Shown in pieces: positions 1 to 64,000 of a DNA stretch of 64,000 bases. Position 1 is the first letter of the stretch. Every line of letters starts with the position of its first letter. The notes under the pieces are model-generated. The model was not told where the DNA came from and ran no database searches. It saw only the letters and a list, made by a program, of their open reading frames with translations. The stretch lies in the NCBI RefSeq assembly GCF_000004075.3, contig NC_026655.2, positions 620,001 through 684,000 on the forward strand, given 5' to 3'. Position numbers and translations under genes: made by a program. This DNA is from Cucumis sativus (taxonomy: Eukaryota > Streptophyta > Magnoliopsida > Cucurbitales > Cucurbitaceae).

Positions 1-842
1 GATGACATATATAGCTTAACCTGCTAAGCTAAATTCTAACCGCGGGTGAACATCAGTCCGTCGACCTCGGTTTAAGAAGTAATTCGTAAATTGATAATTT
101 TTGTTCATTTTGGGTGTCATATATTTAGAACAAGATTATAAAAAAGGTGTGCCAAAGTAGTCTAACTTTAGACTTTAGGACTTGGAACACTGATATCAAT
201 TGAAAGAGAAACAGTTACAGAGAGCCCTCGTGACAGCATAAGCCCATAAATTTCAGCTTATTATATTTATCGAACTCTCTCAAGCTATTGTAGAACTTGA
301 TTAGTGCAACTACAAGCAGAAGCAATCATACAGGAACAGAAATAAATGGCAAACCCTTCAAGCATTAACATCACATTGCTTCCACGATGCAGGGTTTATC
401 ATCAAATATGAAGATGAAGGAAGATATCATTGCCTGATCAGACGATGGCATATTGCAACACAAATGGTGAACAGAAGTACTGGCTCTAAAAGAAAATGGA
501 AGAAGGGCAAGTCTTTTATTGCTCTCATTTCTAAACCCAGAGACTTGCATTTTGTCATTGTGGTACATATATTAGCAAGCAAATAAGTTATGATGAGTAA
601 ATGAACCAATGAATCAAACTGCTCCAAAGAATCACAAGCGTAAAGACCACAGCATGAAGCACCTCTTTTCTGTCAGAACGACTGGCCAACTGGTTTTTTG
701 CAAATTGAAAAGCTATACTTCAACAGTCTGTTGTTGATTTAATCCTTGACGGCTGAACCAAATCTCGTGACTAGAAACAAGTAGGAACACAGTCACAAGA
801 AACTGCACCTGATGTGTAGTTGATATTTGTTCTATGTGATGA
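1..842 (-). other. 3' flank/UTR of the PPR gene; no other gene seen
   Basis: This stretch lies downstream of the minus-strand PPR gene. The first few hundred bases after its stop codon are probably its 3' UTR. I see no convincing coding region, RNA gene or repeat in the rest. The short frames here have no recognisable protein content. Confidence 0.4.
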
Positions 843-2741
843 TTAAGTTTCAATCGGATTGGAGGAAGATTGAGTAGCAGCAGTGGTATTGCTTTCTGCA
901 GATCCAAAGAGCTTACAAACTTCGTTATGCTTTCGAATGTGATGTGGGCATTTGAAGAGCAGATCTTTGGCCTCAGAATATCTGCCTTCATTAAAAAATG
1001 AATTAAAAATATGAAGATAAGCAGACACGGAAGGATATTCTTTTGAACTAAGAACCTTCAGAAAATCATCAGCATCCTGCACAGTACCAAACTTGGAGAT
1101 ATATTGAACAAAGGGTTCTGGAAAAGGTGGGTAATTTTGTTTCTTCATTAAACGAAGGAGGGCAATGGCTTCCTCAAGTTTCCTAACTTCCAAAAGATTT
1201 TTAATTAACTGTTTATATGTTGCCTGCCATGGTCTTACATGAGCCTTATTTGTCAACTCAATCAGCAACTGATATGCACCATTTAACTTTTTCTGGTTAA
1301 GGAAACCACTAATCAACACATCCAAAAGATCAGCATCTGGATCACAGTTCTTCTCTATCATCTTTGCAAAACAAACTAAAGCAATGTCAAGTTCATTGGC
1401 ATTACAATGTCCTTGAATTAAAATAGTCCAAGTCTTGATATCAGGAATACATCCTTGTGCTTCCATCTCATCCAGCACTTTACGGGCTTCCTCAAGTCTC
1501 CTAGCCTTGCAAAGTCCAAATACCAGCTGACTGTATGTAACATTATCAGGTTCATATCCTGCATTTCTCATGGACTTCACGATATTCTCCGCATCATCAA
1601 ACTTTCCTGTGCTTGTCAATGACCTATGGATTCCGTCGTACATAGCTTTGGAGAGACTGTACCCTGTAGCCTCGAATTTCTTGGCCACTCTGTAAACCAA
1701 GCTCAAATCTGGATTGTCACTAGCAGCGATGGTCCGCAAAAGAACGCTGCAATCCTGCAACGAGGGCTTGTATGGCCCATCCATCATAAGCTCATAAAGC
1801 TTGACAGCCTCACCCATCATCTTGCTCTTCTGAAACTGCCTGGAGATCTTTATGTAAGTGTCGATGTCAATTTCATGATTAGCATGCTTCATTTCTTCAA
1901 TCACGCCCCAAAAAGCCTCGATGGAGTCATCCCGTCCAAGAACCCTAGCAATTGCATTGTATGAAACTGTGTTATGATCATAATCCGGCCTACAACCAAC
2001 CCAATGAAAAAAACTCAAGGCTTTCAGTGGAGAATTTCGAAGTTCCTTCAACACTCTAATTACAAAGTTATCTGATAACGCAATACCAAGCTCCTCAAGT
2101 TTTCCAGGAACATCATTACTCCAATCAGATCCTAAAACAATATCAACCACCTTCTGCACCACACTGTCCATGGCATTTTGTTGAAGCATTCGATTGTAAA
2201 AATGAGTCAAACCCGTGGCATCTGCAGCCTTCTTCGACTTTCTCAAAACCCCTAAAATGGTCTTATAAGTTTCCTCATCTAGGTAAAACCCTCGTTCTTT
2301 CATTAACCTTAACGTAATCCAGAACAATTTCATGGACTCATTCTGAACAAAAATCCTAAGCAACATGCTATAAATGGAAGAACTTTGAGTAGACCCATTC
2401 TTCCCAGAAGCCCAGTTGAAGAACTCAGAGGCCTTTTGGGGTTGTTTGTCAAGTCTTTTCAAAACATAGACAACAGTTTCGTGTGTGAGCGTAGGGTTTA
2501 AAGTCTCTAATTCAGTTTCTAACATTTCCGACCAATCGTTGGTCGAAACAAGCTGGAGAAGCGATTGGGGGTTCGACGAGAAAAACAGAACAGGATGGTT
2601 GATTGTGAAATGGGAGACGAGGGACTGATGAGAAACATAAGAAGAAGGTGAAAACCGAGTCACCTGGGGATATCGAGACCGAGTCGAAAAGAAGGAATTT
2701 GCCAATCTGAGGGAAGTGAAAATTGCGTTTCTCCTCGTCAT
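843..2741 (-). CDS. P-class pentatricopeptide repeat protein, BIR6-like (organellar)
   Basis: Intronless 632-residue protein. The start is the ATG complementary to 2739-2741. The first 35 or so residues are rich in Arg, Ser and Phe and lack acidic residues, which suits an organellar targeting peptide. The rest is helical PPR repeats, clearest at roughly residues 390-530, where units such as 'DNVTYSQLVFGLCKARRLEE' and 'PDIKTWTILIQGHCNANELD' occur. There is no E or DYW tail, so this is a P-class protein. Overall it resembles Arabidopsis At3g48250 (BIR6), which is known to act in splicing of mitochondrial nad7 intron 1, and the related At3g02490. Family knowledge predicts sequence-specific RNA binding in mitochondria. 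The specific target is inferred from resemblance only. The gene looks intact. Confidence 0.85.
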   Translation of the reverse strand: MTRRNAIFTSLRLANSFFSTRSRYPQVTRFSPSSYVSHQSLVSHFTINHPVLFFSSNPQSLLQLVSTNDWSEMLETELETLNPTLTHETVVYVLKRLDKQPQKASEFFNWASGKNGSTQSSSIYSMLLRIFVQNESMKLFWITLRLMKERGFYLDEETYKTILGVLRKSKKAADATGLTHFYNRMLQQNAMDSVVQKVVDIVLGSDWSNDVPGKLEELGIALSDNFVIRVLKELRNSPLKALSFFHWVGCRPDYDHNTVSYNAIARVLGRDDSIEAFWGVIEEMKHANHEIDIDTYIKISRQFQKSKMMGEAVKLYELMMDGPYKPSLQDCSVLLRTIAASDNPDLSLVYRVAKKFEATGYSLSKAMYDGIHRSLTSTGKFDDAENIVKSMRNAGYEPDNVTYSQLVFGLCKARRLEEARKVLDEMEAQGCIPDIKTWTILIQGHCNANELDIALVCFAKMIEKNCDPDADLLDVLISGFLNQKKLNGAYQLLIELTNKAHVRPWQATYKQLIKNLLEVRKLEEAIALLRLMKKQNYPPFPEPFVQYISKFGTVQDADDFLKVLSSKEYPSVSAYLHIFNSFFNEGRYSEAKDLLFKCPHHIRKHNEVCKLFGSAESNTTAATQSSSNPIET

Positions 2742-5700
2742 AGTTGCTCCGAGAAACCCCCGTCGGCTGCCTGAATGATCTACGACGGCAGAAGGGCTCC
2801 AAATTGGGGTTTTTCTTAGGGTTTTTCCGAAGGGCTGGGCTACGAGTCTTGATGGGTCGGGTCGGTCGGGTTCATAGATTTTTAATTATTCTATTTTAAT
2901 CTACAGAAATTAGATATTTTGCATCAAAATTCATTAAAATTTCATAAATAAATCAAAACTTCCAAGAATTCAATATAAAAAATCTATTTCAAAAGTAGTT
3001 TTTGAAGCATTCGTAACCTTTTTGTAGTGTGATATTACTTTAAAACATAATTTTTAGTCTTTAAAAAAATATCTGAATATAGACTTCTAAACTTGTTATT
3101 TTGATACGTTCAAAACTACTTTTTTTCTTGTCTTTTTTTTTTAATTAATGGAGAGAATCAAAAGCATGGACCGATGAATAGTTAATGATCAATTATATCT
3201 TACAAACCAATTAGAAGTAGGAAAGTTGATTAAATTGTAAAATTTTCTTTACCTCACATAATGGAAATAAGGCTATCAATAAAGATTACCTGGTTGACCT
3301 ATCTGGTCAAACAAAATCAAGAGAAAATGAGGTTTAACACAATGTATTTTGCCATATTATTTGAGAAGAGATCTCGAGCTATAAAACTCGATGCAAGTAT
3401 ATCCAATATAGAATGATGTTTTTTCAAATAGTTTTGTCCTTGTCATTAACGAGGTATTTGAAAAGTAGTTTGGTTTGATTTTTTGTCATAATGTTCTTGC
3501 GTAGAAAAAAAAATAATATTACACATTATTTGATTAAACAATTAGGAAGTAAGTGCATACAACGAAACAATAGAGATAAAAATTACTACAAATTGTGACT
3601 TTATACATCTAACTCATATAAATGACCGTCATTACCAAAATAAGATAAGGTATGTCATATATATTAGATAAATGATAATTTGATAAGATTTTATAGATGA
3701 ACAAAATATCATAAATTGAAGGCAAAAAAACATATATTAAAGTATCCATATATACCAAAGTGTATGTGTATATGTTACATGTATTCAACTAAAAAGCTTA
3801 ACATTTCTTTAAGTTTGTATATACGTAAAACTTTGTAGTTGGTTTGCACATTTTGTCCAGAATGTCTCTGTCACCATAGCATAGCCATTTTTTCCAGAGA
3901 TCAGATTCCTTTAAGTTGACCTACAGAAGAGATGATCACTTACAGACTAGTGTGATGCATGTCATATCGGACATCCTCCCTCGTCCCTCAAATGCTTAAG
4001 TTGGCGAAAAGTGTTTAGTTGGCTAAACATTTACCATAATATCGTTTACCTCTAAAGTGAAGAAATGAAACTACATGGAGAATATATATCAAATAATTTA
4101 GCATAAATGTAGTTTATCCAACGTTGTAGAGTTTTAACCAAATAAGCTCAACTCTTATATGGGAACGAGCTTGAACCAAGAACTCGAAGTTTTGATTTCT
4201 CTCTTCAAGACGTGTAAATTCAGCTTAGGCATTGCTTTGAACTACCTTCAACGTTTTTGTTTATGACAAAAAGATCGAGTATTGTTTGTCCCAAAGAGTA
4301 TGAGTTTAGATATAAAGAATGTGTCGTTAACTTTATTTGGTTCAAGTAGTTTGTGTTGCCGATTAAAGATTTGTTTTCGAAACTAGACAAACTTCACTCG
4401 TGGTTATAAATGTTGTTACGAAAACGAAAAGAAAACGGGATGCATTAAAAGGAAAAGAGAGTGAGAATGAGTGGAGGTTTTTGGTGGCCGGCAGAGGCAG
4501 AAGATATGTCAGCAGCAAGAGGTTCCCACCACCATTGACTTCAACGCAAAGTTTCCATACTGCCATCAAGATTACGAGACAGCAACTCCTACGTGCCATC
4601 TTCTTATTCGTCTCTTGTCTTAAACTCTGAGCTCATTAGTGGACTTTGATCAACCCCATCACTCACCGTTGGATTTAGGGTTTGATGGCCGGAACACTCT
4701 CTGATCACTAGATGACCATTCTCATCATAAACCCTAGATTTTGGAGGAGACAACAAAAGAAAAAGAAATCCTAATCGAAAAACTCAACCCCCTTTTTCTT
4801 ATTTCTTTGAATCAATTTTAATAATTAAAAAGGAATCTCTTTTGATCATTATGATTAAAAGAAAGCTACATAATAAATTTAATCAACTGTTCCTCATATC
4901 ATAATTAAGAATCCAAAAACCCAACATTGATTTTGTAATTATGATTTCCCACAAAGGCTTATATATATATAGACTCTATTTTAGTAATAATCAATAACCC
5001 ATTATTGGTATATTATATATGTTACACCCTCTTCATTTATCCTCTCTAATATGTAAAACCTCTATCTAGGAGTTGAAAGATCAATCCTCCTTCCTTAATT
5101 CCTACCTAAAACATAGATCTTTTCTTCTTTTTGGTATAGGAACCAAATGTTGATATTGTTTATTGTGTTGTGAAAAAAATTCACTAACTTGATAAAAAAA
5201 AATTTGAGCAAATAATAATCCTAAATCGCATATATTCTAACGTCTAAACTCAAGAATGTATGAGAAAGTAATGTAATCAATAAAAAATACTTGCAAAACA
5301 TAGAAATGAGAGATCGATTGTTTTTAAATTGATTGGATTAGTTCTTGAAATTTACTACGAACAATTAAATTATATTTCTTTTTCTTTTTCAATTGTTATA
5401 TTAGTGTTTCGAACGTATATATATGGCTAAATAAAACAAAATTTATAAAAGATAAAGAGGCCAAATTTTGTTGAAAGAAAAAAGCGTGGAAGAACAGCAA
5501 AGAAGCAAATTGATAAGAACCGACAAAAAGAGAAAGGGGGAAAAAGAAAGGGAAGAAAATGAACATCCCTTAACTTCAAAGTTGAATTTTTGTATAGATT
5601 AATTAGATCAAATAAATAAAGAAGGAAGATTTTCAAATTTATGAAAAATCAACAAAATATATCAAAATTGATAAGACTTTTACAATGAAATTTCACTGTA

Positions 5701-5950
5701 TTTTGAAAATATATATTGCCAATTTTTCAACAAAAGAAAAGGGAAGTAATTTAATTTGGTTATGGTTTTAGGAGACTTATAGCCCCCACCTTTAGGACAC
5801 CACCATTATCCCTTTGCCCTCAAAACATCAATCTTTTTATGCTATCATTTGAAGAAATGTGCCCTAAAACCCCACTACCAAATTAAAGTCAATCCCAACA
5901 TATCCCCAAATAAATATATTGCATGCGGGAATAATAATAATATATATATT
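2742..5950. other. AT-rich spacer; no gene recognised
   Basis: Promoter side of the PPR gene followed by about 3 kb of AT-rich DNA. The frames at 4363-4630 overlap on both strands and resemble no family, so I treat them as chance. Pyrimidine-rich and poly(A) tracts are common. I see no tRNA-like structure and no clear terminal repeats. Confidence 0.4.
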
Positions 5951-5963
5951 ATCTTTTCACTAC

Positions 5964-5975
5964 TATATATATATA
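5964..5975 (+). promoter_or_regulatory. Probable TATA box of the small 6.0-6.3 kb transcription unit
   Basis: A TATATATATATA stretch lies about 70 bases upstream of the 41-codon ORF and about 220 bases upstream of the miR166 mimic site. A start site near 5995-6005 would be expected. TA repeats are common in this AT-rich DNA, so this is suggestive only. Confidence 0.4.
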
Positions 5976-6034
5976 CACACACACATACATATTATATTCA
6001 CTGTCATTAAAACACCATTGATTAAGCTAGCTAT

Positions 6035-6160
6035 ATGGATATGGAGGCTGATATGGCTTCTTCTTCTTCTTCTTCTTCTTCATGTTGTTGGGATTCTGAT
6101 GAGATAGTGGGAAGACGAAGCTTAAAACGACTGCGTTTGAAGAATGATTTGCTGTTGTAG
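6035..6160 (+). CDS. Small ORF, 41 aa, in the miR166-mimic transcript
   Basis: ATG at 6035, TAG at 6158-6160. The peptide begins MDMEADMA, continues with eight serines encoded by a TCT run, then CCWDSDEIVGRR and a basic/leucine-rich tail, SLKRLRLKNDLLL. I do not recognise a family. It lacks the conserved features of DVL/ROT4 peptides and of LITTLE ZIPPER proteins. The contrast between a simple-repeat serine run and a non-repetitive, charged C-terminal half suggests that the latter half may be under selection. The alternative is a chance ORF in a non-coding mimic RNA. It ends 26 bases before the mimic site. Confidence 0.35.
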   Translation: MDMEADMASSSSSSSSCCWDSDEIVGRRSLKRLRLKNDLLL

Positions 6161-6186
6161 CTCATCCATCCCATCTCTAGGCAAAG

Positions 6187-6210
6187 GGGGAATCAAGCTC
6201 TCTGGTCCGA
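6187..6210 (+). promoter_or_regulatory. miR166 endogenous target-mimic site (three-base central bulge)
   Basis: The site reads GGGGAATCAAGC (6187-6198), then TCT (6199-6201), then CTGGTCCGA (6202-6210). Without the TCT it is complementary to the conserved miR166 sequence at 20 of 21 positions. Positions 1-9 of the miRNA pair perfectly, the three-base bulge falls between positions 9 and 10, and positions 10-21 pair except for a C opposite C at position 14. That is the structure of an endogenous target mimic: seed intact, cleavage site disrupted. The bulge position is unique, since no other three-base removal restores the pairing. The miR166 sequence is from memory of the conserved family. Confidence 0.65.
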
Positions 6211-6299
6211 CTATATATAATTATATGATCTATATATTATATTATCCACTCTTCTTCTTCTTCTTCTTCTTTTCTTTTCGTTTTATGTCCCAAACTCAT

Positions 6300-6305
6300 A
6301 ATAAA
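6300..6305 (+). terminator. AATAAA polyadenylation signal of the mimic transcript
   Basis: A canonical AATAAA lies 90 bases after the mimic site and is preceded by a TTC/TTTTC-rich stretch. It is a plausible 3' end for the short RNA. Confidence 0.4.
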
Positions 6306-6330
6306 ATTTTAGACTAATGTTCTTGTTCTT

Positions 6331-7191
6331 GCTAATGTATTCTCCCTTTTTATTTTAAATATATTTTGCCTTGGTTTCTGATCCCTAAGGGAGCTGATTT
6401 ACATTATTATTATTATTAGATGTTGCATTATAACTTGATTTCATGGGTTGATTAAGAATTTGGATCTAGTTCTAATCGCTAGAAGTATTGAATACTAGAG
6501 TATTATTATTATTCTAGTAGTATATATTATAGATTTAGTTTACTAATTATTCCCCAGGTAGTTCGATTCTTGGATTCTTGGCGTATGCATTATTAACTTA
6601 CAATTTTGTAAAATATGAGAGGATAAGAGAATAAGCATTTTGTAAACCAACTAAGATTGTGTCGATTGTATAAACAAATATAAGCGATATCTTAAAACTT
6701 GTATAAGAAAAAGAAGATTTGATCGATCAATAACACACAAACGAATATATAACCTCAAGAAAAAAAATCGGTATAAAAAAGACGACCTTGTGTTAGGAAA
6801 TATGGAGGAAGGAGAGATGGGTGGAAATTTCAAAGACAAGATCCAAAATTTGTGATTGAGAAATTAAACTGTGTGGCCTTTTTTCCTTTCTTTCTTGACT
6901 TAGGGTTTAGGGTTAGGTATAGGGCAGAGAGAAGACATTGTTGAATATGATGATATATTGAGATTGAAGTTTATTATTATTGTCAATTAGGTCTGAATGC
7001 ATTGAAAGTGAGGGATGTGACATTGTGAACATATCACACACACACACTCTCTTTATAAATTTCTTTTTTACTATTATTGTTTCTTTTAATATAGTTGACT
7101 ATGTAATTTATTTGTGGTGTGTATGTGTTTTGATTCATGATGGGTTTCTCTTTGGATTCCTAGTAAATAACTTATTGTTATTATGACATGC
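6331..7191. other. AT-rich spacer
   Basis: Between the mimic unit and the Pack-MULE. It contains TTA/ATT simple repeats near 6400-6520, a duplicated 'AGGGTTTAGGGTTAGG' telomere-like motif near 6901-6917, and a short (CA)n tract near 7037-7046. No gene was recognised. Confidence 0.35.
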
Positions 7192-7202
7192 AAGAAAAAA
7201 AT
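7192..7202. repeat. Left target-site duplication of the Pack-MULE
   Basis: AAGAAAAAAAT, matching AAGAAAAAT at 8633-8641 apart from two extra A in the homopolymer. Nine bases is the normal Mutator duplication length. Confidence 0.6.
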
Positions 7203-8632
7203 GAGAAATTGACAAAAATGGGGTAGATAAAGATTTTTAGGATTGATGGTAAAAAAGGTTGACATTTATGACAAATTAGAACTGAAATGACTCAAATACC
7301 CTCATTTAATTTCCTCCTTCCTCTTTTCTTTTTCCTTCAACTTTTGGTGCCTCCGGTGAACGTTTCTTCTCTTCCATCCATTTCTTCTCCACGACTCTCC
7401 ACTATTAATCCTCTAGGCTATCTCATACACATCTCGCACTTGTCTCATACACATCTTGCACATTTCAAAACTTTTACTATTAGTTTCAAAATCAAATTGT
7501 TACCCCTCCTATCTCGTACACATCTCGAACCTATCTAGTAAGGGTTGGAATAATACATTAAAGATAATGAAAGAACAAAATTCTTTTCAATTACATCCTC
7601 TATATCACAAATGATCAACTTCAAGAATACAATTAAATGGTTCGGCATAAGTTCAAAGAAATACAAAACAGTAACTCCAATTTCTATAATGCCTACCCTA
7701 AAGCTAATTACACCATGTGTGTCCATATCTTTTGCTTTTAATAAGGCATCAAGCGTTGTTTGATACTTGCTTTCCACTAGTTGTCCAATCTTCAACTAGA
7801 AGAGCCAAATTTCCTACCTGGTATATATAAGTAACATATAAGCAATAAAAATGAGGAAAAAAATCTATGGAGAAATCCGATAAATTTTGAGCTCAAAACA
7901 AATATGAAAATCTAAATCATTCACATTCTTACAAAGACTCACCATCCGCCTGATAATCTAGCCATTGCTGATAATCCTTCTTTCCAAACACTGCAACATC
8001 GAGTTCCACAATATTGAACAACTTAGTAACAACAGTAGCAACCCCTCTAAAGAACACAAGTCTACTTCTCCCACACATGTCCTCCAAACGCTTAACCCTC
8101 ACTGATGTCTCATCCTCTGAACCGGATTCCTCCAAGCAAGAAACATGGACATTCTAGGACAATCCATAGCTAATTTAACTCCATAGTCGTAGAGATTGTG
8201 AGGATGAAAAACAACATCAACTCCATAGCTGATTTAACTCCATACACCTCCTCGCCGGAATCCAATTTTCGTAGCAAGATCACGAGTCCCAAGTCATGTT
8301 CCACAATGAAATCACCGGAACTACCATTGTTTTTGTAGTTTTGTGAATGAAAAATGGGAAAGGAAGAAAAAGGAAATCAAAGGTTTTGTGAAAATGAAGA
8401 AAAACGGAATACGCATAGGGAGAGATGAGAGAAAAATGAAATATTATTTTTGGAAGTGAGAAAATGGAGGAAGAAGGAGAAGGAATTCCATAAATTGCTT
8501 TTTAGGTTTTTTTTATAACTAAAGGGTAATATAGACTTTTCCTAGTTAATTTGTCCTAAATGTCATCTTTTTTAAAATCCATCCTAAAACTCTTTAAACC
8601 CTTAAAAATTATCCTATTTTTGTTAATTTCCC
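7203..8632. mobile_element. Pack-MULE (non-autonomous Mutator-like element) carrying a panC fragment
   Basis: About 1.43 kb, with long diverged terminal inverted repeats of roughly 110 bases. The left end starts GAGAAATTGACAAAAAT and the reverse complement of the right end starts GGGAAATTAACAAAAAT. Further in, both share blocks such as TTTTAGGAT, AAAAAAG, GACATTT and GACAAATTA in the same order. The flanks show a 9-bp duplication (8633-8641) with a slipped copy at 7192-7202. No transposase is present. The interior holds part of a host gene, pantothenate synthetase, with the remains of an exon-intron boundary. Together these are the hallmarks of a Pack-MULE that captured genomic DNA. The divergence between the ends suggests it is not recent. 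Confidence 0.75.
7929..8221 (-). pseudogene. Captured fragment of pantothenate synthetase (panC)
   Basis: Reading the minus strand, the stretch at about 8220-8177 encodes DVVFHPHNLYDYG. After an interruption, 8135-7940 encodes [20 protein letters not shown], then a block ending in [17 protein letters not shown], then [13 protein letters not shown]. These are the central pantoate/ATP-binding regions of plant pantoate-beta-alanine ligase, the last step of vitamin B5 synthesis. The N-terminal HIGH-like part and the whole C-terminal half are missing. The homology stops near 7945 at GGTGAGT, which looks like the original splice donor, so genomic DNA rather than cDNA was captured. A 24-base segment (8163-8186) recurs at 8222-8245. 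The fragment cannot give a working enzyme. Confidence 0.75.
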
Positions 8633-8641
8633 AAGAAAAAT
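8633..8641. repeat. Right target-site duplication of the Pack-MULE
   Basis: AAGAAAAAT, a 9-bp direct repeat of the left flank (with two extra A there), immediately after the right terminal inverted repeat. Confidence 0.6.
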
Positions 8642-11329
8642 GTATAATCGATGTATATTTATCATTTTTAAGATATACATACATATACATGGAATATGAT
8701 TGGAATGAACAGAGACAAATTTCCAAAACATCAAGTGCGAGAGGTCGACACTTAAATATTTCGATTAGGTTATTGAGATATACATAGCACATTTATATCA
8801 TACCTTAAATTTAAAAAAAAAAAAAAAAAAACGATGCCGATAAAAATCAGAATATATAAGGAGAGAGTGTAGAAGATCTCACGGTTCAATTAAGTATAAC
8901 AAAAAGTGGAGAGACTAGAGAAAAGTCTTCTAATTAAGAAAAATATGTAATAGTTGCATTATAATTTCAACGAACAATTGATTTTTCTTTTTTGGTTATA
9001 ATTAGTCTCTTTAATTATGTAAAAAAATTTACCTAGAGTAAACGTTGTATACTTATATGTTTTAAAGTCACAATAAACGACACATACCCTTCTCTTTAAT
9101 TAATATGAAGGTATTCGAGTTAATTAGCTAAATAATTACACATTTTAGTGAAATGGTTTGATTTAAAACATGCAAGAAGTCTCACTTCTGTTTAGAAATT
9201 ACAAGTGTTAAAACTTTTAAACCTAAGATTTAGAGAGATGCTATATGTAAACCATTTAACTCCATTCGTGGACGTAACTAATCAATAGATTACTGGTTAA
9301 TACCATGTAAATTTGTACGTACACTGTTTTTACCGTTTATACTTTAGGAGGACGTGTGGAATGACTTCAAATATATATATATTTTTTTTAATTTTCAAAA
9401 GAGGAAAAACGTGGTAGGATTGGTTAGAAAGAGAGGAAAAGAAAAGAGGAAATTAAAAAAGGTAAGAAAAAGAAGAGAGAATATGGGTGTGGAAAAGGAG
9501 GGATGATGGAAAGGGCAGAAAGGGGTGGAAATGAAAGTGGGAATGAGACTATGACTTTAGCTGCCTCTCCCAATCTGCTTCCTCTCTTAAAAGCCTCACC
9601 CTTTTCTTTTCTTTTCTTTTTCTTTTTCTTTTTCTTTCTTTTTTTTAATTATATATTATCATTTTTCTTAGTTTATTTATTACTCCACATTCTCAACTTT
9701 TGCTCTCTTTTCATTTTCAACCTTTCTCCAAATAAACTTTATTCAATGTCAATATTTTCATCAACATTTTCACGCTTCTATAGAGTCGACACTAACATCA
9801 ACTAGAGGAGTCAATATATGTATATTAGAATATATCTTCATTTATAAATACTCACATATATACTTATTTGTAGATAAATATCTACTTTTTTTTTCCCTAG
9901 ATTAAAGGGATGTCATATTTATATATACACTCAAGATTTTGGACATAGATGAGTAAGGGGTCATTTAGAACCCTATCTATGTAGTTATCCCCTAAAACAA
10001 AAGTCCAAAAGAGAATTGAGGCCCATTACGCTACCTAGCCCATCTCTACATCAAAAACACGTTTAAAATTTCAAAAGTTTTAAAAAATGTCTAATTTTCA
10101 AAAAAGATTAAAAGATATATTTACCATTAGTAAGAGTTTTAAGAGTAAGTTGAGGACATTTTTTGTAGTTTAGTCTAGTGTTAGAGGTATTAAGTTGGTT
10201 ATTCCGGGATGTGATTATTATAGTCTATTACTTATATAATTTATATGCTACAATAATCTTTATTAAAAGTGTAGACTACTTAATCTAGGTTATAGTAGTA
10301 TGCATTTAGAGTAATGCAGAGACTATTTTAGTATGCATTCTAGAAATATTAGAATATTAGAATTCAAAACATTGCATACAACCTTTTGAAGCAATTTATC
10401 AAGCAAGAAGCTGCCACCAACCTAAAGCTATTGTGCAATGCCACTAAACATCTTAAACATCATTTCCAAATCAACCTAGGGGTAGCTTAACTAGTTAAGT
10501 AAAACGTCCTCGACAAAGAGGTCGGCGGTTAAAAGACGAAAAAATCATATCCATGGATTATAGGATCTTCAGAAACTCCATGTGAACATCTGGACTTGCA
10601 ATAGGCAACAAAACTTGCTGGTGTAATTCAGTGAACTCAAGCATAGATAGCTTGTGGAAATAGAGGCATCAAAACAAGCCCAACAATGATGGTTTCCACA
10701 AACCAGTGCCTTAAATAAATAATCCTCAAGACAGTATATTGATTGATATTAGTTTAACAAATTCAACAGTATTTAAAAAGAACAAGAATTTCCAAATGAT
10801 TGATGTAGCTCCCAATCTTATGAGGATGCTAATGACAAGCTGCAAATGAAGCAATGTCTGCAAGCTTGTCTTGAAGCCATGTGAATGCAATACAATAACT
10901 ATGGAAACAACATATAATTTTGGTATACACAGTCAAGTAGACAGGCATAAGATGTTGATTCACATTGTCCCAATCGGACACGAAAAGAAAGATAACATCT
11001 CAAACTAGAATATTGATTAGTGATTTGAAATCATATTGGTGAAAACTTGCAGACTCTTCATTGAAAAACTCAACGAAACTAACCAGAAGCATAAGAGGGG
11101 AAAAAGAGTATCTGCAAATATACCATCATAAAAACATTATCCAGCCACGCTGGATGTGTTCGAGCCAACCAACGAGAGAACAAAACTAAAAATATATGAC
11201 ATTGAATCCAGAAAGTTTCACAAAATGAAGAAAAGAAATCACTGATGTTGATTCAAATTTAGCCTAACTTAAAAAGGAGTAAAGAACATTTCAACTGGTT
11301 TCCACAATTAAGTTGTGTCTTCCTATCAC
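8642..11329. other. Spacer and 3' flank of EF-Tu
   Basis: AT-rich DNA with a poly(A) run at 8812-8831 and TTTTC simple repeats at 9600-9640. The segment 10140-10330 contains 'GATTATTATAGTCTATTAC'-type sequence. Similar diverged sequence recurs near 48.4 and 55.06 kb, perhaps an old MITE. A SINE-like piece lies at 10483-10538. The last 300 to 600 bases are probably the 3' UTR of EF-Tu. No further gene was recognised. Confidence 0.35.
10483..10538 (+). mobile_element. Possible tRNA-derived SINE fragment
   Basis: TAGCTTAACTAG (10483-10494) resembles a pol III A box, and GGTTAAAAGAC (10528-10538) a decayed B box. The spacing is typical of a tRNA-derived promoter, with a 'CGAC..AGAGGTCGGCGG' arm-like stretch between them. 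I could not define the ends, tail or target-site duplication. Confidence 0.35.
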
Positions 11330-12778
11330 TCACTCGATAATTGATTGAATCACACCAGCACCAACAGTCTTTCCACCTTCTCTGATAGCAAACCTCATTC
11401 CTTGTTCACAAGCCACAGGCATAATCAGTTCCACAACCATTTTCACTCGGTCTCCTGGCATAACCATTTTCGACTCCTCGTCCTTGTCGTTCATAATTGA
11501 AGACACCTTGCCAGTGACATCAGTCGTCCTCATATAGAATTGCGGTCTGTAACCAGCAAAAAAGGGTGAATGTCTACCACCCTCTTCCTTCTTCAACACA
11601 TACACAACTGCACTAAACTTGGTATGTGGGGTGATAGTGCCAGGCTTGGCTAAGACCATCCCTCTTTGGATATCAGCCTTCTGAACACCTCGAAGCAACA
11701 ACCCAACATTATCCCCAGCCAAAGCCTCATCAAGAATCTTTTGAAACATTTCCACCCCTGTTACAGTTGTGTTTCTAGTTTCCCTCAATCCCACAATATC
11801 CACTGTCTCTCCCACTCTAACGGTTCCTCTTTCAACACGCCCTGTAGCGACAGTACCACGACCCGTAATAGAGAACACATCTTCAACAGCAAGCAAAAAC
11901 GGAAGATCTGTTTGTCTTTCAGGTATTGGTATATAACTATCAACAGCATCCATTAGTTCAAAAATTTTATCCACCCATTCATTTTCACCTCTAGCTATGT
12001 TATTGTTAGCCATTAAAGCTTCCAAAGCTAACAAAGCAGAACCAGCAATAATTGGAACATCATCACCTGGGAATTCGTAAGAAGAAAGCAACTCACGCAT
12101 CTCCAACTCCACAAGCTCCAAAAGCTCCTCATCATCAACCTGATCCTTCTTGTTCAAAAACACCACCATATTAGGAACACCCACTTGCTTAGCCAACAGA
12201 ATATGCTCCTTCGTCTGTGGCATTGGACCATCAGCACCAGAAACAACCAAAATCGCTCCATCCATTTGAGCAGCACCAGTAATCATATTCTTCACATAAT
12301 CAGCATGTCCAGGACAGTCAACATGAGCATAATGTCGATTCTCAGTCTCGTACTCAACAGTAGCTGTATTAATCGTAATACCACGAGCTCGTTCTTCTGG
12401 GGCAGCGTCAATCTCATCGTATTTCTTTGGGGCTTTGCTTAAAGCCATGGTTAAAGCAGCAGTGAGAGTGGTTTTACCATGGTCAACATGGCCAATTGTC
12501 CCAATATTGACATGGGGTTTCTTCCTCTCAAATTTCCCACGAGCGGCACGAATTGTTAAGGAACGAGGACGGCTTACAGAAGGGGAAGAGAAGGAGAGAG
12601 GACGAATTGAAGAAGAGTTCAAGAAAGAGGAAGAAAGGTTGGAAGAGGGTTTGGAGAAAAGGGTAGAAGAAAGGGAAGAAGAAGAAGAAGAAGACGAAGG
12701 AGAAGAAGAAGACGAAGAAGGGTGAGGGAAAACAAGCTTAGAAGAAGTGGAAACGGAAGCTAAGGAAATGGCCGCCAT
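11330..12778 (-). CDS. TUFA: Elongation factor Tu, chloroplastic (nuclear-encoded tufA)
   Basis: Intronless 482-residue protein. Residues 1 to about 78 form a serine-rich transit peptide. The mature EF-Tu begins around '[13 protein letters not shown]'. GTPase motifs are intact: GHVDHGKT at 96-103, the switch-I RGITIN at 132-137, DCPGH at 154-158 and NKKD at 209-212. Domains II and III follow and the end '[10 protein letters not shown]' is normal. It delivers aminoacyl-tRNA to the chloroplast ribosome at the cost of GTP. In land plants the gene has moved from plastid to nucleus, so the bacterial-type protein with a leader peptide is expected. The leader is encoded by a long TCT/TTC run (about 12620-12720), which produces spurious open frames on the opposite strand. 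Confidence 0.97.
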
Positions 12779-13985
12779 TGGAGGAAGGGAGAAAGGAACC
12801 TCAAAGAAGAGGAAGAAGATGGGGTTTTGGAGAGTGAAGGAGAGTAGTGTTATCTTGTAGAAATGGGAAGAGAAAAGAGAGCCTCAAATGGGAGTTCTAT
12901 CCAATTCTGCCATAGCCACAATTCTGTGTATTAACCCATGTCGCTTACCTTAGGTATCCTCCAATTTTGGTGCTACTGTTACCAAATTGAGTGGCTAGGG
13001 CTACTTTCCAAATTCCCATTCTACCCCTAATTCATTCTTAAAATCCCAAATCGCTCCTTAACGATGCGGTGTCGTTTTCTGCTCCATAACTATCCTAAAC
13101 CCTTCCTTTCCAATACCCTCCTCCGGCAGCACAGACTCTCCGTGCTATTTATTCTTAGACGACTTGGACTGGGTCATGCTTGGATTTGGTATGTATTGGG
13201 CTTGGGCTAACCCTTTGGACTTCAAGCCCATTGATTAGTGAACATTTTAGTTCCAATCATATTTTTTTAAAATCATAACTTATTCTTATTATAAATTCTT
13301 AGAAAAAGTTATTGGATAAGTGAAAATTAGAGAAATTGTGTGAAGTACTTTTTGTTTGTTATTCAACTGCTACAAGATCAACAATTTTTGGGCCTACGTT
13401 TCTAACATAAAAACATCACCACCTTTTTTTTGGTTCTTAAAGACGTAATCAAAATATATACACACATTAAACTAAAATAAATTGAAGAATCTCTTAGACG
13501 CATAAATCAAAATAATATTACACCTTATTATTACCGGGGGAAAGTTGACAATATTATTTCAATAGTGCATATACAATCCATCTTACTATAATTATTTTGT
13601 ATTTGGTTCGTGAGTTGAGTTAGGTTGGATTTTTTTTCATTTTCTAAGCAAGCAGTTGGTTAAGGTTATCTAATATAATATGTTAGAACAATATAATAAT
13701 TAATTAATAAAAAAATAAAAAAATCAGAATGTTAAATAATAAATTTTGAGACCAATAACAAATTGCCACATCATTTACTAAGTTAATGATGAAAAATATA
13801 AATAATTAAATTTGAGACTAATTAAAATTGACATGTGCCTCAAATTAAAAATTTGAAAAACATAAATTGATCATTCTAATAATGGCATATGTTTTCATTT
13901 TAATCGTGGGATTAAGTTAATCATTTTGTTTAATTAAATATTATTTACTTCGGCTAAATTCAATTAAACCAAAAAATAAGCTTAA
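12779..13985. other. EF-Tu promoter region and AT-rich spacer
   Basis: The 5' UTR and promoter of the minus-strand EF-Tu gene occupy roughly the first 300 bases. The remainder is AT-rich with no gene or clear repeat boundary. Confidence 0.35.
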
Positions 13986-14420
13986 ATTGAGCTCAAACAC
14001 TAAATATAACCTAAATTCATATGGTTTAGCCCATGTGTCTGGTCCATGGACCAACCAGGTTTAAGTCCATAAGCCCACAAGTAAACTCTATAAATAGAGG
14101 AATTATTTTTTTTTTTACTCCAAAAGGTCTAGAGAGAATTCTCCTAACTTTTGAAGTCGACCACCCTCAAAGATTAAAGCATATAAACTTTCTTAAGACT
14201 CCAACGGCAAGAACACGTGCTCTGCTTCCTCCAAATCAAACGTAAGCATCAAGTCAAGAGAGAATCAGATGAACAAATTCTATAGATTGAACTGCATCGC
14301 ATTAAATCAACAAAGACACAACATCAACATTCAAGTTCAAGTCCACGAATTAAATTTCTTCAAAAATCTGAACAAAATTGAAAGTAATCAAATTTTGAAG
14401 GAATGATATATATATATATG
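13986..14420 (+). mobile_element. Possible degenerate LTR fragment
   Basis: The segment has an LTR-like look: repeated 'AGCCCA' motifs, then a strong TATA box (CTCTATAAATAGAGG, about 14086-14100), then a leader-like stretch ending in an A-rich region. I see no second LTR, internal coding region or target-site duplication. It could equally be an orphan promoter. If it is an element it is an old, broken fossil. Confidence 0.3.
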
Positions 14421-16109
14421 TGTGTCGAAAAATGTTAGATAATTAAAGTGTAAATAGTTTAGTTGATAATTTGTATTTTTGTATTTATTTTGAATAGACA
14501 ATTTGTTATAATAATGCTAATTAATGACACAAACATTAACGATTTTGGGAATGGGAAATGGGAAATGGGAAATAATAGATTTTATTTCAAAAACTACTTT
14601 AGACGAAGTCAAAAGAGATTTTGAGATTTTTTCCCCCAAATTGTCCACTTCCTCTTTGGATTTTTTCTCTCGTTGTTTTGCATTTTGTATGAAAGTGTTT
14701 TTCTAAAATATATGGTTTTGTTGAATTTTGTGCATTTAAAATTTGAAACATACGTGCAGTAACTTTAAAATTGTTCAACTTAATTCACCTAGTTTTAAAA
14801 ATAGTTTTGCAACTAATCTATTTTTTACATATGTTTCAAACTTTACATTACTTTTAAAAATTATTCAAATTTTGTTATATGGTTTAGTTGATCTTAGAAA
14901 AAAAAAACTAGTTTTAACGATATACATCCTTGTATCTTTTTTTAAAAAATGAAATTGTTAGATGAATATTGACCGGTCACAGTTGATTTTTTGATCAAAC
15001 CGTCACAAAATAGGCTAAAGTCAATTTAGTAAACGACAATCATTTATCATCGGTTTAACTCCATAAAACAAAGATGTGATTTTCTTCGTCTTTGACGATG
15101 GATAATATACATTCCGATTCAACAAGCTTGAATATTAATTTTAAAAGATCAAAATATTTTTTGTTTACATAAATATCAAAAGATTACATTAAAGTTTTTT
15201 TAATAAAAAATATATTAATCATATATTTTAATATTATAATATTTAATTACGTCTACTTGTTTGAAGAATACTAAAATGTTTATTGGCTACATTAATTTTA
15301 GTTTTTTAATTTTTTTAAATATTTTTCATAAAAATTAATATAAATCGACATTTTATCAACATTTTCATAGAATTAAAACTACGATATTTCTACGGACGTC
15401 CATATTTCAAAAAATTAAGCGATTGTGACATTTTTGTTTAATACTAGTTGTCCTTTTTTGTAATCTTACTCCATCTTTTCAATATGATTATAGAAAACCA
15501 TTTAATGTTTATATTATTTTGTCATTTTCCTATATAAATACAACTCTTTTACTTCAAAGTCTCATTGAATTAAAAAATAGTATAAACTTTATATACCAAA
15601 TCTACATTTATAATATATATATATATATATTAAGATTCAAATTTATAATATCATTAGAAGAATAAGCTATGAATATATGATAATGTTATTAATATTCACA
15701 TCAATTTTTATATAATTTAAAATCTCTTTCGATAATAATTTGGTATTTTTGTTTTTAATTTCTTTAAAATAAAAATCTATAAATATTTTACTTGCCTCTT
15801 AAATTTGTACACGTCTTAAGGAAGGTAAAAAAAATTCCCTAAAATCAAATAAGTAGGATGCTTGCATTTTGGTTTTTTATTTTCAAAATTAAGTATACAT
15901 ATAAACACTCACTCTATCTCTAAATTTCTTGTTTTATTATTATCTACTTCTTTCCCATGTTTTCAAAAACTAACCCAATTTTTGAAAATTAAAAAAAAAA
16001 TAGTTTAAATTTTATATTTTCCTTTTAAATTTGGTCAACAATTCAAATATTGTTCTTCAAAAAATGCAAACCGCTTAGAAATTGAGATAAACTATAGGAT
16101 AGTTATAAT

Positions 16110-16330
16110 GGATGGCAATTTTAGGGTAATTAGGTATATAGTAAAGATTTAAAAAAAATTACAAATATAGCAAATTGTATCCGTGGTAGACTTCTATCGT
16201 TTATAGACTCTTATGGCTTATGAATTATAGACAAATATTTGTAACATAGTTTATTAGTTATACTCGTAACATTATAGACTCGGACAGATTTTGTTATATT
16301 TATATTTTTTTAAAATATTGTTATATAGTT
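16110..16330. repeat. Diverged MITE-like palindromic repeat (copy 1)
   Basis: The stretch contains 'ACAAATATAGCAAA', 'GTAGACTTCTATCG' and 'TATAGACTC' elements and is related to the copy at about 38290-38470. Its order suggests a fold-back element with internal CTATC/GATAG palindromes. The ends are too decayed to place. Confidence 0.4.
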
Positions 16331-16729
16331 AATTATTTTGAATATAATTTCTATATTTGCAGTTATCCCTAAACTATACTTAATTTTTAAAAGGGGACAA
16401 TGTAGCAAAATATTGAAATTATTAAGTAAAATTTGTCAAATCTCTCCAACCTATAAGTCTTTACACATAATGTTTACGAATAGTTTTGATCGTGTGAATA
16501 GTTTGTCAAATTTTTATACTTTTTGAAGAAAAAAAAAAATTTCTATACATTTTGAAAGTGAAAGAAAACTTTTAAAACTATAATTATTAAATGGACACTT
16601 GCAAAAATGGTAAAATAAGTTATAATAATTAAGTTCATAGCACACACATTTTATTATTTACAAAAATGGCAAAAATGAAGTCCAACCCACAAATCAAGAG
16701 GTAAAATGTCACAAATGTCATTGTTACTA

Positions 16730-16960
16730 ATATATGTTTGATACACATTATACACGTCTAATACACCTAATACATCCCTTGATACACCCAATACATTTAA
16801 TTGATACTTTTGATGCACCTGATACTCTTTGATACACTCGATACCGAAACATACTAATATATGTTTGATACACATGATACACTGCATATACATTTAGTAT
16901 TATTCACTTATACACTTGATATCTTGAAGTCCTACATATACACTTGATATACTATTGATA
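16730..16960. repeat. Degenerate short tandem repeat (TGATACAC-like)
   Basis: About twenty imperfect copies of a 9-12-base unit around TGATACAC/TAATACACC. Units vary in length and sequence. 'CTAATATATGTTTGATACACA' occurs twice, near 16728 and 16855, suggesting a larger duplication inside the array. Confidence 0.55.
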
Positions 16961-17803
16961 TATACTTGTAAACCCGATTCATATACTTCATAATGATAAT
17001 ACTGAGTTACATCATTTATATACTTAATAATACTCCAATGAAGTGCATAAAATTTGAAAAAATGAAAATCACGTAGTAAGTATATTAACTAACTAATACA
17101 TATAATATAAGTATATCACAATACTGGCATACGAAACTGAGACAAAGTAAAACAAAAAAATTAATGTAAAAAAATAAAACAAAATCATTTGTAATCAAAT
17201 TTAACTCAAAATACACATCGAATAAAGTAAAAAAAAAAAATCACAAATGAAATTAAATTACTCCGATCAACAACCATTATATTATATTTCATATTACAGT
17301 TACTGTACTATTTATATTTTAAAATTAAGATTAAGACCGAAAGAATAAATAATTTTTCTAGTATAAAAATAAACAAATAATTAGGGTCTTGAAAAGTTTT
17401 AGCAGAACATTAAAAAAGAGGAAGAAAAATAAATTATTGAAAGGTAGTTTAAGAATAATATCAAATTTAAGATAGAATTTTTGCAAAATTTTAAAACAAT
17501 GTGTTATAATTATTATATCTTATTGTCAAAATGGTATATATGCAATTTTTCATTATTAAATGGAAGTAGTGAATGTCACGTAATCTTTATACTATCAATT
17601 GAAGAAACTCTGAAGATATAGGAGTAATATCAGTTTATAGTAACTAATGATTATATAGCCTCACCTTTTCATTTCGAGGTGGAGATTTGATCACCAAAAG
17701 ATAACGTTAGTTTTACAAATTTGTGATGGGAATCACTCTTACAGTGCACCCTTCGTTGTTATAAGTTCATGCAAGTCTTTGTTCAACAAAAACCAAAAGA
17801 AAT

Positions 17804-19567
17804 ATGAACACTTTTCTTCTTCATCTTCTTCCTCCTTCTCTTCAACTCTCACTATATTCAATTTCCTTCACTGCTTTCATCCTCCTCCTCATCTTCCTCC
17901 TCCAGAAACGCCTTCTCTCCTCTTCACAATCTTCACCTCCATCTCCACCAGCAAAGATTCCAATCTTCGGCCATCTTCTCAGTCTCGGCTCCCTTCCCCA
18001 TCTCACTCTCCAAAACTACGCTCGTCTCCATGGTCCTTTATTTCTCCTCCGCCTCGGCTCTGTTCCCACCCTCGTCGTTTCTTCCTCCGAACTCGCTCGC
18101 GATATCATGAAAACCCACGATCTCATCTTTGCAAACAGACCCAAATCAAGCATTAGCGACAAACTTCTCTACGGTTCCAGAGACGTCGCCGCTTCCCCTT
18201 ACGGGGAGTACTGGCGACAGATGAAAAGCGTTTGCGTTCTTCATATGTTGAGCAACAAAAGGGTTCAATCCTTTCGTTGTGTAAGAGAAGAAGAGGTTAA
18301 ATTGATGATTGAGAAGATTGAGCAGAACCCAGTTGGGGTGAATTTGACTGAGATTTTGTCTGGGTTGACGAACGATGTGGTTTGCAGAGTGGGTTTAGGG
18401 AGGAAATACAGAGTGGGAGAAGATGGAGTGAAGTTCATGAGTTTGTTAAAGAAATTTGGGGAATTATTGGGGAGTTTTAGTGTACGAGATTTCATTCCTT
18501 GGTTGGGTTGGATCGATTGGATTTCTGGGTTGGATGGTAAAGCAAACAGAATAGCGAAAGAGTTGGATGAGTTCTTTGACAGAGTGATTGAAGATCATAT
18601 GAATCCAGAAAACAAAGAGATGAGGAATTTTGATGAGCAGAAGGATTTGGTTGATGTTTTGCTTTGGATACAGAGAGAAAACTCCATTGGTTTCCCCCTT
18701 GAGATGGAGAGCATCAAAGCTCTAATCTTGGTAAGAAAATGTTTGTTTCCTTTCTACCCATTTAACAAGACATGTATATACATACCATCAATTCGGTTTA
18801 GCTCTGATAGTCAAATTAAACTCATGGATTGATTCGTTTTTCGGTTTTTTTGTTTGACTCCTTTGTATGAACTACTCCTCGCTTTCTCACTTTTGGCAGT
18901 TGAGAGAGTAACGTAACCCATCAAGCTCAAATGAGCAAACTTCTTATTTGATTATGGTTTACAGGACATGTTTGCAGCAGGAACAGACACAACTTACACA
19001 GTATTGGAATGGGCAATGTCAGAACTATTGAAACACCCAGAAGTCATGAAGAAACTGAAGAATGAAATCAGAGAAATAAAAGGTGAACACAAAGGAAGCT
19101 ATGTAAATGAGGATGATCTAAACAAGATGGTATATCTTAAGGCAGTATTCAAAGAAACATTACGACTACACACACCCATCCCTCTTCTTGTCCCAAGAGA
19201 ATCAATCAAACCAGTAAAATTAGGAGGGTACGATATCAAACCTGGAACTCGAGTTATGATCAATGCATGGACAATCGGGAGAGACCCAAAAGTATGGGAA
19301 GAAGCAGAGAAATTTCAACCAGAAAGATTCATGAACAGTTCGATAGATTTCAAAGGTCAAGATTTTGAGTTGATCCCATTTGGTGCAGGAAGAAGAGGAT
19401 GTCCTGGAATTATGTTTGCAGCTATGGTTAGTGAGATAACTTTAGCAAATTTGGTGCATAAGTTTGAATGGATTTTGCCTAATGGGGAGGATTTGGACAT
19501 GACAGGAGCCTTTGGGTTATCCATTCATAGAAAGTTTCCACTTGTGGCTACAGCAATTCCTTGTTAG
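17804..19567 (+). CDS. Cytochrome P450, CYP71 clan (CYP71A-like)
   Basis: Two exons, 17804-18730 and 18965-19567, with a phase-0 GT-AG intron, give 509 residues, normal for the family. The N-terminus has a membrane anchor (about residues 15-38) followed by the proline hinge 'PPSPPAKIPIFG'. The I-helix AAGTDTT is at 313-319, ExxR as KETLR at 372-376, PERF at 428-431, and the heme loop FGAGRRGCPG at 448-457 with Cys455 as the iron ligand. The intron sits just before the I-helix, as is typical of CYP71 genes. All key residues are present, so an active ER mono-oxygenase is likely. CYP71A enzymes act in varied specialised metabolism. The substrate cannot be told from sequence, and no pathway partner is nearby. 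Confidence 0.9.
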
Positions 19568-20562
19568 AGGAACACAAAACTATACTTTTAGTTCAATCGT
19601 AAGTTTTATTTTATGGTTTAAAGAAAGTTATAGTGTATTTTTCTATGGTTTATAATAAAAAAAATATAGTTTTTATATTTGGATAAAAATGTTAGATAGT
19701 GAATATGTACGAGAATGTTATTATATTGATCGAACCAGTTTATGAGTTATTAACAAATTGTAGTAGGGGTGAAAAGCATCCGTGGGTTGAAATTTGTTTT
19801 TTGATCAAACAAACTATTTGGTAAATATTTAAATCGATCTGACCACAAAAGAGAATAATAGGTTTAGACCTAAAAAAAATGTTCTGTTTGAACTTTTTCC
19901 AAACCGACACCAACTGAACCTCTCCTTATCTCCCCCAACCAACTTAGACTCAATATTTTTGATGAGTGAGTTTGAATTTTCAATCTCTCATATTACAACT
20001 TTTAAATTGAAATTAAACATTAAACTGAAAATTAATTTGGATCAACATATTACAACTTTTATAAAGCATATAGGACAAAAAAAACTTTGAATAATAGTGA
20101 TGAACTTGAAGTCTAATAAATCTTTCTTCTATCTTCACACACTATTTAATAGTCAACTTAATTTGTGGAGGATGAGAGGAGAGAGTAAATCAAATCATGC
20201 AAATTCCAATAATTCAAATAGTGTGAATTTCTTTAAGATATAATACGAAAAGTTTGTCAATTATTAGTAAGAAAAACTATTAAATAAAAATTAATTACAA
20301 TTTCAGTTGTGGATAAAGGATTAATAGTTGATCGGACTTAGTAAGACTTTGAAAACAGAAGAAGATAATAAAAGCTTCTTGCGGCGGCGATACAATTCAA
20401 CGCCGAGAAAATCAACAAACCGCGTCTTCTTAAAAGATCTCTTCACATTATATGATGATATGATCAACCTTTTCTCCACCTCCAAATCTTCCATTTTCTT
20501 TACTGATCCCATCAGCCCCTAATTCTACTGAGATTTCACATCCCCGGCGACCCGTTGCAGAT
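19568..20562. other. Spacer between P450 and LecRK
   Basis: Holds the P450 3' UTR and, at about 19755-19930, sequence related in style to the hAT-like MITEs farther on ('GATCAAAC', 'AACCGACACCAACTGAACC'), but too decayed to bound. The short overlapping frames at 20321-20522 lie just upstream of the receptor kinase, probably in its promoter or leader. I see no independent gene. Confidence 0.35.
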
Positions 20563-22539
20563 ATGGAACCACGACGTCGACGCCGTCCTCCCTTACTTCT
20601 ACTTCTACTTCAGCTTTGTATCTTCTTTCTCTTCTTCTTTTCTTCTTATGCAGTCGATTTCTTCTTCAATTCCTTCTCAAACGAATCGAATGGCACTGAT
20701 TTCATTCTCATTAGCGACGCCAGGTTCGATTCCCCTGTAATCCGCCTCAACAACGACTCAAACCAGAATTCAATCGGTCGTGTTTTCTATCACACGAAGC
20801 TAACTATGAAACCCACTTCGAATTTCTCAAAGATTTCTTCCTTTTCAACTTCTTTTGTGTTCTCGATCTTGCTGGAAGACGCTACTAGTCCAGGCTTCGG
20901 TTTGGCCTTCGTTCTTTCCAATTCTACTTCCCCTCCCGGTGTCATCGCCGGCCAATACTTTGGTCTCTTTACTAATTCAACAACCCACGTCGTTGCTCCA
21001 CTTCTCGCCGTCGAATTCGACACTGGCCGAAACACGGAGTTCAACGACCCAGATGATAGTCACATCGGAATCGATTTGAACAGTGTGTTGTCGAGTAAAA
21101 TACACGGCGCTGGGTATTTTGGTTCCAATGGGCAATTTATTCCGATTCAGATGAGAAATGGGCAAAACCTTCGCGCTTGGATCGAATTCGATGGAGCAAA
21201 TTTCGAAATTAATGTCACAATCGCCCCAATTGGAATTCCTCGTCCTTCGATACCCACTTTGAGTTTTAGAGATCCTTTAATTGCAAATTATGTATCGACT
21301 GAAATGTTTGTGGGATTTTCAGCATCGAAGACAAAATGGGTTGAGGCGCAAAGGATTTTAGCTTGGAGTTTTAGTGACACTGGGGTTGCTAGAGACATTA
21401 ACACCACAAATTTCCCTGTGTTTATGAGAGAATCACCACCATCTCCTTTGTCGCCAGGATCGGTTGCCGGTATTGTAATTGGCTGTGTTCTGTTTGTGAT
21501 CATAGTTTCTGGGTTTGGATTTTTTTGGTACTGGCGAAAGAACAGAGCAAAAGAAGAAGACGAAGAAATTGAGGATTGGGAACTTGAATATTGGCCTCAT
21601 AGATTCTCCAACGAGGAGCTTTCACAAGCTACTGATAAATTTTCCGAAGAAAATCTGTTGGGATCCGGCGGATTTGGAAGGGTATTCAAAGGAACTTTAC
21701 CAAACCACACGGAAATCGCCGTTAAATGTGTAAATCACGATTCAAAACAGGGGTTAAAGGAATTCATGGCAGAAATCTCAAGTATGGGTAGGCTTCAACA
21801 TAAGAATCTAGTTCAAATGCGAGGATGGTGTCGAAAAAAAAATGAATTAATGTTGGTTTATGATTATATGCCGAATGGAAGTCTTAATCGGTGGATATTT
21901 GACAAGCCCACAACGTTACTCAGCTGGAAGCAGCGACGCCGTGTACTCGGCGACGTTGCGGAAGGTTTGAACTATCTCCATCATGGTTGGGATCAGGTGG
22001 TGATTCACAGAGACATAAAATCGAGCAACGTGTTGTTAGATTCAGAAATGAGAGGCAGAGTCGGCGATTTTGGGCTGGCGAAGTTATACCAACACGGCGA
22101 AACTCCGAACACCACTCGAATTGTTGGGACTTTGGGGTATTTGGCGCCAGAGATTGCGACGGTGGCTACTCCAACAGCGGCTAGCGATGTTTATAGTTTT
22201 GGGGTTGTGGTTCTTGAAGTTGTGTGTGGGCGACGGCCGATTGAGTTGGCAGCGGAGGAAGAAGAAATGGTGCTTATTGATTGGGTGAGAGATCTTTACT
22301 CTGCCGGCCGGTTGATTGCGGCGGCAGACTCGAGAATCAGAGAAGAGTATGAGACTGAAGAGATTGAATTGATGTTAAAGCTTGGTTTAGCTTGTTGTCA
22401 TCCGAACCCTGAACGCCGGCCTACAATGAGAGAGGTGGTGGCAGTTTTGATCGGAGAACAGCCATCAGCGGAGTCGGTTGAGCTTTTATCAGGATTGGCC
22501 GGTGGCATGGTTGACGACACTCGAAATGTTGATATTTGA
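20563..22539 (+). CDS. L-type lectin-domain receptor kinase, LecRK-S.1-like
   Basis: Intronless, 658 residues. There is a hydrophobic signal peptide at about 10-30, a legume-lectin domain at about 31-275, a transmembrane helix at about 302-324, and a Ser/Thr kinase at about 360-632. Kinase landmarks are intact: glycine loop GSGGFG at 367-372, AVK lysine 388, HRD 482-484 with the RD arginine, DFG 502-504, APE 528-530. The juxtamembrane 'EIEDWELEYWPHRFS' and the kinase resemble Arabidopsis At1g15530 (LecRK-S.1). The lectin domain keeps 'AVEFDTGRN' but has diverged at the sugar-binding loops, as is usual in LecRKs. It should sit in the plasma membrane and signal from an extracellular ligand, often in defence. 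The ligand is unknown. Confidence 0.92.
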   Translation: MEPRRRRRPPLLLLLLQLCIFFLFFFSSYAVDFFFNSFSNESNGTDFILISDARFDSPVIRLNNDSNQNSIGRVFYHTKLTMKPTSNFSKISSFSTSFVFSILLEDATSPGFGLAFVLSNSTSPPGVIAGQYFGLFTNSTTHVVAPLLAVEFDTGRNTEFNDPDDSHIGIDLNSVLSSKIHGAGYFGSNGQFIPIQMRNGQNLRAWIEFDGANFEINVTIAPIGIPRPSIPTLSFRDPLIANYVSTEMFVGFSASKTKWVEAQRILAWSFSDTGVARDINTTNFPVFMRESPPSPLSPGSVAGIVIGCVLFVIIVSGFGFFWYWRKNRAKEEDEEIEDWELEYWPHRFSNEELSQATDKFSEENLLGSGGFGRVFKGTLPNHTEIAVKCVNHDSKQGLKEFMAEISSMGRLQHKNLVQMRGWCRKKNELMLVYDYMPNGSLNRWIFDKPTTLLSWKQRRRVLGDVAEGLNYLHHGWDQVVIHRDIKSSNVLLDSEMRGRVGDFGLAKLYQHGETPNTTRIVGTLGYLAPEIATVATPTAASDVYSFGVVVLEVVCGRRPIELAAEEEEMVLIDWVRDLYSAGRLIAAADSRIREEYETEEIELMLKLGLACCHPNPERRPTMREVVAVLIGEQPSAESVELLSGLAGGMVDDTRNVDI

Positions 22540-23433
22540 TTGCATAAAATGAAGTCGTCTTTATTCACGGAGACTGCCACAATTATATCCATCATCTATT
22601 GAATCTTTGCAAAGAAAGGTTAGAAGATGGAAGATTTTACTATTTCTACAAATGGAAAGATTTTGATATTGATGCGAAAGAGACAAATTTGAAGCTTATG
22701 AATTGATTTTGTAAGTGCTCAAGAGCCTTCCTTCATGTATAGACACATTCATCGTCTCCGATTCACAGCTGATCTTGCTGGTTTTTGATCCCTTCGCTTT
22801 GTGTTCGATGTTGGAGAATATCTCTGTTCAATCCCAGCGAATTACAACCATACATTGTTTTGAACTATCAAAGTTTCTTGTGTTTAGAATGAGTTTGTAT
22901 AAGAGATACCATTCATAAAATAAATTTCATGTTCTTTCTCTGTACATTTTGAGTTTGGAATTACATTTCATGATCTTCTTCTTCAATCTTTGTCATCTTA
23001 AAACAATCTCGATGAAAAGATAGCTGAGGCGGCACGGAAGTAGATATGAGATCTAACCTTTTCCACTACTCAGGGGCTTGGTGGTGTAACCATTGTTAAG
23101 TTTTATTGACCTTGTTACTTTGCACTGCTAGCTGTTTCTTTGTTTTTTCTTCTTTAGTTAAGAAAGTTTGTTCCCTATATGAAAAGCCATTAGTTTGTAA
23201 AGAGACAGATTCGTTTTTACTAAAGAATTTCTCTCAAAAGGAGAAGGGGGGAATGGTATGGGAGTATTAAATTACACAGGAATCTTTCACTTAAAGCTAC
23301 CTCATTTGGGATTTCTTTTTAGCCTTCTTCATCACAATGTCAATTGATTTATACAAACAAAACCAAAAATTAAGTAAAATTGGTGATCCTCTTCTTTGTT
23401 GTGTTCTTCATTGCCTTAACAGAACACAACCCA
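22540..23433. other. Convergent 3' flanks of LecRK and USP genes
   Basis: The two genes converge here. The LecRK 3' UTR occupies the start and the minus-strand USP 3' UTR the end. I see no additional gene or repeat. Confidence 0.4.
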
Positions 23434-25232
23434 TTAATCGCAACTCGATTTACTCGACAAGCAAACGCACTCGAACAAGTTCTTCCCAGACCGCTGCTGT
23501 CGAAGACCAGAGTCTTTAGAAGAAGGAAGCAACCCCATTTCCTGTTGACACTCATTCACTTTCTTCCCTTCATAAACAACAGTAACCTCACAATATTCTG
23601 GTGCATTCTTTTTCACAAACTCTCCTTTGGTCATTCTTTTTCCCAGTAGCCTATCAAGAAATTGCATTAATCAGATGGGTATTTGAAGAAAAGAAACCCC
23701 AAAAGATGAATTGAAAAAATGAAAGCTCCAAACTTTGAGGAAAGTGGCTTTTTGGTCCCTATGACCAAATTAGTGATATTGAGCACTGGAATTAGTTGAA
23801 GGATTGCTTTGGCTGTTGTGTTGCTCTCTAGAAGCAATGTGTCCACTGTCACCTGATACATCAGAATTTCAAACACAAAGACTAAGGTTTCGACGTGTTT
23901 TAAAAGTTCCGAACAATCTAGTTGACTAATGAATTCATGTTGACACATGGACACTGCGATATTTGTTGGTGCAACCCATGTGTTAGACATACGTAGAATC
24001 TTCTTGATTAAACTAACAAAGAGAAGACGTATATAACAACAATAAAAAAATTTGGTTGTGAAATACATCAAACTACTTTTTCAACCATATAAATTAAATG
24101 CATCGTACCATCTACTTTGAATTTTCAACGGTTATAAAAATGATATTTTAAAAATTGTGTCATTGTCGTGACTGTGTCCTAAATTTTAAAAGAAACGACA
24201 TGTCATTATGTTCGTGTCGTGTTTAGTGTCTCACCTTGGCATCAGTGCATAAGCGGATGTACTTTTGCAGTAGATTTCTCCTTCTGTTGTTTTCTTCATT
24301 GATATACACTCTCAACTGTTCTTGGCTCAATTGGCTTCTTGCTAATCTTCCAACTGAAATCAAAATGAATTTGCAGGTAAAAATGCTGCAATTTTTACAA
24401 TAGTTCATGAACATAGATGAATTTCATCCCAATGAATATGCTAACATTCTCTTGATCATATATTTTTCTTGTGTGTTCGAAGAAAATTTTCCTTTCACAA
24501 ACTTAATCTTTTGTTCCATCACATGGGGAGAGGATCACCACTGGCAGCAGATTTTCTAGTTTAGTTTTCTTCTGTCAGATAAAGAATAATTTATCTTTAC
24601 AATCTATTATTCTTGAGTTTGACTTTTTAGAAGGAACACAAATCATCAAAAGAGTAAATAGGAACAAAATATATACATTACCCTATGGCCCATTTGCATC
24701 AACCATCCTTTATCGGTAGTATTGAAACATCCTACTTATGTTATTTATGATTTTGGCCTTAGAATTTAAAGGAGTGCACCATGTAAATTCTCTCTATTCC
24801 TTGGACATAGCTACAACAGTTAATGAATCATGTAAATCTATTTATCGATTCTCTGTTACTTACGTTTATCTCTAATCGTTGATTTCTTAACAGGCAGATT
24901 ATGCGAGAAAAACAACTTGGAAGAATTTTTTGATGGAAGAAAAGGGAAAACAGAAATCTTGATGTACCTGGTGTTGGGATGTAGGTGAGAGGAGGAAAAA
25001 CATGGAGAAGAAAGACACAACAACCAGGTGAGACAGCATGATCAAGGGCCCATTTAAGCACATCTATATCATCTTTACCGACGGCAACGTAAACATCGGT
25101 TGCACCGCCGTCTCTGCTACTGATAATCGTCTTACTTTCGTCTCCAATCTCGACAATCTCTGGGGACATAATCCTTGCACTGTAGCATTGCAGTTGTAAC
25201 TCTGTTGCTCTCCCTTGAAACTCTTCTTCCAT
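23434..25232 (-). CDS. Universal stress protein (USP-A-like), plant
   Basis: Four exons on the minus strand: 25232-24968, 24353-24235, 23852-23734 and 23650-23434. They sum to 720 bases, or 239 residues. All junctions are GT-AG and the frame is continuous. The product has an N-terminal extension of about 44 residues. The USP fold then begins 'DVYVAVGKDDIDVLKWALDH' and 'CCVFLLHVFPP', continues with 'TLLLESNTTAKAILQLIP' and 'ITNLVIGTKKP', and ends with 'GEFVKKNAPEYCEVTVVYEGKK'. It resembles Arabidopsis USP-like proteins such as At1g69080 and At1g44760 in architecture. The ATP-binding GxxGxG pattern of ATP-type USPs is not evident. The role is probably stress-related but not precisely known. It is head-to-head with RH30, with 1.04 kb between the starts. 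Confidence 0.85.
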
Positions 25233-26274
25233 ATTTCTTAGCTTTCTCTCTCTCTCTCTCTATCTCTCTATCTCTTTTGGTCACAAAGAACAATGAGAAT
25301 TGATATGAGAACGAAAATGACAAGAATGTGTTTTTAGTGGGTTGGAAGTATACAAAGGAAAAGACATTCTTGCTTCCATAACCACAAAGGAAAAGAGAGG
25401 AAAAAAGAGAGGATAGATAGATTCTCTCTTGTTATCATGGGCCTGCCATACACATTGTTATGTCAACATTTGCTTTTCTTTTTCTTTCTTTGTGTCTTTG
25501 GTTAAGTCAAACAAAGGAGGTGAAAAAACCAAAGAATTTCTTCTGAATTTGCTTCTCTCAAACTGAAAAGTTTGACAAATATCTTAACATACCTATGATG
25601 ACTTTTTAATCACTTTCATTTTCCTTCCACTTCACGAAAATAGTTACAACTCTAAACACATACTATTATAACAAAAAATACTACAATAATTTTGAAGAAC
25701 GAGAGATTGAAAGCAAGAAGAAGAATTTAGAAGTAGGTACGTATCAAAATAGCTTAAACCAATTCATCTTTTTAACATTCCATCCTTATCATGGGGCCAA
25801 TATGGAATATATATGATTGTAGGGGTGGCACATGCTGCCAATAATGATTCTTCCAAAAGTTTGCAAAGTCTTTTCCAACTTCTCTTCATAAAAAACTTCA
25901 ATCTAATAATTCCTTCCATCTATTTAAATATTTTATTATAAGAAAACCTATAAAATTCAATTGAACAAATGGGCCTGAATTTTGGATATCAGCCAATTCG
26001 AAGTTCGAACCTTAAGGCCCTGACCCATTCGTATTGGGCCTTGAAGCCCATAATCATTCAAACCGACCGAATAGTTTCATTTCAATTTGTTCTCATCTCT
26101 AAATATGAACCCTTCTTCTTCGTCTTCGCGCTGTGGATCTTGAATAACTCGAACCGGAATAGTCAGAAACTCTGAAGCCGACTACCGGTCAGGTGTCGTC
26201 CGTTTTCAATTCCACCATTGAAGTAGTGTACTTCGTTTCTTCTACTTTCCAAATCCCATTACGTATACACAGTT
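25233..26274. promoter_or_regulatory. Shared intergenic promoter region, USP (-) / RH30 (+)
   Basis: About 1 kb between divergent start codons. A CT/TCTA-rich tract at 25241-25273 lies in the USP leader. The RH30 side lacks an obvious TATA box, fitting a broadly expressed gene. Whether the two genes are co-regulated cannot be judged from sequence. Confidence 0.4.
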
Positions 26275-30322
<4,048 letters not shown>

Positions 30323-32651
30323 TTCCGGTCAACTCAAAAGGGAGAGGATATGCTAGATAAGTGATGTTTTTTTTTAAACGTGGACCATTTTTATTAAGTA
30401 ATATAGTTGACTTATTTATAGAATAGCAACTCAAGGTGTTGTTTGGCACGAAAAATGGACATGTGGGTGTATATCTATCTGTACATAAAACCAGAATTCT
30501 TGCAGTGACATTGCTGACAATGTTAGGATTAGGTTTGGTGGTTGTAGGGTTGGTGGAGGTGATGATGACTGACATTTGAATCCTGGATATTTAGTATGAA
30601 GTGTACTTGATGACGAACGCATAAGCATGATTTGGTTGGGAGTGTTGAAAGAAAGAAATGTGATTGTCGATTTACTTTTCGATTTGATTTATAGTAGTAG
30701 TTGTTGCTGTTGATCGAAGTTCGTGATTTGATTTTGATTAAGCTTAAGGTAACGTTTGATTCAAGTGATAATGGTGATGGGTGGGTGAGGATGGATGAGC
30801 TTGATGATATTTCTTGTTTCTTCACGGACTTATTCATTATTACTACTCACTTAGCCAATGATATTTCAAAAGTTATTGTTTGAAAACTATTGCATTTATC
30901 AAGTTAAATTACAAATTTGTCCTTGTTTTTCTTGTATGGTTTGACGTAGAAACTAAATTAAGGAAGGATTGGAGTGAAGATAACGCAAAACTATAATAAC
31001 AAACAAATTCGATTTAGACTATAATAACAAACAAATCACTAATCGAATTTGCTACTCTCGCAATAAATATTTATTACATATAATAAAATTAATTTTTTAT
31101 TTTAATTTATTTTGTTATTTTTAAAAATATTTTTTTTATTATATTTTTTATTATTTGTTACGGGATTTATTAATTTCTTTCCAAGCTATAGCAAATAACA
31201 TATTATATTTATTTTTTATCTCAACCAACTTTTGAAGTGTTTATTCAATTCAAGAGTTTTAATGTAATTCTATTTTTTAAAATCATTTGATTAATTTTTA
31301 TTGAAAAGGAAAGTTATTGTTATGTTTTCTATCAATTTCAGAGATGACTCGTAATCATAATGTTGTAATGATAAAAACGTAAGGTTGTAATGTTACTTTT
31401 TTTATTGCATGACATTTTTCTAATTTAAAATTTTAAAGCAATAGCATATGGTGAAAGGCTTGCATGATAAATGCCATAATGACTTTAATGATTTGTGCAT
31501 TTTAATCTTTTATATTATCATTAAAATACGTAGATTGAAAAATTGAATACTTAAAGTTTCTTTTGGTATTTTGTATATTTAAGCATAGAGTAATAAATTT
31601 TTGTTTAGATTTTCTTCAAAGGAAACGTGATTTATTTTGAAACAATGAATGGAAATTAATTTCTTGTTTTAATTTCCAAGTAGAAATTGCTAGGCTTAAC
31701 TATGCAATAAATTCATTTATTGATTTTTCCTTAAAAACTAATCTATCAAATTAAATAAATTCTTAATAAAACATATTTATTTTTATTATAGAAATCCAAT
31801 TAAATACTATTTCCTAAAATTAAATAAATACCTAACCCACTATTTAGGTATCTTATCACTATCCCTAAAACCAAATACATAATTTGGTATGTTACACTCA
31901 ATAGAGCTCTCCAACATCTAAAATATTGTTTCAACTCCAATCTATATATCTATTCCCTTGCTACTTTGTAACGACTATTTCAACTTTAGGTAAACCGTTC
32001 ATTTTCATATCTACGATATATCAATATACCCGTAAATCCAATGATACTTTTAACATCTTTTATAAGTGTTTGCGTTATTTGGTTTAACATGAATATTTTT
32101 TCGAAATATCCTGTCGTTATCGATGTTTTTGATCGATATGGCTGTATAATTGAGATATCGATATCGATATCGACATCGATATTTTAATTGGGAACGAAAG
32201 ATGATGGTGTATCGTGGAGAAGGGTTATGATATGAAAGAATTATGGAAATATGAAATGAGAAAAGGAAAGGTACTTGTAATGGAAAGGGACATAACATCA
32301 CACTTTGTTAGGACAGTGCCCTCTACAAAGCACAAGAGCCCCACTCAATAATTGAATCAATTGGCTTTTCTTTTTCTTTTTTATCAAAGATTTTACTGCC
32401 CTACAAAATTGGAAATCATATTTGTGTCACATGTTTTAACCCTAATTGCATTCAAGTACTAAAACTACGTAAATCTCGTTGTCGTCGTGGATGAAGCAAA
32501 GAATGCTATTCGACATCTAATGGTTGTTCTTGTGGTTTCTAGACTCGTTCTGTTTTAGCTTATGTACTTTTAACCATTTGAATGATTTTAACTAACTTTT
32601 ATTAAGTTTTGTCAAAAATTTCAAAACATATTTATCTAATACATTTTATGG
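30323..32651. other. RH30 3' flank and AT-rich spacer
   Basis: The first few hundred bases are the RH30 3' UTR. A 20-base 'CTATAATAACAAACAAAT' motif is duplicated near 30990 and 31019. A (GATATC)n microsatellite lies at about 32153-32182. No gene was recognised. Confidence 0.35.
32644..32651. repeat. Left 8-bp target-site duplication of hAT-like MITE copy A
   Basis: TTTTATGG, matching TTTCATGG at 32935-32942 with one difference. Eight bases is the hAT length. Confidence 0.55.
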
Positions 32652-32934
32652 TAGGAGTGATCGTGGTCGGTCGAAGTTGTTGTTTTTTTTTTTTTTTTAC
32701 AAAACTAACCCCAAACCAACCATAGTTGGTTTAGTAAAGTGTCAAACCAACTTTGACATCGATGAATAAGTGTCAGTCAGTCGATCAGGTCAATTTAACA
32801 CTTAAAGATAATTTTAAAAATTCTTGATTTGAAACTTTTTTAAACCAATTTCAATCGATTTCTCTCGTTTTTTGACCGACTGACTTTTGTTTGTTTGGTT
32901 GGCTTGGTTTTTCGATCTTTCATGCTCACTCCTA
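32652..32934. mobile_element. hAT-like MITE, copy A (best preserved)
   Basis: The 283-base element starts TAGGAGTGATCGTGG, and the reverse complement of its end is TAGGAGTGAGCATGAAAG. It is flanked by an 8-bp duplication with one mismatch. The interior is rich in GGTCGG, GACCGA and TCGATC words and has no coding potential. Related, more decayed copies are at about 36100-36388, 52525-52761 and 53292-53430, so this is a small local family. Confidence 0.7.
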
Positions 32935-33628
32935 TTTCATGGCATGAAAGTAATTATATAGGATTAAAAAAATAAACAAAAGTAAAAACCCAAATTATCT
33001 ATAAGCTTTTAATTATTATTATCATCCCTCCACCATTTTTCTTAAAAATACCATATTTAGTCCATCAAATTTTAGAATGCTTTTATTTTTTAATTCTAAA
33101 AAAAAAAAAAAAAAAAACTTCTATAGTATCTCTTTTTTTCTAATTTTAGACATCATATAGCCATATTAAAAAAATTAAAAAAATTAAAAAAACACTTTAA
33201 GAATATTTTAAATAAACAATATATTTTAAAATTTAAAATATGACCATTTCTCTTTTTCTTTTTCCTTTTACAATATTAGACCTCAAAACTGTGGGCCACC
33301 CTTCATTTAACACTCAAACCTCTCCCCCACTAAACACCAAAACAGAGGCTTCCAGATCTATCTATATATATATATATATATGTTAGATTTGGATTAAAAT
33401 ATCCAAAACTTTACTTTATAAATTATTAATGTCCCCAAGAAAAAATATATATATACAATTTTTTTTAATGGATAATTGAGAGCTCAATCACTTTATAAAA
33501 TTATGACAGCAAAATTCTTAAATTAGTGCTAAGTTTTCCAATGATTCATTGCGTATACTCAACATAACATAGATATATATAGAAACTAGAGATAAGGGCC
33601 ATAAAAAGGTATGTGTCAATGCTCCACA

Positions 33629-33630
<2 letters not shown>

Positions 33631-33661
<31 letters not shown>
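33631..33661. repeat. (AT)15 microsatellite
   Basis: Uninterrupted AT dinucleotides following CCACATG. Confidence 0.95.
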
Positions 33662-33663
<2 letters not shown>

Positions 33664-34608
33664 ATATTGTATATAGTGCACCTCATTTTCAACTACTAAA
33701 TTTGTATATTGCATGATAACTTTTCATTCTCGTGTTTTTAGGGTACATTAAAAAGTCGAGAAAGATGAACGATTTGATCGATATAAAGTATGTATGATAT
33801 ATCGACTAAGGGGTTTGAGATTTGAATATTTGAAAATTATTAAGAAACATGTTTAATACGTATTTCTTAAAGGGAAATTATATCAAATGACAAAAACATT
33901 TAGAAAAAACAACTCATAACACCAATTTTTTGCATATTGTGAAAACGGAAAAATTAGTGATATCAGACGATAATCATAAAGCTATCGAAAGATCATCACT
34001 TTTAAATTTGCTACTTTTGTAAATTTGGAAAATTTTATGACATGACTATTATCATAATATTTTTTGTTATTTTTGCAAAAAACCTCCTAAATCCACTAAA
34101 AAATGCATTATATTAACTGATTTTTTAGTTTGGATTAATTATTTGTTTTCTGTTGTATATTAACTGGTCTTTCCTCTAGCTCTTTTTTCACAAACAAATT
34201 CATTGACTTCAAAATAATTCTCGAGTATTTCCTTTGGTTAATGTCAAATACATATATAAATCAAAACAAAATATACGAGTGAACATTGGTCTCATTTCCA
34301 CATTCGTAATTTAAAAATTAAAACAAAATAATTTTGTTTTCTTTATAATAAAGAAAAAATAATAAGAAGAATGTAAGCAAGTTGGGAGATTAGATTAATG
34401 ATATGTGAAATGCATATATAAGCTTTCCTCTTTCGAGGGAGTGTTGTCTTTGTTTAATTATTTGATTAATTTTTAATTAGGGATTAAGTGGGCTTGGTGG
34501 CTATATAATTAAATACCAATATATATTAAATGCAAATAATACAAATTTTGTTATAATCAGCACCACTTGGGGATTTGGACTACATGTTCTTGTTCACTTT
34601 AATTTTAG

Positions 34609-34609
<1 letters not shown>

Positions 34610-34689
<80 letters not shown>
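34610..34689. repeat. Long (AT)40 microsatellite
   Basis: About 80 uninterrupted bases of AT dinucleotide, the longest simple repeat in the window. It is likely to be polymorphic and to form cruciforms. Confidence 0.97.
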
Positions 34690-34693
<4 letters not shown>

Positions 34694-36099
34694 CATCTAT
34701 AATTTAATCATGACAAAAGAAAAATAAGAAATAAAAGATCTTCCCCACCAATTTGGAGCTTCCTACTCTAAATAATTTGGCCATTTGGAGGCCATCTAGT
34801 CCATTATGATCATTATCATATATATATATCATTATTTTGTTTTACTTATTGCTCTTGAAATGACATCCTGCTTTTCACCAAAAATAAAAATAATTAAATA
34901 CCCACTACACAATTTCGAAGTTGAGATAGATATGATAAGTCTATAACCATTAGTTTAACCTTTAATTTCTATGTTGTTATTAAAAAAAAAAAAGTTAAAA
35001 TTTGAAAACTAAATAAATAAAAGATAATTAAAATATTTACGTATATATAAAAAATATATTTTTAGTGATTTTATTCCATATAGCATAAATGTTTGTCAAA
35101 TTATTCTATTTTTGAAAAAAATATAAACAAAAAGTAGCTTTTAGAAAATAAGAAATATATAGTTTAATTTTAAAAAATAAATAAATAAATACCAAACGGA
35201 GTAGTAATATTTTAGTATAACAACTGTGAAAAAGGAGAATCAAACTTTCAAACTCTAATATGAATAGTCTTGTTAATTATCTAAACCTACGTGTAATTTG
35301 TGGTTGTAAAGATAATTAATTTTGTAGTGTTAGGTAAAAAGTGAGAGCAGTCATGATAATGAATAGACTTAATTAACTTATTAATTTGTATTAATAGGAA
35401 ATATTATTAAAGTATAAAGTGGGAAAGTTACTTTGGAAGAGATATTTTGGAAAGTAGAAAAGTACAAAAGAAGTTTAATATGATTAGAAATATTATATAA
35501 TTTACATATGAAAGTACATAGACATAGGCATTGAGATAGTGTTAGTATTAATTACATAGTATAATTAAGTTAATTAATGATTAATTAGTTGAAGTTCAAG
35601 TGTTGTTCAACACTTAGATGAGTCAACAAAATAATTTAATTAAATAAGAAATATAAAATCATTATTAGTGTATATATTACATTTGAAGAGAGCATTTGTG
35701 GTGATATAGGTTGGTGGGTAGTGGAGATGACTCACCTTTCTAATTTAATATGCAAACTCATCACTATCAAAGTTGGATATCTAATGGGACTCTCAATTTC
35801 TCATTATATATATATACACACGTGTACATGAAATATAGTAAAATTTTAAATTCTGTTCTTTATTTTAACACCATATTAAAATCACTATTATTATAGAATA
35901 TGAAAAATTGATATATTTTTTAAAAATATTTTGATTCGTTTTGCTATATTTAAAAATGTATCTACTTCATAAAAAAATCACATGTAATAAATTTTGTATT
36001 TGAATGATTTTTTTTATAGGAGTGTAAATATTTTTTTTTTTTACTTAGGAAAAAAATCCCTTAAATTTAATCTTAAAACATTTATGGAGATTATACTAT

Positions 36100-36388
36100 T
36101 AAGGTGAACATGATAGATCGAAAACTTGAACTGATCGACTAGATCGAAGTTGGTCGGTCGGAAAACAAGAGGAATTGGTTTCATATAGTTTCAAATTAAG
36201 AATTTCCAGAAAGTATAATTCTAAGTATTAAATCAACTCGACTCGACAAAAATTGACTGACCGACCAATCATTTACTCATCGATGTCGAGGTGGATTTGA
36301 ACATTTATACTAAACGGAATATATGGTCGGTTTGGAATTCAATTTTGTAAAAAAATAAATCGACTCCAACAAATCAATAATCACTACG
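36100..36388. mobile_element. hAT-like MITE, copy B (inverted, diverged)
   Basis: Starts TAAGGTGAACATGATAGATCG, the counterpart of copy A's right end read in reverse, and ends near AATCACTAC, the counterpart of copy A's left end. Between them, 'GACCGACCA', 'CATCGATGTCGA' and 'GGTCGGTTTGGAATTC' align with copy A in opposite orientation. No clear target-site duplication remains. Confidence 0.55.
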
Positions 36389-38289
36389 ATATTAAAATTT
36401 CAGACATCCGTACGTTCCATAAAATTAATTAAACACGTTATTCACCACCATAAACTATCACAAACTTAAATGATTTAAATAATCAACATTATTTAGCCTT
36501 TTTCTATATAGAAGTGTGTATCATTATCAACCTCCATTTCATTGATATTTACATCAACATTTCTACAAAATCAAGAGATCTTCACATTTTCATCGTCCGA
36601 AATTTTAATTTAAACTTGGATTACGACTAACACAAACATAACTTAACAATTTTAAAACATCAATTCACACTAACAATCATACATTCAATTAAAAACAAGA
36701 ACAAAAATCCCATATCACCCAACAATTGGACGAGGCCAACACGCATGCGTGCATTACTAACAACTCATAACTTGATTACACACCTCGATGGTATCTTTCC
36801 TTCCATCCAATTAAAAATAAAAAGGTATATTAAAGAATCTCATTAGACTTATATATTAATATTTAAGAGTATATTATTTGATAATGGTATTAAAGATATG
36901 TATAATTAGGAATAGTTGGCATATAGTATAATAGAAGATAGAGTTGTAATGTAACGTTTGAGTCAGCTTATAAAGAAAAATACAAAATATAGAGGGAAAA
37001 TAAAAAAGACAGCGTGGAAATTGGTAAGTGGATGCCAGCAGAGATTTATGGGGGTGTGAATTAGTGACACGTCAGCAAACAACTTAGTTCCAAAAAGAGT
37101 TGTCAATCATGGAGCATGAGAATGTATTTATTTAATTATAGATAATAGCTGTATTAAACATTATTATAGTTAATCAAACCGTATTACTCACTATTAGCCC
37201 ACAGGATTACAATTAATTAAACATTTGGATTTGGATTTGCAATGTAAATTTTATTTCTATTATTGTTTACTAAATATTTAAAAAGGTAACTCACCAAGAA
37301 GAAATTGGTAAGAAAGAGTGGTCGGTGGGTCTAACGTAATTGGACTGTAACAGACCGTTTGTATTTCTTTGAGTATCAAATTACCATTAGAAAGATCAAT
37401 CACGTAAACATGACCTCAATTATTTTGTCTATTGTTGTTTTGTTTTAGTTTTTGGATTTTAAAGTGTTTTCTTGTTTTTTTTTTTTTTTTTTGTCATTTA
37501 AATAACTCTTGAATTTAGTTTTCGGGTTTGTATTTTTTTACCCTAATACTCGAATGTGACCTAACAATGTTTCTTTTGTTTATTTTGAAGACTTTCGACA
37601 GAGAAAGTTGTAACCACAAACTAATACATGTTATTTTTTTAGCATGTTTTGTACTCATGCACATGCTTCTTAAGTAGTAACTTTCAAAAGATATCACATA
37701 GTTAAATGCGCTCGACTTTAAAATTCACATGATCGCGCTATAAAAAAGAAAGATGTAACTCGTTACTTTAGTATCTTTTAACTATATTTTCACATATGGT
37801 GGCATAATGTCTTTCATTTAGATGTGATTTCGGTTCTTTTATTTCTTGATTTAAACTCGTGACTTAGTAATGATAAAGGCAAAATATGAGATGAATCAGA
37901 TTCCAAATTATAATAAGTTGATGATTTTTCACTTTTTATCACAAAGATAAATAGAATCTAAACCACGTTCAAGCTAAACATGAGTGCAATGGACAAATTC
38001 TACAACATAGACTAAAATAATAGATTATTCAAATAGTCACTCAAAGTAAACACAAAGTTGAAAATTTAGGAACGAAAATAACATTTAAACATTTTTATCA
38101 ACTTGATCAATCTTGTGTTAAATAAGTTTATAAAGTTTCACAGAACGTTTTAAGTTAAACAAACTACTGAAAAAAGTTCATAAATGACAAAACTTCACCG
38201 TCTTTAATTTTATCCACTTTATCATTTTTTACAATTGGATATTCTTTATTAATCATGTAAGTTTTAAAAAAAATCGAATGCATGAATTA

Positions 38290-38470
38290 AAATAGGGTAA
38301 TTGTAATGGATGACCATTTGATAAATAATAATTAAAGATATAACAACATTTTAAAAAAAATTGTAAATATAGCAAAACTATCGCTGATAGACTTGTATCA
38401 CTAATAAACTCGTATGATCTATCGGTGATAGACTAATTCCATTAAAATAAATCTTATAATACTTATTAAC
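38290..38470. repeat. MITE-like palindromic repeat (copy 2)
   Basis: It has 'TGTAAATATAGCAAAAC', then CTATCGCTGATAGACTTGTATCAC facing GTATGATCTATCGGTGATAGAC, giving a fold-back structure. It resembles the copy near 16.1-16.3 kb and is the better preserved. The type is one I associate with cucurbit genomes. Confidence 0.5.
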
Positions 38471-39009
38471 TTTAATGTTGGATCGATTTGCATCCAATTC
38501 TGTATTTAGTTATATATATATTCAACTTAAGCAAAGTTAAATAGTTGATCATCATGTTAACCATTTAAATCTTCAAACAAAAACAAAAAAGACAAAGAAT
38601 CTTATTTCAATTCAAAAGTTTATGGATCCCACAACTTCAATTATTTTAAATTTCTTAATTCCTTATGATCTATACCTTTAATTGTTCCAAACTTTTTTTG
38701 TTCCCATAACTATTTTCAATATATATATATATATAAAAACCCATATATATAATCTCTCTTTTTTCTTAACAAATGTTTCTCGTAAACTTATCAACTTCTA
38801 GAATGAAAGAATATAATATAAAAACCAACATTTTCTTCTATATCCATTATTAGATTCGTGGGTTTTTTTCTTACAATAAATTTTCGAGTTAAATAACGTT
38901 TTAAAAATGAAAAAATTACCGTCTCTGTAACATCAATTTATTTTTATACGAGTCCATGGTCAACATTAACCTTTTTCTTTTAATTAGAAAAAAAATAAAA
39001 AAGAAAACC

Positions 39010-39447
39010 ACTGTATTTGACAAAATAGACAAACTATTTACAACTTACACCAAGATCAAGATTGATGGTTTCTTATCCTTTATTATTTTTATTTGTCAAT
39101 AGTTTGTATTTTTTTTATTATTATTGAAAAAAACCCTTATAAGAATAAAAATTGTAAAAAATGATAAAATAGACAAACTATTTACACTTTAATATCAAAT
39201 TAAGTTTAATGAATTTTTCTTCGATCTATTTTTTTGATATAGAACGTGAATAGTTTGTATTTTTTATTATCTTTAAAAAGTCTCCATGAAAAGAAAAATC
39301 GTAAAAAACGATAAAATAGGTAAGCTATTTACAATTTACTAGCAAAATTAAATGTAATAAATTTTGGTGGGTTAGTGTTTATTTTTACCGTAAAATGAAA
39401 ATAGTTTGTATTTTTTTTTTATTATTATTGAGAAATCGCGTAATCAA
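39010..39447. repeat. Three tandem units of a palindromic ~145-150 bp repeat
   Basis: AAAATAGACAAACTATTTAC-type starts lie at 39022, 39166 and 39313 (periods 144 and 147). Matching AATAGTTTGTATTTTTT ends lie near 39098, 39249 and 39401 (periods 151 and 152). Each unit carries an inverted pair, CAAACTATTT facing AAATAGTTTG, so each could fold into a hairpin. Unit middles have diverged strongly while the arms are conserved. Confidence 0.75.
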
Positions 39448-40008
39448 AAGTCTAAATAAAATCTTAGCAATAATAACGAAAATTAAAAAGGAAAAAATCC
39501 CTCGTGGTTGGGCACACCACAATAAATACATGAAAAAGTAGGGTGAGAGAATGCAAAATAAAGAGGAAATAATGTCCTTATAATGGAAATAGAAAAGAAT
39601 AAGAGGGCTATCATAGTAAAAAAGAAAAAAGAAAGAAAGTAAAAGCTAAAAGTAGGACCCACCAAAATGGGGTCTCTCTCTCTCTCTAATGACGAACTAT
39701 TTTGTCTATTAGCAAAAGCAAAGGCCCCTATCAGCTATCACTTCTCTCCCTCCTTCCATTTCGCACCACTAATCTTATATATTATAGACTTGCCCCTATC
39801 AATCCTTTTATCACTCCTTTCCTTTCCTTTCCTTTCCTTTAATTCTCCATTTTCACAATTATCAGTAAAAATTAATTTTTGTTCCTTTTTTAATTTATTA
39901 TAATTATATAATTTTCATTTTTCAATTTTTTTTAGAAAACAATTTAAGAAAAATAAAAAATTGGTAGTAAGAGGAGAACGCACGTGGTATCCGCCTGTCA
40001 CGGGCGCC
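39448..40008. other. Upstream region of the copper amine oxidase gene
   Basis: AT-rich DNA with a CT microsatellite at 39672-39690 and a CCTTT repeat at 39818-39840, then the promoter elements listed separately. No gene was recognised. Confidence 0.4.
39981..39986 (+). promoter_or_regulatory. G-box (CACGTG) in the CuAO promoter
   Basis: GCACGTGGTA lies 23 bases upstream of the TATA box. The ACGTGG core also fits an ABA-response element, so bZIP or bHLH control is plausible. Confidence 0.45.
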
Positions 40009-40016
40009 TATAAATA
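40009..40016 (+). promoter_or_regulatory. TATA box of the CuAO gene
   Basis: TATAAATA about 30 bases before a pyrimidine-rich start region with CT repeats (40045-40120), which looks like the leader. Confidence 0.6.
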
Positions 40017-40389
40017 TAAACCCCATTCACCTTCTTCCACTTCAGTAACAGTTTTTTCCTTCTCTCTCTTTTTCCTCTTTTTTTTTCATTTCCCCTTTTT
40101 CTCCTCTCTCTCTCTCTCTCGGATTCAGGTGCTCTAATTTGGGATTTCTCTCCACATCGTTTCCTTTCTTTGTTTTCTGATCTGTTTCAAGGTGAAACCC
40201 TAGATTGAAGGAGGAAAGGATCAAGGATCAACTTGTTTTTATTTTGTGATTTTGTCGATTATTGTGGAGTTGGAAGAGAAAGAGGATCAGGAGGAGGCGG
40301 AGGATAAGAGGAGAAGTGTGTTGTGTGTTTGTGGTGTTGGTGGTGTTGGAGGAGAAACAGAGAAGGCAAGAGCCAGTGATCTTTGCTGT

Positions 40390-40647
40390 ATGTCAGTGGA
40401 TTGTGTTGAGACTTATTGTTGTGGAATTGGCAAGCTTAAGAATCCTTTACAATGGCCCCAGCTTCGAAAAAAGCGACGTTGTTTTCGAGTGATGTTTGTT
40501 GTCATTCCTCGGCGGCCGGTTCCACTACCGTTCCTCGAGAAGCTGCTTCTGTTGCTTCCGCCAATGTCGTCCAAGATTGGAATCTCACCACGAATGATCG
40601 TGCCGATGATCGCCGTACATCCAAGAATGTTGCCATCCCTTCGTTAG
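40390..40647 (+). other. Overlapping upstream ORF in the CuAO leader
   Basis: The first ATG I can find in the predicted leader opens an 85-codon frame that runs past the main start at 40452 in another reading frame. It encodes MSVDCVETYCCGIG then basic sequence, with no known domain. If the leader is unspliced this would dampen translation of the oxidase. An intron in the leader could remove it. Confidence 0.4.
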
Positions 40648-43600
40648 TTCGTTCTGTTGAACCGATTCCGGAACCTTCAACTAATGCTTCTTCCAAAGGC
40701 ACTTTCCTTCTTCCCTCTTTTTTCTTTTTTCTTTTTTTTGTTTCTCTCTCTCTCTCTCTCTGATCGATGACCTGGAATCTCGACATAAAGCTGTGCTTGA
40801 TATTGACGTTCTATGACTTTGATCTATTTATCGTTTTTTTGCTTGGAGGCCGAAATTCAGATTTTCTTGAAATGTCTTTGTCGTTTTAAGCTCCGTAACA
40901 TACATACATACATACATTTACTGTGGGTTTATTATATTTCTGTCGTTGTATGCATCGTTTGTTTTGTATGTCATTATTGGATTATTTTAGGCGTGAAGGA
41001 TAGAGTTTGTGTTTCAATTTCCCATGATCTTTTATTTTGACTTGGAGCCTTTAGCTACCACTTACTATCTCACGATGTATTGTTTAAAATGTGTTTCGAT
41101 CTTTACCTCTCATGGGACCCGTCTGCTACTTTTCATTGACGGTTTTAAATTCACGGCCTTTTATGAAGTCAATTATGCAGGCGCCATGTGGAATTAAGAA
41201 TGAGTTTAGCAAGAGAAGGTAAAGTTGGATTGGTGCAAGCTGACATATTAGAACCCCTAGTGCTTCTATTTTATTTTCCTTCCCTTTGGTCTTCATTTTG
41301 ATTTCCATTTCTCCAACCATATTGTTCTCTAGAAGCTACTATTTATTTTCTTCCCTTCCTAGTACTCCTACTTTTTTTCCCCTTGGTCTTCATTTTGATT
41401 GATATATTACAATACAACTTACTGGATTTTGTTCCTTAACCCTTGACCTTGGTTGTTCCTACCCCAGCTCCTTCAACCATTTTGAAGAACGGAGTCGGTT
41501 TCACTTATATTTGCACCCTATTTTCTTTTCTGTTGCCTTGCTAGTCAAATTTCTATGCTCATATTTCATACATTGCTACTAATCTGAGTTAAAGGTATTG
41601 TAGATGGTTGATGTTATGTCACTGTTTTTCCTGAATCTGATCATGATTTCTTTTGTTGATACAATATGCTTTGGTTACTTTCCTTTTTTAAGGAGACATA
41701 TGGCACGCGCATTTTTTTGTACATGATTTCTCATGCATTGCTGTATAATTTGGTTGTACAGGTGTTGTTCCTCCAATGTTGAGGGCACAATCAAGACATC
41801 CTCTGGACCCCCTATCAGCTGCTGAAATCTCTGTTGCAGTGGCTACCGTCAGGGCAGCTGGAGCCACGCCAGAGGTTGTTACTGCTGCTGTGAAATTACC
41901 TTTTTTTCATTTCTATTGAATTTGGATAACTGTTTCAGGAATCTATGGCCCAACATGCTTGTGATTGTGAAGAGCTATTTTCCTTGTTTCAGGTCAGAGA
42001 TAGCATGCGTTTCATTGAAGTGGTGCTACTGGAACCAGAAAAACATGTTGTTGCACTGGCAGATGCATATTTTTTCCCTCCATTCCAACCATCTCTGCTT
42101 CCTAAAACTAAGGGGGGACCGGTTATTCCCACAAAGCTTCCTCCAAGAAGGGCAAGGATTGTTGTTTACAATAAGAAATCGAATGAGACAAGCATATGGG
42201 TAGTTGAGCTGTCAGAGGTTCATGCAGTAACCCGAGGTGGACATCACAGGGGAAAAGTTATATCTTCTTCTGTTGTTCCTGAGGTTCAGCCTCCCATGGT
42301 ATGTTCTTGACAGCTGTTATTTAGTGCACCGTGTTGTATTGTTGACAGCTGTTATTCACGATTGTCGTTTCCTTATCATGGAGAATTGTTGCTTCTCGAA
42401 AAGCCCCAAATAACATCTCTACTCTTGCTTTGCTGGTCACTTATATCGAATGTTTAATATCTGTACTTGTTTTCTCATTTCTGTGTCACGGCTTTGTTTG
42501 GGATGAAAATACATATGGGTTTGAAAAATGAAGAATATATTTTAACTACAATATTGTAAAATGACATGTTTTCAGTTAGACAATTACAAATGGTAATGAA
42601 TGTCTAGAACATAGAACTAAATAGCTCATTCCATTCAATTTTAGGATGCTGCTGAGTATGCGGAATGTGAGGCTATTGTCAAAGAATATCCTCCATTCAT
42701 CGAGGCTATGAAGAAGAGAGGTATTGAAGATATGGATTTGGTTATGGTTGATCCTTGGTGAGTTATATCAGTAATCCAGTTCATTACTTGTATTCAGTAC
42801 AGATTATGAAATTCCTCACCCTTTTTTTTTCCTTTGTCTAATATGATTAATATCTCTTTGCTGCAGGTGTGTTGGTTATCATAGTGAAGTAGATGCTCCT
42901 GGCCGAAGACTAGCTAAGCCTCTTATATTTTGTAGAACTGAAAGTGACTGCCCAATGGAAAATGGATATGCTCGCCCAGTTGAGGGCATACATGTTCTTG
43001 TTGATATGCAAAATATGGTGATTATAGAATTTGAAGACCGAAAACTTGTTCCACTACCTCCTGCTGATCCATTGAGGAATTACACTTCTGGTGAAACAAG
43101 AGGTGGGGTTGATCGTAGTGATGTGAAGCCCTTACAAATAGTTCAGCCTGAAGGTCCAAGCTTTCGTGTCAATGGCTACTATGTAGAATGGCAAAAGGTG
43201 GATATTATTGAGTTTTTTCTTTTGAAAAGATTATTGTTCGCTTTTTATTAAGATTTTACTTGGTTCATAATTTGACAAAACCTGTTTTTGGTCTTTTCTT
43301 TTCCTTTGACAGTGGAATTTTCGAATTGGTTTCACTCCCAGAGAGGGTTTGGTTATATATTCTATAGCTTATGTTGATGGAAGCAGAGGGCGAAGGCCTG
43401 TAGCACATCGTTTGAGTTTTGTGGAAATGGTTGTCCCCTATGGAGATCCAAATGATCCACATTACAGGAAGAATGCTTTTGATGCAGGAGAGGATGGACT
43501 GGGCAAAAATGCGCATTCTCTGAAGAAGGTGCGAATAAAATTTTGGTCAACAGTCATATCTCCCGATCATCTCTCTGATCGAATCCTAATTAAATGTTAA

Positions 43601-46235
43601 TAAAACACTGTCACAGGGATGTGATTGTCTGGGTTACATCAAATATTTTGATGCCCATTTCACAAATTTCACTGGTGGTGTTGAAACAATTGAAAACTGT
43701 GTGTGCATGCATGAAGAGGACCATGGAATTTTGTGGAAGCATCAAGACTGGAGGACAGGATTGGCAGAAGTTAGAAGATCGAGGCGGCTGACAGTGTCCT
43801 TTATTTGTACTGTGGCTAATTATGAGTATGGATTCTTTTGGCACTTCTTTCAGGCAAGTCAAATCATTCCTCTCTTTTGGATTGGTGCTGATCAAGTCTC
43901 TTAGAAAAAAATTTCTTATAGCATTCTCAAATAAGATTGTAGCTTTATATTTGAATCGATGACCTATAATATGTTGCTCAAACCATGGAGTATAGAATCT
44001 GGAAACACACGACACAATATTGATTCCCTCATGTTAGGAAAACCAAAGCCTTCCTAGTTTTGAGCATAAGAGCATCCTTGAGCAGAAAAAAAAAGGATTC
44101 TAATCTTTACCATTGGTCCATTACTTCAAAATTTAAATTTCTTGGGGCATGCAACTTTCCAAATTGCATTAAATTGTATAAGAATTGTTTCTAGGAGAAC
44201 TATATGTATGGGAATTCTTTTTGTGATTTCAGATTGTAGGAAAACAGTGTATTGTTCAAAGATTCTACAAGTCTTATTGATTTTTTTCTCAACCAACTCA
44301 CTCTTTATTAGAGGTTTGCTGATATGTAATAATGTTGCACTTGCAGGATGGAAAAATTGAAGCTGAAGTCAAATTAACTGGCATTCTCAGCCTAGGAGCT
44401 TTGCAACCTGGTGAATATCGAAAATATGGCACAATGATTGCACCAGGTTTATATGCACCAGTGCATCAACATTTCTTTGTTGCTCGAATGGACATGGCCG
44501 TTGATTGCAAGCCTGGTGAAGCTTTCAATCAGGTACGTCTTCAACTTCAACCTTTTGGTCACTTTTTTTATGTAGTCAAGGAACAATAAGTTTGATTGGC
44601 AATTGGCTTGAGCTTAACTGTGAACTATGGAGAGTGGAAGTTACTGATTGTATGTAATTTGGTATCTTTTCCTCTCGTAGCTATGCAAATTACCAAAGAA
44701 TATACTGATGTGCTCAAGGGTAAAAAGGCCTCCGATGGCTTTTGTATTCAATCATCTTTCAAGCCAGTCGTCGTGATTTTCTATCAAATAATGTAGGATG
44801 AAATGATAACTTTCGGTTACTCAGTGAAGATAAAAATGAGGTTACATCATGTAATTTATAAATGTACATAAAGTTACAATGCATTTTGAGCCTATGATTG
44901 ATTAACGATGTAAAAATTCTCAAGGGTAGGTGCAGTAGTTTACTCTTAGAAACACAACGCTTGTTCATAATAGATTTCACTACATTGGTCATCATTCTTC
45001 TTGAATTAAAGTTTGTCAACTTAACATTGTCGTAGGTAGTTGAGGTGGATTTGAAAGTTGAAGGACCTGGGGAGAACAATGTCCACAACAATGCTTTTTA
45101 CGCTGAAGAGACATTGCTGAAATCAGAAATGCAAGCTATGCGTGATTGTAGTCCTTTATCTGCTCGCCACTGGATAGTAAGGAACCTTCTTACTCTGGGT
45201 CAATACTTCTAGGCTGTTTGAACTCGCTTTCATGACTATTAATACTATGGAAACCAGGCGTAAATAATATCTTCTAAAATTTCTCGTCTTTTGTTTATTT
45301 TTCTTTTAACTGCCAATTTTCTTCAGGTTTGTTTCCACATCTTTATGAAGATATAGATTCTCTTATAATTTGCCAGATTTAGAAATACATCGATATACTA
45401 GTTTATGTAATTCTAAGATTTTCTCTGGCCGCTTTTGATTTAACATACAAAATCTAGAACACGACTTTCAATATTTCTATCTTATTGTCGTGGTTGAGTA
45501 AATGGTAACAAACAAAAAATTGGCCCCTTCATTCCAGGTGCGAAATACTAGAACTGTGAATCGAACTGGGCAATTAACAGGCTTCAAGCTTTTACCTGGC
45601 TCAAATTGTTTGCCATTAGCTGGTTCAGAGGCCAAGTTTCTTAGAAGAGCGTCTTTCTTGAAGCATAATCTTTGGGTGACTCAATATTCTCGTGATGAGA
45701 TGTTTCCTGGAGGGGAGTTTCCCAATCAGAATCCACGCGTCGGTGAAGGGTTATCGACATGGGTTAAAAAGGATCGACCCTTAGAAGAAACTGATATAGT
45801 CCTTTGGTTCGTTTCCTTTCTTCTTTTTGTACATTTGATGTATTATTAGCTCACCCCGTTATTCTATTCCATGTGGCTCATCCTTGATTATGTCAGGTTT
45901 TATATATTTGCTTGATGTTTAAGAGCTTAGTTCTCAGCAGGAAAGTTCAAAAGTGTTTGCTTTGTTTTTTGACCCCAAAGAAAACATTTGTCTTTACCTT
46001 AAAACTTTAAAGAACTGTGTTGATTTTCTTGAAGAATGTATAGAGATTCTCAGATGCCAACTTTTAACTCTGCTTCTGCTGCTGTGCTCTTTAGTAATCA
46101 GAAGTTTTCTCTTTTATATGGTAGGTATGTTTTCGGGATCACGCATGTTCCTCGATTGGAAGACTGGCCCGTTATGCCTGTGGATCGCATCGGTTTTACA
46201 CTTTTGGTACTTACTCTTATACTCTTGTGATTGGC

Positions 46236-46271
<36 letters not shown>

Positions 46272-46460
46272 GGTTGAGCTTGAATTTGACATCAATATTC
46301 TTATGAATTGTTTGTTGGATGGCAGCCTCACGGTTTCTTCAACTGCTCTCCTGCTGTTGACGTTCCTCCCAGTACTTGTGAATTAGATTCAAAAGATGCG
46401 GACCCTAAAGAAAACGTGGTGACAAAACCAATTCAAACTCCCATCATCGCTAAGCTCTAA
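40452..46460 (+). CDS. Peroxisomal copper amine oxidase, CuAO-zeta-like
   Basis: Twelve exons: 40452-40698, 41762-41874, 41993-42298, 42645-42757, 42867-43197, 43313-43528, 43617-43853, 44347-44532, 45036-45176, 45538-45806, 46125-46206, 46326-46460, giving 791 residues. It oxidises primary amines or polyamines to aldehyde, ammonia and hydrogen peroxide. The topaquinone precursor is Tyr511 in the motif TVANYEY. The catalytic base is Asp427 ('NAFDAGED', 84 residues before, as in bacterial homologues). The copper ligands are His561 and His563 in HQHFF and His727 in ITHVP. It ends in AKL, a type 1 peroxisomal signal, and has no signal peptide. It resembles Arabidopsis At2g42490. Introns 1 and 7 begin with GC instead of GT. 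Confidence 0.94.
46239..46268. repeat. (GA)n microsatellite in CuAO intron 11
   Basis: About 14 GA units within the last intron, well away from both splice sites. Confidence 0.9.
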
Positions 46461-49400
46461 ACTCTCTCTTCTTCATCACTGCTCTTTTCATTGCTTTAAC
46501 AAACTCCAAATCTCTCTTCTACTTACTTTGCTTTCAGTCAATTTGAGTTGCTTTCTCTTGTTAATATCAAAGAACCCCACCACAACCTTTTCTTCTTCTT
46601 CTTCTTCTTCTTCTTTCTTTTTTGGTCTTTTTTAGTAGAACAACTCGTAAAACGTTATGAATGATGTGCATATTATTATATGATGAAAATCTTCAAAATA
46701 ATCCTAATCTCTACACAGTTTTTGTTGGCTAGTTTTCTTCTCTTCTCTTTCTCTGTCGTGGATCCTTCGTATCCTTTAAATTTCATACACACATATATGG
46801 TAAGCAGTGACGTTATAAAAAATTGAATTATTATTATTTTTATCTTTAATTTTAGAATGGCGGCAGGCAAAACATCCCTATTGTTTATTTTATTTGCTTC
46901 CATAAAACCATACAAGTAGTATCCTTTATAGATTTTCATCTTTTAGGATTTTCTTTAGTAAATAATAAAGTAGTAGACTTATAGACTCTCTCTTCCCTGC
47001 CTCTCTGTAAATTTCCTTTTTCCTCTCATCATATCCATTATTGTTCCAACAAAAGAGGTATCCTATGGTTTTCACTTTCCCCTTTCCCCTTTGCTTTTCA
47101 ATTAAAGTCTAATTAGGATTTTGTAGCTTTTTAAACCCCTTAGGTTAGGTTAGGGAATGTAGGATTTCAACAAGTCAGACTACTCCTCATCATTAGTTCA
47201 TCGCGTAATCAGTGGCTCCTTGATTTAATAACCCTTGTTACTGTGTGACGAAGGACTAGAACCTTAGCAGTTTATTCTCCTTCTCAATGTACAAATCATT
47301 CTTCATCCTTGACTAGGATCCATAAGTTAACTAAATCAATCATATCTACAAGCACTTGAAATGACATTTTGATGATTGAAATGTAAAAAGACTGATTAGG
47401 TAATCTGTGTGAAACTTGAGAAACAAGAAGAGGGGAGAAAAATGCAGAGGGGATTTTATAAAAAGTTGAGACCAGAACAAAGCATGAATGCTTTAGTGAG
47501 TGTCAAAGTAAGTAGAACACTCTCCTTTTATTTGCCTTTCCCTTACTCACTCAAATTGAGGGCATCTAATTGTCGGCACAGTTATTTTATCCCCAAAACA
47601 CACAAAATCCTCCGGAGAGGATGAATTTGACCAAAATGGCAGAGGAAGCCTTTTCTTTGAGGATAATTAAAAGACTTCAAACTTTTTCTTTTTTCTTTCA
47701 AAGAGACCACATCATTGCATCAATAAAGTGGTCTCCCTTACTGCTTGTCGGTGTGTGGTCAAAATATTATTTCACTCTCTACCTTTTCTCCAATTTACAT
47801 GATATTCAAGAGAATATATTATTGTAATACGTAATAATTTAAGTTGTAATTTTATATTTTGGTTGACCTTATAAACAAAACATTGAAAAGAAAGAAAGAA
47901 AAAGAAAAAAAAGAAAAAAAAGATCAATCATTCATATGACGTAGAAAAAGTAAAGTGTTGAATATTGATGATAGATAGATAGAGAGAGAGGTGGAGGGTT
48001 ATTGGTATTGTGGGGGTCCGTTTGATTTGATTGGTTATTATTGAAACCCAACAATTAGCAGTTCCATCTTGTCCAACCCTAATTTGTACCCTTCACTTTG
48101 CACTTTTTTTTCCCTTTTATTTGTACCCTTCTCTTCCATTTTTCCCTCTTAATTCAACGAATCACAACCCATCCTATCCATCAATATTTATTCCCATTTC
48201 CATTTCTCTACTTTTATCCTTTTTATCCCCCCACAATCTTCTTTTCAAGGTTGAGTTTGTTATTATAACAAGTTAAGATACTTCTTCGACTCTCAAATTA
48301 CTCTCCTTTATAGTTCTTCGAGTCTCAAATTACTCTTCTTTTTAGTCTATAAATTATTATATACATAACAACTTAATAAGTGTTTGACACAATAAGTGAG
48401 TTATTATAATCTTATGTTATTATAATTTGTGTTTGGAGTGTAGATTAATTTAGTTTGAGTTATAATAGGTGTAGATACACTATAGCAAAAAAATAAGAAA
48501 ATGATGAATGTCAAATAGTGAAAAATAGCAAATTATGAGTTTAGAAATAGTGTTTAGTTTAGATAATTGAAGACTTTTAAATAGTATTATACTCTAGTTT
48601 GTGGTGCTTTAGTCTCCTTACTATTAAATTTGTAACATTTTAGCCCCTAAATCTTATCAAATTCTATCCTTTGTAATGATTTAATATCTATTATAATAAA
48701 TACTAATGGAATTTAATTTTAAAAAAATTTACACATAGATGAATGTATTAATTATTAAGGTTCTGCTACAAATTTAAAATAATGAAGTTTAAATTGTTAA
48801 ATTTTTTGAACTACATATTGTTATAAATTTGAACTAAAGTACATATATAGTTCATAATGACACAACAAATTAAAGGCATGTTATAAAATTGGTAAAGAAA
48901 ATGATAGTGTGTTTATGATTACTTAAGGAATGAATTATTGTTGAGTATTAAATGGGTATTGTTCTTATGACTTCCAACCACAAGACTTTTAATAACTATA
49001 TGGTCCTCAAGAGTGACAACCCTAAAGTACTCACAATTACTACACATCTCCATTAATGTTGTTCCCACGCTATATAATAATTTTAATTCACTCACATCTA
49101 TAAATCGTATTCAAAACAATGTTATTGTGATCAATAGTAAATATCTTTTTCAGTTCAATGCTATCAAATTTTAGTATAGTATTTGATATCTTATCCACTT
49201 AATTGCACTTTGGATGGTAAGTAATTGTGAGTTGGCATTATTCTCATTCTTATTCTAAGACAAGTTCAAGAAAATTGTTGCATAGATGAAGTAAGAAAAG
49301 TTTGAGCAAAATTGATATGCATTTGATTCCTTCCATCCCCCAAAACCAATATTTGAGAGCACAATCTTGATTGGAATAATGCATATTTTTCAAAGCCTTA

Positions 49401-50659
49401 CAAATAGTCTATACATTTGGCCCCCCAGCCGCACAACCTTTGGGATCTCAATGACGCGAAAAACTCAAACATGAAAAGAATAAGAGTAATGTATAATATC
49501 ATGGCATTGTGAACGAAGATGTTCTAAAAAAAGTTTACTACGTGACAAATTATTACAATCATATAAAATTCTCTCTTTAATCCAAATTACATAACACATT
49601 CTCAGGACTTTGTAACACTCACACACATTATTATGACATAACTATAAAGTAGTGATGGTAAACAATATCATTCCATCGTTGAAATTCGTACGAAGTATAT
49701 AGTCCGAAAACCTTTCTATGGATGTTTGAGGCAAGAAGTACTGGAGCTGTGAAATTCATTTACTTATAAAGTTTTGAGAGTTGTGAACTCACTTTCCAAT
49801 GCAGAGAATAAACGTTTTTTAGTAGTGGAATCTATGAGTTATTTAGGACAAACACGTTGTTTAGCTTTCGTGAAACTAAAACGCGTATATATATACATAT
49901 ATATAGTCACTTTATCATAGTCTTTCATTTTTCACTGCCATGGAACTTCTTGTTCTTTGTTGCAGCTTTTAAACCAACTTTTCAACCCTTCATTTTCTTC
50001 CTTTCACTCTCTCTTTACAACTTTTACTTAGTAGACTGTCTCTGCATTGTACACAGAAAATCAAATTCAAAGGTACAGCAGAATCTCTCTATCTCTATCT
50101 CTCTCTCCAATAATGGATCATAACAATAAACCCAATCATTCTCTGTTTTACAATTCATCCCCAACATATACATATAATGGATAAGTTCATTCATATCTTT
50201 CTTTTGCCAGCCAAAATTCATAAGTATTCATATGTTTATAAGAAACTAAACCAACCCCACAAATTTAATTCTTCATAATACTATAATAATACATACAACA
50301 ATCTTGAAGTTTTTTCTTTTCAATCAATCACTATCATTTCATTAGTCCCAAGAACAATTACAGAAAGAAAAAAGAGAGTGAAATGACATCGAAAATTAAT
50401 CAACCAACAAGAAAAAGTGGTGGCTGTTTTTTTAAAATGATTAAGAAAAAGCAAATACCTTCATTTGATTTTATGGGTAACCCCTCTTTCACTATCAACA
50501 ATCTGAGTGTTAATTAATTTTTCTTGAAAGTGAAAACTGAAAAAAATGATGATGATAATAATAATAAAAAACAGGACCCAAAGGAATTTCTTTCTTTTTT
50601 TTTCTTCTCTCTTTTTTGGAATGAAAAAAACAACCATATGGAGGAAGAAATTTTACATT
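46461..50659. other. Intergenic region between CuAO and MYB
   Basis: The two genes converge. After the CuAO 3' UTR (CTT microsatellite at 46590-46615) there is 4 kb without a recognisable gene. A 32-base unit, TTCTTCGA(C/G)TCTCAAATTACTC, is duplicated at about 48281-48344. Diverged MITE-like sequence ('GAGTTATTATAATC...TTTGGAGTGTAGA') lies at about 48395-48475, with relatives near 10.2 and 55.06 kb. An exon-like frame beginning at 47442 and running into AAAGTAAGT was not supported by any family. Confidence 0.4.
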
Positions 50660-51970
50660 TCATATGTGATGAAAGATTCCAAAACTTCCTGCTCTTTCAT
50701 TTTCTGACATTGACATTAAAGGATAGCTTCCAAAAGTTGCTGAATTTATTTGATTTTGAATGATCTTTGTTTCTTCAACAGAAGAACTTCCTTTGAATTC
50801 CAAGTTCTTCATTTGATTTGTTTGAAACTCTAACAAATTTTCGAGCTTGTTCTCAGACGATTCCCATGAAGATCCACCTCCATTGTTGTTGTTGTTGTTT
50901 TCACCTGGATTGTTCATATGATACCCTGAATAATTACTCACTACTGAACTATTACTTGAGCTTTCTTTCACTTCATTCATCAAAAATGAAGTCAACCCAG
51001 ATGCTGAATTATTCTCAGAAAAATCTGTTCTTGACATGTTCCCATGTTCACAACTTGAATAACTTCCCATCCCAATACTTGAATTTGAATAGAAAAAGTT
51101 TTGATCATATGATCTGATATTGGAATTGTATTGTGCTGATGCAAATTGTGAATTGTTATTGTACTCACCATTTAAGTAAGAGCTGAGAGAATCAAATTCT
51201 ATCTTGTTAACAAAATGCTGTGATGATTCTTCTGTGATATTGGAAACATTTCCATGAAGATGATGATGATGATGATGATGAATAGCTTCCATTTTTGGCC
51301 TCTCATTATTGTAACTGTTCTTCTTCGCATCTTTCATGGCTTCCATATTTTCCTCCAATGGCTTGTGAGTTGTTGGATCAATTCCTTGCTTCATCAGCTT
51401 CTTTTTCAAACATGAATTCCAAAAGTTCTTTATCTCATTGTCTGTTCTTCCCGGCAATTGAGCTGCTATCTGAGCCCACCTACAAAAATCCCAAATCAAA
51501 ATCTTCAAACAACAGAGAGCAAAACAAACCCATTATATACTTTTGGCTTTCCAATTCAAATTCAAAATCACCTGTTTCCCAAAACTTCATGGAGACTGAT
51601 AATTAAATCCTCTTCTTGTTGTGAAAACATTCCTCTCTTCAAATCGGGTCTCAGGTAGTTTATCCATCTTAGCCTACAACTTTTCCCACATCTTTCCAAA
51701 CCTACAACAACCAATCAAACAGTAAGCAAAAAACAAACAACAAAAACAACAGAGAGAAAGCATTAAACATGCCCCAATTCCTCTGTTTCTTCCTTTCTCG
51801 TCTGCCCCAAGAAGAAGACAAATTAACGACGACGTACCGGCGAGCTTGGGGACGGAACTCCAACAGCCGACGCCGAAAGTAGTAATGTAATTGAAGAGCT
51901 TCTCATCTTCTTCAGGGGACCATAGACCTTTGCGGAGTTTAGGCTTCAAGCAACAAGAATTGCGTCCCAT
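50660..51970 (-). CDS. R2R3-MYB transcription factor (S13/MYB61-MYB86-like DNA-binding domain)
   Basis: Three exons on the minus strand, 51970-51838, 51701-51572 and 51479-50660, total 1083 bases, 360 residues, with the canonical MYB intron positions. R2 (about 14-62) has tryptophans 17, 37 and 57. R3 (about 65-115) has Phe70 in place of the first tryptophan, as usual, then Trp89 and Trp108. '[19 protein letters not shown]' and '[15 protein letters not shown]' are intact, so DNA binding is expected in the nucleus. Residue 47 is Glu where most relatives have Gln (LQRCGK). '[12 protein letters not shown]' after R3 resembles the MYB50/55/61/86 group, linked to secondary wall, lignin and stomatal traits. 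The C-terminal half is low-complexity with His and Asn runs and an acidic end, possibly activating. Exact orthology is uncertain. Confidence 0.88.
51434..51454 (-). promoter_or_regulatory. Possible miR858-type site in the MYB R3 coding region
   Basis: On the minus strand CCGGGAAGAACAGACAATGAG matches the known miR858 target region of R2R3-MYB genes (core GAACAGACAA). It has wobble pairs near the miRNA 5' end and mismatches in the 3' half. Much of the match follows from the conserved protein LPGRTDNE, so regulation is only possible. Confidence 0.35.
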
Positions 51971-52028
51971 CAAAAATTCAAAGAAAAACAGAGGAATGCA
52001 GAATTTGATTTGGTTTTTCAAGTAAACA

Positions 52029-52066
<38 letters not shown>

Positions 52067-52080
52067 TTTTGATTTACTAA
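51971..52080 (-). promoter_or_regulatory. MYB leader with (GA)n tract
   Basis: A GA microsatellite (about 52031-52061 on the plus strand, CT in the transcript) sits in the predicted 5' leader of the minus-strand MYB gene, with TATATATATA about 40 bases farther upstream (52109-52120). CT-rich leaders are common in plant genes. Confidence 0.45.
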
Positions 52081-52524
52081 GAAAGAGATGTGAATTGAAA
52101 TGGAATTATATATATATATACAATTCAAAGAAATTGGCTAAATCACTAAACAGTAATCTCATAATTTATGGATTAAAAATCATACTTAGAGTTTAAGTTA
52201 GATCACTCATAACAGAAACAAAAAAGCAATCAAGTGGTTTTTACGCAAATCCCTCTCTTACTTTTGTTCATTGTCACACTTTGATTTCTTTTCTAAGCTA
52301 TCTTTTTCCAATCTCTTCTGTTTTTTCTTTCCCCCTTCTAAATTATTTCTTATCAAACTGCACCTAACTCTAATCAACCCCTTAATCTTTCCTAATCCAC
52401 CCTTCCTTCCTCACATCTCTCCAACGCTTATATATCTTAACCTAAACATAATTCAAATATTTTGAATTTACATCATTTCACTTATAGTTCAAAACCCAAG
52501 GTTTCACTTAGTTAAACTCCTATA

Positions 52525-52761
52525 TAGAAGTGATCATCGCTCAGACACGGTTGGTTTTGTACAAAAAAAAATCAAAGTATAAAACCGACACAGTCAATTT
52601 ATACTAAGAAAAACCAACAACGACGTTAAGTGGATCGTTTTCGATCGGTTTTCGAAAACCTTTTAATTAAACCGACCACCAATCGTATTTTTACTAGAAT
52701 CAACCATTGAATGTCGATTCGGTCAATTTCGATCATTTAGATCGGTTTTCGAGTGTTAGTA
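52525..52761. mobile_element. hAT-like MITE, copy C (diverged)
   Basis: Starts TAGAAGTGATCATCG, matching copy A's left end, followed by 'GGTTGGTTTTGTAC'. Later it has GGATCGTTTTCGATCGG and 'AACCGACCACCAATCG'. The right end near CGAGTGTTAGTAG is decayed. Confidence 0.45.
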
Positions 52762-53291
52762 GAATTTTAGTTTCGTAGTTTAGAGGGTTGTTTTACTTGT
52801 TGGCATTGTTCTTTTTAATTAGAAACATATTTAAAAATTAAACTAAAGTAATGGGACTTTAAGAGGACAAAATTAATGTCTTTTTTAAATAAAAAATTAA
52901 GGGTAGTAGGAGGAAAGTTGTGTTATTGAAAATAAATATCTATTGTATTAAATCTTACAAGTTGGCCTATTATATCTATATATATATTTCTTAGTGTTAT
53001 ATGTTTAATTAGAGATTCTTAAAACTAATTTAATTAAAAAAACGAAGTATATATGATGATTAGAGACTAATGACGTTTTGACCACATAGTTGCTCTAACT
53101 TTGTTAGGCTTTTTTTTGTTCATTAATGGATACACCATATTCTATACACACAAACTTCAAATTCAAACCTTACCTAATATGTTTATGTATTGGACCAAAT
53201 AATAATTAGATTAAATCGTAAAATTGTAATTAAAACTTCATACGTACAAAAGTTGGTAGTGCATTTGAATATATGAAAGATAAAAATAAAA

Positions 53292-53430
53292 TGAGTCGTG
53301 AGTATGAACCGATCAACGGTTGATCGACTAGTTTAAGCTTTTAAAAATTTTAAGAAAATTTGTGGAGTTCCTCCTTATTTCGTCACCTTATTCGATTCGG
53401 TTCATTTTGGTCGATCAAATTATTAATTGG
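53292..53430. mobile_element. hAT-like MITE fragment, copy D
   Basis: 'TGAGTCGTGAGTATGAACCGATCAACGG', then 'GGTTCATTTTGGTCGATC', resembling the ends of copies A to C but only about half their length. The assignment is tentative. Confidence 0.3.
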
Positions 53431-54649
53431 AGAATAAAGAAAATGTATATATATTATTTTTCTTTCTTTAATTTCTATTTCCTAAGAAAGATGACCCGCC
53501 GACATGTCGTCCGAGAGTCAAAGATGGATGGATAGAAGTAGAGGAAGCGACGACAGTGAAAGAAAGGCATGAAGCAAAAAAAAGAAAGGAGTCGTCAATG
53601 CGTGACAGCTAATATTAGCAGTGAAATACACATTTTCAAAACACGTTTTTTTGTTTAATTATTAGTATTATTATTATTTCTTTCTTAAATTTTTCTAAAA
53701 AATGAAAACTATATATTATATGAATTATATTAATTATGGTATGGAGCCAGCCGACACTATTACATCAACCAATCCTTGGCCCACTCCCTTCTCTATATTT
53801 CTCCATTTCACTTCCTAACATTATACAAACCTTATATACTTTACTCTACCCTAATTATAACATATACATATACTAACTTTTCAATTTGATTTTTTAGTAT
53901 AACCACAAATCTCTTTGCTATTTTGAATAAGTTGAGCTATACATGGTTTATTGATTTACTTGTAAAAGAAAACATAGGAATTAGTTTTAAATTTTTATAT
54001 TAATATGAACATTGTGTTTTGTAAAAGAGTGAAGATATGGTTGGACCGTTTAAATTAAGTTATATTGTAACTAAATTTGAGTCTATGTTATTTAGATGAT
54101 TGATATTTCTTAGTAAAATACGGAGCTTTTTATATAAATGAAGATTTGTTTTATCCTTTTTTTTTTTTTTTGAAGAATTTAAGACAATTGACGTAACATT
54201 GATGTAATCATGAGATCAAAAGAAAGATGAGTTTTATTAATTTTTATGAAAAGATCTTACTATATGTTTTGAAATGTTTTTCACTTTTGTAAGAAGTCAA
54301 GTTGTTTGGTTTAATTTTGATCAATTTAAAAAGTAAAACAATACATGATCTAAAAGATTATCTTTGTCTACCTTGCAAGTCTTTGTTAACTTTGAATATA
54401 AAAAGTTATACACATTAATCATCACTTTAGATAGGTGTGTAAAATAAAGTAGTAGACAATCAACCAATGTTCTTTATATATAAAGAAAAAAAAGAGGGTT
54501 TTAATCTAATTTTAATATCTATATCCAATGTGACACTATATGTATATGTATTTGTTCGATCTCAAAAGTAACGAATTAGGAATTTGTAATTTTAACAAGA
54601 TTTAAATATGAGACTTGTTAATGTACTGTTGAATAGGGTTAGTAAAATA

Positions 54650-54670
54650 GGGGGAGGGGGGGGGGGGGGG
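54650..54670 (+). repeat. Long G-run
   Basis: Twenty-one bases, all G except one A, unusual in DNA this AT-rich. It can form intramolecular G-quadruplexes. It lies just upstream of two G-boxes. Confidence 0.95.
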
Positions 54671-54681
54671 AGTGACACAGT

Positions 54682-54830
54682 CCACGTGGCAAGGAATAGT
54701 ATGAAAAAAGAAGTGTACACCTGGCGGTACAAAAAAGTAAAGAAATAGTATTCTTCACCCACGACGAAGGTTCAAACTCAATGATTGGTTTGTGATGGGC
54801 TCTAAAGCTGCCACGTGGTTACATATAAGA
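54682..54830 (+). promoter_or_regulatory. Promoter-like segment with two palindromic G-boxes
   Basis: CCACGTGG occurs at 54682-54689 and again at 54811-54818, and a TATA-like ACATATAAGA follows at 54821. The next bases are a pyrimidine-rich leader-like stretch. Paired G-boxes of this kind typify light- or ABA-responsive plant promoters. No protein-coding gene follows for 3 kb on this strand. Confidence 0.5.
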
Positions 54831-54849
54831 AGGATAATAAAAGAAGAAA

Positions 54850-55060
54850 AATCTCTCTCCTTACTCTTTCTCTCTTCATTCAGCAGTGAGTGAGTGTACG
54901 GCCGCCCCCTCCCCAATTACTGCCCTCTACACTCTTCTGTCGGTCTTTTCCTTAGCAATCATTCCCTTCCTCATCCCTTCTCCCCCTCTCTCCCAATCCA
55001 TACATTTTTTTCACTAACTTTTTCTCAATAAAAATATATTTTATTGAATGATCTCCGATA
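54850..55060 (+). ncRNA. Candidate orphan transcript start with miR156-mimic-like site
   Basis: The 200 bases after the G-box promoter are CT-rich and contain no ATG before about 55046, like a leader, but no gene follows. At 54920-54942 there is a miR156-complementary site with a three-base bulge. A non-coding RNA is one explanation. The remnant of a gene whose coding part is lost is another. Confidence 0.3.
54920..54942 (+). promoter_or_regulatory. Possible miR156 target-mimic site
   Basis: CTGCCCTCT, then ACA, then CTCTTCTGTCG. Without ACA it pairs with miR156 at positions 2-13 without a break, with G:U at position 1 and mismatches at 14, 16 and 20. The bulge falls between positions 11 and 12. 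It is weaker than the miR166 site and just outside commonly used mimic rules. Confidence 0.3.
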
Positions 55061-57919
55061 AGTTATTTGAGTTATTATAATCTATGTTTATGGAAGATGA
55101 ATATTGAAAAGGAGAATGAGGAAAAATGACGGAAGAGAGATGTGGAGGTGATGAATAATGAAAGAGAGAATGAGAAATAAGAAAAAAATAGATCAGTCGT
55201 AATCTTAATTCTAGGCTAAAATAGTCTACTTCATTCCTTCATAGTCTGAGGGTCATGGATATTAACTTAACCACTCGAGGTTGAGCTCTTTGAGTACTTT
55301 CAGTACCTCATATATGTGTACTAGATAAATATGTGATTACTCGAAATCAATCAATCATTTTAATGATCTCTAATAATTTAGCTCATGTCCTAGTGTGCAT
55401 TGGAACAACACTTCTCGAACTAAGTTGTATCAAACATCAAGCTTCTTCAATACTAAATGAGATTTTCTTATCAATGCACCGTTATAAATATTTATCGAAC
55501 TTTAAGGTCGTTGTGTCTAATAATTTTTCTTTGTCACTTATAAAACATTTTTTTTAACCTACTAAAAAATTTATTAAACTAAAAAATAGAAAAGTTAGTA
55601 ATGTTTGTTCTATTAGGTTGAGAATTCCTTACAATTTTTACAAAAATATATGTATACGAGTTATGCATCTCGTTTGTTAATCAATTTTAATTTTGAGTTT
55701 GGAACATCACCGTCTTTCTAATACGTTTTGTTGCTCAATACATTATGACACGTAATACACGGAGTAATTAACAAACGTCGTGATCTTTGGTGTTTGACTT
55801 GAATTAAAGTTGACACTTTCCATACATCCTAACCTATTGAATATATATTAAAAACATATATATTAGATTCACATTTTTCAATTTTTAGGGAGCTAAATAT
55901 TAATAATAATAATAATATTAGAAAAAAAAGTATATCTTATATTTTTGAAAATGAAAATTAAAGAATTTTCATACTATTCTCTCATTGTAATAAATAAATA
56001 TTGAATGGTAATGGGGCCATGAAAATCTTGGATCACACGTGAAAATTAACTTTGTCTAGGTGAAATAAATAGACAACATTATTATTATTATTATTTTGTC
56101 CTCCACCAAAATATATATGAATCCATATATTATATAACACAAAAAAAAAAATATATACATTATATTATTTCATTGTTCTAAGTTAGAGATCATAAGAAAA
56201 AATATTATCATGATTAATTATGAAGTTCTTGTGATGTGATATTACTTTTTAAAGAATGTAATATATAGGGCTTTGAATTTGAATTCAATGAATCATTTAA
56301 CATCATTAATTAATTAATTAAAAAGTTCTATCACTCATAAAAGGGATATGATCATAATTATTATTATTGATTAGTCTTTTCTTTTGTTTTCTTTGGCATA
56401 ATTCCATTCGAACTTCAATTTCAATTTCGAAATTTATTAATTTTTAATGTTTAAAATAATTTATTTTGGTCTTTAGATTCTAAATTAATTAATTTCAATT
56501 GTACTTTTTTTTAAATACTATATTATACACTAAACTATTTTGTTGCAATTTTTCTTTGAACCAAAACATGTTCATGTTTGTTTGAGTTTAATAAACTCTA
56601 AATTTTTTTTTTAAGATTTTGTGTTTTGAGTTTCGAGTTACTAATTGAGCATATGAAGTTTTACCAAAGTGGAAAGGATTGAGCTTAGAGCTCGTTGTTG
56701 ATATTCTATAACTGTTGAGAGTTACACATTTTGACAGACAATTCAATCAAATCGGATGTCGAAGCATTATTAGAGGCTAAAATTTATGGTTTATTAAAAG
56801 TAAACGGATTAGACAGAAGGGAACAAAATCAAATAACTTTTAACGATCAAATCACAATTGTATTTTAGTATGTATTTTTTCTAAAAACAGTATTCAATCG
56901 AAAAAAAATTGAAAACGAAGATGAATGTGATAATATATGCTATTAAATATATTAGAGATGGAGAGATTATTATATTTTTGTTTGTTAGATATTGTATGAT
57001 CTTAGTAACATATCTTATCATATAATTGGTGTAAGGCTAACTTAAAAAATGGGTTATTAACAAAGGTAGTTTGAAAACACTTTATTAAGGTTGAATTGAT
57101 TTTTGAATAATATAAAGATATATTCAAAGGACCCTTTTAGGCTGTAAACTAATCCCCACATTTTTCCATCAAAAGTCAAAAAGGTTCAATTACCTTTGCC
57201 TTCACAACCAAATACCCTTATGTTTCAAATCACTCAAAACCTTTCTTTTTTTCTTTTCTTTTTCCAAAGAAAAAAATAAATCATTCCCTCCTCTTAAAAT
57301 CTGGATAGTGTTATTTTCATAATTACTTTTTTTTTAATCTTTTATTTTAAAAAAGTACAAATAGTTATCGTATTGGCTTTCTCGTGGACTTGATCGTTTG
57401 TCCACATATTCTGATTTGGTCTTGCTTTTAAAGCTAACGTGTGTGAAAGTTATGTGCTTGGCAGTAGTGTAGTGCAAAGTTTACTTGAAGGAATTAGTTA
57501 TCGTATAGAGATTGCAAACTCTTTTAAAAACTATAGAAAATTCTATACTTTATCAACAATAAACTCTTATTACCCATATAGTAAGTTGAATCTAAACTTT
57601 GCTATATTTACAAATTCATAATATTTGAAAGGTAGGGCCCTAATCTCTTTACCTTGAGGAGCCCATTAGACAAAAAGTCATTATTGGGCGGATCAAACAC
57701 AGCAATAGTCCAGAAAACATGGGCCGAGTTCGGGCTTTGAACATGTGAAAAGGCCCATACATAATCTGACTATTTGTTCTTTAAACCATTCTCTCCACGC
57801 CCGTTGTCTTACACCATTGGCGGATTCTTCTTCTTCTTCTTCAGTTCTCGTGTTTTTCGATTTTTACTTCAATTTGCTACCGGAGTTGTCGATTGGGCGG
57901 CGGGAAAGTGACGTTGGAA
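55061..57919. other. AT-rich spacer upstream of HDA6
   Basis: Diverged MITE-like sequence at about 55060-55250, TAA/ATT microsatellites near 55905 and 56080, and no recognisable gene. The final 150 bases are the promoter and leader of the histone deacetylase gene, with a TTC repeat at 57828-57842. Confidence 0.4.
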
Positions 57920-60456
57920 ATGTCCGACGACATTCACGGCGGTGCTTCACTTCCATCAGGTCCCGATGGTCGGAAACGCCGTGTGACCTACTTCTACGAG
58001 CCCACAATTGGCGATTACTATTACGGCCAAGGCCATCCGATGAAACCTCACCGTATCCGCATGGCCCATAATCTCATCGTTCACTACGGTCTTCACCGTC
58101 GGATGGAGATCAACCGGCCCTACCCTGCTGGTCCTGAGGATATCCGGAGGTTTCACTCCGATGACTATGTCGATTTCCTCGCCTCCGTCAGCCCCGAAAC
58201 GCTGTCGGATCACGCTTTCTCTCGCCATCTCAAGCGCTTTAATGTTGGCGAGGACTGCCCTGTTTTTGATGGCTTATTTGGCTTCTGCCAAGCGTCTGCT
58301 GGCGGCTCCATTGGTGCTGCCGTCAAGCTCAATCGCGGCGATGCTGATATTGCTATCAATTGGGCTGGTGGCCTTCATCATGCTAAGAAGTCTGAGGCCT
58401 CCGGTTTCTGTTACGTCAATGATATTGTTTTGGGTATTCTTGAGCTGCTGAAGTATCACAAGGTAATCTTCTTAAGAAGAATACTTGTATTCTTTTATGT
58501 TATAGGTTTGACCAATTGTGCTGGATGCTTTATTAAGTTTGAGTATGATGGATTATTTGCAACATGGAGCTTAATGTGAATTGCCCGACTGGAAGATTCT
58601 ACTTGAAGTAGAGGTTTCTTCCTTGTTCTGCATTACAAATGAAGATTTTTTGTTTACTGGATTACACATTCATTACCTTTGATTCTTTTGCCATTTTTGT
58701 ACTGTGATTTTTTGCTCTACCTTAATTCTGTTGGGTTCTCGGGTCCGGGAATGGGGTTACATTGAGCATGCAGTTCTGAGAACATTTCTATGCAATCTCT
58801 TAGTCCAGTGCATTGGATCGTCCTGTTATAAATTTAGCTACGCTTCATTTTCTAAGCTGCTCGATATCATTGTGCAGCGTGTACTATATATTGACATTGA
58901 TGTCCATCATGGTGATGGCGTGGAGGAGGCATTTTACACTACTGACAGAGTAATGACGGTTTCTTTTCATAAATTTGGGGATTTCTTTCCAGGGACTGGG
59001 CACATTAAGGATGTTGGAGTAGGGACTGGTAAAAACTATGCCCTTAATGTCCCCTTAAACGATGGAATGGATGATGACAGTTTTCGTGGTCTGTTTAGGC
59101 CACTTATTCAAAAAGTTATGGAGGTGTATCAGCCAGATGCAGTAGTACTCCAGTGTGGAGCTGATTCATTATCTGGTGATAGGTTGGGGTGCTTCAACCT
59201 ATCTGTAAAGGGCCATGCAGATTGTCTTCGTTTCTTGAGATCATTTAATGTTCCTTTAATGGTATTAGGTGGAGGAGGATACACAATCCGCAATGTTGCT
59301 CGCTGCTGGTGTTACGAGGTTTCTTTCTCTTCTTTTATGTCCATGTATATTTAATTTTACCTTGTAGGATTAGGATGCATCCTTACAAGTTTGTGTTTGT
59401 GGAGATTTCTCTCAACAGACAGCAGTTGCTGTTGGAGTTGAACCAGACAATAAATTGCCTTACAACGAGTATTTTGAGTATTTTGGACCTGATTACGCGC
59501 TTCACATAGAACCATCGAACATGGAGAATCTAAATTCACCTAAAGATATGGAAAAGATAAGGTGACTTTTGATTAAGTATTGTTCATTTTGTAGCATTTG
59601 GACATTGTAAATTTAGTTTCTTTTGTTGTTGATAATCTTAGTAGAAAGAGAAACGCCCCTTTCCAAAAAACAATCGATAATCATATCAGAAATGTTCCAA
59701 ATGCTTGCGTAATTGTAGTCACTAGTTAACATTGGCATTGTTCCATAAAGCATCACTCATATCTACGAGACTGGATTGTTTGATGCTGCCTTGTTCGTTC
59801 AATAAATGGCAAATTCGTATTGGGTTTTAAGAACTGTTATTGTTTGATGCTGTCTAACTGAAAATCTAATATACACAAGTTGCCTCCTCATTTCTTATTC
59901 TAGGAACACCCTGCTAGAGCAACTCTCTAGACTCCCACATGCACCCAGTGTACCTTTCCAGATGACTCCCTCGTCTGAAATTCCGGAAGAGGTTAGTTAC
60001 AAAAGACTTGCACCATAATTTTTACTTTTAGTTACTACTACTATTATAATACCCTGCACACATCTTTGTAATTTATGTATTTATGTAGCGCTTTCTTCTC
60101 TTGATATCATGTTGGTTTCTTTGGTTGTTAAGGTTGAAGAGAGCATTGAACGTAGACCCAAACGCCGTATCTGGAACGGTGAGGATTATGATTCTGATTC
60201 TGAAGAAAACCGAAAGCGACCAAACATTAGTGAAGGAACTGGTGTAAATAATCTGACAAGGTAAAGAAGTCTTCAAGCTTTTCTTTCCTGTCGCACCAAA
60301 CATTGCCTTGGGAGGAGGATAAGCGTTTCTTAGCATTAGATGTTATACTTCTGCCTAGAGCTTAGGTTAAATTAACTGAATATCAAGTACATATGATGCA
60401 GGGACGTAGTAGATGACATGGAGGAGGATAAAAACATGGGCCATCAATGTTGTTGA
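57920..60456 (+). CDS. HDA6: Class I RPD3-type histone deacetylase, HDA6-like
   Basis: Six exons, 57920-58462, 58878-59318, 59419-59561, 59904-59991, 60133-60260 and 60402-60456, total 1398 bases, 465 residues (Arabidopsis HDA6 has 471). The catalytic domain is at about 20-330. The active-site pair is His153-His154 (HHAKK). The zinc ligands are Asp189, His191 and Asp277, and Tyr316 of GGGGYT completes the site, so it should be active. The acidic tail with '[19 protein letters not shown]' is typical of the group and includes a basic nuclear-localisation-like stretch. HDA6 silences transposons and rDNA and acts in flowering and jasmonate responses. The start is the ATG at 57920. The frame extends upstream but without another ATG. 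Confidence 0.95.
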
Positions 60457-61650
60457 CACATAAAAACCCATCGTAAGTGTAGAGTTCTTGACGACTTTGA
60501 AATCTAATCAATTTCGATAAGAAGAAACACCTAGGATCAAGCCATACTTCTTAGAACCTGGGCTTGTCTTTTGATTCGGCTTCAGAATTGGAACATACAT
60601 CTTGATGTAGTTGATTTGAGCATGATGAAATCTGTTTCTCAAGGCTTTTCTGTTTTCAACAATTTGTACACAAGAAATACGCTGTAAACAGGAATGATGA
60701 GCATTTACATCGCAGACTTTTGTACCAATATATTTTGATGTAGTTGATTTGAGCATGGTGAGATCTTCTCTGGTATGTATGAATTTGATAGTTCATAATT
60801 TAAAATTTTAACTTTGGCTCCTTACATTGGTATTTATAAGAGATACTATTCCAGCAGGGCTATCTACAACTATAATAATCAATAACTCTCTTTGCTATAA
60901 TAAATACTCTTTACTTAATTGTCAAAACTATTTCAAAACCTTTATTTATTATTTGTTACTGTTTTCATTGTTCTATCTTAACCGCTTCTTGTCTTTCCTA
61001 CAATGTTTACTATTTTATTTCTAAATTAAAATAGTTTATATCTCAAATACAAATTATGATAATTCAATTATACTTAGAATTATAATGACCAAGTCCTCGC
61101 CTTTAAACACTCAAAACAATAATTTTTTTAACGTTAGAACAATGATAAATTGGTTTATTTATTTATTTTTATAATTTTTTTTAATATATTAATTTAACTA
61201 TTTGTGATTTTTTTAAAAAAGTAAATAATATTAATTTAAATTTAAATATGAAAATAGAGACATTTTCAAGAAAGGCATTTGAAAAATAGCAAAAATTAGT
61301 GATAATAAAGTCTATGCTATTATATTTTCTAAATTACAAAATAACATATTTAAAAGTCGATAATAGTATATTTTCTAAATTACAAAATAACATATTTAAA
61401 GGTGGAGATGGTATATGTTATGTCAATGTCAAAATATATTAAGGATGGAGAATTCAAAATTCTCTATAACGTGTAAGATACCCAAACTGTTTTGAGTAAA
61501 AAAAATCATCTTACCCTTGCAATCCAATGCCCACTCAACATACTATGATTCTTTCTTCAATTTGCATGTCATTCTTCAACTATCTTTCTTCATACACGAC
61601 CAGAGTTGTACAGTGAAACATGGTTGAAAGTTAATGATCTAAAGCTTTTC
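60457..61650. other. HDA6 3' flank and spacer with direct repeats
   Basis: GATGTAGTTGATTTGAGCAT is repeated at about 60603 and 60738 in the HDA6 3' flank, with similar following bases. At 61321-61354 and 61367-61400 a 34-base AT-rich sequence is perfectly duplicated with a 46-base period. The end holds the promoter of the PPR gene. Confidence 0.5.
61321..61400. repeat. Perfect 34-bp direct repeat, period 46
   Basis: TATATTTTCTAAATTACAAA... occurs twice without differences, implying a recent local duplication. Confidence 0.85.
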
Positions 61651-63300
61651 ATGTCGTTTAATCTCCATATCCTCACGACGGAGCTTTCCAAGAGTTTTCT
61701 AACTCTTTTACGAACAAAGGAACTGCATGCTTTTATTACCAAATCCCATCTTGCTTCCGACCCATTTTACGCAACTAGAATTGTTAAGCTCTACTCCATC
61801 AATGCTAAACTCGGTTATGCCCGCCATTTGTTTGACAAAACTCCCAACCGAAGTGTCTACCTTTGGAACTCAATCATTCGAGCTTACGCGAAAGCATATA
61901 AATTCAGGGATGCATTATCTCTGTTCCTCACAATGTCTGGAACTGAGACATCGCCCGATAACTTCACTTATTCATGCATCATAAGGGCATGCTCTGAGAA
62001 TCACCATAGAGAATGGCTTAAGTTTGTTCATGGACGAGTTTTAGTAACTGGGTTTGGATTAGATCCTATTTGTTGCAGCGCTCTAGTGACTGCATACTCA
62101 AATCTGGACCTTATTGAAGAGGCCAGCAAAGTGTTTGGTAGAATACAACATCCAGACTTGGTTATGTGGAACTCAATCATTTGTGGATTTGGGTCTTGTG
62201 GGTATTGGAATCAGGGGCTTTTGTTATTTTCTAGGATGAGGAATCTGGGAGAACTTCCGGATGGATACACGGTAGTTGGTGTGGCATCGGGTATAGCAGA
62301 ACCCAGCCTACTGAGCACTGGCAAAGGCATTCATGGACTTTGCCTCAAGTGTAATTTTGACTCTAATGAGCATGTAGCTAGTGCACTTGTGAGTATGTAT
62401 TCGAGGTGTAATTGCATGGATTCAGCATATTTAGTATTTAGTAGTTTGTTACAGCCTGACTTAGTTACATGGTCTGCTTTAATAACTGGGTATTCTCAAG
62501 CTGGTGACTTTAGGAAAGCAATGTTGTTCTTTCAGAGACTGAATATGCAGGGTAAGAAGATGGATTCTATTTTGATTGCCAGCATTTTGGCTGCTACTGC
62601 TCAATCGACCAACATAAGGCATGGAATTGAGATACATGGTTATGTTCTTCGACAAGGGATAGAATCAAACGAGATGATATCTTCTTCTCTCATAGACATG
62701 TATTCCAAGTGTGGTTATTTGAGTTTAGGAATTCGTGTTTTTCACGTTATGTCACAAAAAAATATCTCGACATACAATTCTGTAATATGGGGACTTGGTT
62801 TGCATGGACTTGCATCAAAGGCATTGGAGATGTTTGAAGAGTTGTTGACCATTGGTTTAGTGCCTAATGAGTCCACTTTCTCTGCTCTCCTCTTTGCGTG
62901 CTGCCATGCTGGTCTTAACTCTGTTGGCAAGGAGATTTTCAAACGAATGAAAGATGAGTTTTGCATCAAATACAAAACAGAGCATTACGTTTACATTGTA
63001 AAACTTCTTGGAATGACTGGGGAATTAGAAGTGGCTTACAATCTTGTCATGTCCTTACCAGAGCCTGCAGACTCTGGAATTTGGGGAGCTCTACTCTCTT
63101 GCTGTGATGCTTGTGGGAACGTTGAACTGGCTGAAGTTGTTGCTCAACGGCTCATAGAAAATGATCCTGAAAAAACTGTTTATAAAGTAATGCTCTCTAA
63201 TATTTATGCTGGAGATGGGAGATGGGATGATGTGAAGAAGTTAAGGGATACAATGACAGAAAAGGAACGAGGAAAATGTCCTGGTCTTAGCTGGATTTGA
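61651..63300 (+). CDS. PLS-class pentatricopeptide repeat protein (E-type end), At1g64310-like
   Basis: Intronless. The open frame extends to 61606, but the first in-frame ATG is at 61651, giving 549 residues. Alternating P, L and S repeats run through most of the protein, seen in cores such as 'NVxLWNSIIRAYAK', 'DLVMWNSIICGFGSCG' and 'DLVTWSALITGYSQAG', with 'LIDMYSKCG'-type motifs. It ends with an E-like region and 'GKCPGLSWI', without E+ or DYW domain. PLS-class proteins specify C-to-U editing sites in mitochondria or chloroplasts. Without DYW it would need a partner deaminase. The N-terminus is short and only weakly like a targeting peptide. Length and ending match the At1g64310 group. 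Confidence 0.85.
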   Translation: MSFNLHILTTELSKSFLTLLRTKELHAFITKSHLASDPFYATRIVKLYSINAKLGYARHLFDKTPNRSVYLWNSIIRAYAKAYKFRDALSLFLTMSGTETSPDNFTYSCIIRACSENHHREWLKFVHGRVLVTGFGLDPICCSALVTAYSNLDLIEEASKVFGRIQHPDLVMWNSIICGFGSCGYWNQGLLLFSRMRNLGELPDGYTVVGVASGIAEPSLLSTGKGIHGLCLKCNFDSNEHVASALVSMYSRCNCMDSAYLVFSSLLQPDLVTWSALITGYSQAGDFRKAMLFFQRLNMQGKKMDSILIASILAATAQSTNIRHGIEIHGYVLRQGIESNEMISSSLIDMYSKCGYLSLGIRVFHVMSQKNISTYNSVIWGLGLHGLASKALEMFEELLTIGLVPNESTFSALLFACCHAGLNSVGKEIFKRMKDEFCIKYKTEHYVYIVKLLGMTGELEVAYNLVMSLPEPADSGIWGALLSCCDACGNVELAEVVAQRLIENDPEKTVYKVMLSNIYAGDGRWDDVKKLRDTMTEKERGKCPGLSWI

Positions 63301-64000
63301 GAGTTTAATGTTTGTTGGCAGGTACATTCGCTTGGTCATCATTGATCATATTTCAATAATTTACAGAAGCGAATGTCACCTTGTGAAGTTATGATTCCTT
63401 TTAAATTATGGCTATTTTCTGCTGGCTTTGAAGATGCCACCAGTGATCTTTGGATATTTACTTCAGGTACATCGATGTTGATCAAAGGTGGTAAAAAATG
63501 TAAAATAAAAAAGGTTCCGAAAGATTGGGATTATGCCATCATGCTAAGTTTGTTCAATCTTAACTTATGGTCAACTTGGTTATATCTTATAACAAACAGA
63601 TTGATTATTCTTGAAGTTAGGATTGAGATTTTGTCCATCGTTTTAAGTATTTATGCTTGCACTTCGATAGAAAACTGGAGGATGTTGCTATATCTAAAAA
63701 GCAAATGACTATAGAAAGGAAGAAATAACTAATTGTCTAAAATTCAAATGTCAACAACCACTTTATTTCTGAAACTGTGAAAAGTAAGTTCTCTGTATCT
63801 TGATTGATATTGGTTAAACAAAAAAACTGTCTTTCATCTAGAGAATACTTTTTTTTTTTTTCTTTCTATAGCTGAAGATTTGAAGATTCTTTGTTCTTTC
63901 TTGCTCAGGGACCAAAAAGTTCTTATGGTTAAGACGATAACTCTTTTCGAAGTGTTGCATTTTGATTGTTGCTTTAATGCAGCATATTCAGGTTAGAAAT
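63301..64000 (+). other. 3' flank of the PPR gene; window edge
   Basis: Probably a 3' UTR, possibly spliced, since several GGCAG|GT and CAG|GT sites occur. The 111-codon frame at 63373-63708 has no recognisable domain. The window ends without another gene. Confidence 0.35.

Follow-up and report, generated by a model that had tools for sequence, protein, structure and literature searches.

miR166 sets the dose of the HD-ZIP III factors that govern leaf polarity, vasculature and meristems. The classical mimic IPS1 is bulged between miRNA positions 10 and 11, and perfect pairing at miRNA positions 2-8 belongs to the rules by which endogenous target mimics (eTMs) are recognised. Further rules, printed in a melon leaf study, place the bulge at positions 9-12, set its length at exactly 3 nt and allow at most three mismatches (PMC7003419). 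That mimics of miR166 itself have been proposed in other plants, as an earlier note on the locus described here stated, is borne out by the literature passages covered, which name ath-eTM166-1, osa-eTM166-2, slylnc0195 and csi-eTM166. According to passages citing Wu et al. 2013, overexpression of ath-eTM166-1 increased the miR166 targets and changed leaf shape. Reviews, in the excerpts covered, describe ath-eTM166-1 and osa-eTM166-2 as functional, one of them naming osa-eTM166-2. In tomato, slylnc0195 was predicted by psMimic to be a miR166 mimic, and the passages covered report that miR166 targets were raised in a transient assay (PMC4683531). The lncRNA csi-eTM166 from Citrus sinensis is described, in the sections covered, as a miR166 mimic belonging to a network that also includes a precursor and a target lncRNA (PMC8861278, PMC8215657).

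Here, we describe a candidate miR166 mimic in cucumber (Cucumis sativus). It lies in a stretch of 64,000 nucleotides, C1:620001-684000, which is referred to as the window; positions given without a contig are those of the window.

Results

Positions 6187-6210 on the plus strand of the window read GGGGAATCAAGC-TCT-CTGGTCCGA; re-reading confirmed exactly the coordinates and the sequence given in the earlier note. When this site is aligned with mature miR166 (UCGGACCAGGCUUCAUUCCCC), whose exact complement was found at six loci of the genome, 20 of 21 positions are complementary. The 5′ arm (6187..6198, +) pairs with miRNA positions 21-10, all of which are matched except position 14, where C faces C (base 6194). 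The 3′ arm (6202..6210, +) pairs perfectly with positions 9-1, which include the seed. Between miRNA positions 9 and 10 the site contains three extra bases, the TCT bulge (6199..6201, +), which remain unpaired and adjoin the slicing position. The binding geometry computed with RNAduplex comprises 20 pairs at −31.2 kcal/mol, equivalent to 0.71 of a perfect duplex. It reproduces the picture drawn before, namely pairing at 20 of 21 positions with a bulge between positions 9 and 10, and the perfect seed and the sole mismatch at position 14 were likewise read correctly, positions 1-9 being paired throughout and C facing C at position 14. Among five bulge placements scanned at the site, 9/10 was the best with one mismatch, and shifting the register to 10/11 would require a G:U pair at position 10. 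Of the IPS1-type design that had been claimed, the 3-nt bulge at the slicing site thus holds, whereas the register does not, being 9/10 instead of the 10/11 of IPS1. In a guessed transcript, the accessibility of the site was average, neither higher nor lower.

The window site is beyond chance. Scanning the window with 1000 shuffled 21-mers carrying the same gap gave a best match of four mismatches, reached by one pattern, compared with one mismatch for the real pattern; the other shuffled patterns reached 5 (36 patterns), 6 (286), 7 (617) or 8 mismatches (60). On the minus strand of the window, nothing below seven mismatches was found with five bulge placements. The genome search covered 226.6 Mb in 88 contigs with a fixed 3-nt gap and at most three mismatches. 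Its counts are lower bounds, and the expected numbers assume independent bases, the low figure being derived from the base composition of the window and the high figure from equal base frequencies. One site had at most one mismatch (0.0004-0.007 expected), three sites had at most two (0.017-0.20 expected) and five had at most three (0.41-3.9 expected). With the reversed pattern, the same search of the genome (3-nt gap at 9/10, at most three mismatches) gave 0 sites. The two sites with two mismatches also stand out, less strongly than the window site, and sites with three mismatches do not stand out from expectation.

Altered patterns were searched in the same genome. A 2-nt gap yielded three sites (reversed control, 1), the best of which, with two mismatches, is apparently a segment of a LINE reverse transcriptase. 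A 4-nt gap yielded 0 sites (reversed control, 1). With the bulge at 10/11, the same three loci were recovered at two mismatches each, together with the LINE-like one at three (control, 2). A bulge at 14/15, used as a control, found two of these loci, L017 at two mismatches and L016 at three, and one new site at three. Because this control finds sites and its reversed counterpart finds 2, matches with three mismatches are uninformative. Three of them were set aside: L018 (duplex ratio 0.59), L019 (low pairing, duplex ratio 0.56) and the LINE-like L020 from the 10/11 search (duplex ratio 0.64). The other strand of L018 (locus 1501-1524) presumably resembles a small secreted-peptide gene, judging from a frame read by hand as SGPSPSGDGH followed by a stop, and L020, likewise read by hand, is presumably a LINE reverse-transcriptase segment. 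Prokaryote contigs did not match the exact pattern, a result that is uninformative on plants.

As a positive control, a pattern for the IPS1/miR399 mimic gave five sites in the genome, four of them at 0-1 mismatch (reversed control, 2). IPS1-like miR399 mimic sites are found at L055-L057 on C3 (about 30.25-30.34 Mb) and at L058 on C6. Three identical copies of the site lie within about 90 kb on C3, and from these copies a local amplification of the phosphate mimic appears likely.

The earlier note had presented the window site as a single locus. This does not hold, as two further bulged miR166 sites are located elsewhere on contig C1. L016 (C1:5192707-5192730, +), which reads GGGGAATCAAGC ATC TTGGTCCGA, has a mismatch at miRNA position 14 and a G:U pair at position 9. 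L017 (C1:5519404-5519427, +) reads GGGGAATTCAGC ATC CTGGTCCGA and has mismatches at miRNA positions 13 and 14. All three sites share the contig, the plus orientation and the mismatch at position 14, none of which was demanded by the search; the ATC bulge common to L016 and L017 was not required either. With a duplex ratio of 0.71 the window site is the strongest, followed by 0.67 and 0.66 for the other two. The bulge position of L017 is ambiguous, as three placements (9/10, 10/11 and 14/15) fit at two mismatches each; despite this ambiguity by mismatch count, the loop is central in the energy model. Comparison of the flanks of the window site with those of L016 and L017 revealed no similarity beyond the sites; the three loci may be of common or of independent origin. 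About 1.1 kb upstream of L017, on the same strand, are open frames whose translations seem to resemble the end of a PCH2/TRIP13-type ATPase, and further open frames are located between them and L017.

Precursor-like loci of miR166 and target sites for it both occur in the genome. A match to the miR166 complement with at most three mismatches was found at ten loci, nine of which fold as precursors in which 16-19 of the 21 mature bases are paired to the 5′ arm. The tenth, L025 (C3:34949401-34949421), gave no precursor fold when as many as 250 upstream bases were included, 12 of its 21 bases being paired; its loop may be longer, or the copy may be dead. On the target side, 13 genome matches to the MEKHLA domain (PF08670) were grouped by place into six genes, which, given the make-up of that family, we take to be HD-ZIP III genes. 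At four of these six places, the two halves of the miR166 site, TGGGATGAAG and CCTGGTCCGGA, flank an intron of 101-634 bases; one of the remaining places has the 3′ half of the miR166 site only and one has neither half. After splicing, the HD-ZIP III-type site pairs with miR166 at −37.4 kcal/mol, a ratio of 0.85 versus 0.71 for the mimic. The mimic would therefore need abundance or good placement to compete. An origin of the mimic from an HD-ZIP III site was considered and rejected, as those sites are split by introns and pair differently at the miRNA 3′ end; the mimic seems to follow the miRNA itself.

The mimic site is located between a PPR gene and a ligase fragment, both on the minus strand. 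Of the 34 ORFs with a length of 35 aa or more that were listed for 1-12000, 11 were submitted to Pfam, and among these 11 only 846-2741 and 7932-8078 gave matches. The former belongs to the PPR gene (ORF 843-2741, minus strand, Pfam PPR). The latter is a piece of 39 residues from a pantoate-beta-alanine ligase (7932-8078, minus strand; PF02569, 2.5e-15); the neighbouring ORFs sent had no other Pfam match, and the piece is a gene exon or a fragment. Beyond it lies an ORF (11330-12778, minus strand) that is presumably EF-Tu-like, judging from its translation. ORF 6144-6317, the only one of at least 35 aa that overlaps the site, had no Pfam match. A motif scan revealed a TATA-like run (5964..5974, +), a weak candidate for the promoter of a short transcript and one of 13 such matches in 5200-6700, and an AATAAA (6300..6305, +) about 90 nt past the site, a weak candidate for a polyadenylation signal and one of 6 such matches in the same interval. 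The spacing of the two suits a transcript of ~300 bases, and AT-rich DNA offers many such motifs. P1BS phosphate-type promoter sites were not found in 5200-6700, and an Rfam search of the window returned nothing at gathering score. A transposon copy or duplicated flank was set aside, since 5760-6330 is otherwise single-copy; its seven short matches (about 30-60 bases) fall in simple-repeat parts.

Discussion

The window site is probably an intergenic endogenous target mimic of miR166. Judged by its sequence, it would add a new eTM166 candidate to a known class, accompanied by two loci that are candidate partners. Its TCT bulge at 6199-6201 is 3 nt long and opposite positions 9/10, there is one mismatch outside the bulge, at position 14, and positions 2-8 lie within the perfectly paired stretch 1-9. 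The duplex ratio of 0.71, obtained with RNAduplex, not TAPIR, exceeds the cut-off of 0.6 that was used with TAPIR in two cucumber papers, according to the parts of them covered. This cut-off is unspecific: the LINE-like L020 reaches 0.64. The target-mimic reading of the earlier note is thus retained as a probable one, with agreement with the eTM rules far beyond chance and with MIR166-like precursors and MEKHLA genes bearing ordinary miR166 sites in the same genome.

By analogy with described members of the class, a short, intergenic and probably non-coding RNA carrying the site would be transcribed from the plus strand, roughly from 6000 to 6320. AGO1-bound miR166 would pair with both arms of the site, and slicing would be blocked because a loop of three bases lies opposite positions 9/10. 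The bound miR166 would be held or destabilised and in this way kept off the HD-ZIP III mRNAs, whose levels would rise.

The alternative that survives best, although we regard it as unlikely, is an untranscribed or barely transcribed relic, a site that once, or by rare accident, was complementary to miR166 and has no effect. It would be in accordance with promoter and polyadenylation motifs that are no better than the AT-rich background, and with tables printed in the cucumber lincRNA study and in the melon eTM study, neither of which contains the site. In the part of the melon leaf study covered, 13 eTMs are printed, none of them for miR166 (PMC7003419). In the cucumber lincRNA table of Hao et al. 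2015, as far as covered, a single lincRNA is paired with miR166; the alignment shows an almost complete complement that lacks a central bulge, like L024 and L025 and unlike the window site (PMC4370693). A cucumber fruit study describes 16 eTM lncRNAs and does not mention miR166 in the text covered (PMC9383263). In a cucumber waterlogging study, five eTMs are assigned to novel miRNAs that the sections covered do not name, and csa-novel_miR20 may, according to the same study, be a miR166 sequence; a miR166 mimic among these eTMs, whose alignments are presented in a figure, is possible (PMC8348067). For squash, three eTMs have been described that are directed at two miRNAs, the names of which do not appear in the passages covered (PMC9283782). 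No description of the window site was found in the printed text of the literature covered, and pieces of the three sites, spelled as DNA, as RNA and in reverse, retrieved no plant-RNA paper by title from literature text. A prior prediction of the site in a supplementary table or database is possible. Given the absence from the cucumber and melon reports, the transcript is either rare, filtered out or non-existent. What argues against a relic is the chance of only 0.0004-0.007 per genome for a site with at most one mismatch; moreover, decay would not be expected to leave 20 of 21 pairs intact.

An ordinary miR166 target, whose RNA would be cut or would give rise to secondary siRNAs in spite of the bulge, seems very improbable to us. 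The perfect seed half and the strong pairing of −31.2 kcal/mol would suit such a target, but in IPS1, according to the review passages covered, a 3-nt bulge facing the scissile position prevents cleavage. Equally hard to credit is the mRNA of a short peptide (41 or 35 aa) with the mimic in its 3′ UTR, i.e. a dual-function transcript. An ORF of 41 aa is indeed present at 6035..6160 (+), with an internal in-frame ATGGCT start at 6053 that would give 35 aa and a stop 26 nt before the mimic. However, it matches no Pfam family, a genome search at E <= 10 revealed no second copy, and when 5998-6316 was shuffled 1000 times, 193 of the shuffled sequences contained an ORF of at least its length; it is probably not coding. 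Least plausible is a damaged or antisense MIR166 gene: although the minus strand reads as miR166 with an insertion, no miR166-star-like arm was seen in the minus-strand stretch, no precursor hairpin joining mature and star arms was found at the window site, and 14 of 24 bases are paired to an upstream arm compared with 16-19 of 21 in nine of the ten miR166 loci, a count that alone is a weak hairpin test, with L016 reaching 17/24 and the LINE-like L020 19/24.

It is conceivable, though rather doubtful, that the window site, L016 and L017 form a family of mimics confined to one chromosome, all three of them weakened at position 14 and one also at position 13, and serve as graded decoys that set HD-ZIP III dosage by tissue. 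The strong candidate and its two possible partners are named, deletable sites at which the question of natural decoys can be addressed at native expression level. The miR166-mimic work described elsewhere, in the passages covered, employed overexpression, transient expression or silencing.

Compared with IPS1/At4, the miR399 mimics, the cucumber locus shares a 3-nt bulge at the slicing site, a short intergenic RNA, here a putative one, and short ORFs. IPS1/At4 differ from it in the miRNA, in the 10/11 position of the bulge, in their phosphate-dependent induction and in the P1BS sites of their promoters. Closer in kind, when compared by description only, are ath-eTM166-1 and osa-eTM166-2, which according to the passages covered are non-coding RNAs presenting a miR166 site with a central bulge; they originate from other species, and the window locus is a candidate identified by sequence. 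The tomato slylnc0195 is, in contrast to the window site, a detected and virus-responsive transcript, as stated in the sections covered (PMC4683531). Likewise compared by description, csi-eTM166 is part of a lncRNA network, unlike the window site, and shares with it a mimic site for miR166, a putative one in the window.
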